NCBI RefSeq assembly: GCF_006334915.2
Contig: NZ_VDMA02000008.1
Location: forward strand, 62,001 to 126,000
DNA length: 64,000 nucleotides
Reading direction: 5' to 3'
Origin: Microbispora catharanthi
GTDB lineage: Bacteria > Actinomycetota > Actinomycetes > Streptosporangiales > Streptosporangiaceae
The position numbers and the translations under genes were made by a program. This document shows positions 1-64,000 of the stretch, piece after piece; within the stretch, counting starts at the first letter, position 1, and each line of letters opens with the position of its first letter. Under the pieces are notes generated by a model, which worked only from the letters and a program-made list of their open reading frames with translations, was not told the DNA's origin and did not search any database.

Positions 1-354
1 CAGCACGCAGCCGTCGGTGGCGATGCCGCCGATGACCAGCCTGCGGCGGCCGGTGGCGCGCACCGCCTCGGCGAAGGCCGGGTCGAGGAAGGAGTTGAAC
101 GCCGTCGTGCGCTCGATCACCGGCCGATCCCCGATGACCTCCAGCAGTTCCGGATAGAGCGGGCCCGAGGGCTTGGACGCCTCGCCGTTGGTCACCACGA
201 GGCCGCTGCCGTACGACGTGGCGGTCTTGGCGAGGCCGACGACGTTGGCGAGGTGCTCGCGCAGGTCGTGCGAGCGCAGCAGGGTGGCGAAACCGACGGC
301 GTAGTCGACCAGGACCACGGTGGTGTCGTCGGGGGAAAGCGGAGCGAGGTTCAT
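1..354 (-). CDS. Cysteine hydrolase of the isochorismatase family (3' end cut by window)
   Basis: The gene runs off the left edge, so 118 N-terminal residues are visible. The start of the fold, VVLVDYAVGF with an Asp at residue 17, and the segment GGIATDGCVL with a Cys at residue 116 match the Asp and the nucleophilic Cys of the isochorismatase/nicotinamidase superfamily. These are cytosolic amide or ester hydrolases. The substrate cannot be told from the sequence. It is transcribed divergently from a TetR repressor across about 94 bp, a layout that usually means the repressor controls it. Confidence 0.75.
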   Translation of the reverse strand, partial: MNLAPLSPDDTTVVLVDYAVGFATLLRSHDLREHLANVVGLAKTATSYGSGLVVTNGEASKPSGPLYPELLEVIGDRPVIERTTAFNSFLDPAFAEAVRATGRRRLVIGGIATDGCVL

Positions 355-385
355 CGCGATCACTCCTGGTGTGCGAGGTCTTTAA

Positions 386-399
386 TGACCATGTGGTCA
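386..399. promoter_or_regulatory. Probable TetR operator between divergent genes
   Basis: TGACCA-TG-TGGTCA has perfect 6-bp arms. A second, slightly imperfect dyad, TGTCCACGTGTACA, lies at 426-439. Both sit between the cysteine hydrolase and the TetR gene. The second dyad overlaps an in-frame ATG at 425, which argues for the downstream start at 449. Binding by the neighbouring TetR protein is inferred. Confidence 0.5.
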
Positions 400-448
400 G
401 TAATGTACGCGCGCGTCGCCACTAATGTCCACGTGTACAGTAAGCGGC

Positions 449-1081
449 ATGGTGTCTGACGCGTCACAGGCCAATGCCACGGAGCCCACGCCCGCGAGGA
501 AGCGGGTGCGCGACCCCGAGGCACGACGAGCCGCCATCCTCGCCGCGGCACGCTCGGTCTTCGCCGAGCGGGGGTACGCCAAGGCGACCATCAGGGAGAT
601 CGCGCAGCGGGCCGGGGTGACCCACGGGCTTGTGGTCATGCACTTCTCGTCCAAGGAGCAGCTCTTCCTCGCCGCCGTGCCGGGGACGCGGGACCTCGCC
701 GACAGCGTCCAGGGAGACGCCGAGGGATTGGCCGGGCGAGTCGCGCACGCCTACGTCGCCCGCATGGAGTCGGCCGACAGCGCCGATCCCTTCATCGCCC
801 TCGTACGCAGCGCCGCCGGTGACCAGGAAGCCGCCAAGGCACTGCTGCGAGCCATGCGCGAGGAGAGCGTCTCCGCCTATCGCACCGTGCTCACCGGCCC
901 GGACGTCGCGCTGCGGGTCGACCTGCTCGGCGCGCACCTCATCGGGGTCACGTTCAGCCGGTACGTCCTGGCCGACGGTCCGATCGCGGCCATGCCGGCC
1001 GACGAGCTGACCCGCTACCTCACCATGACGCTCGACGGCATCCTGTTCGGCTCCACCGGAACGGTGCGCTCATCCTCCTGA
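449..1081 (+). CDS. TetR/AcrR family transcriptional repressor
   Basis: 210 residues from the ATG at 449. An in-frame ATG at 425 is possible but lies inside a probable operator. The N-terminal helix-turn-helix is clear (ILAAARSVFAERGYAKATIREIAQRAG, then VTHGLVVMHF), followed by an all-helical ligand domain with the usual TetR length. It probably represses itself and the divergent cysteine hydrolase through the dyads at 386-399 and 426-439. The inducer is unknown. Confidence 0.85.
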   Translation: MVSDASQANATEPTPARKRVRDPEARRAAILAAARSVFAERGYAKATIREIAQRAGVTHGLVVMHFSSKEQLFLAAVPGTRDLADSVQGDAEGLAGRVAHAYVARMESADSADPFIALVRSAAGDQEAAKALLRAMREESVSAYRTVLTGPDVALRVDLLGAHLIGVTFSRYVLADGPIAAMPADELTRYLTMTLDGILFGSTGTVRSSS

Positions 1082-1224
1082 TCGGGCCGGCGCCCCCGAT
1101 CACCTGCCGCGAGACGCGTGAGGATATGATCCGTCCACTCTTGCGGGCTTTGCGAGGAAAGGGCTGATTTGTCGCTCCACCACACGCCCCCGACCTCTCC
1201 TCGCAGGGTGACGGGCGTACGTCG

Positions 1225-2499
1225 ATGACGGACGAGACGCTGGCGCGCCTGCAGTTCGCGACGACGGCCGGCTTCCACTGGCTGTTCGTGATGCTCACCC
1301 TCGGCCTCGCCCCGCTGATCGCGGTGATGCACACCCGGCACGCCCTCGGCGGCGCACCGCTCATGGAGCGCATGACCCGGTTCTGGGGCCAGATCTACGT
1401 CGTGAACTACGTGCTGGGCATCGTCACCGGCCTGGTCATGGAGTTCCAGTTCGGGCTCGCCTGGAGCGGGCTGGCCGAGTACGCCGGCAACGTCTTCGGC
1501 GCCCCGCTCGCACTCGAGACGATCGTCGCCTTCTTCGCCGAGTCCACCTTCCTGGGCATGTGGATCTTCGGCTGGGGGAAGCTGCCCAAGGCGGTGCACG
1601 TCACGCTGATCTGGCTGGTCACCCTTACCGCGTACGCCTCGGCGTACTGGATCATGGTGGCCAACGGCTTCCTGCAGCACCCGGTGGGGCACGAGGTGCG
1701 CGGCGGCGTCGCCTACCTCACCGACTTCGGCGCCATGCTCACCAACCCCAACGCGATCAACGCGCTGGTGCACGCCGCCACCGCCGCGCTGATGACCGGT
1801 GGGGTGTTCGTGGCGGGGGTCAGCTCCTACCACTTCCTCAAGCGCACGGCGGAGCGGGAGTTCTTCCGCACGTCACTGCGGCTCGGCCTGTTCGTGGCCA
1901 CGCCCGCGGCGTTCGTGGCGCTCTACTACGGGTTCGTGCAGATCCCGACGCTCGTGGACACCCAGCCGATGAAGGCGGCGACCCTGCGGGGCCACGTCGA
2001 CGACGTCGGCTCCCTGCGGGTCGAGGACGTGCAGGCGCAACTGGCGCAGCGGTTCGGCGCGGGGGACTACCGGCCGCCCGCCTGGATCGCCACCGCCTTC
2101 GACGTCATGCAGGGCGTCGGCTATCTGATCTTCCTGCTGGTCGTCGTGGCCCTCGTCCTGCTCTACCGGGACTGGTATCTCCGGTTCCGCCCGGCGGCGT
2201 ACCTGATGCTGGTCGCGGTTCCCCTGCCCTTCGCCGCCGCGCTCGGCGGATGGCTGCTGCGCGAGGTGGGACGCCAGCCGTGGGCGGTGTACGGCGAGCT
2301 CACGACGGCCGCCGCACGGTCGCCCGTCGGCTCGATGACGGCGTCCCTGGTCCTGTTCTGCGGGGTGTTCCTCGCGCTGACGGTCGCCGACCTGGCGCTG
2401 ATCACCCGGTACGCCCGCCGCGGCCCGGCCGACACCGACCTCGGCGGCTCACCCGGCGACGGGCAGGCGGAGCGGGCCACCGCGTCGCTCGCCCTGTGA
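1225..2499 (+). CDS. cydA: Cytochrome bd-type quinol oxidase subunit I
   Basis: Membrane subunit that oxidises quinol and carries the haems of a bd-type terminal oxidase. The N-terminal segment LQFATTAGFHWLFVML contains the conserved haem-ligand His. GFLQHPVGHEV and GRQPWAVYG are hallmark CydA motifs. At 424 residues it is shorter than E. coli CydA (about 520), consistent with the short Q-loop, cyanide-insensitive-like subgroup. It is followed 13 bp later by cydB. No cydDC genes follow within the window. It probably supports respiration at low oxygen. Confidence 0.9.
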   Translation: MTDETLARLQFATTAGFHWLFVMLTLGLAPLIAVMHTRHALGGAPLMERMTRFWGQIYVVNYVLGIVTGLVMEFQFGLAWSGLAEYAGNVFGAPLALETIVAFFAESTFLGMWIFGWGKLPKAVHVTLIWLVTLTAYASAYWIMVANGFLQHPVGHEVRGGVAYLTDFGAMLTNPNAINALVHAATAALMTGGVFVAGVSSYHFLKRTAEREFFRTSLRLGLFVATPAAFVALYYGFVQIPTLVDTQPMKAATLRGHVDDVGSLRVEDVQAQLAQRFGAGDYRPPAWIATAFDVMQGVGYLIFLLVVVALVLLYRDWYLRFRPAAYLMLVAVPLPFAAALGGWLLREVGRQPWAVYGELTTAAARSPVGSMTASLVLFCGVFLALTVADLALITRYARRGPADTDLGGSPGDGQAERATASLAL

Positions 2500-2512
2500 A
2501 AGAGGAGCCCTC

Positions 2513-3526
2513 GTGACTCTCGAACTCCTGTGGCCGGCCCTGCTCGGGCTGCTGCTCGCCGGCTACTTCGTCCTGGCCGGTTTCGACTACGGCGTGCAGA
2601 TGCTCACCCCCCGGCTAGGCCGTGACGACCGCGAGCGGCGGGCGCTGCTCAACGCCTTCGGCCCGTTCTTCCTCGGCAACGAGGTCTGGCTGGTGGCCGC
2701 GGCCGGGGTGCTGTTCGGCGCCTTCCCCTTCCTGGAAGGGCGGCTGCTGTCCGGGATGTACTTCCTGTTCGCGGCGATCCTGGCCGGGATCGTCGTCGGC
2801 AACACCGCCGTTCAGTTGCGCAGCCGTCACCTGGGCGCCTCGGCACGCCGCCTCTGGGATGGGTTGATCTTCCTGGGCGGGCTGGTGCCCGCCGCGGGGT
2901 GGGGGCTCGTGGCCGGCCGCCTCCTCGCCGGGGTGCCGCTGAACGCCCGGAACGCCTTCTCGCTCGGACCGGCCGACCTCCTCCATCCCTTCGTGCTGCT
3001 GTGCGGCGCCACGACCACCGCGGTGTTCCTCGCGCACGGGGCATCCTTCCTGGCGTGGCGGACCGACGGCGAGCCGAGCGCGCGGGCGGCGGGGGCCGGT
3101 CGTCGGGCCCTGCTCGTGGCGGCCGTGGCGGCGACTGCCGTCCTCGTCACCGGCTTCCTCTCCTCGGCACGGCACGCCCTCGTCAACCCGTGGCCCGCCC
3201 TCGTGGCCGGCGCGGCCTTGGTGATCGTGCTCCTCGCGGGGGCGGCTCTGCTGCGCTCGGGCCGCACGGGCCGTGCTTTCGCCGCGACCTCGTGCGCGGC
3301 CGCCCTGCCCGTCGTCGCCCTCGGCGCGGGCCTGCACCCCTTCGTACTGGTCTCCTCCACCACCCCCGGCACCGGCCTGCGGCTGACCGAGGCGATGGCG
3401 GAGGCGGGCACCCTGCGACTGCTGGCGGGCTTCGCCGCGGTCATGGTGCCGCTGATGCTCCTTTCCCAGGTCTGGAACTGGTGGATGTTCCGCGACCGGG
3501 CCGGCCGTACGCCGACGTACCTGTAG
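2513..3526 (+). CDS. cydB: Cytochrome bd-type quinol oxidase subunit II
   Basis: 337 residues from a GTG preceded by AGAGGAG. It is a polytopic membrane protein with the family signatures VLAGFDYGVQ near the N-terminus and GPFFLGNEVWLV near residue 52. CydB pairs with CydA to form the oxidase core, and the genes lie 13 bp apart, so they are almost certainly co-transcribed. The C-terminus ends in a final helix and a short charged tail. No accessory cydX-like ORF was recognised after it. Confidence 0.9.
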   Translation: MTLELLWPALLGLLLAGYFVLAGFDYGVQMLTPRLGRDDRERRALLNAFGPFFLGNEVWLVAAAGVLFGAFPFLEGRLLSGMYFLFAAILAGIVVGNTAVQLRSRHLGASARRLWDGLIFLGGLVPAAGWGLVAGRLLAGVPLNARNAFSLGPADLLHPFVLLCGATTTAVFLAHGASFLAWRTDGEPSARAAGAGRRALLVAAVAATAVLVTGFLSSARHALVNPWPALVAGAALVIVLLAGAALLRSGRTGRAFAATSCAAALPVVALGAGLHPFVLVSSTTPGTGLRLTEAMAEAGTLRLLAGFAAVMVPLMLLSQVWNWWMFRDRAGRTPTYL

Positions 3527-3629
3527 CCGCTCCCACCAGCCGAGACCGATTCTTGACGAATGCCGGTCACTAGGATGGGTAGCCCGATGAGACGGTGGGC
3601 GGCCGGGACTGCCCGGGGATGGTGGCGCG

Positions 3630-4499
3630 GTGACCGTCAGTGCTGAGGTGCAGATCACGGATTTGGCGATCAACGATCACGCCTGCCTGACCTTCGGTGA
3701 GCCGGAAGAACTGCTCGACCTCACCGCGGCGTTCGTACGGGACGGACTGGCGGGAGGGCTGCGCGTCGTCTGGTTGTGCGAGGAGCCGCAGGGAGCGCTG
3801 GCCGAGCTGAACCGCCGCGGGATCGCCGTGCAGTCCGCCACCGCGAGCGGCCGGATGGACGTCGTCGCCTCTCAGGAGGGCCTGCTGTCCGGGCAGGTCT
3901 TCACGGTGGATCACGCGATGGGGTGGCTGAGCTCCCAGATGGAGCTGACCTCACACGAGGGCTACTCGGGGCTGCGGGTGGCCCTCGACATGGGCTGGGC
4001 GCTGCGGCCGGTCCACGGTGTGGAGCAGCTGCCCGCCTTCGAGGAGAAGATCGCGACGATCCTGTCGGACAGCAGCGTGTCGGTGTTGTGCCAGTACGAC
4101 CGGGAACGCTTCGACCCGGTCACCCTCGCCTCGGTCTCCCCGTTTCACACCCGGGCGGTCGCCGCGGCCACCTATCACGACGACCCGTTGCTGCGGATCT
4201 GCCGCCAGTACGCGCCACCCGGCATCCGGATGGCGGGACAGATCGACCGGGCGGCCGAGGACGCCCTGGCCATGGCGCTGAGCGAGGCGATCAGGACGGA
4301 CGGCCCCGTCACGATCAACATGGCCGAACTGTCCTTCATCGACCTCTCCTGCACCCGGACGATCATCGACGTGGCACGGAGCCTGGCCCCGGCCCGTACG
4401 GTCGTCCTGCGATGCAACCCCGCCATCGTGCCGCGGTTCGTGCTGCTCGGCGCTCAGGGCATTCCCGGGATCAGCCTGGTGACCGCGCATGAGCGATGA
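3630..4499 (+). CDS. MEDS (DcmR-like sensory) domain protein with C-terminal STAS domain
   Basis: 289 residues from a GTG start. The N-terminal ~190 residues fit the MEDS sensory domain (INDHACLTF, VVWLCEE, LRVALDMGWAL, VLCQYDRERF). The rest is STAS-like (PVTINMAELSFIDLSCTRTI). MEDS-STAS proteins are common in actinobacterial partner-switching circuits that control anti-sigma factors. Its 3' end overlaps the next gene, an HATPase-STAS protein, by 11 bp, so the two are probably translated together and act in one pathway. Confidence 0.8.
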   Translation: MTVSAEVQITDLAINDHACLTFGEPEELLDLTAAFVRDGLAGGLRVVWLCEEPQGALAELNRRGIAVQSATASGRMDVVASQEGLLSGQVFTVDHAMGWLSSQMELTSHEGYSGLRVALDMGWALRPVHGVEQLPAFEEKIATILSDSSVSVLCQYDRERFDPVTLASVSPFHTRAVAAATYHDDPLLRICRQYAPPGIRMAGQIDRAAEDALAMALSEAIRTDGPVTINMAELSFIDLSCTRTIIDVARSLAPARTVVLRCNPAIVPRFVLLGAQGIPGISLVTAHER

Positions 4500-5292
4500 C
4501 GCAACCGACCACGCCGCTCACGTCGCCTCGGGCTCCGGCAGTGGGAAGCGGAACGCCGGAACGCCGGTGCTGATCCTCGACCACTCGTTCGACCGCGGGT
4601 CGCTCTACCCCCTGAGGGAGACGCTGCAGGCACACGCCGTCCACGCCGGGCTTCCTCACGGACGGTCCGTGGACCTGGTCCTCACCGTCCACGAGCTCGC
4701 CACCAACGCGGTCTTCCACGGATCGGGAACCGGACAGGCGAGGATCTGGCAGCTCGACGGCGTGCTGCGGTGCGAGGTCGGCGACGCCGGCTCGTCCGGG
4801 CACGACGCCGCCGGATGGCCGGTCAGGCACGGGCACGGGCTGTGGCTCGCCCGCTACCTGTCGGACCGGTTCACGATCGACTCCGGCCCGGACGGCACCC
4901 TCGCCACGGCCGACTTCGCCCTCCCCGGGCCCGCGTCGCGCCGGTCCGCCACTCCACGGCTGCGCCGTCTCGAGTCGCACACCGTCCTGGAGCTGGACGG
5001 CGCTCTCGACGAGCAGGCGGCCCCCGAGATCACCGCGGCGGTCGGGGAGCTCGTCTCCGGCACACCGGCGCCGGGGCTGGTGATCGACCTTTCCGCGGTG
5101 ACCTACTGGGACAGCACCGGCATCACCGCACTGATCGTGGCGCAGCAGCGCGTGTCGGAGACGGCGGCGGGGATGCTGGTCCTGACCGGTCTCGCGGCCG
5201 AGTTCGCCGAGCGCCTCGACGCGCTCAGCCCGGTTCCGTTCACGACCCGCGAGACACCCGCCAAGGCGGTCCCCCTGTTTCCGCCCTCCTGA
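4489..5292 (+). CDS. Anti-sigma regulatory factor: HATPase_c domain fused to STAS domain
   Basis: 267 residues. Residues ~25-145 form a GHKL ATPase of the RsbW type: VLTVHELATNAVFHG is the N-box and HGHGLWLARYLSD the G2 region. Residues ~160-260 form a STAS domain (LVIDLSAVTYWDSTGITALI) whose Ser/Thr region resembles the phosphorylation site of antagonists. Fusing a kinase-like anti-sigma domain with an antagonist domain suggests self-contained switching. It overlaps the upstream MEDS-STAS gene by 11 bp. The target sigma factor is not in the window. Confidence 0.8.
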   Translation: MSDDATDHAAHVASGSGSGKRNAGTPVLILDHSFDRGSLYPLRETLQAHAVHAGLPHGRSVDLVLTVHELATNAVFHGSGTGQARIWQLDGVLRCEVGDAGSSGHDAAGWPVRHGHGLWLARYLSDRFTIDSGPDGTLATADFALPGPASRRSATPRLRRLESHTVLELDGALDEQAAPEITAAVGELVSGTPAPGLVIDLSAVTYWDSTGITALIVAQQRVSETAAGMLVLTGLAAEFAERLDALSPVPFTTRETPAKAVPLFPPS

Positions 5293-5346
5293 AGCACCCG
5301 CATGTGCTGAGATGCCCGATGGGTCGGACGAGACAGTTGATGGGCG

Positions 5347-6393
5347 TCACAGCTCGATGACGACCTTGACGTCCTCCGGCCCGGCGGTGAAGGCGTCGCG
5401 GAACGACTCCAGCGGCACCCTGCGGGTGATCAGCCGGTTCAGCCAGGCGAGATCGGCCTTGGCCAGGGCGTCGGCCGCGGCGGCGTAGTGGGCGAGGTTG
5501 GCGTTGACCGAGCCGATGAGCACGTCGTTCTCCAGCACGATCTCGCGGTTGAGGCTGCCCGCGTCGAGCGTGATCCGGCGCCCGGCCGAGGAGACGCCGG
5601 TGAGGCAGACGATGCCGTACGGCGCGGTGTTCGCGGCCACGGCGAAGATGACCGGTCCCGCGCCGGTCGCCTCGATGACCACGTCGGGGCGCACCTTCGC
5701 GGCGACCTCCCCGGCGTCTTCGCAGTGGTAGACCGCGCCGAGGTCCCGCACGAGGGCCGGTTTGGGGCCCTCCGTGACCCGGTCGAGGACGTGGACCTCC
5801 AGCCCGCGCTGCACGCCGAGCAACGCCGCGAGCAGGCCGATCGGCCCGGCGCCGGTGACCAGCGCGGTCTTCGGCGCGAACCAGGCCCGGGCGCCGACCT
5901 TCTCCACCTCGTCCCAGGCCTTGGCGACGACGCTGGTGGGTTCGAGGAGCATTCCGACGTCGGCCAGTCCGGGGTCGAGTCTGACGGCGTAGCCGGGCTC
6001 GACCACCCAGCTCCGGCTCGCGTATCCGTCCAACTCCTTGATGCCGCGCTCGGTGTAGCGGCCGTTGCGGCACATGTCGAACTGCCCGTGCGCGCAGGCG
6101 CCGCACGGCACCGGGTCGGGCCGCCGGACCACTCCGACCACCAGGTCCCCCGGGGCGAAGCCGCTGCCGGAAGGCGCCTGCCGCACCCTGCCCAGCGATT
6201 CGTGACCGATGACCAGGCGGTCGCGGCCGGGCGGGGCCCAGCCGTACTCCCCGGCGGCGATCTCCTTGTCGGTGCCGCACACGCCGACGGCGAGACCCTC
6301 GACGAGCAGGTCCCCCTCGCCCGGCTCGGGATCGGGGACCTCGGTGACGGCCAGGGAGTCCTTCTGCAGCGGAATGACGGTGAGAGCGCGCAT
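5347..6393 (-). CDS. Zinc-dependent glucose 1-dehydrogenase (MDR family)
   Basis: 348 residues of the medium-chain dehydrogenase family. The catalytic zinc region VGVCGTDKEIAAGEYG, GHESLGRV, the structural-zinc Cys cluster around CGACAHGQFDMC, and the nucleotide-binding stretch VTGAGPIGLLAALLG are all present in the order seen in archaeal-type glucose dehydrogenases. Its ATG shares one base with the stop of the upstream GH15 gene. The pair suggests that glucose released by the hydrolase is oxidised to gluconolactone. Substrate assignment is by family and context. Confidence 0.75.
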   Translation of the reverse strand: MRALTVIPLQKDSLAVTEVPDPEPGEGDLLVEGLAVGVCGTDKEIAAGEYGWAPPGRDRLVIGHESLGRVRQAPSGSGFAPGDLVVGVVRRPDPVPCGACAHGQFDMCRNGRYTERGIKELDGYASRSWVVEPGYAVRLDPGLADVGMLLEPTSVVAKAWDEVEKVGARAWFAPKTALVTGAGPIGLLAALLGVQRGLEVHVLDRVTEGPKPALVRDLGAVYHCEDAGEVAAKVRPDVVIEATGAGPVIFAVAANTAPYGIVCLTGVSSAGRRITLDAGSLNREIVLENDVLIGSVNANLAHYAAAADALAKADLAWLNRLITRRVPLESFRDAFTAGPEDVKVVIEL

Positions 6394-8210
6394 CAGCGCT
6401 CACCTCCAATGTGTTCGCGGCCGTGCGCGACGTGCTCAGCCGGCCGGGTGCCGGACAGGTGACGGGCGGCGTTCACGAGCCCGACGTGGCTGAACGCCTG
6501 CGGGGTGTTGCCGAGCTGCCGCCCGGTGACGGGGTCGTACTCCTCGCTCAGCAGGCCGAGGTCGTTACGGAGGCTCAGCAGGCGTTCGAACAGCTCGTAC
6601 GCCTCCCGGTGGCGGCCGATGCCGTACAAGGCGTCGGTGAGCCAGAACGTGCAGGTGACGAACGCCCCCTCGGTGCCGGGAAGGCCGTCCACGTTGCCGT
6701 CGGCCTGCGGCTGGTAACGCAGCAGGAACCCGTCGGAGCACAGCTCGCGTCGCACTGCCTCGACGGTGCCGGCCACCCGCGGGTCGTCCCAGGGCAAGAA
6801 CCCCACCCGGGGGATCAGCAGCAGGGCGGCGTCCAGCCCCTTGGAGCCGTAGAACTGGGTGAACGTGCCCCGCTCGGGATCGTAGCCGCGGTCGCAGACC
6901 TCGGCGTGGATCTTGTCGCGGGTGGCGCGCCACCGGTCCACCGGCCCGTCCAGGCCGAAGCGTTCGACGGCCTGCACGGCGCGGTCCAGGCCTGCCCACG
7001 CCATGACCTTGGAATGCACGAAGTGGCGGCGGTCACCGCGCACCTCCCACAGCCCGTTGTCAGGGTCGTCCCAGTGGCCTTCCAGGAAGTCCAGCAACGC
7101 CCGTTGCAGGTCCCACGCCTGCTCGTCGGCGTGGATGCCGGCCGTCCTGGCCAGGTGCAGCCCGTCGAGGACCTCGCCCCACACGTCGAGCTGGAACTGC
7201 CCGGACGCCGCGTTGCCCACCCGCACCGGAGCCGAGCCCTCGTAGCCGCCCAGCCAGTCGAGCCTGTATTCCGGCAGGCGGCGGGTGCCGTCGATGCCGT
7301 ACATGATCTGCAGGTCGGCCGGGTCTCCCGCCGCGGCCCGCAGCAGCCACTCCCGCCAGGCCCTGGCCTCGGCGACGAAGCCGGTGCCCAGCAGCGCCTG
7401 CAGCGTGAACGTCGCGTCGCGCAGCCAGCAGAACCGGTAGTCCCAGTTGCGCGGCCCGCCCGGCTGTTCCGGCAGCGAAGTGGTGACCGCGGCCACGATG
7501 CCGCCGGTCGGCGCGTAGGTCAGCGCCTTCAGCACGACCAGCGATCGGCGCACGGCATCCTCCCACCGGCCCTCGTATCGGAAGCCGCGCATCCACGACG
7601 TCCAGATCGCCTCCGTGTCGGCGAGGGCCTTCTCCGCGTCAACCGGACGCGGCATGCGCTCGTGCGAGGGCCTATAGGTCAGCACGAACGGCACCCGCTG
7701 CCCGGCAACCACCTCGAATTCAGCGTAGGTGGTCATGTCCTCGCCGCGGAGCGGCACCGGTGTCTTCAGCCAGGCGGCGTCCGGCCCGGCGACCGCCGCG
7801 AGCCGTCCGTCCTGGTGCCGCACCCAGGGCACGATGTGCCCGTAGTCGAACCGCAGCCGCAGCGCCGACCGCATCGGCACCCGTCCGCTGACGCCTTCCA
7901 CGACGCGCACCACGTCGGCTGCCTCACCACGTGGCGGCATCGCGTCGATCACGCGTACGGATCCCTCGGGGGTGTCCCACTCCGTCTCCAGGACGAGAGA
8001 GTCGCCGCGGTAGCGGCGGCGCGTGCAGAGCCCACCGGCCGCGGGGGCGAGGCGCCAGAACCCCGCCCGCTCGTCGCCCAGCAGGGCGGCGAAACAGGCG
8101 GGGGCGTCGAACCGGGGCAGGCACAACCAGTCGATCGACCCGTCGCGCCCCACCAACGCGGCCGTGTGCAGGTCGCCGAGCAGCCCGTAGTCCTCGATCC
8201 GCAATGCCAC
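6393..8210 (-). CDS. Glycoside hydrolase family 15 protein (glucoamylase/trehalase-like)
   Basis: 605 residues from a GTG at 8210 with GGAGGGGGAGG just upstream; the frame stays open further upstream but without a better site. The N-terminal β-domain opens with EDYGLLGDLHTAALVGRDG, typical of bacterial GH15 enzymes. The (α/α)6 barrel follows, with NWDYRFCWLRDATFTLQAL and the late LLSEEYDP motif holding the expected acidic catalytic residues. Bacterial members act as glucoamylases or trehalases. There is no signal peptide, so it is cytosolic and probably processes storage sugars. It is translationally coupled to a glucose dehydrogenase. Confidence 0.85.
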   Translation of the reverse strand: MALRIEDYGLLGDLHTAALVGRDGSIDWLCLPRFDAPACFAALLGDERAGFWRLAPAAGGLCTRRRYRGDSLVLETEWDTPEGSVRVIDAMPPRGEAADVVRVVEGVSGRVPMRSALRLRFDYGHIVPWVRHQDGRLAAVAGPDAAWLKTPVPLRGEDMTTYAEFEVVAGQRVPFVLTYRPSHERMPRPVDAEKALADTEAIWTSWMRGFRYEGRWEDAVRRSLVVLKALTYAPTGGIVAAVTTSLPEQPGGPRNWDYRFCWLRDATFTLQALLGTGFVAEARAWREWLLRAAAGDPADLQIMYGIDGTRRLPEYRLDWLGGYEGSAPVRVGNAASGQFQLDVWGEVLDGLHLARTAGIHADEQAWDLQRALLDFLEGHWDDPDNGLWEVRGDRRHFVHSKVMAWAGLDRAVQAVERFGLDGPVDRWRATRDKIHAEVCDRGYDPERGTFTQFYGSKGLDAALLLIPRVGFLPWDDPRVAGTVEAVRRELCSDGFLLRYQPQADGNVDGLPGTEGAFVTCTFWLTDALYGIGRHREAYELFERLLSLRNDLGLLSEEYDPVTGRQLGNTPQAFSHVGLVNAARHLSGTRPAEHVAHGREHIGGER

Positions 8211-8314
8211 CGCGCCTCCCCCTCCGGGGGTCGATCTCGCGAACAAGGGCCGCGCTACCCGAGCAAACGGAACGTATGCACAGTGCAAAGAACCGTCGTG
8301 CAGGCTCCGCGGCC

Positions 8315-8334
8315 TACCCACCTTTTTGTGGGTA
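8315..8334. terminator. Hairpin with T-rich loop between HxlR gene and GH15 operon
   Basis: TACCCAC-CTTTTT-GTGGGTA forms a 7-bp stem. It lies 92 bp after the stop of the HxlR gene on the minus strand and could end that transcript. No T-tract follows the stem, so the assignment is weak. Confidence 0.3.
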
Positions 8335-8425
8335 CTTGTCGGCCGAGCCTGAGCGGCGTGAAGCTTGGTTCCGGGCGGCCGGAAGGCCGCCGGATTCCAG
8401 GGGGAACGGGGGTGACGGCGGTGTG

Positions 8426-8836
8426 TCAGGAGACAGAAAGGGGCCCTGCCTGCGCATCCCCGGCCGACGTCTCCTGGGCCGGTGTCTCCTGGGCCGGTGT
8501 CTCCTGGGCCAGCTTCTCCAGGCGGCGATGTCCCCAGTCGGACAGGGGCGCCAGCGCCTCGGACAGCTCACGGCCGAAATCGGTCAGTGAGTACACGGTC
8601 TTCAACGGACGGCCGTCGTGCACCTCACGGTGCACCAGCCCGTCGGCCTCCATCTCCCGGAGCGTCTGAGTCAGCACCTTCTCGGTGAGGCCCGGCAGCC
8701 GCCGGACCAGTTCGCCGGGACGACGCGGAGCGGTTTCCAGGAGCCAGAGCAGGATCGTCTTCCACTTGCCGTCGATCACGGCGATCGCGGCGGTGACCCC
8801 GCAGACGTTCAGGTCCCTGGCACGGCCACGCGTCAT
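8426..8836 (-). CDS. HxlR family winged-helix transcriptional regulator
   Basis: 136 residues from the ATG at 8836 (an in-frame ATG at 8872 is possible but sits against the divergent gene). The HxlR core is clear: IDGKWKTILLWLL, RRPGELVRRLPGLTEKVLTQ and LREMEADGLVHREV form the winged helix, and LTDFGRELSEAL ends the domain. The C-terminus carries three tandem AQETPA-type repeats encoded by 15-bp units at 8469-8513. It is divergent from an NADPH-dependent reductase, which it probably regulates. Confidence 0.85.
   Translation of the reverse strand: MTRGRARDLNVCGVTAAIAVIDGKWKTILLWLLETAPRRPGELVRRLPGLTEKVLTQTLREMEADGLVHREVHDGRPLKTVYSLTDFGRELSEALAPLSDWGHRRLEKLAQETPAQETPAQETSAGDAQAGPLSVS
8469..8513. 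repeat. Coding minisatellite, three 15-bp units
   Basis: The unit GTCTCCTGGGCCGGT is repeated three times head to tail, the last copy with changes at its end. It encodes the low-complexity C-terminal tail of the HxlR regulator in frame, so copy-number changes would not shift the frame. Confidence 0.85.
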
Positions 8837-8886
8837 TTTTCCATCCCGTTCAGCGCCATCGCTGTCATGCACGAAGGAGTTGAGAC

Positions 8887-9783
8887 ATGAGCCGGCACAC
8901 CCAACAGTCTGCCGTCACGGTGCTCGGCCTGGGCCCGATGGGCCGGGCCCTGGCCGGTGCCTTCCTGGACGCCGGGGTCCGGACCACGGTCTGGAACCGG
9001 ACACCGGGCAGAGATCGAGAGTTGGCCGAGCGGGGCGCGTACGGCGCCCCCACGCCGGAAGCGGCGGTCGCCGCGAGCGAGCTGACCGTGATCTGCGTGG
9101 TGAACTACGACGCGGCGGACGCCGTCGTGCGGCGCGACGCGGTCGCCGACGCGCTCCGGGGACGCACGCTCGTGAACCTGACCGCCGACACGCCCGACCG
9201 TGCCCGGAGCACCGCGACCTGGGCGGCCGAGCACGGCATCGGATATCTCGACGGCGCGATCATGACACCGGCCACCACCATCGGCACGCCGGCCGCGGTG
9301 TTCCTGCACAGCGGCCCGGAGGAGCTCTACCGGCGGCACCGGCCGCTGCTGGACGCCCTCGGCGGCACGCACACCCACCTCGGCGAGGAGATCGGCCGGG
9401 CGGCTGCCTACGACATCGCGTTGCTCGACGTCTTCTGGACCGCGATGGCGGGCTACGCGCACGCGCTGGCGGTGGCGCGGGCCGAGGGGGTGACCGCGCG
9501 GGAGCTGGCGCCGTTCGCCAAGGGCATCGGCGCGATCCTGCCGCCCATCTTCGAGGAGGCGGCGGCGGAAGTGGACAGCGGCGGATTCTCGGGCGAGGGC
9601 AACCCGATCACCTCGGCGGCCTCGTCCATGGCCCACATCGTCCACACCTCCGAGGCCCACGGCATCGACGCCAGTGTGATGCGCGCGGCCGAGGGCTGGG
9701 CCCGCCGCGTCATCGCACAGGGCCACGGCGCCGACGGGTTCATCCGGATCACCGAGCTCCTCACTCCCCGCGCCCACGGTTGA
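8887..9783 (+). CDS. NADPH-dependent imine reductase-like dehydrogenase
   Basis: 298 residues. The Rossmann motif VLGLGPMGRALAGAF is followed by the β-hydroxyacid-dehydrogenase fold. NLTADTPDRAR, DGAIMTPATTIGTP and the helix AAYDIALLDVFW, with an Asp at the position used by many imine reductases, point to the IRED subgroup rather than to 6-phosphogluconate or 3-hydroxyisobutyrate dehydrogenases. The physiological substrate is not known. It is divergent from an HxlR regulator, its likely controller. Confidence 0.75.
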   Translation: MSRHTQQSAVTVLGLGPMGRALAGAFLDAGVRTTVWNRTPGRDRELAERGAYGAPTPEAAVAASELTVICVVNYDAADAVVRRDAVADALRGRTLVNLTADTPDRARSTATWAAEHGIGYLDGAIMTPATTIGTPAAVFLHSGPEELYRRHRPLLDALGGTHTHLGEEIGRAAAYDIALLDVFWTAMAGYAHALAVARAEGVTARELAPFAKGIGAILPPIFEEAAAEVDSGGFSGEGNPITSAASSMAHIVHTSEAHGIDASVMRAAEGWARRVIAQGHGADGFIRITELLTPRAHG

Positions 9784-9803
9784 CCTGCCGAGATCGCCGC
9801 CGG

Positions 9804-10484
9804 TCAGGCGTTCTTCGTGACACCGCAGTCCGCGAGATCGGCCTCGACCACAGCGGTGAGCACGGCCGCGGTCGCAGCCGCCAGTTCGCCGAGCTCGGCA
9901 TCGTGCGGTTCCGCGTCGCGCTCGAAGGCGCGTCTCACGGTGCGGGCGAGCAGGTCGGCTCGCTGCTCCCAGGCGTCGTCGGTGGCCCGGAGGAACCCCT
10001 CGAACGTGGCCTGGTAGGCGAAGGCGACCTCGTCGAGGTCGATGTCGTCACGGAGCAGGCCGTGCTCGGCCAGCAGCTCGAAGTACCTCCGGGCCATCGT
10101 GGCGTGCCGGTCGTCGAGCCCGGTGGTCAGCTTGCCCACCAGCTCCGCGTCCGCCAGCAGGAACCCGCGCAGCAGCGGGCGCCGGACGATCGCCAAGAAG
10201 TAGGCACGGGCGAAACGGTGGAGCAGGCACGTCCGCGGCTCCTCCGCAATAGCCTGCCGTAGCTCGTCGATGGCGAAGCAGACCTCGCGGGTGAAGACCG
10301 CGCCGAACAACTGCTCACGGGTCTTCCAGTGCAGGTAGACGGTGCCCTTGCCGATACCGGCCCCGGCGGCCACGTCGTCGATGGTCACCCGGCGGTAGCC
10401 GTGGCGCAGCAGCAGGCCGGCGGCCACGTCGAGGATGCGGGTGGCGCGTTCGGCCCGCTCACGAGGGTCACGGAGTCGTTCCAT
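9804..10484 (-). CDS. TetR/AcrR family transcriptional repressor
   Basis: 226 residues. The N-terminal helix-turn-helix reads ILDVAAGLLLRHGYRRVTIDDVA then GIGKGTVYLHWKTREQLF, and the rest is a helical ligand domain. The gene is divergent from an FAD monooxygenase, and a perfect inverted repeat, TTGGTCAA-N14-TTGACCAA, lies between the two starts. It converges with the IRED-like gene (20 bp gap). It most likely represses itself and the monooxygenase. Confidence 0.85.
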   Translation of the reverse strand: MERLRDPRERAERATRILDVAAGLLLRHGYRRVTIDDVAAGAGIGKGTVYLHWKTREQLFGAVFTREVCFAIDELRQAIAEEPRTCLLHRFARAYFLAIVRRPLLRGFLLADAELVGKLTTGLDDRHATMARRYFELLAEHGLLRDDIDLDEVAFAYQATFEGFLRATDDAWEQRADLLARTVRRAFERDAEPHDAELGELAAATAAVLTAVVEADLADCGVTKNA

Positions 10485-10513
10485 CCGGCCAACCGTATGA
10501 CCGGATGCGAGGC

Positions 10514-10543
10514 TTGGTCAATCGATTCCTAGCTGTTGACCAA
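10514..10543. promoter_or_regulatory. TetR operator candidate: perfect 8-bp inverted repeat
   Basis: TTGGTCAA at 10514-10521 and TTGACCAA at 10536-10543 are exact reverse complements separated by 14 bp. The repeat lies 30-77 bp from the two divergent start codons. It is the only strong dyad seen in this intergenic region. Confidence 0.6.
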
Positions 10544-10590
10544 ATTTCAAAATCAGTCATATCGTTGGCGGCGTCACGAAGGAGGACGCC

Positions 10591-11760
10591 ATGAAGAAGA
10601 CAGTTCTGATCTCCGGAGCCGGCATCGCCGGGACCACGCTGGCCTATTGGCTGGCCCGGAACGGCTTCCAGATCACGGTGGTGGAGCGGGCGGGCGGCCT
10701 GCGCACCAGCGGCAGCCCTGTGGACGTCCGCGGCCCGGCGGTGGAGGTGGCCGAACGCATGGGCGTGATGAAGGCCCTGCGCGCCGCGGCGACCACCGCG
10801 ACCGGGATGAGCTTCGTCAACGACGTGGGCCGCCGGGTGGGCGGGGTGAACACCCGTGCCCTGCAAAGGGCCGCAGGCAGCCGCGAGGTGGAGGTCACCC
10901 GCACCGACCTGGCCGGAATCCTGTACGAGGCGAGCCGCGATTCGGCGGAGTACCTGTTCGGGGACAGCATGACCGCGGTCAACCAGAACCGGGACGGCGT
11001 GGAGGTCACCTTCGAAAAGGCCGAACCGCGCCGGTTCGACCTCGTGATCGGCGCGGACGGGCTGCACTCGGTGACGCGCCGACTGGCCTTCGGCCCGGAG
11101 TCGCGATACGTGCGGCACATGGGGCTGTACGTCGCGACGATGCCGCTGAACGGGCCGGCCGAGGACGAGCGCAATGTGGTCATCCACAACTCACCGGGCC
11201 GGATGGTCGCCGTCCACCCGGTGCGCGGGCGTGCCCTGGCCGCGTTCATCTTCCGCGGCCCGGAGATGGAAGGCTTCAACCACCGCGACCTGGACCAGCA
11301 CAAGCAGATCTTGGCCGGGGCCTACACCGGAGCGGGCTGGCGCGTGCCCGAGCTGCTCGACGCGGCCATGGCCGCGGACGACCTGTGGCTGGACTCGGTC
11401 AGCCAGGTGCGCATCGACCGGTGGCACGACGGGCGGGTGGCGCTGCTGGGGGATGCGGCCTCGTCCGTCTCCCTGTTCGGCGACGGCTCCACGCTGGCCA
11501 TGGCCGGCGCTCACACCCTCGCCCGGGAGCTGGCCGCCGGCCTCGACGGAGCCCTTTCCCGCTACCAGGCCGCCCACCGGGCACTGGTCGACCCCAAGCA
11601 GGCCAACGAGGCCGCGGCCGCCACGCTGATGGTTCCCGCCACACGCACCGGCATCACCGCGCGGAATATGGCCTCCCGGCTGTGGCCGGCCGCCGCGGCG
11701 GTCGGCTGGGCGCGGAACCTGCTCAGCCCGCGTCAGGCCGACGCGCGAGCAGTCGCCTGA
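10591..11760 (+). CDS. FAD-dependent monooxygenase (aromatic hydroxylase-like)
   Basis: 389 residues. The N-terminal dinucleotide motif GAGIAGTTLAYWLARNGF, the mid-protein DLVIGADGLHSVTRR (DG motif) and the C-terminal LLGDAASSVSLFGDGST (GD motif) define the PHBH-fold flavoprotein monooxygenases. Such enzymes hydroxylate aromatics, or inactivate antibiotics such as tetracyclines and rifamycins, using NAD(P)H and oxygen. The start is preceded by AAGGAGG. With the divergent TetR gene it forms a likely inducible detoxification or catabolic unit. The substrate is unknown. Confidence 0.8.
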   Translation: MKKTVLISGAGIAGTTLAYWLARNGFQITVVERAGGLRTSGSPVDVRGPAVEVAERMGVMKALRAAATTATGMSFVNDVGRRVGGVNTRALQRAAGSREVEVTRTDLAGILYEASRDSAEYLFGDSMTAVNQNRDGVEVTFEKAEPRRFDLVIGADGLHSVTRRLAFGPESRYVRHMGLYVATMPLNGPAEDERNVVIHNSPGRMVAVHPVRGRALAAFIFRGPEMEGFNHRDLDQHKQILAGAYTGAGWRVPELLDAAMAADDLWLDSVSQVRIDRWHDGRVALLGDAASSVSLFGDGSTLAMAGAHTLARELAAGLDGALSRYQAAHRALVDPKQANEAAAATLMVPATRTGITARNMASRLWPAAAAVGWARNLLSPRQADARAVA

Positions 11761-11936
11761 CCCGGCTTCCGGCCGTCACGCCCTGGGCATGACGCGGAAG
11801 GCGGAGTCCCCGGCCCACGCGCGCCCTCCCGACCGCGGCCGGCACTCGGAAAGCGCCGTCCTGCCGCCCTGGTCGGGAGGTGCGTCTGCTGCGCATGCCG
11901 GGGCGCCCGCCACAGCGGGCGCTCCGGTCGTGGTTG

Positions 11937-13475
<1,539 letters not shown>

Positions 13476-14672
13476 TCACCGGGGAAAGGCGTAGACCTCC
13501 TCGCTCACGAGCCTGGCCGCGCCGATGACGCCGGCCTGCGGGCCGAGGTCGCTCATCATGATCGGTAGATTCCTGGTGGCGAGGGGCAGTGAGCGGCGGT
13601 AGATCGCGCCGCGGATCTCGGCGAGCAGGACGTGACCCAGCAGCGTGAGCCCACCGCCCAGCACGATGAGGCTCGGGTTGAAGAACGACACCAGGCCCGC
13701 GAGCACCTCGCCCATGCGCCGTCCGCCGTCGCGCACCAACTGGACGGACGTCGCGTCACCCGCGGCGACCGCCTCGCCCACCTGCGCGGCGGTCAGCGTG
13801 CCGTCGCGTGCGAGGAGTTCCCCGAGCAGGGGCGAGCGCCCGGACCGGGCCGCGGCGAGCGCGTCGCGAGCCAGCGCGTCGCCGCCGAAGGACGCCTCCA
13901 GGCATCCCGTGTTGCCGCAGGCGCAGATCTCGCCGGAATCGGCGACCGGTATGTGCCCGATATCCCCCGCGCACCCGTCCATGCCGCGATAGAGCTCACC
14001 CCTGGCCACGATTCCGCAGCCGATGCCCGTGCCGACCTTGACGAACAGGAAGTTCTCGGCGGTGCCGGCCGCACCGGCGTGTTGTTCGCCCAGGGCCATT
14101 ACATTGACATCGTTGTCCAGTACGACCGGACAATCGAACTGCCTGCCGAAGACATCGCGGACCGGATAACCGTCCCACCCCGGCATGATCGGTGGCGAGA
14201 CCGGGATACCGCGTGAGAAGTCCACCGGGCCGGGCATGCCGATGCCGGCTCCCATCGGCCGGTCCACTCCCAATTTCAGGAGCAGCCGGCGGCTCTGTTC
14301 CATGGCGAGTTCGAGCACGGGCTCGGGACCCTGGCGTACGTCGCATTCGGTCCGTTCGAATGCGAGGACGCGCAGCCTGCCGTCGGTGACCGCGGCGGAC
14401 ACCGAGGTCGCGCCGATCGCGACGCCGACGAACCGGACCCGGCCGGCCAGGTCGATGACGGTCGACCGGCGCCCTCCACGAGACGCGGCCGGCCCGATTT
14501 CCTCGACGAGTTGAAGCGCCGTAAGCCGGCCGAGTTCCGATCCGATCGTCGTACGTGACACTTCGAAGTGTTCCGACAGCTGAATGCGAGATTGCGGACC
14601 GGCGTCACGCAATCGCGTAAGTATTTTGGCCTGGAGCCGTGTTTCGGCTCGTCCTGGCACCGAAGTCTCCAC
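13476..14672 (-). CDS. ROK family transcriptional regulator
   Basis: 398 residues. Residues ~10-70 are a winged helix (LTRLRDAGPQSRIQLSEHF, SRTTIGSELGRL). The rest is a ROK sugar-kinase fold: GIGMPGPVDF, DNDVNVMALGE, the glycine-rich KVGTGIGCGIV, and the zinc-binding signature GHIPVADSGEICACGNTGCLE split over residues ~245-266. ROK repressors of the NagC/XylR type sense sugars or phosphosugars and control carbohydrate genes. No obvious target operon adjoins it. A GAAACTTTC dyad lies about 140 bp upstream. Confidence 0.85.
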   Translation of the reverse strand: METSVPGRAETRLQAKILTRLRDAGPQSRIQLSEHFEVSRTTIGSELGRLTALQLVEEIGPAASRGGRRSTVIDLAGRVRFVGVAIGATSVSAAVTDGRLRVLAFERTECDVRQGPEPVLELAMEQSRRLLLKLGVDRPMGAGIGMPGPVDFSRGIPVSPPIMPGWDGYPVRDVFGRQFDCPVVLDNDVNVMALGEQHAGAAGTAENFLFVKVGTGIGCGIVARGELYRGMDGCAGDIGHIPVADSGEICACGNTGCLEASFGGDALARDALAAARSGRSPLLGELLARDGTLTAAQVGEAVAAGDATSVQLVRDGGRRMGEVLAGLVSFFNPSLIVLGGGLTLLGHVLLAEIRGAIYRRSLPLATRNLPIMMSDLGPQAGVIGAARLVSEEVYAFPR

Positions 14673-14807
14673 CGCCCAAGTTTCTCACCGGGTGGTGCCT
14701 GAGCGGTCATCCGCGCACAGTCCGGCGTCGGCCGGAATTTCGTCGCGCCCACTCATCGGAGAAGGTTTTGTGAGGAAGTCCGGCCGGATCCGGAGACCCG
14801 CCCGGCA

Positions 14808-14820
14808 ATGAAACTTTCAT
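14808..14820. promoter_or_regulatory. ATGAAACTTTCAT dyad upstream of ROK regulator
   Basis: Perfect 6-bp arms around one central base. The same motif in the other orientation, ATGAAAGTTTCAT, occurs at 50922-50934 before the secreted arabinofuranosidase gene. GAAAnTTTC cores are typical of LacI-family operators in actinobacteria. It lies in the gap between the ROK gene and the M56 gene. Confidence 0.35.
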
Positions 14821-14880
14821 CGACAACTCGGCCGAACTCCGCGGCCCGCGGAAGACAGGGAAGGGCTGTGCCGGGTGCGT

Positions 14881-15972
14881 CTACCAACCGGCCTCGCCGC
14901 GTCCGGAGAGGACGGGGAAACGGTCGACGACGCCGTCCGGCCCCGGCTTCGGCCCTGGCCGGCCGTCCCGTCCACGCGGCCCGCCGTGCAGAGCCGGCGC
15001 CTCCACCGCACCCGCATGGCGCCTGCCGGCGACCACGTGCACGACCGGCGGAGTAGTCTCCGCCTCTTCGAACAAGGACTCCGTGTCGGCGCGGGACTCG
15101 TTGGTCGCGACGAGGCAGGCGGCCACGGCCACGATCAGCACTGCCGCCGTCAAGGGACGGCGGCGCGGCGGCGCGGTCAGCAGGTGGTTGACCCGGGGGA
15201 GCACGTCGCCGTGGCCGAAGGCGAGGGCGGCGAGGCCCGCCCGCCGCTGACGCTCCCCGCCGGCCAGCGCCGCCTTGACGATGGCGCGGGCCGCGACCTT
15301 CCGATCGCCCACTTCCTCGGCCGCCCGCTCGTCGGCCCAGCGCTCGGTGGTGTACTCCACCGCCCTCGGCAGGGACGCCAGCAGCGGGTTCAGCGCGGCG
15401 GCCACCGCGGCCACCGTCCGGTAGAGGTGATGGCGGTGGCGGAGATGAGCGCGCTCGTGGGCGAGCAGGACCCTTCGCTCCTCCGCACCGAGGGCACGCA
15501 GAATCCCGGTCGTCACCACGACACGGCCGGGATCGCCGAAGCCTCCTGGCACCGCGTACGCGTGCGGAACCGGATCGTCGACGACCACCAGGCCGCCGGA
15601 TGCGGCGGACGCGCGGCGGCAGGTCCGCGACACGCGCCGCAACGCGAGAGCCTGCCGCGCCGCGGTCCTGACCGCCAGAGCCCCGACAACCGCGAGCGCC
15701 AGCAGCGCGAGCTGCGCGGCCGGCCGCGGCACCGGGTCGAGCGCCTCGAACAGCCCCACGGACCAGTCGCCGAAGGACGCGACCAGCGGCACCTGACCCA
15801 GATAGGTGCTGGCCAGGAAGACGAGTGCGAGGACCGAGCTGGCCGCGCACGCCGCGCCGGCCCCGACCAGGAGCCGAGTGGCGGTGGCCGGCGCGAGCCG
15901 GCGCCCGAATCGCGGAATCGCGAGACCCAGCAGCGCCGACACGACGAACGGCAGGTAGACGATGATCCGCAT
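14881..15972 (-). CDS. M56 family (BlaR1-like) membrane metallopeptidase
   Basis: 363 residues with several N-terminal membrane segments, then the zinc motif LLAHERAHLRHRHH (HExxH form) and the downstream YTTERWADERAAEEVGDR, which supplies the third ligand. The M56 family includes the β-lactam sensor-proteases BlaR1/MecR1, whose partner is a BlaI repressor. Here the BlaI gene ends 1 bp upstream, so the two form a sensor-protease/repressor operon. There is no penicillin-binding sensor domain, so the signal is probably not a β-lactam bound in the BlaR1 way. Confidence 0.85.
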   Translation of the reverse strand: MRIIVYLPFVVSALLGLAIPRFGRRLAPATATRLLVGAGAACAASSVLALVFLASTYLGQVPLVASFGDWSVGLFEALDPVPRPAAQLALLALAVVGALAVRTAARQALALRRVSRTCRRASAASGGLVVVDDPVPHAYAVPGGFGDPGRVVVTTGILRALGAEERRVLLAHERAHLRHRHHLYRTVAAVAAALNPLLASLPRAVEYTTERWADERAAEEVGDRKVAARAIVKAALAGGERQRRAGLAALAFGHGDVLPRVNHLLTAPPRRRPLTAAVLIVAVAACLVATNESRADTESLFEEAETTPPVVHVVAGRRHAGAVEAPALHGGPRGRDGRPGPKPGPDGVVDRFPVLSGRGEAGW

Positions 15973-15973
15973 A

Positions 15974-16366
15974 TCAGTCGTCCATCTCCCGGAGCAACCG
16001 CTGCAGGATCTGCTCGTCGTCCGCGCTGAGCCGTGACACGAACTGGGCGAGCACCGCCGCTCTGTCGCTTCTGCGGGCGAGCAGCTCGTTCATCGCCTCT
16101 GCGGTGTGCGACGCCTCGTCCACCGCGGGGGCGTAGACGAACCCTCGGCCCGAGCGCTGCCGGGTGGCCAGGCCCTTGCGCTCCAGGCGCGCGAGCGTGG
16201 TCATGATCGTGGTGTACGCCAGGGAGCCGCCGAGCTCGGCCTGCACCTCAGCCGGGCTCACGGGCGCCGTCCTCGACCACAACACCGCGAGCACCTCGTC
16301 CTCCAGCATGCCCGCCGGACGTCTGTCGCCATGTCCCGTGTCGGTCAACCCGACCTCCCTGAGCAC
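15974..16366 (-). CDS. BlaI/MecI/CopY family winged-helix repressor
   Basis: 130 residues. The N-terminal winged helix (MLEDEVLAVLWSRTAPVSPAE, AYTTIMTTLARLERKGL) and C-terminal dimerisation helix match the BlaI family. Such repressors are cleaved by an M56 partner on induction, and the M56 gene follows directly. Two dyads of the form TACTA-N6-TAGTA lie immediately upstream and probably mediate autoregulation. A second BlaI protein with different operator spacing is encoded at 44782-45141. Confidence 0.88.
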   Translation of the reverse strand: MLREVGLTDTGHGDRRPAGMLEDEVLAVLWSRTAPVSPAEVQAELGGSLAYTTIMTTLARLERKGLATRQRSGRGFVYAPAVDEASHTAEAMNELLARRSDRAAVLAQFVSRLSADDEQILQRLLREMDD

Positions 16367-16370
16367 GAAT

Positions 16371-16405
16371 TACTATCACAGTAGTAGCTACTATCAAGCT
16401 AGTAG
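16371..16405. promoter_or_regulatory. Twin BlaI operators
   Basis: Site 1 is TACTA-TCACAG-TAGTA (16371-16386). Site 2 is CTACTA-TCAAGC-TAGTAG (16388-16405). Both arms are perfect with a 6-bp spacer, and the centres lie 18 bp apart on nearly the same helix face. They abut the BlaI start codon region. Confidence 0.75.
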
Positions 16406-16450
16406 GTCGAGGCTACCCCGCGAAAGCGGAACGCACAGGAAGCAGGGCCG

Positions 16451-16903
16451 ATGACATCAAGGCACGCCGAGGTGGAGCAGGTCTGGCCGCGAGACGGAAG
16501 AGTCCTGGTGATCGGCCGCATCGTCGGCACGGCTCCCACTCCGCCGGCGCGGACGACCGCGATCCTCACCCTCACCAACCGGGACCGCCCCGATCTCGTG
16601 CTGAACTGCCCGGCGACGGTGGACGGCGGTCGGTTCCAGGCGGCCTTCGCTGTCGAACTGGTCGTCTCGGCCGTGGCAACCCGCCGGATCGACGGCCGTC
16701 AGGTCTGGGACCTCCATCTCCGGCTACCCGGCGAGCCGGAGCCGCTTCGGCTGGGGCGCCACCTGGACGACATCCCGGACAAGAAGACGGTCATGACCTT
16801 CCCGGCGCAGACGGGCGAGGCCCGGGCGGGCGCCGTCAGCGTCAAGCCGTACTACACGGTGATGCAGAACCTGTCGCTGATCTCCAGGCCGGTCCAGGCA
16901 TGA
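16451..16903 (+). CDS. Conserved small protein next to a glycosyltransferase (function unknown)
   Basis: 150 residues, mostly β-strand in pattern (VLVIGRIVGTAP, TTAILTLTNRD, FQAAFAVELVV, QVWDLHLRL), with no signal peptide or membrane segment. I do not recognise a named family. It resembles the β-sandwich accessory domains that accompany actinobacterial glycosyltransferases. Its stop overlaps the start of the glycosyltransferase (ATGA), so the two are translationally coupled and probably act on the same cell-surface glycan. Confidence 0.6.
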   Translation: MTSRHAEVEQVWPRDGRVLVIGRIVGTAPTPPARTTAILTLTNRDRPDLVLNCPATVDGGRFQAAFAVELVVSAVATRRIDGRQVWDLHLRLPGEPEPLRLGRHLDDIPDKKTVMTFPAQTGEARAGAVSVKPYYTVMQNLSLISRPVQA

Positions 16904-18063
16904 AGCTCCGCTACCTCATCATGAACGCCTACGGGGTCGGCGGCACCATCCGCACCGTGATCAACCAGGCCAACGTCATGGCCGCCGCCGACCACGACGT
17001 GGAACTGGTCAGCGTCTTCCAGACCAGGGACCGGCCCAGGTTCTCCCTCGATCCCCGGGTCCGCCTGCGCTCCCTGGCGGACCTGCGGGGCCCGCGCCGG
17101 CGGCATCCCGTCCGCGAGTGGCTCCGGCGCCGGCCGAGCCTGCTGGTGCCTCCTTCCGAGGTGCGCTACGCCGCCTTCAACCGGCTGAGCGACCAGAAGA
17201 TCGTGAGATATCTGCGGTCGCTCGACGGCGGCGTCCTGGTCACCACCCGCCCCGCACTCAACCTGCTCTCCGCCCGCTACGCCCCGCGGAATGTCGTACG
17301 GGTTGCCCAGGAACACATGTATCTGCGCTCCCACAAGCCCGAACTCGTCGCCGAGATCGCCCGCTGGTACCCGCGGCTGGACGCCGTGGTCAGCCTCACC
17401 GACGCCGACCTGGCCGAGTACGCGGCGCTGCTCGACGGCTCGCGGACCCGTCTGGCGACCATCCCCAACGGCCTGACGCCCGCCGAACGGGCTCCCGCCG
17501 CGCTCGACGGCAGGATCATCGTGGCCGCGGGGCGACTCACCCGCCAGAAGGGGTTCGACCTGCTGATCAAGGCGTTCGCCGAGGTCGTCGCCGAACACCC
17601 CGACTGGCGACTGCGCATCTACGGCGACGGCAGGGAGCACGGCAGCCTACGGCGTCTGATCCACCGCCTGCATCTCTACAACCACGCCTTCCTGATGGGC
17701 GGCACGACCACGCTCGAGCAGGAACTGGCCAAGGGGGCGATGTTCGTCCTCAGCTCACGATACGAGGGCTTCGGCATGGTGCTCATCGAGGCGATGGCCC
17801 ACGGGCTGCCCGTCGTGAGCTTCGACTGCCCCCACGGGCCCGCGGACATCGTCGCCCACGGCCGGGACGGGCTGCTGGTTCCTCCCGAAGACGCCGGCGC
17901 GCTCGCCGCCGCCATGAAGGCGCTGATCGGCGACCCGTCGCTACGGCACGCGCTGGGCGACGCGGCCAGGACGTCGGTCATGCGGTACGACATGGACGGG
18001 ATACGTCAGGCGTGGGAACGGTTGTTCGCCGAGCTGCTCACCGGAGCGGCCAGAGTCGGGTAG
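16900..18063 (+). CDS. Glycosyltransferase family 4 (GT-B fold)
   Basis: 387 residues. The N-terminal half begins with a GT-B acceptor domain (YGVGGTIRTVINQANVM). The C-terminal donor domain holds VAAGRLTRQKGFDLLIKAF and the nucleotide-sugar E(x7)E motif EGFGMVLIEAMAHGLPVV. This is the retaining GT4 arrangement, used in teichoic acid, exopolysaccharide or glycolipid synthesis. No membrane segment is present. It is coupled by ATGA to the upstream β-rich protein and converges with the feo operon. Confidence 0.85.
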   Translation: MKLRYLIMNAYGVGGTIRTVINQANVMAAADHDVELVSVFQTRDRPRFSLDPRVRLRSLADLRGPRRRHPVREWLRRRPSLLVPPSEVRYAAFNRLSDQKIVRYLRSLDGGVLVTTRPALNLLSARYAPRNVVRVAQEHMYLRSHKPELVAEIARWYPRLDAVVSLTDADLAEYAALLDGSRTRLATIPNGLTPAERAPAALDGRIIVAAGRLTRQKGFDLLIKAFAEVVAEHPDWRLRIYGDGREHGSLRRLIHRLHLYNHAFLMGGTTTLEQELAKGAMFVLSSRYEGFGMVLIEAMAHGLPVVSFDCPHGPADIVAHGRDGLLVPPEDAGALAAAMKALIGDPSLRHALGDAARTSVMRYDMDGIRQAWERLFAELLTGAARVG

Positions 18064-18071
18064 GCGCCGGC

Positions 18072-18368
18072 TCAGGGGTCCTCCCGGCGATCCTCTCGGC
18101 GGCGTACCGTGATCGCGAGCAGCACCGGGCCGTCACGCCGCGTGCCGCAGCCCGGCTTCCCGTCGTCGCCCAGCGCGCAGGTGCCGCAGCCGCCGCTCGG
18201 GCAGGCGGCCGCGATGTCGTCGGACGACAGGCGCCCTTTGCGGACCCAGTACTCGACCATCGCGTCGACCTCGTCACGGCCGAGGCCCAGCCGCCGGGCG
18301 ATGTCGTCCAGGCTGACCCCGCCGCGGGCGGCGGTGATCTCTTCGAGGACCCTGCGCAGCGCACTCAT
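18072..18368 (-). CDS. feoC: FeoC-like winged-helix protein
   Basis: 98 residues. The N-terminal half is a small winged helix ([26 protein letters not shown]). The central segment [20 protein letters not shown] has four Cys in the FeoC-type arrangement, a possible Fe-S site. FeoC proteins accompany FeoB and affect its stability or act as an iron- or oxygen-responsive switch. Its ATG overlaps the feoB stop by 4 bp. Placement after feoA and feoB supports the call. Confidence 0.75.
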
Positions 18369-20560
18369 AGGAACAGGCTCCCTACGCGGAAGACCGCCAC
18401 CGCGAGCAGCCAGGCCAGCGTGAGCTGCATCCCGATGCCGAACAGGGTCAGCCGCCCGCCGATCTCCACGCGTTGGGCGGCCACGGTCGTCATGCACGGT
18501 GTGTAGGCGAGCAGGAACACCAGGAACGCCAGCACCGCCGGCACCGGGTGGCCGTGCGAGGTCTGCTCGATCGTGGCCCGCAGGGCGCCGCCGAGCCCGC
18601 CCGGCTGGTGCCCGTCGGCCGGCTCGCCCATGCTGTACGTCTGGGCCATCGTGGAGACGACGGCCTCCTTCGCCACGAATCCGGTGATCAGGGCGGCCGA
18701 GGCATGCCAGTCGCCGAACCCGGACGGGGCGAAGGCGGGGGCGACGGCGTGCGAGGCGGCGCCGAAGACGCTGTGCTCGATCGGAGTGCGGCCGAACGAC
18801 CCCTGGCCGCCGAACGGGATCGACGACAGCAGCCACACGAGCGTGACCGTGGCCACGATGATCCCGCTCGCCGTCTTCAGGAACGCCTGCAGCTTCACCC
18901 ACGACTGCGCCCCGATCACCCGTACGGCGGGCAGCCGGTAGGGCGGGAGGTCGAGGACGAGCGGCTCCTCCGCCATGCCGCGGAACAGGGTGCCGCGCAG
19001 CAGCAGGCCCATCCCGATGACCAGGGCGATCGACAGCACGTACATCGCGAAGACGACCGTGCCCGCGGCGCTGCCGAAGAACGCGGTCGCCACGAGCACG
19101 TACACCGTGAGCCGGGCACTGCAGGTCACGAACGGGATCAGCAGTCCGGTCAGCAGGCGGTGCCGCCGGTCGGACAGGATGCGGGTGCCGGCCAGGGCGG
19201 GCACGTTGCAGCCGAAACCGACGATCAACGGCAGGAACGCGCGGCCGGGCAGGCCGATGACCCGCATGAGCCGGTCGACGACGAACGCCGCCCGCGCCAG
19301 ATAGCCGGAGTCCTCGAGCACGGACAGCAGCACGAACATGATGGCCATCAGCGGGACGAACGAGAGCACCTGCCCGACGCCCGCGATGAGGCCGTTGAGC
19401 ACCAGGCCGCGGATCGCGCCGCCCGCCCCCAGCGCGTCGAGCAGGCGGCCCGCGCCGGTGGAGACCGGGCCGTCCACGAGTCCCTGGAAACCGGCCATGA
19501 GCGGCGCGGCGGCCTTCGTGGTGAGCGCGAACACCGCCCACATGACCGCGAGGAAGATCGGCGGCCCGGACCACCGGGAGGTCAGCACCCGGTCGACGCG
19601 GTCCGACCAGGTGGCCCGCCCGGCCCCGCGGCGGGTCACGACCTCCGCGATCACCTCGTGCACCCACGCGTACCGCTGCTCGGCGACCAGCAGCTCCGGG
19701 TCGTCCGGCTCGTCGTCGCCGGCCGGCTCGCCGCCGGACAGCGCGGCGCCGGCGGCCCGTGCCGCGGCCGCGGTCTCCTCCGGTACGCCGGGCACGTCCT
19801 CCCCGGTGAGCAGCGCGATCGACAGCCAGCGCGCCGGGTAGCGTACGGCGGTCTCGGCGGGCACCTCGGCGGTGATCGACGCCAGCGCGGCCTCCATGTC
19901 CTCGCCCAGGACGGGCAGGGCCGGTCTGCGGGGAGCGGCCAGTGCCCTCGCGACGACACGGTCGAACTCGGCCACGCCCTCACCCCGGCGCGGCACGAGG
20001 GGTACGACGGGGGCGCCGATCAGCTCGGACAGCCGCCCGGCGTCGACGCGGATGCCCCGGCTCTCGGCGATGTCGACCATGGTGAGTGCGACGACCAGCG
20101 GCACGCCCGTCTCCATGACCTGGGCGAGCAGGTAGAGGTTGCGTGCGAGGTTCGCGGCGTCGACGGTGATGACCACGAGGTCGGGGCGGCCCCCCATGCC
20201 CCGGTCGACGAGCAGGTCCCTGGTCAGCGCCTCGTCGGGCGAGCCCGGCACCAGGCTGTAGGTGCCCGGCAGGTCGATGAGGGTGATCTCGCCGTTGGGT
20301 GAGCGCCAGGTGCCCTGCGCCACGCTCACCGTCTTGCCGGGCCAGTTGCCGATCCGCTGCCGCGCCCCGGTCAGCATGTTGAACAACGTGGACTTGCCCA
20401 CGTTGGGATTGCCGACGAGGGCGACCCGCGGATCACCGGCGTTGACGCCGCCCGGGACGTCGTCGTCGCAGCAGGGCTTGGTGAGGAGGGCCTTGGCGAC
20501 CGGTCCCTTGGCGACCGGTCCCTTGGCGACCGGTCCCTTGGTGATCGGCCGCTCACTCAT
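18365..20560 (-). CDS. feoB: Ferrous iron transporter FeoB
   Basis: 731 residues. After a repeat-bearing N-terminal tail comes the GTPase domain with G1 GNPNVGKST near residue 52 and G3 DLPGTYSL. The helical GDI region and a membrane core with two Gate segments follow ([29 protein letters not shown]). FeoB imports Fe2+ across the cytoplasmic membrane. Residues ~8-24 include GPVAK repeated in tandem, and a CC pair (KPCCDDD) follows before the G domain. It overlaps feoA by 8 bp. Confidence 0.93.
20491..20548. repeat. Coding minisatellite in the FeoB N-terminus
   Basis: Three exact 15-bp units (CCTTGGCGACCGGTC) plus a diverged fourth. They encode the repeat GPVAK in frame just after the FeoB start. 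Confidence 0.85.
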
Positions 20561-20780
20561 CGGCCGGCTCCACCACCAGCGTCGCCGCCGTCAGGGCGTC
20601 GACGGCCACCCGGCCGTCGCCCAGGGCCAGGACGAGGCCGCCGTGCATGCCCCGTCCCAGCACCGAGAGCGACGCGCCCGGCACGAACCCCAGCTCGGCC
20701 AGCCGTCTGCGATGCCGCCGGTCGCCGGTCACGCGGCGCAGCCGCATAACGGCGCCTCTCGCGAAGTCACCCGGTCTCAT
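20553..20780 (-). CDS. feoA: FeoA (SH3-like) protein
   Basis: 75 residues from the ATG at 20780, which has GGAGG five bases upstream; a GTG at 20786 directly abuts the GGAGG and is a worse start. The SH3-like β-barrel sequence ([21 protein letters not shown]) is typical of FeoA, a small cytosolic partner of FeoB. It is the first gene of feoABC, and a DtxR/IdeR-type box lies 20 bp upstream. Confidence 0.88.
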
Positions 20781-20800
20781 AGGCACCTCCCGACTCAGCG

Positions 20801-20823
20801 TACCTAAGGTTAGGTTTACCTAA
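20801..20823. promoter_or_regulatory. DtxR/IdeR iron box upstream of feoA
   Basis: TTAGGTAAACCTAAC on the minus strand, within TACCTAAGGTTAGG-type repeats, matches the 19-bp iron-box pattern TTAGGTTAGSCTAACCTAA closely. It places feoABC under iron-dependent repression. Confidence 0.75.
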
Positions 20824-20852
20824 GATCGGTGGGGCGCGCCAGTCCCGCCGGG

Positions 20853-21680
20853 TCAGCCGTCGGCGGATTCGGAGAGGGAGCGCCACTCCCGCCAGGTGTC
20901 CAGGCGTTCGGTGTAGACCCGCTCCGCGATCGGCAGGCAGTAACTCCCCAGGAACAGGCGCAGCGGGGGCCGTTCCGCGTCCACGACCGCGAGGACCGCC
21001 TCGGCCGTGACCTCGGGGTCGATCGGGACCCTGCCCGCCGCGGCGGCGCGGCGGGCCTCCCGGACGGGCTCGTACGCGCGGAGCGGCTCGGCGTGGACGG
21101 CCGACGATCCGCTCCAGTCGGTGCCGTACGGGCCGGGCTCGATGATCGTCACCTTGATCCCGTGCGGGGCGACCTCCTGTGCGAGCGACTCGCTGAACGC
21201 CTCCAGGCCCCACTTCGACGCGTTGTAGAGCCCGAGCATGGGGAACGCGGCGACGCCGCCGATGCTCGACACCTGCAGGATGTGGCCCCGGCCGCGCTCC
21301 CGCATCCCGGGCAGCACGGCCTGGGTGACCCAGAGCGCGCCGAGCAGGTTCGTCTCCAGCTGTTCTCTCGCCTGGGCCTCGGTGATCTCCTCCACCGCTC
21401 CGAAAAGGCCGTACCCGGCGTTGTTGACGGCGACGTCGATCCCGCCGAAGCGTTCGGTCGCCCGGGCCGCCGCGGCGAAGGCGGCCTCCCGGTCGGTGAC
21501 GTCGAGCGTCAGCGGGAGGACCGAGTCACCGAACTCGTCGGTGAGCGGCTTCAGCGCGGAAACGTCGCGGGCCGTCGCGACGACCAGGTCGCCCCGCCGC
21601 AGCGCCGCCCGCGTCCACACGTGCCCGAAGCCGCGGGATGCTCCCGTGATGAACCAGGTAAGTGTGTGTTCGGTACTCAT
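20853..21680 (-). CDS. Short-chain dehydrogenase/reductase
   Basis: 275 residues from the ATG at 21680. Classical SDR features: TGASRGFG for cofactor binding near residue 13, VNNAGYG, VSSIGG (catalytic Ser) and YNASK (catalytic Tyr and Lys). The length and pattern fit the ketoreductase-like SDRs often paired with XRE/MmyB regulators. It is divergent from such a regulator across about 90 bp. The substrate is unknown. Confidence 0.85.
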   Translation of the reverse strand: MSTEHTLTWFITGASRGFGHVWTRAALRRGDLVVATARDVSALKPLTDEFGDSVLPLTLDVTDREAAFAAAARATERFGGIDVAVNNAGYGLFGAVEEITEAQAREQLETNLLGALWVTQAVLPGMRERGRGHILQVSSIGGVAAFPMLGLYNASKWGLEAFSESLAQEVAPHGIKVTIIEPGPYGTDWSGSSAVHAEPLRAYEPVREARRAAAAGRVPIDPEVTAEAVLAVVDAERPPLRLFLGSYCLPIAERVYTERLDTWREWRSLSESADG

Positions 21681-21770
21681 ACCGGTCACTCTGCCCGGCG
21701 CGGGACGGCACAGCCATCACCGTGACAGGGTCACCATCGCCCACGGGCCCTGCGTACAGTGGCGGGTGAC

Positions 21771-22697
21771 ATGCCCGGCAACAACGCTCTCGGCAGCTTC
21801 CTCAAGGCCCGCCGCGCGCTCGTACGCCCGGAGGACGTCGGGCTGCGTTCGTCCGGGCGGCGCCGGGTCGCGGGGCTGCGCCGCGACGAACTTGCCGCGC
21901 TCGCGGGCGTCAGCCTCGCCTACCTGACGCGGCTCGAGCAGGGCCGCGACCGCAACCCCTCCGAGCAGGTGCTCGACGCGCTCGGTGCCGCCCTGCGCCT
22001 CGACGCCGACCTCACGGCCCACCTGCACGCCCTGGCCCGCGACGCGCCGAGACGGAACGGCGGCCGGCCCCGCCGGCCGCGGGAGCGACCGGCCCCGGGG
22101 ACGCGGCTCCTCCTCGACGCGTGGGTGGACACGCCTGCCTACCTGCGAGGACGGCGGTTCGACGTGCTGGCGGCCAACGCGACGGCGATCGCCCTGGCGC
22201 CCATGTATCGGCCCGGCCGCAACCTCGTCCGAGACGTCTTCCTCGACCCCGGCGCGCGGGCCCTGTTCCCCAGGTGGGACACCGTCGCGGCCGACTCGGT
22301 CGCCGCGCTGCGGGCCGTGGCCGGCACCGACCTCGACGACCCGGCCCTGCGCGAGCTGGTCGAGGAGCTGTCGGCGGCCTCCGAGGACTTCCGCCGCCTG
22401 TGGGAACGCCACGACGTCCGCCCGACGCGCGACGAGACGAAGGAGTTCGCCCATCCCGTCGTCGGGCCGCTCGTCCTGCGGCGTCACAGCCTGACGGTCG
22501 GCGGGACGGACGGTCAGGTCGTCATCGCCTACCAGGCCGAGCCCGGAACGCCCTCGGCCGCCGCCCTCGCCAGGCTCACGGCCCCCGCGCGTCACACGGG
22601 CCAGCCGCCCCGCTTGCGCGGCGACCTGAGCGGCACGGCGGCCGACAGCGGGGAGGCCGCGTCGGGAGACAGGGCGTCGAGGACGAGCGCGAGGTAG
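21771..22697 (+). CDS. XRE helix-turn-helix regulator with MmyB-like ligand-binding domain
   Basis: 308 residues from the ATG at 21771 (GTG at 21759 possible). The N-terminal HTH (LAALAGVSLAYLTRLEQGRDRNPS) is followed by the MmyB domain (AYLRGRRFDVLAANATA, YRPGRNLVRDVF, HPVVGPLVLRRHSL), thought to bind fatty-acid-like ligands. Usually paired with the divergent SDR, which it probably controls. The family normally ends near ARLTAPA; here about 35 extra residues overlap the convergent TetR gene by 106 bp, perhaps after loss of the original stop. Confidence 0.82.
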   Translation: MPGNNALGSFLKARRALVRPEDVGLRSSGRRRVAGLRRDELAALAGVSLAYLTRLEQGRDRNPSEQVLDALGAALRLDADLTAHLHALARDAPRRNGGRPRRPRERPAPGTRLLLDAWVDTPAYLRGRRFDVLAANATAIALAPMYRPGRNLVRDVFLDPGARALFPRWDTVAADSVAALRAVAGTDLDDPALRELVEELSAASEDFRRLWERHDVRPTRDETKEFAHPVVGPLVLRRHSLTVGGTDGQVVIAYQAEPGTPSAAALARLTAPARHTGQPPRLRGDLSGTAADSGEAASGDRASRTSAR

Positions 22698-23221
22698 CGC
22701 CGCCAGCCGTCGCTGCCGGGATCCATCGTCCACAGCACGCCCATCAGCATGACCATGATCCTGGGCAGGTCGTCGGGGACGAGGTCGGCACGGATGAGAC
22801 CGGCCTGCTGCCCGCGCCGGGCCAGCAGGGTCAGCGACTCGATGAACGTGCTGCTGGCCTCCGCGGTGATGGCGCCGGAGTTCCGGGCGGCGGCCAGGGT
22901 GTTGAGTTCACGGGCCGCCGTGGACATCGCCGCCTCGAGCACGGCTGTCAGACCGCGCCGGGGGTCGTCGTCGCCGAGCGCCCGTTCGATGGCGGGGGCG
23001 ATGTCCTCGGCGAAGCTCTGGTCGAGGGCCGCCCGGACCAGGCCCGCCTTGTCCGGGAAGTGGCGATAGAGCGTCGCGATGCCGACCCCGGCGCGGCGGG
23101 CGATGTCTTCGAGCAGCGCGTCGGGGCCCTGCTCGGCCCATACCTCCCGGGCCGCGCGCACAATCCTGCCGGAGTTGCGTGCGGCGTCGGCGCGCAGCCG
23201 CCGTGAGGTCTCGGTGGTCAC
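22592..23221 (-). CDS. TetR/AcrR family transcriptional repressor
   Basis: 209 residues from the GTG at 23221. The longer frame to 23296 would run through a clear operator and into the P450 gene. The HTH is IVRAAREVWAEQGPDALLEDIA then GVGIATLYRHFPDKAGL. It lies directly downstream of a P450 gene on the same strand. Two GATAG/CTATC dyads, one before each gene, point to it as their repressor. Its 3' end overlaps the convergent MmyB-type gene. Confidence 0.82.
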   Translation of the reverse strand: MTTETSRRLRADAARNSGRIVRAAREVWAEQGPDALLEDIARRAGVGIATLYRHFPDKAGLVRAALDQSFAEDIAPAIERALGDDDPRRGLTAVLEAAMSTAARELNTLAAARNSGAITAEASSTFIESLTLLARRGQQAGLIRADLVPDDLPRIMVMLMGVLWTMDPGSDGWRRYLALVLDALSPDAASPLSAAVPLRSPRKRGGWPV

Positions 23222-23239
23222 CTCGACAGGATAACCAAC

Positions 23240-23255
23240 CGATAGGCGACTATCG
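23240..23255. promoter_or_regulatory. TetR operator candidate (CGATAG-N4-CTATCG)
   Basis: Perfect 6-bp arms around GCGA, 19 bp before the TetR start codon. It shares GATAG/CTATC arms with the dyad at 24530-24545 before the P450 gene. Confidence 0.6.
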
Positions 23256-23273
23256 ATTAGCTCCGCACGCTCG

Positions 23274-24479
23274 TCAGAGCTCGTCCCAGGTGACAAGCAT
23301 GTGCTCGGGCCCTCGGGTGGACAACCCCGTCTTCCACGCGACGTCGTCCTCGGGGCCGGCGAAGCGGAGTCCCGGCAGCCGTGTGAGCAGCGTACGCAGG
23401 GCGACCTGTAGCTCCATCCGGGCGAGCGGGGCGCCGAGGCAGTGGTGCGCCCCGTGCCCGAACCCCACGTGCGAGGCCTGCTGACGGTCGAACGCGAGTT
23501 CGTCGGGGTTCGTGTAGACCGACTCGTCGCGGTTGGCCGACACCAGGCTCACGACCACCGGCTCTCCGGCGCGCACCGTGACGCCGCCCAGCTCGACGTC
23601 CTCCAGCGCGTAGCGGGCGATGGAAGCGCCGTTCCCGAGCGGGACGAAGCGCATCAGCTCCTCGACCGCCCTGGGTATCAGGTCGAGGTCCGCGCGCAGC
23701 GCCGCGAGCTGCTCGGGGTGGGTGAGCAGCACGTAGACGAAGTTCGGGATCTGCGTGGCCGTGGTCTCGTGACCGGCGACCAGCAGCGCCTCGGCCAGCG
23801 ACAGCATCTCCTCCTCCGACAGCCGCTCCTCGTTGTCGCGGGCCGCGACGAGCGCGCTGAGCAGGTCGTCCTTCGGGGTCTGCCGGCGCTCGGCGATCAG
23901 ACCGGCCATGTACTCCCGTAGCAGGCCCATGCAGCGCACCACCTGATCGGGGGTGAACCGCGTGGTGGACAGGAGCGCGTCCGACCAGGTCCGGAAGTCG
24001 ACCCGGTCCTCGACGGGAACGCCCAGCAACTCGCAGATGACCGTGATCGGCAGCGGCAGCCCGAAGTCCTCGACGAGGTCGGCCGGGGCGCCCTTGGCCA
24101 GCATCGCGCCGACGAGTTCGTCGGCGATCTCCTGGGTCCGTGGCCGCAGCAGCTCGATCCGCCGTACGGTGAACGCCTTCGACACCAGCCTGCGCAGTCT
24201 GCTGTGCTCGGGCGGGTCGAAACTGAGGATGCTGCCGGGGCGGGACTGGTGGGGCCGCATCCGCGGCTCGTCGCGGCCGATCGCCGCGGCCCGGCTGAAC
24301 CGCGCGTCGCCGAGCACGACCTTGACGTCCTCATAGCGGGTCGCGAGCCACGCGGGTTCACCGTAGGGCAGCCGGACCCGGCACAGCGGTTCCTCCTGCC
24401 GCAGCCGGGAGAAAAGGGGGTCCACCTCCAGCCGGTCCACCTGGCCGAAGGGGAAGGTCCGGGGTTCGACAGTGGTCAT
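23274..24479 (-). CDS. Cytochrome P450 (bacterial class I)
   Basis: 401 residues. The I-helix oxygen-binding motif LLVAGHETTATQ, a K-helix-type E..R pair (EELMRF), and the haem loop HVGFGHGAHHCLGAPLARME with the axial Cys are intact. SILSFDPPEHSRLRRLVSKAF is a typical early region of CYP105/CYP107-like enzymes. No ferredoxin gene adjoins it, so its redox partner is elsewhere. It is followed by a TetR gene and preceded by a dyad matching that gene's own operator. Confidence 0.9.
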   Translation of the reverse strand: MTTVEPRTFPFGQVDRLEVDPLFSRLRQEEPLCRVRLPYGEPAWLATRYEDVKVVLGDARFSRAAAIGRDEPRMRPHQSRPGSILSFDPPEHSRLRRLVSKAFTVRRIELLRPRTQEIADELVGAMLAKGAPADLVEDFGLPLPITVICELLGVPVEDRVDFRTWSDALLSTTRFTPDQVVRCMGLLREYMAGLIAERRQTPKDDLLSALVAARDNEERLSEEEMLSLAEALLVAGHETTATQIPNFVYVLLTHPEQLAALRADLDLIPRAVEELMRFVPLGNGASIARYALEDVELGGVTVRAGEPVVVSLVSANRDESVYTNPDELAFDRQQASHVGFGHGAHHCLGAPLARMELQVALRTLLTRLPGLRFAGPEDDVAWKTGLSTRGPEHMLVTWDEL

Positions 24480-24529
24480 GATGCCTCCAGAGCGGATCGT
24501 CGTTCACCACGAGCCGTCGAGTCGCCACT

Positions 24530-24545
24530 TGATAGTCAACTATCA
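24530..24545. promoter_or_regulatory. TetR operator candidate upstream of P450
   Basis: TGATAGT-CA-ACTATCA, with perfect 7-bp arms, about 50 bp before the P450 start codon. Its arms match those of the dyad in front of the downstream TetR gene. Confidence 0.6.
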
Positions 24546-24630
24546 CATGACTCGTGTAAAGAGATCAACGCAACCGAGAGCAAAATCTCACTTGAGGCGA
24601 TGTGACCGCAGGAGGACCGGAAATCCCGCC

Positions 24631-24933
24631 CTATCGGGCGTCGAGGTCGCCGTCGTGGACGGTGGCGATGTCCGCCAGCCCGGAGATGGTCAGGACGGGA
24701 GTGAGCAGCGGGTTGGCGATGAGGGTGATGTGGTCGGCGTGGGCGAACAGGACGCTCAGGCCCGCACTGTCGAGGTATTCGACGGAGGTCAGGTCGAGGA
24801 CGACGGGCCCCGGGGTGCTCTCGAGAGCGGCCTCGAGGGCGGCGGTGTTGCTCATGTCGATCTCACCGGCCGCGGTCAGGAGAGCGGCGCCGTCCGGGCG
24901 AACCCCAGGAGTGAGGGTCAGGGGCGTGGTCAT
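24631..24933 (-). CDS. STAS domain anti-sigma factor antagonist
   Basis: 100 residues. AAGEIDMSNTAALEAAL and VVLDLTSVEYLDSAGLSVL are the classic antagonist motifs, with the phosphorylatable Ser in LDSAG. Such proteins bind anti-sigma kinases when dephosphorylated by a PP2C phosphatase. It overlaps by 1 bp the stop of a large protein holding both a SpoIIE phosphatase and an RsbW-like ATPase domain, so it is very likely that protein's partner. Confidence 0.85.
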   Translation of the reverse strand: MTTPLTLTPGVRPDGAALLTAAGEIDMSNTAALEAALESTPGPVVLDLTSVEYLDSAGLSVLFAHADHITLIANPLLTPVLTISGLADIATVHDGDLDAR

Positions 24934-27900
24934 CAGGCGATCCTCATCTGCATGTCGACGGTGGTCCCGTACGGGCCGGGGGTGATGGTGACCTGCTGCA
25001 TCATGGCGCGCATGAGCGCGACACCGCGGCCGCGGTGGGCGTTGGCCTCGGGCTCGGGGGACTTCCAGCGGCCGGTGTCGGCGACGGTGAGGCGCAGGTT
25101 GTCGACCGACGCCTCGGCCCGCAGGCGGACGATGTCGCCGGGGGTGTGCCGGTGGCCGTGTTCGATGGCGTTCGCGCACGCCTCACCGGCGGCGACCAGG
25201 ATGTTCTGGACGATCTGGGCCGGTAGGTCACACTGGCCGAGCCAGCTCCGCAGCGCCTTGCGGACGGGCGCCAGCTGGGACGACTCGGCGGGGAAGGTCA
25301 TCTCCAGCGGGGCCGGGTGCCGGTAGAGGAGCAGAGCGACGTCATCGTCGTAGCCGCCTGCGGGCGCCAGGCGGATCATCACCTGAGTGGCGAGGTCGTC
25401 GACGGCGACGTTCCTGCCGTCCTGTACGGCCTGGCTGGCCTGGTCGATGCCCGAATACAGCGGACGGCGGCGGCGTTCGACCAGGCCGTCCGTGTACAGC
25501 ATGAGCGTGGCACGCGCGGGGATGATCGTCTCGCTCTCCGGACGGGTCGCGCCCGGGCGTACGGCCAGGGGGACGGAACGCCCGCCGTCGAGCAGGCCCG
25601 TGCTGCCGTCGGGGAGGGCGAGGATTCCCGGCGGATGTCCGGCACTGGAGTAGGACAGGCGCCCGGTTTCCGGGTCGAGGACGGCGCAGAAGACGGTGGT
25701 GCACCTGGCGCCGGGAACGCCGGCCGCGAACTGATCCAGGGCCATGAGCACGCGGGCCGGGCTGTCGTCCTGCAGCAGCAGCGCGCGGCAGGCGCTGCGC
25801 AGCTGTCCCATGACGGCGGCGGCCTCCACCCCGCGCCCGACGCAGTCGCCGACCACGATGCCGATGCGTCCGCCGGGCAGTGCGATGGTGTCGTACCAGT
25901 CGCCGCCGACCTCCAGGGGCCTGGTGGCGGGCTCGTAGCGTACGGCGAACCCTTCGGGAAGCTGGGCGGGGCCGAGGATGGCACGCTGCAGCGCGATGGC
26001 GGTCTCGCGTTGCTGGTCGATCTGGTGGGCGCGCACCAGCCCCTGGGCGAGACGCCCGGCCAGCAGCGACAGCAGCACCTGGTCCTCGCCGGTGAAAGGC
26101 CGGTGGTCGCCCAGGTCGACCCACAGGGCCAGCTGGCCCTCGGGGTGCTCAAGCAGGATGCCGACCCCGTCGCGGTCGGCGACCGGGGTGAGCAGCGGCC
26201 GCCGCAGCAGATCGGTGAGCGCCCGGCGGCGATCGCCCGGCAGCCCGTGCCAGTCCACCGATTCGCCGGCGGCGGTCAGGGTCGGTTCCTCGCCGTGGTC
26301 GAAGACGGCGGCCAGAACCGACCGGGCGCGCCACAGACTCCGCAGCTCCCGCAGGGCGCCGGTCAGCGCGTCGGAGAGGCTCCCGGCCTGGGACAGGCTG
26401 GTGCTCAGCGAGGCGAGGGCGCTCTCGCGCTGGATGGCGTAGTGCTCGGCGGTGACGTCGCGGAAGGTGCCGACGACGACATGCCGCCCGGTGTCGGGAT
26501 CCTGCGCCTGGTTGAAGGTGACGCTCACCCACAGCCGGTGCCCGTCACGGTGGGTGACCGGGATGGTGTAGCTGCCCTGGCCCGGGCCGAGAAGGCCGCT
26601 GAAGGCGTCGGCGACCTGCTGGTGGGCAGCGGGATCGGTGGCGGCGTCCGGCCACCACGGATGGATCGGCGTGTAGGGGAGGTCCTCGGGGCCGTAGCCG
26701 AGGATGTCGGTGAAGGCGCTGTTGATCTCGACGACGGCGCCCTGCTCGTCGCAGACGAAGAACGCCTCCTGCAGCGAGTCCACCAGCGCGCTGCGCCAGC
26801 GCGCCTGGTGCTGGCGCAGCCGCGCCATGTCCATGTTCGCCCTCACCCGCGCGAGCAGCTCCGCGGCGGCGAAGGGCTTGACGAGGTAGTCGTCGGCTCC
26901 GGCCTGCAGGCCCTCGATGGACGCCTCCTGACCCGCCCTGGCCGACAGCAGCACCACGGGCACGGCGGCGGTGCGTGGGTCGGACCGCAGCGCCGCGACC
27001 AGGGACAGGCCGTCCAGGCGCGGCATCATCACGTCGCTGACCACGAGGTCGGGGGCGTCCGCGCGGACGGCGTCCAGCGCCTCCATCCCGTCGCCTGCGG
27101 TGCTGACGACGTAGCCGGCGCCCTGGAGGAGACGGACGAGATACTCGCGCATGTCGGCGTTGTCGTCGGCGACCAGCACACGCGCCGGGGCGGTCGAGCC
27201 GTCATGGGACGGCATCCGCATCGTGTCCCCGGTGGGCTCGCCGGTGTCGTCCACGGGCAGCCAGCGCAGCGCCTCTTCGACGTATGGATCCGCGGTGGTG
27301 GCGCCTGCGCCGGTGCCGGCCGTCGTGATCGCCTCGGCGGGCAGGTGCGCGGAGCCGTACGGCAGGCGGATGGTGAAGCGGGTGCCCGCGCCCTCGGCGC
27401 TGTCGGCGCTGATGGTGCCGCCGTGCAGGCCGACCAGCTCCTGCACGAGGGCCAGCCCGATGCCGCTGCCCTCGTTGGACCTCGATCGCGCGTTCTCGAT
27501 GCGGTGGAACCGCTCGAACAGCCGCGGCACCTCCTCGGCCGGGACGCCGATGCCCGTGTCGATGACGGTCACCACCGCGTGGTCGTCCTCCCTGCGCGCG
27601 GTGACGCCGATCGCGCCCTCGAAGGTGAACTTCAGCGCGTTGCTGAGCAGGTTGAGCATCACCTTCTCCCACATGCCGCGGTCGATGTAGACCGGCTCGT
27701 CCATGGGAGGGCAGTCGACCCGGAAGTCCAGGCCCGCCTTGTCGACGGCGGAGCGGAAGAGGCTGGCCAGCTCGGCGGTGACCGCGGCCAGGTCGACCGG
27801 CTCGTAGCTGGCCTGCATCCGGCCGGCCTCGATGCGGGAGAAGTCCAGCAGGGTGTTGACCAGCTTGCCCAGCCGCAACCCGTTGCGGCGGATGACCTCG

Positions 27901-29174
27901 AGCTCCTCGCGCACCTGCGCGTCGGCTCCCTGCAGGCGGCCGCGCAGTTCCTCCACCGGCCCCATGATCAGCGTCAGCGGTGTGCGGAACTCGTGACTGA
28001 TGTTGGAGAAGAAGACGGTCTTCGCGCGGTCGAGCTCGGCCAGCTCCTCCGCCCGCCGCTGCTGGGCCTGGTAGCTGCGGGCGCTCGCGACGCCCGCCGC
28101 GACATGCCCCGCGGCCAGCTCGATGAACCCGCGGTACGCCTCGTCCAGGGGGCGGTATCGGTTCAGCGCGGCCACCACGAACCCGTACGGCGCACTGCCC
28201 TGCTGGAGCAGCGGCACCACCAGCGCCTGCGTGGGCGGCTCCGGCCAGCCTCCGGCCGGGAGACCGGCGAACGGGGCCCGATCGAGTGAGGCAGGGTCGA
28301 GTGGGGCAGGGTCGAGTGAGGCAGGGTCGAGTGGGGCAGGGTCGAGTGGGGCAGGGTCGAGTGAGGCAGGGTCGAGCGGCACGATCACCGACTCTCCCCG
28401 GGCCAGCGCCGTCGCGGGCCACACCGCGTCCGGGGCGTCGGCCGGCAGCGTGAGAGGGGCGGCCGGGTGCCCGGCGGAAATTCCGGTCACCCCTGCCAGT
28501 CGTGCCCCGCCGCCGTCCTGGAACAGGTAGGTCAAGGTGAACGGAAGGTCGTGCGGGTTGCGGCCGAGCTGCCGGCAGGCGAAAGCCAGCATCTCCTGCT
28601 CGGTGCGGACCACACTGGGATCGGAGCCGAGATCCCGCAGGGTCGCCATGCGCCGCTCGCCGATGACCCGCTCGGTCTCCTCGCTGACGACGCACAACAT
28701 GCCGACCACGGTGCCGGAGTCGTCCCGGAGGGGGCTGTAGGAGAACGTGTGGTAGCTCTCCTCCGGATAGCCGGCCCGCTCCAGGAACAGCAGCAGCGCC
28801 TCGTCCCAGGTCGCCTTCCCCGTGGCCAGGACGGTGTCGATCCGCGGGCCGATGTCGTCCCAGATCTCCGCCCAGACCTCGCTGGCGGGCCGGCCCAGCG
28901 CCCACGGATATTTCCGGCCCAGGGTGTCACGGCGGTAGGCGGCGTTGCAGAAGAAGGTCAGCTCCGGCCCCCACGCCATCCACATGGAGAACCGGGACGA
29001 CAGCAGGATGCTCACCGCCGTCTGCAGGCTCTGCGGCCACTCCTCCGGCGGCCCGAGCGGGGTCGCCCGCCAGTCCACCAACGCCAGATCCCGGCCGACC
29101 TCGTCTTCGGCGGCGAACACCCCGGCTCCGGCCGCTGTCGGCGGCCCCTGCTCAGCGTCCTCACAGCGCGCCAC
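24933..29174 (-). CDS. Hybrid histidine kinase with receiver, SpoIIE phosphatase and RsbW-like ATPase domains
   Basis: 1,413 residues from a GTG with AAGGG upstream. Domain order by residue: PAS-like (~30-170), GAF-like (~175-375), HisKA with [10 protein letters not shown] (~395) and HATPase (~500-615), receiver with VLVADDN (~668) and [11 protein letters not shown] (~713), PAS (~790-910), GAF (~930-1060), SpoIIE-type PP2C with VGGDWYD (~1093), and a C-terminal HATPase with [12 protein letters not shown] (~1336). It joins phosphorelay input to sigma-factor partner switching in one cytosolic protein. The STAS gene after it is the probable substrate. A 15-bp coding minisatellite lies in the first GAF-like region. 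Confidence 0.88.
28281..28376. repeat. Coding minisatellite in the hybrid kinase
   Basis: Six 15-bp units (GTCGAGTGRGGCAGG) plus a partial seventh encode [10 protein letters not shown] repeats in the GAF-like region of the kinase. The variation is almost only at one purine (Ser/Pro codon), suggesting recent expansion. Confidence 0.9.
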
Positions 29175-29598
29175 TTGACACCCTTTCGTTCACGCCGAGC
29201 CCAGCCCACCCACGCCGGACTCCGTACCGTGCCGTTGCCACACGGCGGGCCCCGTTGAGCTGTGGGGGAAGGTCGGTGACACGTGCGCAGCAGGATACTC
29301 CCGCCAGTCGAACCCGGATGAACCGTACGAAGTGCGCGTCAGGGCCTATTCGTGTGACCTTGCGTCGGATGGCGCGATCACCCTGGTGAAGGGCGGCACC
29401 GCCTGGAGGTGACCGGTGAGATGGGGTGCGGCCTGCGGGTTCTACCCTGAGGCAGGGGCCGTCCTGGCGGTGTTCCCCCGTGCCGCTGTGACGGATTTCG
29501 TCCGTCCGGGCTCACGCGGTGCTGTCGGCCGTGGTTCGTCACCATGCGCCGACGAGACCCCGGCATGTGGAGAGCGGAACAGTGAAAGGATTGCGAGG
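29175..29598. other. Intergenic region between divergent hybrid kinase and Sua5 genes
   Basis: No ORF with coding character, RNA gene or clear dyad was seen. The Sua5 frame is open upstream to 29416, but the extra residues do not look like the family. Confidence 0.5.
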
Positions 29599-30576
29599 GT
29601 GACGGCAAGAACCAGTGACATCGAGAAGGCGGCCGGTGTGCTGCGCGCCGGAGGTTTGGTGGCCTTCCCGACCGAAACCGTCTACGGTCTGGGCGCCAAC
29701 GCCGAGGACCCCGCCGCCGTCGCGCGCGTCTTCCAGGTGAAGGGGCGCCCGCCCTCCCACCCGCTGATCGTCCACATCTGCGGCGCGGAGCACCTGGGCG
29801 ACTGGGTCGAGGACGTGCCCGCGGCGGCGCGCCTGCTGGCCGAACGCTTCTGGCCGGGGCCACTCACCCTGGTCCTGCGGCGTGGTCGCCGGGTGTCCCT
29901 CGAAGCGACCGGTGGCCTTGAGACGGTGGCCGTGCGCGTGCCCGATCACCCTGTCGCGCTCGCGCTGCTGTCGGCCTTCGGCGGAGGTGTCGCGGCCCCG
30001 TCCGCCAACCGCTTCGGCTCGGTCAGCCCCACGACGGCGGACCACGTCCGGGCGGAGCTTGGTGACGCCGTCGACTTCGTGCTGGACGGCGGCTCCTGCG
30101 AGGTCGGCGTCGAGTCCACCATCGTCGACGCCACGGGCGACACTCCGAGCGTCCTTCGGCCCGGCGGGGTGACGCGCGAGGACCTCGAGGCGGTGCTGGG
30201 ACGCCCGCTCGCGGTTCACTCCACGAGCCGCGTCCGGGTGCCGGGCCAGCATCCGTCACACTACGCGCCGCGTGCGCGGGTCGTCCTCGTCGAGCCCGAG
30301 AAGGTCGTCGCCGAAGCGGAGCTCGCGCAGGAGCTAGGGCACCAGGTGGGCGTCTTTCTTCCCCCCTCCTTCGCGGGCGCCCAGGTGAAGGCGCACGCCG
30401 TGGTGGCGGTCCCCGATTCGATGGCCGCCTACGCGCGCGGGCTGTACGGGTTCCTGCGCGAGCTCGACCAGCGGGGGTGCGACCTCATCGTCGCCTCCTT
30501 GCCGGTGGAGGAGGGGCTGGGACTCGCGATCGCCAACCGGCTGCGCCGCGCCGCGGGGCCCCGGCCCTCCGAGTGA
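29599..30576 (+). CDS. sua5: L-threonylcarbamoyladenylate synthase (Sua5 type)
   Basis: 325 residues from the GTG at 29599. The YrdC domain opens with VLRAGGLVAFPTETVYGLGANA and contains KGRPPSHPLIVH, APSANRFGSVSPT and STIVDATGDTPSVLRPGG. A C-terminal Sua5 domain follows (HYAPRARVVLVEP). The enzyme makes threonylcarbamoyl-AMP from threonine, bicarbonate and ATP for the t6A37 modification of ANN-decoding tRNAs. It stands alone here. The length fits the two-domain Sua5 form rather than the short TsaC form. Confidence 0.88.
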   Translation: MTARTSDIEKAAGVLRAGGLVAFPTETVYGLGANAEDPAAVARVFQVKGRPPSHPLIVHICGAEHLGDWVEDVPAAARLLAERFWPGPLTLVLRRGRRVSLEATGGLETVAVRVPDHPVALALLSAFGGGVAAPSANRFGSVSPTTADHVRAELGDAVDFVLDGGSCEVGVESTIVDATGDTPSVLRPGGVTREDLEAVLGRPLAVHSTSRVRVPGQHPSHYAPRARVVLVEPEKVVAEAELAQELGHQVGVFLPPSFAGAQVKAHAVVAVPDSMAAYARGLYGFLRELDQRGCDLIVASLPVEEGLGLAIANRLRRAAGPRPSE

Positions 30577-30675
30577 CCAGCGACTCTCCTCACTGATCGC
30601 AGTTCCCCACGGCCGGGACCAAGCCTCCCGACAGCGTTCACGACGGCGTATGGCACAGCCGGAGGGGAGAAGAAC

Positions 30676-31046
30676 CATGACGATCGACCAGATGTGTGCC
30701 TGAGGACAGCGTCCGCCGGGTGTGGACGGCGATCGCCCTGCACACCACCCCAGGCATCCCCGAGTTCATGGAACCGGAGGTGGCGCTGGTCACCGCGGGT
30801 GTGGAGTACGACGTGCTCGGCATCGGCTATCACGATCTCGACGACGCCCAGCGGGCCGAGATCACCGCCCTGCATCCCCGGCCGGGTTTCAAGGAGGCGA
30901 TCCTGCGGGCGTTCACCGAGGGCGTCGCGCCCAAGCCGGGGACCACGTTCGGCAACGTCAAGGCCGACGTTCTCGAGCGCTACGTGCCCGGCTACCGACG
31001 GGGGAACTTCGTCGACACGATCCTCGGCTCCCCCTGGCCGGAGTAG
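30676..31046 (+). pseudogene. HD-domain phosphohydrolase-like gene with internal deletion
   Basis: An ATG at 30676 with GGAGGGGAG upstream encodes only MTIDQMCA before a stop. 20 bp on, in another frame, runs the C-terminal third of a common actinobacterial HD-domain protein (VWTAIALHTTPGI, EVALVTAGVEYDVLG, GFKEAILRAF). The usual HD metal-binding N-terminal two thirds are missing. The simplest reading is an internal deletion that kept the start site and fused it out of frame. The remaining ORF (30696-31046) could still be translated from a GTG, but without the active site. Confidence 0.65.
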
Positions 31047-31074
31047 GTCACCGTGAGTCGTGGTCGAGGACGAT

Positions 31075-31155
31075 GCGGAGCTTGCAAGGCGTGCCACACG
31101 TGTGTGCTGACGATGTGTGGTGAGAGGAAGAGCTGATCGGCGACCTCGCGGCGCA
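31075..31155 (-). pseudogene. Relic of a LuxR-type helix-turn-helix
   Basis: The minus strand encodes REVADQLFLSPHIVSTHV, close to the recognition helices of LuxR/NarL regulators (EVA..L.LS..TVSTH). The frame degenerates at once on both sides and no start or other domain is recognisable. This is probably the last fragment of a large LuxR regulator. Confidence 0.5.
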
Positions 31156-31352
31156 CAGGGCGCCGCGAGCGCGGCCCTCCCCGGCGGACCGCACTTGTCC
31201 CCCGCACGAGCTACCGGCGAATGTCCACCGTGAGGTGACGATCCCGGACCGCCGGATCCGTAGCGTTACGACGCAGCCACGGCGCTCCGTCGCTTTCCCG
31301 CTACACCGCCGTGCGCATCACCCCGGCGTCGACTCCCTCATCGGAGGACCTC

Positions 31353-32267
31353 ATGCTCCCCAAGATCAAGACATCCGTTGTGGCCGCGCTGTGCTGCACC
31401 GTGCTCGGCGCGGGGGTCGCCGGCTGCGACGGCGAATCGCTGGAGCACTGGGACCCCCTCGCCCCCGCCACCCGCACAGCCGATGCCGCCCCGATCTCCG
31501 GGACCAAGAAGATCGACGTCGCGGGCCGGTCGGTGAACGTGTCCTGTTCGGGAGACCCGGAGAAAGGCAGGCCGGTCATCATCCTGATGCACGGGGGAGG
31601 CGATGGGCTGGACAAGCTGGCCGCCATCCAGAAGACGCTGAGCAAGAAGAACCGGGTCTGTTCCTACGACCGGCTCGGCGCGGGCGCGAGCGACAAGCCG
31701 GACGGTCCGCAGAGCTTCTCCAGCACCGGGAAGATCCTGACCGGGGTGCTCGACCGCGTCGCAGGTGACAGCCCGGTCGTCCTGGCCGGGCACTCGCTGG
31801 GCGGACTGATCGCCGCCAGGTACGCCCCCGACCACCAGGACAGGGTCAAGGGGCTGGTCCTGATGGACGCCACCCCACCCACCATGGCGGACGACATCAC
31901 GAAGGCGATCCCCAAGTCCGCCACCGGCCCGGCGGCCGAGTTGCGCGCACAGAACCTCGCGATGTTCCAGGGCGAGAACCCGGAGAAACTCGTCATCACC
32001 GACGGCAAGGTCCGTTCCGCCGGGGACATCCCGGTGGAGGTGATCCAGCACGGGAAGCAGTACCTCGCGGCCGTCCCCACGTATGGGCCGCGCCTGGAGC
32101 AGGCGTGGGCCGAGGGCCAGCGCAAGTGGCTCGCGCTGTCCAGCGGCAGCAAGCTGAGCACGGCCAAGAACAGCGGCCACTACATCTACGTCGACCAGCC
32201 CGATGTCGCCGTCCAGGCCATCGAACGCGTCACCGCACAGGCCGCACGTCAAGCTCATGGTGAGTGA
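31353..32267 (+). CDS. Secreted alpha/beta hydrolase, predicted lipoprotein
   Basis: 304 residues from an ATG with GGAGG seven bases upstream. The N-terminus is a type II signal peptide with lipobox VAGC near residue 22, so the enzyme is probably anchored to the outer face of the membrane. Catalytic features are HGGGDG (oxyanion region), GHSLGG (nucleophile Ser) and a late His in SGHYIYVDQPD; an Asp in LMDATPP is the likely acid. Substrate unknown; esterase or peptidase activity is possible. Confidence 0.8.
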   Translation: MLPKIKTSVVAALCCTVLGAGVAGCDGESLEHWDPLAPATRTADAAPISGTKKIDVAGRSVNVSCSGDPEKGRPVIILMHGGGDGLDKLAAIQKTLSKKNRVCSYDRLGAGASDKPDGPQSFSSTGKILTGVLDRVAGDSPVVLAGHSLGGLIAARYAPDHQDRVKGLVLMDATPPTMADDITKAIPKSATGPAAELRAQNLAMFQGENPEKLVITDGKVRSAGDIPVEVIQHGKQYLAAVPTYGPRLEQAWAEGQRKWLALSSGSKLSTAKNSGHYIYVDQPDVAVQAIERVTAQAARQAHGE

Positions 32268-32525
32268 CCACAGGTCCAGGATCAGTGGCCAGTGCGTCAC
32301 GTTCTGCCTGGCAGCCCTCGTCGTCTCCATCGTGCCCGGCAGCCGGCTGACGTCGGCGAGGAGCATTCCCGGGACGAGCGGAAACGCCGACTGCCGAGGT
32401 CCGCTGCGAAGCGAACGAAGTCAGCCGGCGTTCACCTGCGCCCGATGTCCTGACCGGTCGCGATTCCGGCAGAAGCGCCGCTCACAGCCGGAAGCTCACC
32501 CCGTCGAGCCCGGACGATCGCCGGC

Positions 32526-33155
32526 TCACCCTGCCGAACCCGTGTAGCTGTACGTCGCGTTGCCGTGAACGGTGATACGCGACCACGGCTTCATGCTGGC
32601 ATAGCATCCGTACTTCGCCACGCAGTACTCCAGATGGCGTTGCAGATGCGACCATGCCGATGTTGTCCCGACCCCGCCTGCTTGGTTGACCTGCAGCTCT
32701 CGCATGTAAACAATGCTCTGAGCATCGCTCAGGTAGTCGTAGCGATTCTGCCAGGAGGTCACCCGGGAGCCGTCGCGGCAGTAGACGACCCGGTGATGCC
32801 ATACGTATATGGTCGACCCGAGCAGGCTCCGCTTGCGGAACCAGACGTCCGCGTACGCACCGCAAATGGCGTGCGTGCTCGCGTCGTCGTTCGTGGACGT
32901 ACTGGACTCGTCGGGTTTCGTGGGGTCCGGGACCTGCGCGGCGATCTCCGGATCGGATTTGAGCAACTCCAGATCCTCGTTCGTGTAGGTCCCGTCCGCG
33001 ACTCGGGCGAGCGCATCCGCGATCGGGTCGCCCTGCGCCGCGGCAGCGGGAGGGCCGCTGAGGAGCACGGCCAGTCCCAGCGCGGCGGCCGCACTCGAAC
33101 GAAGAGCGCGGCGTGCGGATCCAGCCCTTTTGTGGAATCGTGGCTCGGCTGACAT
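32526..33155 (-). CDS. Secreted protein of unknown function
   Basis: 209 residues from the ATG at 33155 (AAAGGA upstream). The first ~42 residues form a Sec signal peptide: basic RRALR, hydrophobic AAAALGLAVLL, cleavage after AAAA. The mature part has an acidic N-terminal region and a C-terminal domain with four Cys (AICGAY, VVYCRD, EYCVAKYGCYA) that could make two disulfides. I do not recognise the family. It is divergent from a GlxA-type regulator. Confidence 0.7.
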   Translation of the reverse strand: MSAEPRFHKRAGSARRALRSSAAAALGLAVLLSGPPAAAAQGDPIADALARVADGTYTNEDLELLKSDPEIAAQVPDPTKPDESSTSTNDDASTHAICGAYADVWFRKRSLLGSTIYVWHHRVVYCRDGSRVTSWQNRYDYLSDAQSIVYMRELQVNQAGGVGTTSAWSHLQRHLEYCVAKYGCYASMKPWSRITVHGNATYSYTGSAG

Positions 33156-33336
33156 TTCGGTCCTTTCTCGGAGGGTTTTGGAATATCTCATTCCGTAGAC
33201 CCGGCAGCAGGGCGCGTATTGAGCTCCGTCCGAGGCCTGGCTCAACTGTCCCGGCGGCTTGAGAAAGCGCCAATGAGGGGACCCGAAACAGGTCCGGGAA
33301 TCTTGGCTGTGTGTCTTTCCGACGTAGAGTCGTGCC

Positions 33337-34299
33337 ATGACTCAACGACGTGTGGTCGTGCTCGGGTACCACGCGGCGGAGTTGCTGGACATCTCATGCG
33401 TGACGTCCAGCCTGATAATGGCGAACCTGCACGGCGCCGTGCCGCTCTACGACGTGTGCCTGGCCACCCCGTCAGGCCTGCCCATCACGTGCGCGAGCGG
33501 GTTGACGCTGCAGGGGCAGCAGGCCCTCGAGCACGTCACCGGACCGCTGGACACACTCGTGGTGTCGGGGGGAATCGGGCACGAAGACGCCGCGGCCAGC
33601 CAAGTGATCGTCGGCCACGTCCGCCGCCTGGCCCGGGAGAGTCGCCGCGTCGCCTCGGTGTGCACGGGCGCGGCGGTGCTGGCCGCGGCCGGCCTGCTCG
33701 CCGGGCGTCGGGCCACCACCCACTGGAAGTACGGGTACGTACTCGCCACCCGTCACCCGGAAATCACCGTCGACGCCGAGCCGATCTTCATCCGCGACGG
33801 CAACGTCGCCACGGCCGCCGGGGTCACGAGCGCCCTCGACCTCACCCTCGCCTTCATCGAAGAGGATCACGGGGCCCCGCTCGCCCGGGAGGTGGCCCGC
33901 TACCTGGTGGCCTACCTGCAGCGACCCGGCAACCAGGCGCAGATGAGCATGTTCACAGAAAGCCCGCCGCCCAGCGACAGCCTGGTCAAGCGCGTCGTCG
34001 ACCACATCACGGGCCACCTGGACGGCGACCTGACCACGGCCTCCCTGGCGGCCGACGCGGGCGTGAGCGAGCGGCATCTCACCCGCCTGTTCCTCAGGCA
34101 CCTGGGTCAGAGCCCGGGCCGCTTCGTACGCCGGGCCCGCACCGAGGCCGCCGCCCATCTCCTCGTGTCCACATCCCTGCCCATGGCCGCCATCGCGTCC
34201 CGTTGCGGCTTCGGCACGACTGAAAGCCTCCGTCAGAACTTCCTCAATCGATACGGCATCCCGCCCTCGCGCTACCGCCTGACCAAGACCATGCGGTAG
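33337..34299 (+). CDS. GlxA-type AraC family regulator (DJ-1/PfpI domain plus HTH)
   Basis: 320 residues. Residues 1-190 form a DJ-1/PfpI-like domain with the elbow ASVCTGAAVLAAAGLL (Cys at the usual nucleophile position). Residues ~220-315 are a double AraC HTH (LTTASLAADAGVSERHLTRLF, MAAIASRCGFGTTESLRQNF). These activators respond to small molecules through the PfpI-like domain. Its divergent neighbour is a secreted protein of unknown function. Confidence 0.85.
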   Translation: MTQRRVVVLGYHAAELLDISCVTSSLIMANLHGAVPLYDVCLATPSGLPITCASGLTLQGQQALEHVTGPLDTLVVSGGIGHEDAAASQVIVGHVRRLARESRRVASVCTGAAVLAAAGLLAGRRATTHWKYGYVLATRHPEITVDAEPIFIRDGNVATAAGVTSALDLTLAFIEEDHGAPLAREVARYLVAYLQRPGNQAQMSMFTESPPPSDSLVKRVVDHITGHLDGDLTTASLAADAGVSERHLTRLFLRHLGQSPGRFVRRARTEAAAHLLVSTSLPMAAIASRCGFGTTESLRQNFLNRYGIPPSRYRLTKTMR

Positions 34300-34487
34300 C
34301 CGCGAAGGGCAGGCTGCTGACCAGCCCTGCATCTGCCGAAAGGTGGCCGGCCAGGAGGATCTCCTCGGTCCGGCGATGTCGCGACCCGGACTCGGGGACG
34401 AAATCCCCACCCTTGCGCTAGTTGTACGCCATCCTTCGCCCCGTATCGTCCCCATCAGTGATCCCATCTGTGTGAGAAGGGACCGGC

Positions 34488-34850
34488 ATGTCCGACGATG
34501 CGGTGCGACGCGTTTTCCGATCAGTCGATTCGTTCGATCCTGAGGAGTTTGGGCGACTGCTGGCCGAGGATGCCACGCTGGTGTTCGGCAATGCCGAGCC
34601 GCTTGCGGGACGTGGGGCCATCGTCGCCGGTCTCCGGGACTTCTACTCCACCATCGGCGGCCTGCGGCACCGGGTCGTCCGGAACTGGCGGTTGGATGCC
34701 GACATCATCGCCGAGACCGAGGTGACCTACCGGAGGCTTGATGGCAAGGACGCAAGCGCCGTAGCCGTATCGATCTGGCGCACCCGCGACGACGGCCTGA
34801 TCTCGGACTACCGCATATTCGTCGATCTCGCCCCCGTCTACGCGACTTAG
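34488..34850 (+). CDS. SnoaL-like/NTF2-fold protein
   Basis: 120 residues from the ATG at 34488, with AGAAGGGA upstream. The cone-shaped NTF2 fold is suggested by FRSVDSFDPEEFGRLLAEDATLVFGN at the start and by alternating β-strands (VVRNWRLDADIIAETEVTY) to the end (YRIFVDLAPVY). Proteins of this class range from polyketide cyclases to stress proteins; no catalytic assignment is possible. It converges with the Cys-rich peptide gene, a strong hairpin lying between them. Confidence 0.7.
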   Translation: MSDDAVRRVFRSVDSFDPEEFGRLLAEDATLVFGNAEPLAGRGAIVAGLRDFYSTIGGLRHRVVRNWRLDADIIAETEVTYRRLDGKDASAVAVSIWRTRDDGLISDYRIFVDLAPVYAT

Positions 34851-34935
34851 TGCTCCAGTGACACCTGGGCGGCCATACATCCACCGCCCACACATTTGCT
34901 CGTGGCGCGGACCGAGAAGGTTCGATGCCGAGTGC

Positions 34936-34965
34936 GGCTCCGGCGAGCCGTGGCTCGCCGGAGCC
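34936..34965. terminator. Bidirectional terminator hairpin
   Basis: GGCTCCGGCGAG-N6-CTCGCCGGAGCC gives a perfect 12-bp GC-rich stem between the 3' ends of the SnoaL-like gene (+) and the Cys-rich peptide gene (-). There is no U-tract, as is common in high-GC actinobacteria. Confidence 0.7.
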
Positions 34966-35037
34966 CTCCTTCACCTTCAGGGCAGCCTCTCGCCCCCATG
35001 CGCAAGGGCTATCTGAAGGTCACCCAGCGGCGCCGAG

Positions 35038-35244
35038 TCAGTCGTCGCACTCGCAACCGTCGCAGCAGCAATCGGCACATCGGCAGCTACCGGACTGACT
35101 GCCGCTGCACTGACAGCTTCCGGCGCTGTGTACGGTCATGGCACTGGCGGGACTGGCGTAGGTGAGAGCGCCCAGACAGACAGCACTGCCGGCCAGAGCG
35201 GTGCTGGCCGCGATGCCGGCGATAGTGTTACGGAGTACAAGCAT
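35038..35244 (-). CDS. Secreted Cys-rich (metallothionein-like) peptide
   Basis: 68 residues. A Sec signal peptide covers ~35 residues (hydrophobic TIAGIAASTALAGSAVCLGAL, site after ASA). The ~33-residue mature part holds nine Cys in CxC and CCC clusters (CQC, CRC, CCCDGCEC) with acidic spacers. It has AAGGAG eight bases before the ATG, a strong terminator after it, and a CTACTA-N7-TAGTG site upstream. This supports a real gene that probably binds copper or another soft metal outside the cell. I know no named family, and the metal is inferred from context. Confidence 0.7.
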   Translation of the reverse strand: MLVLRNTIAGIAASTALAGSAVCLGALTYASPASAMTVHSAGSCQCSGSQSGSCRCADCCCDGCECDD

Positions 35245-35391
35245 CTCATTGTCTCCTTGATGGATTACCGAGAATTAGATGCGCACCGAAATGCCACTCG
35301 TAGACGTGAAGTGACCACTCCAGACGACTTATTGATTACCTCTCCGAAAATCCACAAACGGACATTCCGGCTATTTAGTAATCAATTGAAC

Positions 35392-35409
35392 CTACTATTA
35401 TTCTTAGTG
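35392..35409. promoter_or_regulatory. Copper-regulon operator candidate A (CTACTA-N7-TAGTG)
   Basis: One of five sites with the same geometry in this 10-kb block. It lies 148 bp upstream of the Cys-rich peptide gene, in an AT-rich stretch that is unusual for this genome. Confidence 0.55.
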
Positions 35410-35470
35410 GGCCTGTCCTGGCTCGGGTCGCTTTACGAGGGAGAGGAACCGTCGCCAGACACAAGGGGCG

Positions 35471-35488
35471 CTACTATCGGCGATAGAA
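35471..35488. promoter_or_regulatory. Copper-regulon operator candidate B (CTACTA-N7-TAGAA)
   Basis: It contains the perfect 13-bp dyad CTATCG-G-CGATAG (35474-35486) and lies 23 bp before the start of the DUF6153-type gene that precedes the multicopper oxidase. The TACTAT segment could also serve as a -10. Confidence 0.65.
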
Positions 35489-35510
35489 GGTATCGACCCT
35501 GGAGGACACG

Positions 35511-35930
35511 ATGGCGGCCCGGGGACCAGTAGCGGCGCTTCTCCGCGCGATGCTGCTGATGATCCTCGTGACAGGCGTGGCCGCCATGCACACGCTCGGG
35601 CATGAGCACGATGGCCCCGGCGCGATGTCGATGTCAGCGGCCATGACGACGCATACGGCCGACGTCGGGCTTGCTACCCCGCATCACAGTTCCTCCGGCA
35701 GCGACTCGTCCACGCACAACGCCGGCTCCCACTCGCCGTTCGATCCGAGCACGGTGTGTCTTGCGATCCTGTCGGCTCTGGGCCTGGCCTTGGGACTGCC
35801 GCTGTTCCTGACCCGTATGGGAGCGGAGGAAGCGGCCAGGCCCGGCCGGCTGTCGATCGGCCGATTCTCCGTTCCCGACCTGCCGCCGTTATCCGTCGTC
35901 CTCACGCGTGTGGTGGTGCTTCGGAACTGA
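35511..35930 (+). CDS. DUF6153-type small membrane protein
   Basis: 139 residues from an ATG with GGAGG five bases upstream. An N-terminal hydrophobic segment (AMLLMILVTGVAAMHTLGH), a His/Met-rich middle with many H and M residues, a second membrane helix (LAILSALGLALGLPLFL) and a C-terminal PPLSVVLTRVVVLRN match the DUF6153 layout. Such proteins commonly sit beside DUF305 and copper genes; the His/Met richness suits copper binding outside the membrane. It shares a promoter region with the Cys-rich peptide and precedes the multicopper oxidase by 73 bp. Confidence 0.65.
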   Translation: MAARGPVAALLRAMLLMILVTGVAAMHTLGHEHDGPGAMSMSAAMTTHTADVGLATPHHSSSGSDSSTHNAGSHSPFDPSTVCLAILSALGLALGLPLFLTRMGAEEAARPGRLSIGRFSVPDLPPLSVVLTRVVVLRN

Positions 35931-36003
35931 TGGATGCCACGCGGGTGCCCGGCACCCCGCGTTTCCGGCGTCATCCATCGGCACGACCCACGTGAGGTTT
36001 CGC

Positions 36004-36585
36004 ATGTCTTCGTTCGATCGGCGTTCCTTCCTGCGCGGCGGCCTGCTGGTCGCCGCCGGCGCCGCTGTTTCCGCCTGCAGTGGCACGGCGGTGAGCACGG
36101 CCGGCGTCCCGGCCTTCGTCGGGCCCTCGGCCGAGCAGGTGCGGGCCGCGGAAGCGGCACGCCACCCCGGCGCGGTCCGTGACGTCGTCCTGACCGCTCA
36201 GCGAGCACTGGTGGACCTGGGCGGGAAGGTGGTCGACACCTGGTCCTACGACGGCCGCGTTCCCGGTGCTCAGATCCGCGTCAAAGCGGGGGAGGTCGTC
36301 AGGGCCCGGATGGTCAACCGGCTTCCGGCCGACACCAGCGTGCACTGGCATGGCCTGGCTCTGCGCAACGACGCCGACGGCGTCCCCGGCGTCACGCAGC
36401 CGCCCATCGGGGCCGGTGCGGAGTTCACCTATGAATTCACCGCGCCCACCCCCGGGACCTACTGGTTCCACCCGCACTCCGGCCCGCAGCTCGACCGCGG
36501 TCTGTACGCGCCGCTGATCGTCGAGGATCCCCACGAGCCGCTGTCGACACCGCCTTCCGCGTCGCGCTCGGCGGCCATCGGATGA
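36004..36585 (+). pseudogene. Multicopper oxidase, N-terminal part (frame broken)
   Basis: 193 residues from an ATG with GAGG upstream. A twin-arginine signal (RRSFLRGG) ends in a possible lipobox (VSAC). The first cupredoxin domain is intact with the copper ligands HWHG and FHPHSG, up to LIVEDPHEP. The frame then runs into a short unrelated tail and stops. The usual second cupredoxin domain is missing, and the downstream residues continue in another frame. The stop overlaps (ATGA) the start of the C-terminal part. It is probably a deleted and frameshifted gene, though two coupled chains are conceivable. Confidence 0.8.
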
Positions 36586-37214
36586 GCGTCACCCACACCG
36601 ACGGCTTCCCCATCCAACCTGCGCCGACCGACGCGCTGCTGATCGGCATGGGGGAGCGCTACGACGTGCTGGTGACCCTCAAGGACGGCGTGTTCCCGCT
36701 GGTCGCCGCCGCCGAGGGTAAGAACGGCGCCGCCCGCGCGCTGGTCCGAACCTCCACAACGGGCCGGGCTCCTGACATCGACGTGCGGCCGCGAGAGCTG
36801 AAGGGCGGGATCCTCCGCTATGACGAGCTCCGTCCCGCGCAGAGTGTGAGGTTGCCGTCGAAGGCCGTCGACCGGACCATCCGATTGGAGCTGACCGGCA
36901 GCATGATGGCCTACGACTGGGCCATCAACGGCAAGCCGTACGACCCGAAGACCGTCCTCCCCGTCCGCGCCGGGGAACGGGTCCGGCTGCAGTTCGTCAA
37001 CCGGTCCCTGATGTGGCATCCCATGCACCTGCACGGCCACACCTTCGCCCTGACCGCCAGCGGGATCCGCAAGGACACCGCCATTGTGCTGCCGAACAGC
37101 ACTGTCGAGGCGGACTTCGACGCCGACAATCCCGGCTTGTGGATGATCCACTGCCACAACGTCTACCACGCCGAGGTCGGCATGATGACCACCCTCGGCT
37201 ACCTCCAGGCCTGA
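36582..37214 (+). pseudogene. Multicopper oxidase, C-terminal part
   Basis: 210 residues from an ATG that overlaps the upstream stop. The frame is open back to about 36545, where DTAFRVALGGHRM, the end of domain 2 in normal enzymes, can be read. The third cupredoxin domain is complete: HPMHLHGH and HCHNVYHAEVGMM carry the type 1, 2 and 3 copper ligands. The deletion therefore removed roughly 100 codons between VEDPHEP and DTAFRV and shifted the frame. No Shine-Dalgarno or secretion signal precedes this ATG. Confidence 0.8.
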
Positions 37215-37277
37215 TCATCTGGGGTGGCGCGTATCCGCCCTTGCCCAGCATCGTGACCATCGACGGCCGGCGATCTC

Positions 37278-37733
37278 TCAGGTGCCCGCTGCGGCGGTGG
37301 TCTCACGCAGAGCACGGGTGAGGGCGGGCAGCGCCACGGCCAGAGCGGAGCGTTCGGCGCCCGAAAGCCTCGTGAGCACCTGGCCGTGACGCTCGTGCAG
37401 GTGCGTTGACATTCGTGCCACGACTGCACGACCGGCGTCACTCAGCATGAGGCGGTAGTAGCGACGGTTGGCCTGATCGCGTTCCCGGACGAGCCAGCCC
37501 TTGCGCTCCAGCCCCGCGATAAGGCGGCTGACGCTGCTCTTCTCCAGGCGTAGACGGTCGGCGATGTGCTGCTGCGGCACCGGGCCGGTGTGCCAGATCT
37601 CCAGGAGGGCCAGTCCTTCGGAGAGAGTCATCGTCAGATCCGGCACCAGTGCGTCGCCCCGCTGAAGGCCCATCTCGATGACGAGCTCCATCAGGAGCGC
37701 TTCGAGGCCGTCGGGCGTCGGTTCCTGCTGCAC
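37278..37733 (-). CDS. MarR family transcriptional regulator
   Basis: 151 residues. The winged helix is VPQQHIADRLRLEKSSVSRLIAGLERKGW with the wing VRERDQANRRYYRL, flanked by dimerisation helices. It is divergent from a DHA2-type efflux pump, and two copies of a 17-bp dyad lie between the genes. It probably represses itself and the pump and releases DNA on binding a toxic small molecule. Confidence 0.88.
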   Translation of the reverse strand: MQQEPTPDGLEALLMELVIEMGLQRGDALVPDLTMTLSEGLALLEIWHTGPVPQQHIADRLRLEKSSVSRLIAGLERKGWLVRERDQANRRYYRLMLSDAGRAVVARMSTHLHERHGQVLTRLSGAERSALAVALPALTRALRETTAAAGT

Positions 37734-37744
37734 AGATCCTCCAC

Positions 37745-37761
37745 AGTTGCAAGATACAACT
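37745..37761. promoter_or_regulatory. MarR operator candidate 1
   Basis: AGTTGCA-N3-TACAACT. A second copy with the same arms lies 39 bp on at 37784-37800. This copy overlaps the promoter region of the MarR gene. Confidence 0.65.
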
Positions 37762-37783
37762 CTGCTCGCTACCCTCTCTTAAG

Positions 37784-37800
37784 AGTTGCATCATACAACT
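37784..37800. promoter_or_regulatory. MarR operator candidate 2
   Basis: AGTTGCA-N3-TACAACT, identical in its arms to the copy at 37745-37761 and nearer the MFS efflux gene. Confidence 0.65.
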
Positions 37801-38019
37801 TTCACGAGGGGGTGGGACCGTGGCAGTTACGCAGATACCGCAGGACATGCGGGATCGCTGCACGTCGTGCCCACGTCGGCCGACCTCGAGCCGGGAGTCG
37901 CCATGGTTGCCCTGCCCGCCCCCGTGATTGAGCCGCGCCAACCCGTACCTGGCTGTTGGACTTATCCGCTGCGCTTGGGTTCGTCGTGCAGCCTTCAAAT
38001 CCCCTTCCGGAGGTCCCTC

Positions 38020-39465
38020 GTGAGCCATCCCGTCTCTGCTCACCATCCGCATGCCGTGCAGGCACATCCCGAGACCCCACCTGACCGGCGCCGCTGGGCG
38101 GCCCTCGCGTTGGTGTGCCTGGCCCAGTTCATGCTGATCCTCGACGTCACCGTCGTGAACGTCGCGCTGCCCAGCATGAGCGCCGACCTTCACTTGGACC
38201 GCGAAACGCTCACGTGGGTGGTCACCGCCTACACCCTCTGCTTCGGAGGGCTGATGCTGCTGGGCGGCCGGCTCGCGGACGGGCTCGGCGCGCGACGGAC
38301 CCTGCTGGCCGGTCTCGCCGTCTTCACCCTCGCGTCGCTTGGAACGGGCCTGGCCCCAAGCGGATCCGTGCTGATCGCCGGTCGTGTCGCGCAGGGAGTC
38401 GGAGCGGCCCTGCTCTCGCCGGCGGCGCTGTCCATCGTCACGACCGCCTTCCACGGCGCTGAGCGCAACAAAGCGCTGGGCGTCTGGGCCGCTCTGGGCG
38501 GCATCGGATCGGCGGCGGGAGTCATCCTGGGCGGCGCGATCACGGCCGGCCCCGGCTGGGAATGGGTGTTCTTCATCAACGTCCCTGTCGGCGTCGTGGT
38601 GCTGGTCGCCCTGCCGTTCACCGTCCCGGCCCCAGCACGCCAGGCTCAGCGGGGTCGGATCGATCTACTCGGGGCGCCGCTGGTCACCGGGGCGACCGCC
38701 TCCCTCATCTACGGCCTGGTCAAAGCGGGCGACGCCGGCTGGGGCGGGACGGCGACGCTCGTGGCACTGATCGCCGCCCTGGCGCTGTACGCCGGGTTCG
38801 CCATCGTGGAAGGGCGGGTTCGTGCGCCGCTCATGGACGTTCGCATGCTCTCCCGGCGTCCCGTCCTCGCGGGTGCCTTCCTCATGCTGGTCGCCAGCGC
38901 GTTGCTGATCGGATTCTTCTTCCTCGGTTCCGTCTACCTTCAGCACGCCCGCGGTTACACCGCCCTCGGCACCGGCCTCATGTTCCTGCCCGTCGCGGTG
39001 GCCACCGGAATCGGTGCGCACGTCGGCAGTCGTCTCGTCGGGCGCACAGGCAGCCGTCCGATCGCCGCCGCGGGGTTGGCGCTCGCCGCCGCCGGTTCCT
39101 GGCTGCTCACCGGCCTGTCTGCGGAGGCCGACGTCTGGGCGGTCCTGGTCCCCGGTTTCGCCGTGGCAGCCGCCGGCCTCGGCGCCGTGTTCGTCGCAGC
39201 CACCACCTCCGCACTCGGCTACATCTCTCATCAGGAGGCCGGCCTTGCATCCGGCGTGGTCAACACGTTCCACGAGGTCGGCGGGTCGGTCGGCGTCGCC
39301 GTCGTCTCCACCGTCGCGGCCGGCGGTATCGAGACCGGCACGATCACCGGCTTCGGAACGGCCTTCACGGTGTGCGCCGTCAGCGCCGCCCTCGGCGCCC
39401 TCGTCGCCCTGACTCTGGTCCCAGGCGGCAGACCACAGCACGTCGCGGGGCCGCACGCACACTGA
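38020..39465 (+). CDS. MFS drug efflux transporter, DHA2 (EmrB/QacA) type
   Basis: 481 residues from the GTG at 38020, with GGAGG six bases upstream; the longer frame back to 37786 would run through an operator. About 14 membrane helices are predicted. Motif C-like GALLSPAALSIV, motif A (GGRLADGLGARR) and LDVTVVNVALPSM in helix 1 (motif D1) mark the DHA2 family, which exports drugs by proton antiport. It is controlled by the divergent MarR gene. It lies inside the copper block, but its regulator sites differ. Confidence 0.88.
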   Translation: MSHPVSAHHPHAVQAHPETPPDRRRWAALALVCLAQFMLILDVTVVNVALPSMSADLHLDRETLTWVVTAYTLCFGGLMLLGGRLADGLGARRTLLAGLAVFTLASLGTGLAPSGSVLIAGRVAQGVGAALLSPAALSIVTTAFHGAERNKALGVWAALGGIGSAAGVILGGAITAGPGWEWVFFINVPVGVVVLVALPFTVPAPARQAQRGRIDLLGAPLVTGATASLIYGLVKAGDAGWGGTATLVALIAALALYAGFAIVEGRVRAPLMDVRMLSRRPVLAGAFLMLVASALLIGFFFLGSVYLQHARGYTALGTGLMFLPVAVATGIGAHVGSRLVGRTGSRPIAAAGLALAAAGSWLLTGLSAEADVWAVLVPGFAVAAAGLGAVFVAATTSALGYISHQEAGLASGVVNTFHEVGGSVGVAVVSTVAAGGIETGTITGFGTAFTVCAVSAALGALVALTLVPGGRPQHVAGPHAH

Positions 39466-39589
39466 GGGACCCGGACTTCAGGCTCCCCGCCTGTTGACTC
39501 CGACGTTGCCGGCCATGCTTCGGCCGCTATCCCCCGCACAGTGAAATCGGCCGGCAGGGCGCACTAAGCCGTCCCTCACAACCCTGCAT

Positions 39590-39607
39590 CTACTATCGAC
39601 GATAGGA
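39590..39607. promoter_or_regulatory. Copper-regulon operator candidate C (CTACTA-N7-TAGGA)
   Basis: It contains the perfect dyad CTATCG-A-CGATAG (39593-39605), 35 bp before the P-type ATPase start. The sequence is almost identical to site B at 35471-35488. Confidence 0.7.
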
Positions 39608-39641
39608 CTTTGGCTGACTCGCAGGTGCTGGAGATGACGCG

Positions 39642-42170
39642 GTGGTGAATGAGCTGGGTGCGTGGGATAGCGGTAAGGACCGGAGCACGGCGGTTCTCGA
39701 CGTCAGCGGACTGCACTGGGCCACGGAGCAGAACATCGTCGCCTCGCGGCTGGGCCGACGGCCGGGTGTTCTGGAGGTCGAGGTCAATCCGGTGGCCCAA
39801 ACGGCCACAGTGGTGTTCGACCCCTCTCGAACGTCCCTGGCTGAGTTGCGAGACTGGATCCGCGAATGCGGATACCACTGTGCCGGCCAGTCTGTTCCCT
39901 CCCATATTTGTGACCCCATGGCTGAGCCTGATCCACCCGCATCAGGTGGGACGAGCACTTCTGCCATCGACGACGTCGCCAAGCGGGTCGCGAGTCCGGG
40001 GCGCGATCACGCGACCATGGCCGGGCACGGCGCACACATGCACGCAGGCATGGGCGAATCCACGGCGTCGGGACACGAGGCGATTGCGCATGGCGGATAC
40101 GTGAAGCACGGCTCCGCAGGTCACGCCGAGGCGGCGATGTCCCCGCACGAGATGATGGGCCACGGCGGGCACGCCGGCATGTCGATGGCGGCGATGGTGG
40201 CCGACATGCGCAACCGCTTCCTTGTCGCACTGCTGTTCTCGATCCCGATCCTGATGTGGTCGCCGATCGGCACCGAGGTGTTCGGCCTGCACGTCCCGGT
40301 TCCGTTCGGGCTGCGGCAAGACGTGTGGGCGCTGCTGCTCAGCCTCCCCGTGATCTTCTACTCCTGCTGGATCTTCTTCGACGGGGCCGTGCGGGCCCTG
40401 CGGGCGCGCACGCTCGACATGATGGTGCTGGTCGCCGTCGCGGTCGGAGCGGGCTGGCTCTATTCGGTGGTCGTGACGCTGACCGGCGGCGGTGAGGTCT
40501 TCTACGAGGCGGCCACCGTGCTGGCGGCCTTCGTGCTGCTGGGGCACTGGTTCGAGATGCGGGCCCGAGGCGGGGCCAACGACGCCATCCGTACTCTGCT
40601 CGATCTGGCGCCCCCGATGGCGATGGTCGTGCGCGACGGGACGCCGGTCGAAGTACCCACGGCCGAGGTGGTCGCCGGTGACCTGCTGCTGGTCCGTCCT
40701 GGAGCCAAGATTCCGGTCGACGGAGCCGTCGAGGAGGGCGAGAGCGAGGTCGACGAGTCCATGGTCACCGGCGAGAGCCTGCCGGTGCACAAGGAACCGG
40801 GCTCGGCCGTGGTCGGGGCGACGATCAACCGCAACGGCACCCTGCGCGTGCGGGCGACCAAGGTGGGCGCCGAAACCGCCCTCGCACAGATCGTGAAGCT
40901 CGTGCAGCAGGCGCAGAACTCCAAGGCGCCGGGCCAGCGGCTGGCCGACCGGGCCGCGTTCTGGCTGGTCCTCGTCGCGCTGATCGGCGGCGCGCTCACC
41001 TTCGCCGTATGGTTCCTGCTGGCCGGACGGCCGTTCGGAGTGGCGATCCTGTTCGCCATCACCGTCGTGGTCATCACCTGCCCGGACGCGCTCGGTCTCG
41101 CCACGCCCACGGCGATCATGGTGGGTACGGGTCTCGGTGCGAAGCGCGGCGTGCTGTTCAAGAACGCGATGGCTCTGGAGACCTCTGCACGCGTCCAGGT
41201 CGTGGTGCTGGACAAGACCGGCACGCTGACCAAGGGCGAGCCGGAGGTCACCGAAGTGATCGCGGATGGCGTGCCGGGGGATGAGCTGCTGCGGTTGGTG
41301 GCCGCGGTGGAGCGGGAGTCGGAGCATCCCTTGGCCCAGGCCGTCGTCCGGTACGCCGACGAGCAAGGTCTGGACGCCGTACGAGCGGAGCGGTTCGAAA
41401 ACATACCCGGCCACGGTGCCGTCGCCCAGGTGGCAGGACGCCGGGTGATGGTGGGCAACCGGAGACTGCTCGACCGTGAGGGCATCGCGCTGGGCGAACT
41501 GACACCGCAGCGCGACCAAGTTGCCTCAGGAGGTCGCACGGCCGTACTCGTGGCGATCGACGGCAGAGCGGCCGGAGTGATCGGGATCGCCGACGCTCCC
41601 CGGGAGACCTCCGCGGCGGCGGTGTCCGCGCTGCACGACCTCGGCGTCGAGGTGGTCATGCTCACCGGGGACAACGCCGCCACCGCTGAGCGGATCGCAC
41701 GCGCTCTGGGCATCGATACCGTGATCGCCGAAGTGCGGCCCGGGGACAAGGCGGCAAAGATCGCCGAACTGCAGGCCGACGGACGTACGGTGGCGATGGT
41801 CGGCGACGGCGTCAACGACGCCCCCGCACTCGCCCAGGCCGACCTCGGCATCGCGATCGGCGCGGGCACCGATGTGGCGATCGAGACCGCCGACCTCGTG
41901 CTGATGCGGTCCGATCCGCTGGACGTGCCGACCGCCCTGCGGATCGGCCGCGGAACGGTGCGCAAGATGCGGCAGAACCTGGGCTGGGCGATCGGCTACA
42001 ACACCTTGGCCCTGCCCATCGCTGCGGGTGTGTTCGAACCCGCCCTCGGCCTGGTGCTGCGCCCCGAGATCGCGGCGCTGTCGATGTCAGGCTCCAGCTT
42101 CATCGTGGCCATGAACGCCCTCGCGCTCAAGGGACTCAGGCTGCCCGCCGTGCAAGAGCGCAGTCACTGA
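39642..42170 (+). CDS. P1B-type heavy-metal (probably copper) translocating ATPase
   Basis: 842 residues from a GTG. Residues ~10-80 have an HMA-like fold but lack the CxxC metal site (GLHWATEQN instead). Residues ~115-185 are His/Met-rich, as in CopB. The pump core has the TGES motif in [15 protein letters not shown] (phosphorylated Asp, ~524), HPLAQ in the N domain and [10 protein letters not shown]. The membrane metal site in helix 6 reads CPD rather than CPC or CPH. GYN and MSGSS in later helices fit Cu+ pumps. It is preceded by operator C. Confidence 0.88.
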
Positions 42171-42208
42171 CGCGATTGGGAAGGTCATGGCATGTCCGCC
42201 GAAGACGC

Positions 42209-43144
42209 TCAGCAAGGAAGCGGCAGCATCATCACGCCCAGGGTCACCAGTACGGCGGGGACGCCGACCGCGGCGGCGACGGCGAACCACGACAGGGATC
42301 TGACGTGAGGCAGCCGTGGGGGCGTGTCTGGAGAGGTCAACCGGGCGATTCTCAGCCTGGCGATGTGCGTGGTGGCGGGGTTGACGGCCAGGGCACCCAC
42401 TGAGCACGACGCGACTGAGAGCTTCTGTAGCGCACCGATGAGCGGAGCCCTTCCATGGTGATGCGCCGCGTGGTCGTCGGCGGCCAGTTCCAGCAGGCCG
42501 GGCAGGGTGGTGTGCGCGAGCCGTAGCGTGCCGAGCCAGGGAACCGCGGCGCGCAGTGCGTCGGCCAGCATCAGGACCAGGTGGTGCCGCTGCCGCAGGT
42601 GCGCGCGCTCGTGGGCCAGCACCGCCTCCATCTCGGCCGGGCCGAGCCGGTCGAGTGCGCCTGTGGTCACGACGATGGGCCGTTCTCGCGCCGGCAGGCA
42701 GTAGATCATCGGCATGGGGTGCTCGAGCACGCGGACGTCCGGTGTCCCGGCGAGATCCCCCGCGACCACGTCGAGCATCTGCCGGTGCTCGCGGCGTTCC
42801 CGAACGGTCCGGACCACTCTGGGCACGGCCAGGCTAAGGGACGTGATCCCCGCCGCGAGAAGCAGAACTGTCCCGAGTGCCGCCGCCGGGGATATGGCAT
42901 GGCCGTCCTTCGGCAGGCAGTCGGCAAGCCAGTCGACGAGCCGGTGACCGGGAGTGGAGGGCCAGACGAGTGCGATAGCGGTCAGCCCGGTCAGGGCCAA
43001 CATGGTGCCGGTGAGGGCGGCGGTCCACAGTGCTACGGCGGTGCCGGGCAACCCTGCCGACCATCGCGCGCGCAGCAGCATGGGGCCCGCGAGGTGCCCG
43101 AGCAGGAACACGCATCCGGCCAAGGCGATGATTGCGGCGATCAT
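42209..43144 (-). CDS. M56 family membrane metallopeptidase (BlaR1-like)
   Basis: 311 residues with N-terminal membrane helices, the zinc motif VLAHERAHLRQRHH and LELAADDHAAHHHG with the third ligand region. The last gene of a minus-strand series DUF6153-DUF305-M56. A BlaI repressor gene lies across the shared intergenic region, so this is its likely sensor protease although the two are not adjacent. It converges with the P-type ATPase gene (38 bp gap). A hairpin at 43183-43213 separates it from DUF305. Confidence 0.82.
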   Translation of the reverse strand: MIAAIIALAGCVFLLGHLAGPMLLRARWSAGLPGTAVALWTAALTGTMLALTGLTAIALVWPSTPGHRLVDWLADCLPKDGHAISPAAALGTVLLLAAGITSLSLAVPRVVRTVRERREHRQMLDVVAGDLAGTPDVRVLEHPMPMIYCLPARERPIVVTTGALDRLGPAEMEAVLAHERAHLRQRHHLVLMLADALRAAVPWLGTLRLAHTTLPGLLELAADDHAAHHHGRAPLIGALQKLSVASCSVGALAVNPATTHIARLRIARLTSPDTPPRLPHVRSLSWFAVAAAVGVPAVLVTLGVMMLPLPC

Positions 43145-43182
43145 TCCCAGTTCTCACCTTCTCGCGCCTGGGATTCGAGGAA

Positions 43183-43213
43183 CGGGTGGGCGACGACCAC
43201 CGTCGCCCACCCG
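43183..43213 (-). terminator. Strong hairpin between DUF305 and M56 genes
   Basis: CGGGTGGGCGACG-N5-CGTCGCCCACCCG, a perfect 13-bp stem just after the DUF305 stop on the minus strand. It probably ends most transcripts and lowers M56 expression relative to DUF305. Confidence 0.65.
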
Positions 43214-43222
43214 CCGGGAGTC

Positions 43223-43843
43223 CTACCGCAGGAGCTTCTTCATGGTGGCGATCTCCGCGGACTGGCTGGTGATGATGGAGTCGGCCATCTGCTTGGCCGG
43301 TTCGTAGACGCCGGCTCCCTGCTCCTCCTTGGCCATGGTGACGGCGCCCTCATGGTGCTGGATCATCATCGTCAGGAACGCCTTGTCGAATGCGGCGCCC
43401 TTGAGGCCTTCGAGCTTCTTCATGTCCTCGCCGGACATCATGCCGGGCATGCCGTGGTCCATATGGTCCATCGGCATGCCGTCCTCGCCGGGGGCCTGAA
43501 CGCCCCAGCTTCGGAGCCAGCCGGTCATCGTCTGGATCTCGGGATCCTGGGCGGCCTCGATCTGCTTGGCCAGCTCCTTGACCTTGCTGCTGCCGGCGCG
43601 ATCCTCGGCCAGCTTCGCCATCTCAAGGGCCTGGCGGTGGTGCGGGATCATCATCTGCGCGAACCAGATGTCCCGGTCGTTGTGGTCCGCGGCCGGGCTG
43701 GTGGCAGGAGCCGGTGATTCGGCAGGCATCGCGGACATCGACGACGTGGCGGACATGTCGTGGGCCGCGGTGTCCGTGGAGCCGCAGGCACTGACGAGCA
43801 GACCGGCTCCGAGCAGGACGGCGGGAATGGCAAGTCGCTTCAT
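43223..43843 (-). CDS. DUF305 lipoprotein
   Basis: 206 residues. The N-terminal signal peptide ends with the lipobox VSAC near residue 20. The two DUF305 repeats FAQMMIPHHRQALEMAKL and FLTMMIQHHEGAVTMAKE carry the paired His and Met residues thought to bind copper, and the linker is Met/His-rich (DGMPMDHMDHGMPGMM). DUF305 proteins are frequently found with copper resistance genes. It would be anchored outside the membrane. It lies downstream of the second DUF6153-type gene. Confidence 0.85.
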   Translation of the reverse strand: MKRLAIPAVLLGAGLLVSACGSTDTAAHDMSATSSMSAMPAESPAPATSPAADHNDRDIWFAQMMIPHHRQALEMAKLAEDRAGSSKVKELAKQIEAAQDPEIQTMTGWLRSWGVQAPGEDGMPMDHMDHGMPGMMSGEDMKKLEGLKGAAFDKAFLTMMIQHHEGAVTMAKEEQGAGVYEPAKQMADSIITSQSAEIATMKKLLR

Positions 43844-43919
43844 GGATGAACACTCTCCGTGTGTAGGTGCAGGCAGGTCGCTGAAGCTCGACGGCGAGGC
43901 AGGCCGTCGAGCGCGCCTT

Positions 43920-44357
43920 CTACACCCGGATCACACAGAGTTGCGCGAGGGTCGGCCCTCTGGGACGGGCGGTGGGCCCGCGGGGGAGGAACGACTGCAG
44001 GAACAGCCGGATCGGCGGGGCACCGAAGCGGCCTGCACCCACTATGACGAGGAGAAGTAGTAGGACCGACCCGGCCAGGAGGAGGGCGAGACAGACCTGG
44101 CCGCCGCCGTGACCCTGGTGGGGAGAGCTGGGTTCGTCACCGTGCCGGTCGTGGGGCCCCGCCATCGGCATCGCCGAGTGATCGCTTTCAGCGGAGTGCA
44201 GGGCCAGGACGCTAGGAGTGGGAAGAGGTCCAGGTGAGGGCTGCAGCCCGTGCATGGCGAGCAGGCCGCACAGGACGGCGGCGAGCAGGAGCAGTCCGCT
44301 CAAGGAAGCGAGCCTGCGCGCCACACCGTCCGTAGTCACAGTGGACACATTACCCAT
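43920..44357 (-). CDS. DUF6153-type membrane protein
   Basis: 145 residues from the ATG at 44357; the frame extends upstream, but the helix and operator positions favour this start. It has a first helix (LSGLLLLAAVLCGLLAMHGL), a His-rich external loop (HSAMPMAGPHDRHGDE), a second helix (LALLLAGSVLLLLLVIVGAG) and the ending PTLAQLCVIRV. It is a paralogue in layout of the protein at 35511-35930. It heads the minus-strand unit with DUF305, and operator D lies 50 bp upstream. Confidence 0.6.
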   Translation of the reverse strand: MGNVSTVTTDGVARRLASLSGLLLLAAVLCGLLAMHGLQPSPGPLPTPSVLALHSAESDHSAMPMAGPHDRHGDEPSSPHQGHGGGQVCLALLLAGSVLLLLLVIVGAGRFGAPPIRLFLQSFLPRGPTARPRGPTLAQLCVIRV

Positions 44358-44406
44358 GGATCCAGGCCCTTCCCGCATCACCTGGCAATGCCTTCCTAAG
44401 CACTCA

Positions 44407-44424
44407 CTACTACCCGCACTAGTG
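44407..44424. promoter_or_regulatory. Copper-regulon operator candidate D (CTACTA-N7-TAGTG)
   Basis: Also readable as the wider dyad CACTA-N10-TAGTG. It lies 50 bp upstream of the DUF6153-DUF305 unit. Confidence 0.5.
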
Positions 44425-44743
44425 ACCGTGATGGCCTCCGGCGATGACCGAGACCGGAGGCAAAAGAAGCGAGCGATGGTGCCGTCTGGAGGACAGGAGA
44501 TCGGGAGACATCCGATAGCGCGATTGCCACGTACGCCTTGAACCACCACCTCGCTCTGCAGCGGGCTCGGCCATGTGGCGGCAGGTCGACGGTTGTGGGG
44601 CAAAACAGGGATACTGTGATCGTCAGCGCCGGAGGAGACACCGCGGATCCCGTCGCGGCATCCCGAGGGCAGTGGTTGATCGACTGTCACTGCCTACGAC
44701 AGGAGTCCGGAGTTGGTGACCGCTTTGTCGCGTCAGGCCTGAT

Positions 44744-44761
44744 CTACTACCTTACCTAGGA
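44744..44761. promoter_or_regulatory. Copper-regulon operator candidate E (CTACTA-N7-TAGGA)
   Basis: It lies 21 bp before the BlaI/CopY-family gene, fitting autoregulation. Its flanks (TCTACTA...TAGGA) match site C exactly at the arms. Confidence 0.55.
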
Positions 44762-44781
44762 AGGACGAAGGCGGAGGAGAC

Positions 44782-45141
44782 GTGCGCGAGTTCGGCAAGC
44801 TCGAGGCAGCGGTGATGGACCGCGTCTGGGCTCTCGGCCGGCCCGTGTCCGTACGCGAGGTGCTCACCGAGCTCCAGAAGAGCCGCGACATCGCCTACAC
44901 CACGGTGATGACGGTGATGGACACCCTGCACGGCAAGGGCTGGCTACGCCGCCGGTTGGAGGGCCGCGCCTACAGTTACGAGGCTGTGGCCTCGCGCGAG
45001 GCGTACACGGCTCGTCTGATGCGCGGAGCGCTGGCGACGAGCAACAACCAGGCGGCGGCGTTCGTCCACTTCCTCGCCGAGCTCACCCCTACGGAGGCGG
45101 AGGCGCTTCGGCAGGCGTTGAAGATCGTGCCCCCGAGCTGA
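44782..45141 (+). CDS. BlaI/MecI/CopY family repressor, probable regulator of the copper block
   Basis: 119 residues from a GTG with GGAGGAG upstream. The winged helix (LEAAVMDRVWALGRPVSVREV, AYTTVMTVMDTLHGKGWLRR) is followed by a C-terminal helix pair. It lacks the CxC clusters of enterococcal CopY, so metal would be sensed indirectly, perhaps through the M56 protease at 42209-43144. Its own promoter carries site E. It is a second BlaI in this window; the other, at 15974-16366, has operators with a 6-bp rather than 7-bp spacer. Confidence 0.85.
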   Translation: MREFGKLEAAVMDRVWALGRPVSVREVLTELQKSRDIAYTTVMTVMDTLHGKGWLRRRLEGRAYSYEAVASREAYTARLMRGALATSNNQAAAFVHFLAELTPTEAEALRQALKIVPPS

Positions 45142-45181
45142 CCTCCGCCCACCCAACAGGTTCCGGTTCGATTCAGCGCAC

Positions 45182-45613
45182 TCAGACAGGGACATGCGGC
45201 CGCGCTTCCCGCCCGATCCTCTCCGTCACCATTTCTTGGAAGTGCGCGCATGAGGTGAAGTCCTCATGGTCGCAGTCCAGCGCACATCGGATGAGCTCCA
45301 GCGAGGCCTCCGCCTGGGCGATGCGCCGCCTCAAATCGTTCTCGAGACGCCGCAGAATGACACGCCGTTCCGCCGGTTCCCTGGCTGCGATCATCTCCCG
45401 GATGTCGTCGAGCCCGAACCCGGCTTCCTTCGCCCGCAGGATGACCGCGATTCGGTAGAGATCATCGGGACCGTACCGGCGGCGGTCGCCTCCGATCCGC
45501 GCCGGCTCCAGCAGGCCGACGGACTCCCAGTGGCGTAGGACGTGCGTGGCCAGGCCGAAGTGTTCCGCCACCTGTCCGATGCTCATCGCCGGAGGGTTCG
45601 AGTTTGCCTTCAT
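45182..45613 (-). CDS. MerR family transcriptional regulator
   Basis: 143 residues from the ATG at 45613 (ATG at 45631 also in frame). The MerR HTH is at the N-terminus (MSIGQVAEHFGLATHVLRHWESVG, then RIGGDRRRYGPDDLYRI). A coiled-coil region follows, and a Cys-bearing C-terminus (CALDCDHEDFTSCAHF) that could bind a metal or react with oxidants. No Shine-Dalgarno precedes either start. It faces a small divergent ORF whose start is only 28 bp away. Confidence 0.8.
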   Translation of the reverse strand: MKANSNPPAMSIGQVAEHFGLATHVLRHWESVGLLEPARIGGDRRRYGPDDLYRIAVILRAKEAGFGLDDIREMIAAREPAERRVILRRLENDLRRRIAQAEASLELIRCALDCDHEDFTSCAHFQEMVTERIGREARPHVPV

Positions 45614-45641
45614 GTCGACATTAAGTCGCATGGTGGGGCAC

Positions 45642-45842
45642 ATGTACAACGACGAGATACCCCCTGTGCCAGCCGAAGATGTCAACCCGCTCATCCGGCT
45701 GCTCGACGCGGCCGACGCATCCCCCGGCGCGCTCGACCGGGAGCAGGCCGACATGTGGATCGCCGAGCAGGCTACGCGGGCCAAGGCGGGGCGGCTCTTC
45801 CTTGAGATACCGCTGTTCCTCGCCTCGGCAGGCCGACCCTGA
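45642..45842 (+). CDS. Small protein of unknown function divergent from MerR
   Basis: 66 residues (MYNDEIPPVPAEDVNPLIRLLD...). The sequence is acidic and helical with a hydrophobic end (LFLEIPLFLASAG), with no signal peptide or known motif. Codon usage is in keeping with a real gene. It could be the MerR target. Its start overlaps the probable promoter of the MerR gene, so regulation of the two must be linked if both are real. Confidence 0.45.
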   Translation: MYNDEIPPVPAEDVNPLIRLLDAADASPGALDREQADMWIAEQATRAKAGRLFLEIPLFLASAGRP

Positions 45843-45864
45843 CGAGAACGGCTACCGGTGACGT

Positions 45865-46173
45865 TCAAGAGACCAGCCGTGCGCCGCCCATGAAGGGGCG
45901 CGTCCTGATGCTGACGATCTTCACCACGTCTCCCGTCTGCGGGGCGTGGACCATCATGCCGTCGCCGACGTACATGCCGTTGTGGTGAAGGTCGGAATAG
46001 AAGAAGACGATGTCCCCTACCTGAAGCTGGTCCATGCTGGGAACTCGTGTCCCCAGCTGCCATTGGGCTCCCGTGTAGTGGGGCAGGTTGATCCCGACCT
46101 TCGAGTACGCCCACAACATCAGGCCTGAACAGTCGAAGCTGTTCGGGTCGGCGGCTCCCCACACCGGTGCCAT
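45865..46173 (-). pseudogene. NlpC/P60 endopeptidase, N-terminally truncated
   Basis: 102 residues that begin inside the NlpC/P60 domain: WGAADPNSFDCSGLMLWAY holds the catalytic Cys, LQVGDIVFFYSDLHHNGMYVGDG the catalytic His, and MVHAPQTGD follows. Intact family members in actinobacteria have a signal peptide and a coiled-coil region upstream; here the homology starts abruptly at VWGAADPN, and nothing matching lies upstream. Without export it cannot reach peptidoglycan. It is probably a 5'-deleted relic. Confidence 0.65.
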
Positions 46174-46604
46174 CTAGCAGAGCCAGCGGACAGCTGAGCG
46201 GCGCGACAAGAAGACTCGAACGACTCCACCCCAAGCCTTCCCCATCCACCTGTCGGGACCGCAGCTAATGCCCCTTCCGTCAACTCCAAAGGGAGGGGGC
46301 AGTGCCGATGCGTGTCGCATGCGTAGGCCAAACCACCGGTCAGGTAGTCCTCCAGGACGGCAGCGATCGGCGGGACGAGCGGGGTAAGCGCGGCGTAGTC
46401 ACACGGGTATCGAGCGAGGAACCGGACGCCGGAGTGCACAGCAATCATGGGGACTGCCCACTGGGACAGCGGGGCAGTCCGAACCAGGGCGGACCCGCGA
46501 TGTCCGGCCGGGTACCTTCTTGGGGCTGGTGATCGAAGGCTTTACCCTTGGGCGGTTCGAAGACCTGTCGAGGGTCGTGGCCGGAATGCGGTGGGAGTGG
46601 GCGG
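46174..46604. other. Region between NlpC/P60 relic and permease gene
   Basis: A hairpin, GGACTGCCC-N12-GGGCAGTCC, lies at 46452-46481, about 125 bp before the permease start; it may be a 5' leader structure or an old terminator. A 109-codon minus-strand ORF (46119-46448) shows no recognisable motif. Confidence 0.35.
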
Positions 46605-48587
46605 ATGAGCGGCGCGGGTGAGTTCGTCGTTCCGGCGGTGGTCGAAACTCCGGTGCGTGCGCCCGAGCCGACCGGGCGGGTGGGGCGGTGGCTGCTGGAG
46701 CACCGGGTCCAGCCGGTCGGGCCGGAGACGGCCGAAGGGCACGCCAAGCCTCAGACCTGGTGGAAGGTGATGTGCTTAACGGGGGTGGACTACTTCTCCA
46801 CGCTGGCCTACCTGCCCGGTATCGCTGCGCTGGCGGCCGGTGCGCTGTCCCCGCTGGCCACGCTGCTCATCGTGGCGCTGACGCTGCTGGGCATGCTACC
46901 GATGTATCGGCGCGTGGCCAGGGAAAGCCCGCACGGTCAGGGCTCGGTGGCGATGCTGGAGCGGCTACTGCCGTTCTGGCGAGGCAAGCTGTTCGTGCTG
47001 GTCCTGCTGGGGTTCGTGGCCACGTCGTGGATCATCACGATCACGCTGTCGGCGGCCGACGCGTCCGTGCACGTGATGGAGAACCCGTTCTTCCCGAGCT
47101 TTCTGCACGGCCACGAGGTCGTGCTGACCGTGGTGCTGCTGGCGGTGCTCGGCGGGGTGTTCCTGCTCGGCTTCAGTGAGGCGGTCGGCGTGGCCATCCC
47201 ACTGGTGGCGCTGTTCCTGCTGCTGAACGCCGTCGTCGTCGCCGTCGGGATCGCCAGGGTGGTGGCCGAGCCCGAGGCGCTGTCGCGATGGACGGACGAG
47301 CTGCTGAGTGGGGGCGGCGGCTTCACCGGGCTCCTCGGCCCGGCCGTGCTGGCCTTTCCGCTGCTGGTGCTCGGCCTGTCCGGGTTCGAGACGGGGGTCA
47401 GCATGATGCCGCTGGTGGCCGCGGAGGGCAAGGATGCCGAGCAGCGGCTTACCGCGCGCGTCCACAACACCCGCAAGCTGCTCACCGCGGCAGCGCTCAT
47501 CATGAGCGTCTACTTGATCGCCACCAGCTTTGTGACCACAGTCCTCATCCCGGCCGAGCAGTTCCGCTCGGGCGGGCAGGCCAACGGCCGCGCGATGGCC
47601 TACCTAGCCCACGAATACCTGGGTGAGACCTTCGGCACCGCCTACGACATCAGCACCATCCTCATCTTGTGGTTCGCCGGCGCCTCCGCGATGGCCGGGC
47701 TGATCAACATCGTGCCGCGTTACCTGCCCGGCTACGGCATGGCACCCGAATGGGGGCGGGCCGTACGCCCAGTCGTCGTTGTCTACACGCTCATCTGCAT
47801 CGTGCTCACCATCGCCTTCGACGCCGACGTCGACGCCCAAGCCGGCGCGTACGCGACCGGCATCTTGGCGATGATGGTCTCCGGTGCGGTCGCGGTCACC
47901 ATCTCCGCCATCGGCAAGCGGCAGCGCCCGGCCGCCTTCGGCTTCACCGTGCTGACCTTGATGCTGCTGTACGCGTTGGTGGAGAACATCCGGGAGAAGC
48001 CGGACGGCATCGCCATCTCCGCTCTGTTCATCCTGGCCATCATCGCCATCTCTCTGGTGTCGCGGATCTCACGCACCACCGAGTTGCGCGCCGACCGAAT
48101 CGAGTTCGATGAGGCCGCCCGCCGCTTCGTCACCGATTCGATCGCCCACGACGGCGCGCTGAACCTCATCGCCAACCGCCGCCAGAGCGGAGATACGGCC
48201 GAGTACGCCGCCAAGGAGAGCGAGCAGCGCGGCATGAACCCCGTCCCGGGAGCAGCCGACGTGCTGTTCCTGGAGATCGACGTCATCGACCCGTCGGAGT
48301 TCAGCAACGTGCTGCAGGTCCATGGTGTCCAGGTCGACGGCCACCGGGTGCTGCGCGCGGCCAGCCCCGCTGCCCCCAACGCCATCGCCGCGATCCTGCT
48401 CGCCCTACGTGACGTCACCGGCGTGCGACCGCACTGCTACTTCGAATGGTCGGAGGGCAACCCACTCACGCATCTGTTCCGTTATCTCCTGCTCGGCCGG
48501 GGAGACACACCGCCGGTCGTCCGGGAGATCATCCGCAAAAGCGAACCCCAGCCCGCCCGCCGCCCAGGCATCCATGTCGGCGGGTGA
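46605..48587 (+). CDS. APC superfamily permease with C-terminal cytosolic domain
   Basis: 660 residues from the ATG at 46605 with GGAG upstream. About 12 membrane helices begin at [36 protein letters not shown] and [12 protein letters not shown] are conserved in a long-form actinobacterial APC subfamily. After the last helix (~residue 495) comes a ~165-residue cytosolic domain ([27 protein letters not shown]) of unknown role. The substrate may be an amino acid or an ion; nothing in the neighbours decides it. Confidence 0.8.
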
Positions 48588-48866
48588 GTGAACGGCTGTA
48601 GGGCCGGGTTTCGTCGCGGCGACCGCCGTCCAGCCAGCGGGGGTGAGCCCTATCTTTTGCTCGGGACGAACCAAGCGTCGTCGTTGTCAGCCCTCCACGA
48701 ACCACCCGTTGAAGAGTCCGCCCACGCATTGGGCCCGATCGAGGCCGGTGACGCGACCGCCCCCGGTAAGGCACACGGCCCCTGGGATGGAGGCGCGTGC
48801 AGCGCTGGCCGCCGGGTGAGTTCGATGATGGTGCCGCCGAGGACTATGTGCGGGCTGTGGAATGGA

Positions 48867-50093
48867 TCAGGTCTGACTCCTGGGCGTGCCCGCGTTGCAG
48901 GGCTGGGTGCCGGGATTGCGGTAGAGGGCCAGCAGGCAGCGGCCGAGCGCCTGCTGGCCGAACGCGTTGGGGTGCATGGCCTCCTGCTGGTGTCCCTGGC
49001 TGATCTTCGCGCCGGCGGTGCCGTACCGTACCCATTCCATCGTGTCGCCCAGTTTGGCGGCGTCGTCCAGCGGGCCGGCTTGGCTTGTGCCCTGCTCGCA
49101 CAACGCGTGGCCCTCCACGGCGCCCAGCATGCTCAGGAACTCCGCACCGGTCGCAGTGGCGACCCGTCGCAGCATGGCGTCGATCGCGGGTGCCAGGGTG
49201 TCGTGCATCAGGTCGAAGTCGGCGTCCCACAGCGGGCAGCCGCCCACGAGCGTACGCTTGGTGGCCTTGCCGCCGCCGCCCTCGCCGTAGCGCACCCGGG
49301 CCGAGGAGGGCACCGGAGAGGGATAGGACTGCAGGATCAGCCGGTATCCGGCGGAACGGGCCGACGCCTGGCTCATCACCTGGCGGATCTTCTGAACCGC
49401 CAGGGTCACCTGCTGCTCCACCGCCGGTAGCGCAGCGAGAAACCGATCGCCCTCGCCCGTTGAGGCGCAGGAGCGCTTGTCGCCCGCCATGTACATCGCG
49501 GCGCAGCGGCGCAGCATTCCGGACAAGTTCAGGTCGTTGCCGCCGATCGACAGCACGACCACCTTGACCTGCCGGGTGGCGGCAACCTGCGCAAGCAGTT
49601 CGGCTTGAGAGGCGGTGTTCTCCTTGAACGCCTCGTCGATGACGTGCCGGGTCTCCGCCCCTGAACAGGCCAGGTTGACCGGGGTGAGCCCGGCCTGGCC
49701 CAGCCCGGTGATCTCGGCCACGTCGGAGCGGTAACGTCCGGTGCCCTCTCCGTGCACGGCCGTGCCGTCATACACCCGCTGGGGGTCGTAGTAACAGATC
49801 AAACGCTTGCGATAAGCGGCCCGGTCGGTTCCGCCGCGGGTGCAGCCCGCAGCGGCGGACACCGTACTGTTGCCCCACCACCGGCCTGCCTCGCCGGAGA
49901 TGAAGCTGTCCCCCAAGGACACCGCCACCTGCTCGTCTGCCTGGGCCTGGGCGGGTGCGGGAACGGCCAGGGCCGTGGCGCTCAGCGCCAGGATTGCCAG
50001 AACCCGACCGGCATGCCCGGCACGGCGCACGTGGCGGGGGCGGCGGGGGACGGCGGGAACGCTGCGGGGATGCTGCGGGACGGTAGCGCTCAC
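48867..50093 (-). CDS. Secreted SGNH/GDSL hydrolase
   Basis: 408 residues from the GTG at 50093, AAAGGA seven bases upstream. The signal peptide runs to about residue 47 (AGRVLAILALSATALAVPAPAQA). The four SGNH blocks are present: SLGDSFISGEAG (Ser), NLACSGAE (Gly), SIGGNDLNL (Asn) and EAMHPNAFGQ (His). Several Cys suggest disulfides. The long insertion between blocks III and V is typical of extracellular actinobacterial lipases/esterases of this family. It is divergent from a hypothetical gene. Confidence 0.85.
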   Translation of the reverse strand: MSATVPQHPRSVPAVPRRPRHVRRAGHAGRVLAILALSATALAVPAPAQAQADEQVAVSLGDSFISGEAGRWWGNSTVSAAAGCTRGGTDRAAYRKRLICYYDPQRVYDGTAVHGEGTGRYRSDVAEITGLGQAGLTPVNLACSGAETRHVIDEAFKENTASQAELLAQVAATRQVKVVVLSIGGNDLNLSGMLRRCAAMYMAGDKRSCASTGEGDRFLAALPAVEQQVTLAVQKIRQVMSQASARSAGYRLILQSYPSPVPSSARVRYGEGGGGKATKRTLVGGCPLWDADFDLMHDTLAPAIDAMLRRVATATGAEFLSMLGAVEGHALCEQGTSQAGPLDDAAKLGDTMEWVRYGTAGAKISQGHQQEAMHPNAFGQQALGRCLLALYRNPGTQPCNAGTPRSQT

Positions 50094-50292
50094 TGCTGTT
50101 CCTTTCACGGTGCGTAGGAGACGCCTTTTGAGCCGCCCTTCGGGGTGTGGAAGAACGGAAACGTATGCCTGACCTCGGTGTTCGGGGGAATGCGGGCACA
50201 TTCGTGACCGCACCCTGGAAGGCCACGAGTCCGCGCGCAGCCGCGGCAAGACCATCGGCGGCGCCGCCGTCACTGACGACGCCACGCTCCCC

Positions 50293-50832
50293 ATGGCCTT
50301 GCACTTGCGCGCGCAGAACCTCAGCCTGGGCGACTGCTCGGGAGGGCGAGATGAACGACAAGACGGCGGCCTGCTCGACGACGTTGTCTCTCGGCTGGAG
50401 AAGAGCATCGTCGGCCGCGACTGCCCCGCCATCGTCGTCCTGGACGGGGATCGCAGGCTCGTGCTCAGCGACTATGACGATCTGCGCGACGATGCGACGG
50501 CCGCCGCATTTGAAACACGAGCCGCCGCCAAGGCCCACGAGATCGACGCGACGCGGTGGGTGCTCGCCGTACCGCAGGTGTGGGTGTTGATCCCGCCGAG
50601 CACCGTGGCCATGCGCGCTGTGTCGAACCATCCCCTGCACGAAGGCGAGCAGGAAGCCATCACCTGGATGAGCTGTGACAAGGACGACGGCGTCGACTGC
50701 GGCCGCGTCCCCTGCGCCCGGCGCCCCAATGGAGAGCCGATCTTCGGTGATCCAGAGGTGTTTACAGTGGGCGTCCGCCCCCACGACACCACGCCAGGCT
50801 TCGCCCTGCTTCAGGCCTATGTTGAGGGATAA
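50293..50832 (+). CDS. Hypothetical protein
   Basis: 179 residues. I do not recognise the family. The C-terminal two thirds look structured and conserved in style (RWVLAVPQVWVLIPPS, HEGEQEAITWMSCD, GVDCGRVPCARRPNGEPIF). There is no signal peptide or membrane segment. The N-terminal ~20 residues may be an over-extension, but no better start with a Shine-Dalgarno is seen in frame. Confidence 0.5.
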   Translation: MALHLRAQNLSLGDCSGGRDERQDGGLLDDVVSRLEKSIVGRDCPAIVVLDGDRRLVLSDYDDLRDDATAAAFETRAAAKAHEIDATRWVLAVPQVWVLIPPSTVAMRAVSNHPLHEGEQEAITWMSCDKDDGVDCGRVPCARRPNGEPIFGDPEVFTVGVRPHDTTPGFALLQAYVEG

Positions 50833-50921
50833 GTCGAGCGGCTCTGTCTCGGCGGGCCAGGAAGGTGTGGGCGAGAGCTCGCACGTGATCGACCACGACG
50901 CCCAGCGTCGGGACGCGAGGG

Positions 50922-50934
50922 ATGAAAGTTTCAT
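50922..50934. promoter_or_regulatory. ATGAAAGTTTCAT dyad
   Basis: Same 13-bp dyad as at 14808-14820 in opposite orientation. The GAAAGTTTC core recurs at 55169-55177 and 55344-55352 upstream of the decayed LacI gene. Confidence 0.4.
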
Positions 50935-51098
50935 GACATCTCACCACAACGGTGCGAACGCATCGCGTTAAGAGCCCAGGCGGGGTGCCGACGGCACCCC
51001 GGGCGTCCGAGAGATGTGATCCACATGCTTGACGCCGGAACCTTCGTTGAATTGACTCCGACTACCGTTGACCGTCGAATCGATTCGGCAGCCCTTAA

Positions 51099-51114
51099 AT
51101 GTTAGCGCTAACAT
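51099..51114. promoter_or_regulatory. LacI-type operator upstream of abfB-like gene
   Basis: ATGTTAGCGCTAACAT is a perfect 16-bp palindrome with the central CG and GTTAGCGCTAAC core typical of LacI/GalR operators, 65 bp before the start codon. Confidence 0.7.
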
Positions 51115-51157
51115 CAAAACTAGCAAGGCCTGCCGCATTGGTGCCGTCCGGTCATGA

Positions 51158-52636
<1,479 letters not shown>

Positions 52637-52771
52637 TTCTGACCATCTGGTTCGACGCATGAGGGCGATCGGGTGAAACGCCTTGGGCGGAGGTCCGGAC
52701 ACTGGATGGCCACGGCTCCCCGGACCGGGCTTCTGCCCTCAGGCGCGACGCTGTCGTATGCGGCGTCGATG

Positions 52772-52822
52772 CCAGACCGCCCATAAATCGTCACTGACCT
52801 CCCACGGCTTCAGCCGCGCCAT
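52772..52822 (-). mobile_element. 5' remnant of an IS5-family transposase
   Basis: An ATG at 52822 encodes MARLKPWEVSDDLWAV, the N-terminus of the IS5-type transposases common in actinobacteria. Homology stops after 16 residues. The remnant directly adjoins the truncated end of the gene at 52855-53440, so an insertion followed by deletion probably cut that gene. Confidence 0.6.
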
Positions 52823-52854
52823 GTCTGCCCTCCCGCGATCGCTACAGGGAGAGA

Positions 52855-53440
52855 TCAATGCAGAAAGAGCTCGGCGTCGACCTCGCTGATGACGCCCTTG
52901 GCGACGGCGTCCAGGAGGACGAGGTCCGGGTGCCCCCAAGGGACGGCAGGGGGTGAGGATTCCTGGAACGGAAAGCGCCGGGCCGCTCCGGCCTCCGCGT
53001 TCTCCCGGGCGCGCTCGCCGGCCCGCTTGGCCGCGGCGCACATCTTGGGGAAGACGCTCGGGGTGGCGAGGTCCACCGTACGGATCGCCTCGATGAACGC
53101 GGTCAGGACCTCGGTGTCGATGTCTTCCGGGTCTCCGGCAACGTAGCCGCGGCAGATCCTGCCGCTGATGCCGCGCAGTGCCGGTACGGCAACGCCGACG
53201 GTGCTCACCATCCACTGCGGCCCGTCCTGCCGGGCCCGCGTCACCAGCAACCGCCAGACCGCGTCGCGGGCGGCGTTCGAGCAGGAGGGGTGGATCAGCA
53301 CATCCCGCAGCTCGATCAGTGACATTGGCCGGCGGGGGAGGCCGTGCCCGACGTCCCTGCCGTCGATGGCGAGGCTGCTGGGCACGCAGGCGAGCATTTG
53401 GAAGGCGCGCTCGGCGATGTCCAGGGGTGACCGGTCCTGG
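52855..53440 (-). pseudogene. Truncated hypothetical gene of integrative-element type
   Basis: The frame reads DIAERAFQMLACVPSSLAIDGR, then ELRDVLIHPSCSNAARDAVWRLL and TVDLATPSVFPKMCAAAKRAGERARENAE. This resembles a hypothetical protein often found beside transfer genes of actinobacterial integrative elements. Homology is cut at both ends: at 52855 by the transposase remnant, and near 53440 where a methyltransferase fragment begins on the other strand. No start codon precedes the conserved region in frame. Confidence 0.5.
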
Positions 53441-53462
53441 ATTGGCGCCGGAGCCGTGCCAG

Positions 53463-53948
53463 CTCGTCAAGCAGCGCTTCTACTGGTTCGACCTCGACGC
53501 CATCCGCGAGCAGTACACCGGCGACCGCTCCCTGTCCCGCCGGGCACGACGCGGCGGAATCAAGGCCAACGCCATCCAGACGACCTGGCCGCCGACCGGC
53601 ATGCCGGAGTCAGCCGGTGCATCGCACGGCACCGCCAGCCGCCCGAACGGCCGTGCCACTGACGCGGCCAACCCGGACGGCCGCAACCCCGGCGACGTCT
53701 GGACCATCTCGACCAGGCCCTACCGTGGCGCCCACTTCGCCCCGTTCCCGATCGACATCCCGCTCCGCGCCATTGCCGCCGGCTGCCGCCCCGGCGGCAC
53801 CGTCCTGGACCCCTTGTCCGGAGCGGCAACAACCGCCCTTGCCGCCCGGCAACTCGACCGGCAGTTCATCGGCATCGAACTCAACGCGGACTACTGCAAG
53901 CTCGCGGTAGCGCGGATCCGTGAGGCATCGGCAGGAGGCATCGGATGA
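53463..53948 (+). pseudogene. DNA methyltransferase, C-terminal fragment
   Basis: The frame KQRFYWFDLDAIREQYTG to the stop matches the end of N4/N6 DNA methyltransferases: VWTISTRPYRGAHFAPFP, then LDPLSGAATTALAARQLDR (motif I, with GAATT where GSGTT is usual) and FIGIELNADYCKLAVARI. The catalytic (D/N/S)PPY part is absent. The upstream junction falls where an unrelated minus-strand gene fragment begins. The stop overlaps the next start by 4 bp, as expected in an integrative-element operon. Confidence 0.7.
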
Positions 53949-54151
53949 AGGACATCACCCTCCGGGACCTTCAGGACCTGCCACCCACGCTGGACCTCAT
54001 GACCGCCGCCCGCATCCTCGGCATCGGCCGCACCAAGGCCTACGAGCTGGCTAAGAAGAACGAGTTCCCCGTTCAGACCATCCGCATAGGTGACCTCTAC
54101 CGGATCTCTACGCCAGACCTGCTGAAACTTCTTGGCGGTGACATCCGGTGA
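53945..54151 (+). CDS. Excisionase-like helix-turn-helix protein
   Basis: 68 residues. LDLMTAARILGIGRTKAYELAKKNEFPVQ then IGDLYRISTPDLLKLL is the MerR-like HTH of excisionases and phage-type regulators in actinobacterial integrative elements. It starts inside the stop of the methyltransferase fragment (ATGA). In intact elements the integrase gene follows at once with overlapping codons. Here a GTGA overlap exists at 54148, but the reading frame after it shows no integrase. The gene itself looks intact. Confidence 0.7.
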   Translation: MKDITLRDLQDLPPTLDLMTAARILGIGRTKAYELAKKNEFPVQTIRIGDLYRISTPDLLKLLGGDIR

Positions 54152-54539
54152 AAATGCCGAGGCCGGATTCCACTCTGGCCTGGAGTCGCGCTCACCGGGC
54201 TCTCCAGCTCGTTCACGGTCGCGTTCATCGAGGCGTCCGCCGCTTGCAACGCCACGTCCGCCGACCTTCCCGCGCCCAGGCCTCGTCAGTGCGCCACGCC
54301 CGTCTTGAGTCCCCCTCGGGCGCGGGGCAGAGGCGTTGGCGGCTCCCGTCAGCATCACTCGCCGATCGCGGCGGCGCCTACGAGTTGAGCAGCTCGGCCC
54401 GTTGTCTCGGCTCGAGTCCGAGTGAATCAGCTGCACCGCCGTCGCCCCGCGTCGCCGACAGACCCAGGAACGGTGAGATCACTCGCGGGACCGCGCTGCT
54501 GGAGGGCACAGACGACGAGATCAAGACCAAAGCGCACAA

Positions 54540-54965
54540 GCGGCTCATGCTGTGACTCGCTGGTGAGGTGCTGTCAGAGGCGGCCCGGCGCTTGAAGGCC
54601 ATGATCTCCTGGAGCTTCGCCGAGGCGGCGATCAGGGGAGAGTGCGTGGTCATCACCACCTGCACGCGCCCGGCGAAAGTGCCGGGCGCAGCCGACTCGG
54701 CGGACAGTGCTGACGTTACCGCAGCCTCCCGCAGGTACTCCAACAGCAGCGTCTGCAACTGCGGATGCAGGTGCGCCTCCGGCTCCTCCACCAGAAAAAC
54801 GGTCAGGTCCTGGTCGCGGGCGGCACGCAACTCGGCGAGCACGGTGGCGATGAAGAGCAGGTTGGCGTAACCGAGGCCGAAGTCGGCGATATTCACCGGC
54901 CGGGTCGGGTCGTCTTTCGGGTGCTCCGGGTCGGCGACAGCGCCTCTGACTCGGCGTAGGGCCAC
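54540..54965 (-). pseudogene. OLD-family/AAA ATPase fragment
   Basis: ADFGLGYANLLFIATVLAEL, VFLVEEPEAHLHPQLQ (Walker B) and VMTTHSPLIA (H-loop) belong to the ABC-type ATPase domain of OLD-like nucleases or AAA_15 proteins. The Walker A half and the C-terminal nuclease (Toprim) are absent, and the sequence after FKRRAA turns to unrelated residues. Such proteins often serve in anti-phage defence. It is a relic in a scarred accessory region. Confidence 0.65.
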
Positions 54966-55537
54966 CTAGCCCCTTCATCACTTACTCCGCCTGGCCGGAC
55001 CGCGCGGAGGTCCGTTCACAGCGCAAGGATAACCCGTCCGCCCGCGACGGCATTTGTACCTCCTCATCAAGGATCCATCAGCGGCCGGACCGGCCTGGGG
55101 ATGTGCTGGGACGCGTGGCCGTCGCCGTACGCCGAATCCGCTCTGAAAGATTCAGGAAAGTTTGCCTGGAAAGTTTCTCTGCTTGCGGGCGTTTCAGATC
55201 GGCGTCGACGACAAAGGCGGTGGTCATAGGGGCAGCAGACCAGTCGGTGAGAGGGCGAGGCCGCCCGCATAGGCTGACGGTGCCGAGGGCGGGTGGACCG
55301 AGACGCGCCTCATCTCTAGTTTATATTTCTAGCTGATTAGGTAGAAAGTTTCTGTTCTGAGATGGTTCGACGGGTCGGGCGAACCGCTCCTCATCAAGGG
55401 AGAGTCCATGGTGCGCACGAGGCCCAGTACGCGCCGATCGTCTCCATATACCTGTCCACATACCTGGTCGTCCGATGCCGGTTCAGCAAGGAAGTACTGA
55501 TCTGCGCCGTCAAGGTCGACATCGAGGGAGAGCGATC
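54966..55537. other. Non-coding scarred region with GAAAGTTT motifs
   Basis: 572 bp without a supported gene. It holds GAAAGTTTG (55156-55164) and GAAAGTTTC (55169-55177, 55344-55352), and a short AT-rich stretch near 55315-55340 that is unusual in this genome. This may be the remains of a promoter region of a carbohydrate gene. Confidence 0.45.
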
Positions 55538-55642
55538 GTGAAACCGCCTAGCTTACGAAAAGTCCGCCTGCGGATCGGCGCGGTCCTCGCCACGCTGACC
55601 GCGCTTGTGCCGACGGGGATGAGCTCGTCTTCAGCGAGTTAG
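55538..55642 (+). pseudogene. Orphan signal peptide of a lost secreted protein
   Basis: A GTG with GAGGGAG upstream encodes 34 residues: basic start (LRKVRLR), hydrophobic core (IGAVLATLTALV) and a small-residue end, then a stop. This is a complete Sec signal peptide with nothing behind it. The sequence then becomes a LacI-type gene in another frame. It is probably the 5' end of a secreted enzyme deleted up to the LacI fragment. Confidence 0.55.
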
Positions 55643-56335
55643 AGGACATGTGGGGCATGGATTTCATCCTCGGTGTCGAACGGGTGGCCCGTGAGCAACG
55701 CGTCGGAGTCATGCTGACGGAGTTCGAGCCGCGGCACGATCCGGTCGGACATCCGATCGGCGACACACTGGCCCGTCGCCCGGCCTGCGTCGTCACGGTC
55801 GCCCAACTCTCGCAGGAACAGCGTGACGAGTTGCAGGCCAGGGACATCCCGTTCGTGGTCTTCGACCCCACCACCGAACTGCCGGACGACGTCCCGTATG
55901 TCGGCGCCACCAACTGGGCGGGCGGCCGGTCGGCCCCCCGACATCTGATCGAACTGGGACACCATCGCATTGCCGTGATCGCCCGGCCACGACCGGATTC
56001 TGTGCTGCCGGGCCAGACTGGACGGCTACCGCACGGCCCTGGAAGTCGCGGGCCTTCAGTGGACACCGACCTCGTCGTACATGCCGAGCTGACCAGACAT
56101 GACGGACGAGTGGCCGCGCTCCGCCTGCTGCGCGCCCGGAACGACCCACGGCGATCTTTGAAGCCGGTGCCGTGTCGCCCACGTTCGTGGGTGGCGTCGC
56201 CGTCGCCGATGTCCTCCTCGCTGCCTTCGTCACCGCGCTGATCGCTACAACGACATGATCGCCCTCGGCCTGATCAGCTACATGACCGGGCGCGGCGTCC
56301 GCGCGCCAGGGAAACGCACGTCTTCACACCGCTGA
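55617..56335 (+). pseudogene. LacI family regulator, decayed ligand-binding domain
   Basis: DELVFSELEDMWGMDFILGVERVAREQRVGVML, then DIPFVVFDPTTELPDDVPYVGATNWAGGRSA and HLIELGHHRIAVIA are typical of the periplasmic-binding-like domain of LacI repressors (segments quoted apart). After that the frame alternates: CRARLDGYRTALEVAGLQ is read in another frame, then VHAELTRHDGRVAALRLLR, then RYNDMIALGLISYMTGRGV. The DNA-binding N-terminus is absent. This relic lies beside plant-polymer hydrolases whose promoters carry LacI-type dyads. Confidence 0.75.
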
Positions 56336-56432
56336 TCCGCTGGGATCAGCCCCTTTCGAGAGGAGGTGATCGGCTACCGGTCGTGATGCGAGTCGCTCAG
56401 CACTCCATGCCCTCCCACAACAAGGAATCCCC

Positions 56433-58508
56433 GTGAAGATCAAACCTCTGGCGAAGCTACTTATCAGCACACTGCTTGCCGTTGGCGTTGGCGTCGGGAC
56501 GACCGCCCTGGTGACGCCGGAGTACGGCGCGATTGCGGCGACCGGCCCGGCCGGCAACGACTCGGCCGGCCTGGCAGCCGGCGGCTGCGTCGCCGATCCC
56601 ACGCTGCCGGGCGCCACGAAGAGTTCTCTCTACACCGTCACGGCGGACGGCTCCCCGCTGTTCGTCGAGAAGATGACTAAGTTCGCTCCCGAGATGCAGG
56701 TGCACTACGCGCACTGCTCGATGGCGGCAGCGGGCACCGCCAGGTTCTCCGTCACCGTCGCCCAAAGCTTCAACTCGTACACCGTCAGCCCCAAGAGCCG
56801 GAAGCTGGCGGTCACCAGAAGCGGCAACACCATCACCTTTGACAGCGGCCCGAACTATTTGGTCGTCCAGTTCGACTCCGCAGAGCTGCTGTTCATCCTC
56901 ATTGACGCACCCGAGTCCGATACGCCGCACCTGGGGGACGCCAACGTCAAGAGCCTGGCTGACTACGGGGTCGACAACACCGGGGGGACACTCGTCACGG
57001 CCAAGATCCAAAGTGCCATCAACGCCGCGTCAGGAGCGACCCGCAATATCCTGTACGTGCCGGCGGGCAAGTACCTGGTCGGCGAGCTCTGGCTGAAAAG
57101 CAACATGACGTTGTATCTGGCCGCCGGTGCGGTCCTCTACGGCTCGAACAACAAGGCGGACTTCAACACCGGCAGCGGCGGGGTGAACATCGAGGGCATG
57201 CAGCACGCCTCCCTGCGGGTGTACCAGGTCAGCAACGCGAAGCTGCTGGGCCGCGGTGTCATCGACGGTAACGGGAAGTCGCTGCGGGCGCAGGGCCTGA
57301 ATCTGGCGTTGCTGAAGATCGAGCAGAGCTCGAACATCCAGGTCGACGGCCCGATTGTCCGTGACTCCAGCTACTGGAACACGCTCATCTACCGCAGCGA
57401 CAAGGTCACCATCAAGAACTACAAGCTGATCAACTGTCGGCCCACGACGGGTTACAACAACACCGACGGTGTGGATTTCGACGAGTCGACCAACGGCCTG
57501 TTGTCCAACGCCTTCCTCTACACCGGTGACGACAACATGGCGACCAAGAACGAGGACACCACCGCCGGTGCGATCGACACCAAGAACGTCGTCCACGAGC
57601 ATGTCGTCTGCTACAGCAATTCTGGCTGCGCGAAGATCGGGACCAAGACGGAAGGGCGGTCGATGGACGGGGTCGCGTTCCGTGACATCGACGTGGTGAA
57701 GGCGGGACGCTCCATGGTGATCGACGCGGTCGACACGGCCGTTGTTTCGAACACCCGGTGGGAGAACATCAGGGTGGAGAACACCGACAGCCTGATCGAC
57801 CTGCAGGAGGACCGGCCGCCTTCCTGGCGGACCGTGAAGAACACCGCGACGATCCGCGACGCCTACTTCACCAACGTCTCCTCCGACGTGAAGAAGGTCG
57901 TCAACCTGCACGGTCGTTCGTCGACCGTGAACATCAACGGCGTACATTTCACCAACTTCACCGTCCAGGGCAAACCCGTCACCAGTTCGACCGACGCGGA
58001 CGCGAGCTGGAACATCAACCCCTACGTCTCCAACATCACCTTCTCCACGGCCCCGACCGCCTCGCCCTCGCCCTCGCCCTCGCCGACCCCCTCGCCCTCG
58101 CCCTCGCCCACCGCCACGCCCTCGCCCACCGCCACGCCCTCGCCGACCGCCACGCCCTCGCCGAGCCCCACGCCGTCGCCGAGCCAGTCCGGCGCCTGCG
58201 AGGTGGGCTACACGATGAACTCCTGGAACGACGGGTTCACCGCCAGCATCCACATCACCAACCGTGGCACATCAACGATCAACGGTTGGACCTTGGCGTT
58301 CACACTTCCTGGCGGGCAGACCATCACCAACGGCTGGAACGCCACCTACACCGGCTCCAGCGGTCAGATCTCCGCGCGCAACGTCTCGTACAACGAGACG
58401 CTGGCAGCAGGCGGATCCACCGACATCGGCTTCCAGGCCACCCATACCGGCAATACCGGCAAGCCTGACCAGTTCGCCCTGAACGGCGTCAGCTGCGCCA
58501 TCTCCTAA
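56433..58508 (+). CDS. Secreted GH28-type pectinase with CBM2
   Basis: 691 residues from a GTG with AAGGAA upstream. Signal peptide to about residue 37. A β-rich N-terminal domain (~50-165) precedes a right-handed β-helix (~175-535) with NTDGVDFDES and YTGDDNMATKNED, matching the NTD and DD acids of GH28 enzymes; the usual GHG site reads SGCAKIG instead. A Pro/Ser/Thr linker (58059-58190) joins a CBM2 at the C-terminus (INGWTLAFTLPGGQTITNGWN). It probably cleaves pectin-like polymers while bound to cellulose. A strong terminator follows. Confidence 0.82.
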   Translation: MKIKPLAKLLISTLLAVGVGVGTTALVTPEYGAIAATGPAGNDSAGLAAGGCVADPTLPGATKSSLYTVTADGSPLFVEKMTKFAPEMQVHYAHCSMAAAGTARFSVTVAQSFNSYTVSPKSRKLAVTRSGNTITFDSGPNYLVVQFDSAELLFILIDAPESDTPHLGDANVKSLADYGVDNTGGTLVTAKIQSAINAASGATRNILYVPAGKYLVGELWLKSNMTLYLAAGAVLYGSNNKADFNTGSGGVNIEGMQHASLRVYQVSNAKLLGRGVIDGNGKSLRAQGLNLALLKIEQSSNIQVDGPIVRDSSYWNTLIYRSDKVTIKNYKLINCRPTTGYNNTDGVDFDESTNGLLSNAFLYTGDDNMATKNEDTTAGAIDTKNVVHEHVVCYSNSGCAKIGTKTEGRSMDGVAFRDIDVVKAGRSMVIDAVDTAVVSNTRWENIRVENTDSLIDLQEDRPPSWRTVKNTATIRDAYFTNVSSDVKKVVNLHGRSSTVNINGVHFTNFTVQGKPVTSSTDADASWNINPYVSNITFSTAPTASPSPSPSPTPSPSPSPTATPSPTATPSPTATPSPSPTPSPSQSGACEVGYTMNSWNDGFTASIHITNRGTSTINGWTLAFTLPGGQTITNGWNATYTGSSGQISARNVSYNETLAAGGSTDIGFQATHTGNTGKPDQFALNGVSCAIS
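58059..58190. repeat. Repetitive PSPSPT linker of the GH28-CBM2 enzyme
   Basis: Short tandem units (TCGCCCTCGCCC, CCACCGCCACGCCC) encode the Pro/Ser/Thr linker between the catalytic domain and CBM2. Such linkers are flexible and often glycosylated. Confidence 0.85.
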
Positions 58509-58531
58509 CGGGAACGTCGGGTCACTGGTGG

Positions 58532-58563
58532 GACCTCGGCCTGCCCTGCGGCAGGCCGAGGTC
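58532..58563 (+). terminator. Terminator of the GH28-CBM2 gene
   Basis: GACCTCGGCCTGCC-CTGC-GGCAGGCCGAGGTC, a perfect 14-bp stem with a 4-nt loop, 24 bp after the stop codon. There is no T-tract. Confidence 0.8.
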
Positions 58564-58571
58564 TCACCGGC

Positions 58572-58910
58572 TCACCACGCAAGCTCCGGCCTACAGCCCT
58601 TGGTTGACGGCAGAATGCCGATAAACGTCCGGGGGAACTCCCCCGGGGGAGTCCGAGCGGCGCCGTCCGGCAGTAGTTCACCCGCGTACTGCTGGTGAGC
58701 GCGGCAGATGGTCGAGTCGATGCTGAAGGTCCACTCCACCTGGCCGACCGAGTCGTCCTTGACTTGCATCTCCTCCAGCAGGCGGGCCCAAGTTCCGTCA
58801 GAGGCCCAGCGCTTGAACCGCTCGTAACAGGTCTGCCACGGCCCATACCGTTCGGGGATGTCCCACTTCCTCTTCTGCCGAGATCCGTGCGCCAATCCGC
58901 CCATGGCATG
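58572..58910 (-). mobile_element. Internal fragment of an IS5-family transposase
   Basis: IPERYGPWQTCYERFKRWASDGTWARLLEEM then EWTFSIDSTICRAHQQYAGE matches the DDE transposases of IS5-type elements, the D in SIDST being the first catalytic residue. The N-terminus and most of the C-terminal catalytic region are missing, and the frame ends shortly after GCRPELAW. It is a different IS group from the remnant at 52772-52822. No terminal inverted repeats were found. Confidence 0.75.
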
Positions 58911-59050
58911 GGGCGAGCCTTTGACCGTCGCCCAGCCGCGGGGCTGATGAGCCGCTGCCTCGACGCCTGCGAACCGTTCGACCCGTCGCAACACGGGGGC
59001 CACGCGCCGTTCGGGCCGGGATCTTGGCGGGAGATCCCTCATCACCACAC

Positions 59051-59773
59051 CTACGGGGCCCCCCGACGTGACAACTTGTCCAGGTCGCGCACGCAGAAAC
59101 CGTGGTGTTGCCATTCCTCGTTGAGCACAGTGCCGAGGCATTGCCGCACGCGCCGGCCCTTGGCATACGGGGGCCATCTGTCGTCGTCCGGCACCGGGGC
59201 GGGCTTTGCGAGCTGCTCGGGTGTGACCTCGGCCAGCCACGCCTCAATCTCCGACGCCTGCCGATCGCGTACGGCTAGCACTTCGTCGAGACGCGGCCGG
59301 GCGGACCTGTCCAGCCCCAGCCCCTCCTGATCCGGCACGAACGGAGATGCCAGTCCCATCGCCGTGAACGGCTCGGTCAGCCCGAGTATGCAGCGCCGAA
59401 ACCACGAGTCGTGCACAAAGACGAGATGACGCAGAGTCTCGACCATCGACCACTCGCCGTCGACGCCGAGATCCTCACTGCCCTCGGCCATCGACCCGGC
59501 CCGCTCGGTAGTCGTCGCCCACGCCTTCCGCAGCTGTCGCCAGGCCTCTCGCAGGTCGGCCGGTTCATCGGAACGGATCAGCAGCCGCACCGGGTGCCGG
59601 CGGTCGAGCTCCGCCTCGACGTACGACATCACCTCCACGCCGTTGACCACCAGGTTGGTGACCAAACCGTCGATCTCGACGTCCTGCATGACCACACCGA
59701 CCAGCCGCGCCCTACTCAGGTCGCACTCGCGGAACTCCGCGCCCGTGAGGTCTTCGTCGTTGAAGCGTCGCAT
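59051..59773 (-). CDS. DinB-like protein with N-terminal pentapeptide-like segment
   Basis: 240 residues. The N-terminal ~30 residues (DLTGAEFRECDLSRARLVGV) have a pentapeptide-repeat pattern. The rest is a four-helix DinB/MDMPI-like domain: GEWSMVETLRHLVFVHDSWFRR and LNEEWQHHGFCVRDLDKL hold the His residues that bind metal in this fold. Fusions of this kind are common in actinobacteria; the role is unknown, perhaps thiol-dependent detoxification. It sits within the scarred element, between the transposase and integrase fragments. Confidence 0.8.
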   Translation of the reverse strand: MRRFNDEDLTGAEFRECDLSRARLVGVVMQDVEIDGLVTNLVVNGVEVMSYVEAELDRRHPVRLLIRSDEPADLREAWRQLRKAWATTTERAGSMAEGSEDLGVDGEWSMVETLRHLVFVHDSWFRRCILGLTEPFTAMGLASPFVPDQEGLGLDRSARPRLDEVLAVRDRQASEIEAWLAEVTPEQLAKPAPVPDDDRWPPYAKGRRVRQCLGTVLNEEWQHHGFCVRDLDKLSRRGAP

Positions 59774-59829
59774 GCGGACAGACTAAGCCGCACCGCACGC
59801 ACACAGACGAATAGGCCATCGCCCGGCGG

Positions 59830-60244
59830 GCTCGTGGACGGACCGGTTCTGACGGTGGAAGAGGCCGCCCGCCGGCAACCGGTCGTACTCCTCGGCGTCG
59901 TGCGGGAGGCGTTGGAGATCCAGCGGGACGGCCAGAAGATCCTCCGCGACGAGGCGGGGAAGGGCTGGACGGACACCGGGCTCGTCTTCACCACCAGATC
60001 GGGCAAGCCGATCGAGCCGCGCAACCTCGCCCGGATCGCGGAGACGCACAAGCTCCGGCCGATCCGCGTGCACGACCTCCGGCACACCGCCGCGTCCTTG
60101 CTCAAGAAGCTCGGCGTCGCTCCGCGTGACGCGATGGAAATCCTCGGGCACAGCCGGATCTCGGTGACGATGAAGATCTACACGTACGGGGACGGCGAGA
60201 GCCGCGAGAATGCCCTCAAGAGGGTGACGGGACTATTCGAGTGA
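59830..60244 (+). pseudogene. Tyrosine integrase, C-terminal catalytic fragment
   Basis: The last ~138 residues of a phage/AICE-type tyrosine recombinase: GLVFTTRSGKPIEPRNL, VHDLRHTAASL (HxxR), LGHSRISVTMKIYTYG (second His and catalytic Tyr). The first catalytic Arg and the DNA-binding N-terminus, about 250 residues, are missing, and no matching start is present. It lies 66 bp from the 3' end of tRNA-Ile in the orientation expected for an element integrated at that tRNA. Confidence 0.8.
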
Positions 60245-60271
60245 GTCTGTTGCAGTACCCGTTGCAGCAAA

Positions 60272-60297
60272 ATGCCCCGGAGCTTGATCGCTTCGGG
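60272..60297. terminator. Terminator between integrase fragment and tRNA-Ile
   Basis: GCCCCGGAGC-TTGATC-GCTTCGGGGC folds with one internal mismatch, giving a ~9-bp stem. It lies between the convergent integrase fragment (+) and tRNA-Ile (-) and may serve both. Confidence 0.6.
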
Positions 60298-60310
60298 GCG
60301 TTTATCGAGG

Positions 60311-60384
60311 TGGGGCTACCAGGACTTGAACCTGGGACCTCTTCCTTATCAGGGAAGCGCTCTAACCGACTGAGCTATAGCCCC
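60311..60384 (-). tRNA. tRNA-Ile (anticodon GAT)
   Basis: On the minus strand the 74-nt sequence starts GGGGCTATAGCTCAGTCGG and ends GGTAGCCCCA. The acceptor stem GGGGCTA/TAGCCCC, the D-arm, an anticodon arm with loop CTGATAA (anticodon GAT) and the T-arm with GGTTCAAGTCC all pair. CCA is not encoded. The position between gyrA/DUF3566 and an integrase relic makes it the likely attachment site of the decayed element. Confidence 0.95.
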
Positions 60385-60538
60385 GCACCGCGCAACGAAC
60401 GTTACCGCATCCCGTTTCCGGTGGCGAATCCGTCGTTCCGAACGAGGAAAAGCTTACCGTGTCCGGGCCGTGGTCGTGCCATCGAGGCGCATCCGTACGG
60501 CGGGCCGCTCGTGTGGGCGGCCTGCCGTACCGGTAGGG

Positions 60539-61378
60539 TCACTCGGCTTCGCTGAAGGTGACTTCGACACCGCCCACGAGGTCCGCGGAGATGTTGTAGA
60601 TCACTGCGCCGAGGGTGGACAGCGCGGTGATGAGCACGACGTTCAGCGCGCCCAGCAGGGCCGCGTACCCGAGGATGCGGACCGGCTCGAACCAGCTCGC
60701 GATGTCGATGGTGCCGGCCCCGGCGCCACCGGCACCGCTGGTGAGCTGGTTGACGGTGTCGGTGATCGAGGAGAAGACGCCGAGCGCCGACAGCACGCCG
60801 TACAGCACGGCGACGGCCACGAACAGCACGACGAAGCACACCAGCGACACGACGAAGCTGAACTTCATCGCCGACCACGGCTCGATCCTGCGCAGGACCA
60901 GGTGGGCCTTGCGCGGCGGGCGCACGCCGAGCTTCTTGTCCTTGTCCTTCTTGGAGGACTCGGCTCGGTCTCCGGCAGGGCCGAAGTTCAGGCCGCGTAC
61001 GGAGCCGCCGTCCGCCGAGGGACGACCGTTGTCCACAGACGGACGGCCGTTGTCCACAGGGGGTGTGGACGTACCGAGGCCGGCGGGCCGGGGGTACTGC
61101 GCGGTCGCTCCGCCGCCGTCGGACCTGCCGTTGTCGGACGCGCCGTCCGTGGCCGTCTGCCGCTTCCATGGCTGGTCGCCGGCCGAGGTCCGGATGCGCA
61201 TGGTGTCGTCGGCCTTCGCCTTGTCGGCGGCGGTCACGTCATCTCCTTCGGAAGCCACCTTGGCGACGCTACCGCCATCGTGCGCCCGCGCGGTAACGCC
61301 GTTCGAAGACGACGCCGGGCGGGCGCCCGTGGGTCTCTGCTTGCCGCCGGGTGTCCGCGGCCCACCGGTGTCGCTCAT
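60539..61378 (-). CDS. DUF3566 membrane protein downstream of gyrA
   Basis: 279 residues. The N-terminal ~150 residues are a hydrophilic, low-complexity tail with a repeated DNGRPS segment. The C-terminus holds two transmembrane helices (FVVSLVCFVVLFVAVAVLYG, and GYAALLGALNVVLITALSTLGAVIYN). RKAHLVLRRIEPWSAMKFS just before the first helix is the DUF3566 signature. The gene is conserved after gyrA in actinobacteria and may act in envelope or cell-division functions. It starts 46 bp after the gyrA stop. Confidence 0.88.
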   Translation of the reverse strand: MSDTGGPRTPGGKQRPTGARPASSSNGVTARAHDGGSVAKVASEGDDVTAADKAKADDTMRIRTSAGDQPWKRQTATDGASDNGRSDGGGATAQYPRPAGLGTSTPPVDNGRPSVDNGRPSADGGSVRGLNFGPAGDRAESSKKDKDKKLGVRPPRKAHLVLRRIEPWSAMKFSFVVSLVCFVVLFVAVAVLYGVLSALGVFSSITDTVNQLTSGAGGAGAGTIDIASWFEPVRILGYAALLGALNVVLITALSTLGAVIYNISADLVGGVEVTFSEAE

Positions 61379-61424
61379 GCCACGCCCTCACCTGGTGCGC
61401 ATTCGCGGATGACGATTCGCTCGC

Positions 61425-63926
<2,502 letters not shown>

Positions 63927-63954
63927 GAAAAGTCCTTCTGGTTATCCGCGCCGC

Positions 63955-64000
63955 TCAGACGTCAAGGAAGCGGACGTCACGGGCATTGGTGATGATGAAG
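63955..64000 (-). CDS. gyrB: DNA gyrase subunit B, last residues (5' part outside window)
   Basis: The minus strand encodes FIITNARDVRFLDV and a TGA stop, the usual C-terminus of actinobacterial GyrB. Only 14-15 codons are visible. Its position right before gyrA confirms it. Confidence 0.9.
   Translation of the reverse strand, partial: FIITNARDVRFLDV

Follow-up and report, generated by a model that had tools for sequence, protein, structure and literature searches.

The cysteine-rich gene

The window analysed here is a 64,000-nt stretch of the soil actinomycete Microbispora catharanthi (GCF_006334915.2, contig NZ_VDMA02000008.1, positions 62,001–126,000, forward strand). It holds a set of copper-related genes and, beside them on the minus strand, a short gene whose predicted product is rich in cysteine. 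The gene and its immediate surroundings are as follows:

34488–34850: SnoaL-like gene, convergent with the Cys-rich gene; the sole profile-supported gene downstream of it
34936–34965, minus: hairpin 3' of the Cys-rich gene, 13-bp stem, 4-nt loop, no U-run (folding)
35038–35244, minus: coding sequence of the putatively exported Cys-rich peptide, 68 codons (open reading frame, counterparts, pN/pS, whole-codon indels)
35041–35139, minus: predicted mature peptide, 33 residues, 9 Cys, net charge -4; core C-x-C-x2-C-x-C-x2-C (C54–C64)
35140–35244, minus: predicted Sec-type signal peptide, 35 residues, ending in ASA, without a lipobox (V before C23); assigned from the sequence, a crude signal test by a script of our own and conservation in five sequences
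35245–35391, minus: 5' leader of the Cys-rich gene, with no match to R1, the family leader model described below
35253–35258, minus: Shine–Dalgarno sequence AAGGAG, 8 nt 5' of the ATG

The product consists of a predicted signal part, MLVLRNTIAGIAASTALAGSAVCLGALTYASPASA, followed by a mature part, MTVHSAGSCQCSGSQSGSCRCADCCCDGCECDD. A sequence-only reading of the locus had proposed a 68-codon gene with a strong Shine–Dalgarno sequence, a Sec signal and a mature part of about 33 residues with nine Cys, all of which is borne out here, and had left out that the gene lies on the minus strand. Cysteine makes up more than one quarter of the mature peptide; a tenth Cys lies inside the signal peptide, where there is no lipobox: every sequence with this Cys has Val or Leu in front of it. 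A six-frame scan for open reading frames combining a signal peptide with at least five Cys at a density of at least 18% returned this one alone in the window, and 30 order-2 Markov windows gave no hit. Extended to loci totalling 952,269 bases (overlapping copies included), the same scan picked out the window gene and its four counterparts, and beyond these just a single unrelated open reading frame, seen twice because its locus is represented by two copies (L037/L098). The open reading frame at 35038–35244 is a real gene and not a chance occurrence.

The peptide resembles a metallothionein in being small, with dense Cys in CxC, CC and CxxC clusters (9 of 33 residues). No family of any kind in Pfam or NCBIfam matched it at E ≤ 1, nor did any PDB entry at E ≤ 10, in searches where short Cys-rich queries match with difficulty; as the known profiles give no match, we use the label 'metallothionein-like' rather than metallothionein. 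A bacterial metallothionein is also expected in the cytosol, whereas this peptide has a predicted signal peptide with an ASA site. Among the papers listed in the literature searches, which covered open-licence papers only, none was seen to report the peptide or its secreted-protein family.

The terminator with a 12-bp stem claimed in the sequence-only reading stands as a hairpin, a similar one being present in M. corallina, but its stem has 13 bp, it lacks a U-run, and scans for consensus promoters and terminators found no match. Further minus-strand open reading frames lie downstream, without profile support. Upstream, the stretch from the operator to the ATG (170 columns) has a mean column identity of 94% in three Microbispora genomes, against synonymous differences of 13–31% in the gene itself among the three closest genomes, so the leader probably has a function of its own.

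A well-conserved leader, together with a small, Sec-signalled product in a copper locus, would also suit a CutF-like nascent-chain copper sensor, in which export of a small Cys protein controls the translation of a copper gene lying downstream. CutF-like proteins are described, in the part of the source cited (PMC9973294), as small exported proteins with metal-binding motifs, often encoded 5' of metal genes; two features define them, a proline motif among the final 15 residues and a following gene on the same strand no more than 1000 nt away. The window gene departs from them on both counts: there is no proline in the mature part, let alone such a motif, and the hairpin and the convergent SnoaL-like gene follow it in place of a supported same-strand gene. 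We regard a sensor of this kind as very improbable.

Operator and copper locus

The promoter of the Cys-rich gene contains a BlaI-type operator, CTACTA-N7-TAGTAG, which recurs among the neighbouring copper genes (operators are listed without strand):

35392–35410: operator of the Cys-rich gene, 1 mismatch
35471–35489: operator before the DUF6153 and multicopper oxidase genes, 1 mismatch
35511–35930, plus: DUF6153 protein, divergent from the Cys-rich gene; weak resemblance to LpqS, below cut-off
36004–37214, plus: multicopper oxidase, broken into two overlapping open reading frames and lacking 361 bp of the copy in the second copper locus
39590–39608: operator before the copper ATPase gene, 2 mismatches
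39642–42170, plus: copper-translocating P-type ATPase
42209–43144, minus: M48 peptidase (M56 match below cut-off), candidate BlaR1-like partner
43223–43843, minus: DUF305/CopM family protein
43920–44357, minus: second DUF6153 protein; likely start at 44357, picked by eye
44407–44425: operator before the second DUF6153 gene, 2 mismatches
44744–44762: operator before blaI, 2 mismatches
44782–45141, plus: BlaI-type repressor (Pfam Penicillinase_R; CopY model below cut-off), without a single Cys

A MarR-like and an MFS-like gene, as we take them to be, also lie between the genes of this locus. CopY bears Cys; the BlaI of the window, unlike it, has none, so it probably senses metal indirectly.

The sequence-only reading had noted an operator common to the copper genes, and the counts agree. 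All five window sites with up to two mismatches precede copper-locus genes, against an expected mean of 0.075 (40 order-1 Markov windows). Genome-wide, four distinct sites have at most one mismatch, against 55 for a reversed control pattern; two flank the Cys-rich and DUF6153 genes, one lies in the second copper locus and one inside a 111-codon open reading frame elsewhere. Four copper loci (68 kb) together contain 20 sites, overlapping ones counted apart, and ten loci in which tblastn detects none of the window's copper genes (194 kb) contain one. The operator thereby appears to tie the Cys-rich gene of the window to copper genes, and metal-induced expression is predicted from its sharing.

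That regulatory tie also bears on the choice of metal. Clusters of Cys bind many soft metals and the neighbours of the peptide gene vary between genomes, as would suit an exported metallothionein-like peptide that is a broad chelator or whose main ligand is Zn, Cd or Ag. In the window, however, the operator and its neighbours comprise a copper ATPase, a multicopper oxidase, CopM and DUF6153, and we consider a broad chelator, or a soft metal other than copper as the main ligand, rather unlikely.

The second copper locus of the same genome (L051, G000:C5:1–16000) encodes a BlaI 92% identical to that of the window, with M56, DUF305, DUF6153 and oxidase genes, and lacks the Cys-rich peptide. Its contig starts with 160 bp that differ by one base from window positions 36387–36546, whereas the next 680 aligned bases are only 82% identical, so an assembly fault or a recent exchange may be involved at this end. 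The peptide was likewise not found in S. thailandensis's BlaI locus or in 18 BlaI loci from other genera, so across these 20 loci a BlaI copper locus does not require it. Operator sites in the seven of the 20 that were scanned number 7 in L051, 1 in L052, 10 in L053, 11 in L055, 5 in L059, 4 in L062 and 2 in L065.

Counterparts, wider family and leader RNA

Searching 341 genomes with the single protein gave matches at E ≤ 0.001 in 54, and a five-row profile (A1) matched 108 of 345 genomes at the same threshold. All the matches listed belong to the same family, and among them the alignment is mostly confined to the signal peptide. Five genes stand out at 85–113 bits, the next score being 55.5: the window gene, its close counterparts in Microbispora rosea ATCC 12950 and M. 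hainanensis DSM 45428, and its distant counterparts in M. corallina NBRC 16416 and Sphaerimonospora thailandensis NBRC 107569. A scan of organism-named genomes with the single protein found no match; with the five-row alignment it returned five loci, namely the four peptide counterparts and one wider-family locus.

Homologues with conserved Cys spacing, on which the sequence-only reading had staked its case, do exist: C-x-C-x2-C-x-C-x2-C is kept in all five genes, in an alignment whose rows are also those of the profile. The mature parts of the three closest genes contain 9, 7 and 6 Cys, the M. hainanensis peptide stopping after the core with six; M. corallina has 8 and S. thailandensis 15. 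Pairwise pN/pS over the whole gene is 0.26, 0.33 and 0.35 among the three closest, and their differences in length are whole codons. These three genes are under purifying selection.

Four of the five genes adjoin copper genes or a repressor remnant. The M. corallina gene lies 3' of BlaI, DUF6153, DUF305 and protease genes and 5' of a DsbD/cupredoxin gene, and that of M. hainanensis is next to a BlaI remnant and a DUF4396 gene, neighbours that are not proven copper genes. In M. rosea (L038, G071:C21), the Cys-rich gene, DUF6153 and the beginning of the oxidase form a segment that runs opposite to its orientation in the window; one breakpoint falls within the oxidase gene. The operator is present with no mismatch in M. 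rosea and with one each in M. hainanensis and M. corallina.

The window BlaI finds matches at E ≤ 1e-38 in 83 of the 341 genomes searched. Copies at least 90% identical occur in four genomes (that of the window, twice, M. rosea, M. corallina and S. thailandensis), each of which also encodes the Cys-rich peptide. M. hainanensis, the remaining carrier, lacks a BlaI of this kind; the remnant adjoining its gene is frameshifted. Within the genus, counting the remnant as presence, the peptide is found in 4/4 genomes with the BlaI and a peptide-like score in 0/11 others (Fisher p 0.0007, kinship ignored). DUF6153 was of little help as a guide gene: it matched 4 of 296 genomes, and three short foreign loci had no open reading frame with at least four Cys at 8% density.

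The exception is S. thailandensis, whose gene has no operator at up to two mismatches. Its 20-kb locus contains none of the copper genes of the window by tblastn, and its BlaI is on a separate contig. The 15-Cys member (L046, G211:C3) is near YcaO, TfuA and LuxR/weak ATP-grasp genes and presumably also ABC-transporter genes, possibly a peptide-modification cluster. The YcaO/TfuA genes are 4–6 kb away, with the LuxR/weak ATP-grasp protein between, as might be expected if the peptide were a RiPP precursor with a conserved leader and a variable Cys-rich core. Against such a precursor, the conserved part resembles a Sec signal with an AxA site, and no peptide-modifying enzyme is among the profile-identified proteins of the copper loci; we give this explanation very little weight.

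Judged by profile A1 and the alignment, the window gene belongs, as a specialised member, to a broader family of short secreted Streptosporangiaceae proteins with a common signal peptide, a relationship that the sequence-only reading missed. Our family listing has 69 sequences, of which one (L057) is unrelated and several are redundant or incomplete. The mature parts vary greatly from subgroup to subgroup, being rich in Gly/Trp, Asn/Trp, His/Arg or Cys. At the loci examined, members that are not Cys-dense have only the signal peptide in common with the peptide and are therefore classed as wider family, not as counterparts. A copper role for the whole family was rejected: of the 66 members for which 200 nt or more of upstream sequence was available, four have the operator at up to three mismatches, all of them Cys-dense, and S. 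thailandensis reaches only three. Ten wider-family loci of 14–20 kb (L041–L050) have none of the window's copper genes by tblastn.

This family background lends something to a further alternative, an exported disulfide-bonded peptide acting as a redox buffer, a wall or spore-surface component or an antimicrobial. The wider family consists of predicted secreted proteins, those examined having no adjoining copper genes; the S. thailandensis copy has no copper context either, and the oxidising exterior favours disulfides. Yet mature Cys numbers that vary and are sometimes odd are ill-suited to a fixed disulfide fold and argue for metal ligands, and the operator links the window gene to copper. 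We think such a role rather unlikely.

Many 5' leaders of the family share boxes and two covarying hairpins over about 125 nt (L044:10055–10182, L047:9586–9713, L040:9328–9451, L041:9491–9613 and others). RNAalifold on mixed leaders predicted almost no structure, because the helices were misaligned, and the model R1 uses a hand-placed structure on seven close leaders. At E ≤ 1 it matches 95 times, across 45 sources. In these, 84.7% of positions assigned to pairs are paired (slid controls, 34.6–46.1%) and two-sided changes occur in 18/18 pairs, filling 214 cells compared with 79 in shuffled data, counts that lean towards structure because the alignment was fitted to it. At E ≤ 1e-5, R1 occurs in at least 66 of 338 Streptosporangiaceae genomes; in a 286-genome sample of the phylum it was found only in the window's own genome, a lower bound given strict filters and few candidates scored. 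Rfam returned nothing at gathering score in five loci, and gave no more than sub-threshold matches in the window stretch; R1 thus adds a candidate leader RNA without an Rfam match here.

At the window gene the best R1 score is 6.4 bits, on the wrong strand. The leader of the Cys-rich gene scores 47.6 bits in M. corallina and a weak 18.8 bits in S. thailandensis, so M. corallina combines R1 with the operator, S. thailandensis has a weak R1 and no operator, and the window has the operator and no R1. From these three states we infer that the leader may first have been kept, the operator then gained and the leader later lost.

A proposed extracellular copper trap

We propose, with a probability of roughly 0.6, that the product of the Cys-rich gene is induced by copper, exported and works as a metallothionein-like trap for Cu(I). 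The gene, its conservation, signal sequence, operator, context and family origin are read from the sequence. A peptide of over one-quarter Cys, apparently exported and encoded in a copper cluster, probably takes up copper outside the cell.

Repressor binding, induction, export, Cu(I) binding and protection might proceed as follows. At low copper, a BlaI-type repressor on CTACTA-N7-TAGTAG would silence the Cys-rich gene and, in the same way, the copper ATPase, DUF6153, CopM-like and blaI genes. A surplus of copper would relieve repression, perhaps through the adjacent M48/M56-like protease, a route suggested by the lack of a Cys for metal binding in BlaI; the candidacy of the protease rests on analogy with BlaR1. 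The peptide would leave by Sec and shed its 35-residue signal, and thiolates of the CxCxxCxCxxC core would trap Cu(I) on the outside of the membrane or in the wall, at the point where it emerges from the ATPase, and thereby keep it from re-entering or reacting. The peptide itself would derive from the Streptosporangiaceae family of short secreted proteins, having retained the signal peptide. Counting against a Cu(I) trap, oxidation outside an aerobic cell may reach the thiols before any Cu(I) does.

The extracellular metallothionein of the sequence-only reading is thus favoured by the gene, export signal, Cys density and spacing, operator and counterparts, in the form of a metallothionein-like peptide only. 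Gram-positive cells have no periplasm in which to handle copper that has been pumped out. If the proposed trap is real, a small exported thiol peptide produced alongside the pump would explain in a simple way what becomes of that copper.

The nearest known arrangement is the mycobacterial RicR regulon, which combines the metallothionein MymT, the multicopper oxidase MmcO and LpqS; MymT is drawn there as sequestering Cu(I) intracellularly (PMC10470581, part of the source). MymT too was initially a non-annotated open reading frame (PMC7558416, excerpt). Like MymT, the window peptide is a very small Cys-rich peptide encoded with a multicopper oxidase in a copper locus; unlike MymT, it has a predicted Sec signal and an operator of BlaI rather than RicR type. 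In the excerpt cited, metallothioneins are placed in the cytosol and SmtA is a small Cys-cluster metallothionein of cyanobacteria (PMC7558416); the window peptide is likewise a small Cys-cluster protein, and differs in its export signal and in matching no metallothionein profile. Csp1-type copper storage proteins of Methylosinus are exported, Cys-rich, Cu(I)-binding four-helix bundles with a Tat signal (PMC7558416, same excerpt), so the rarity that the sequence-only reading claimed for an exported Cys-rich copper peptide holds less strictly than stated. The window peptide is also Cys-rich with an export signal, but the signal is of Sec type without a twin arginine, and a mature part of 33 residues is too short for a four-helix bundle. 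Copper protection is further described for NGO1701 of Neisseria, which we group with the Csp1-type proteins (PMC12510493, part of the source).

A broader and more tentative idea, to which we would give somewhat less than even odds, is that a portable cassette of structured leader RNA and one signal peptide fronts varied short peptides, and that one of these was recruited into copper loci, where it acquired a BlaI operator and, in certain species, a rewritten leader, and became an extracellular metallothionein. To our knowledge, such a peptide would be the first Sec-exported metallothionein tied to a bacterial copper regulon. A signal peptide and leader conserved over many paralogues would also offer a natural series for following how new functions of secreted peptides originate.

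The window's own genome contains a tandem cluster of family members spaced about 1.1–1.3 kb apart (L049, G000:C15:65001–85000). Their mature parts are Asn/Trp-rich or Lys/Asn-rich; the cluster has five R1 leaders, and a sixth R1 lies on contig C12.
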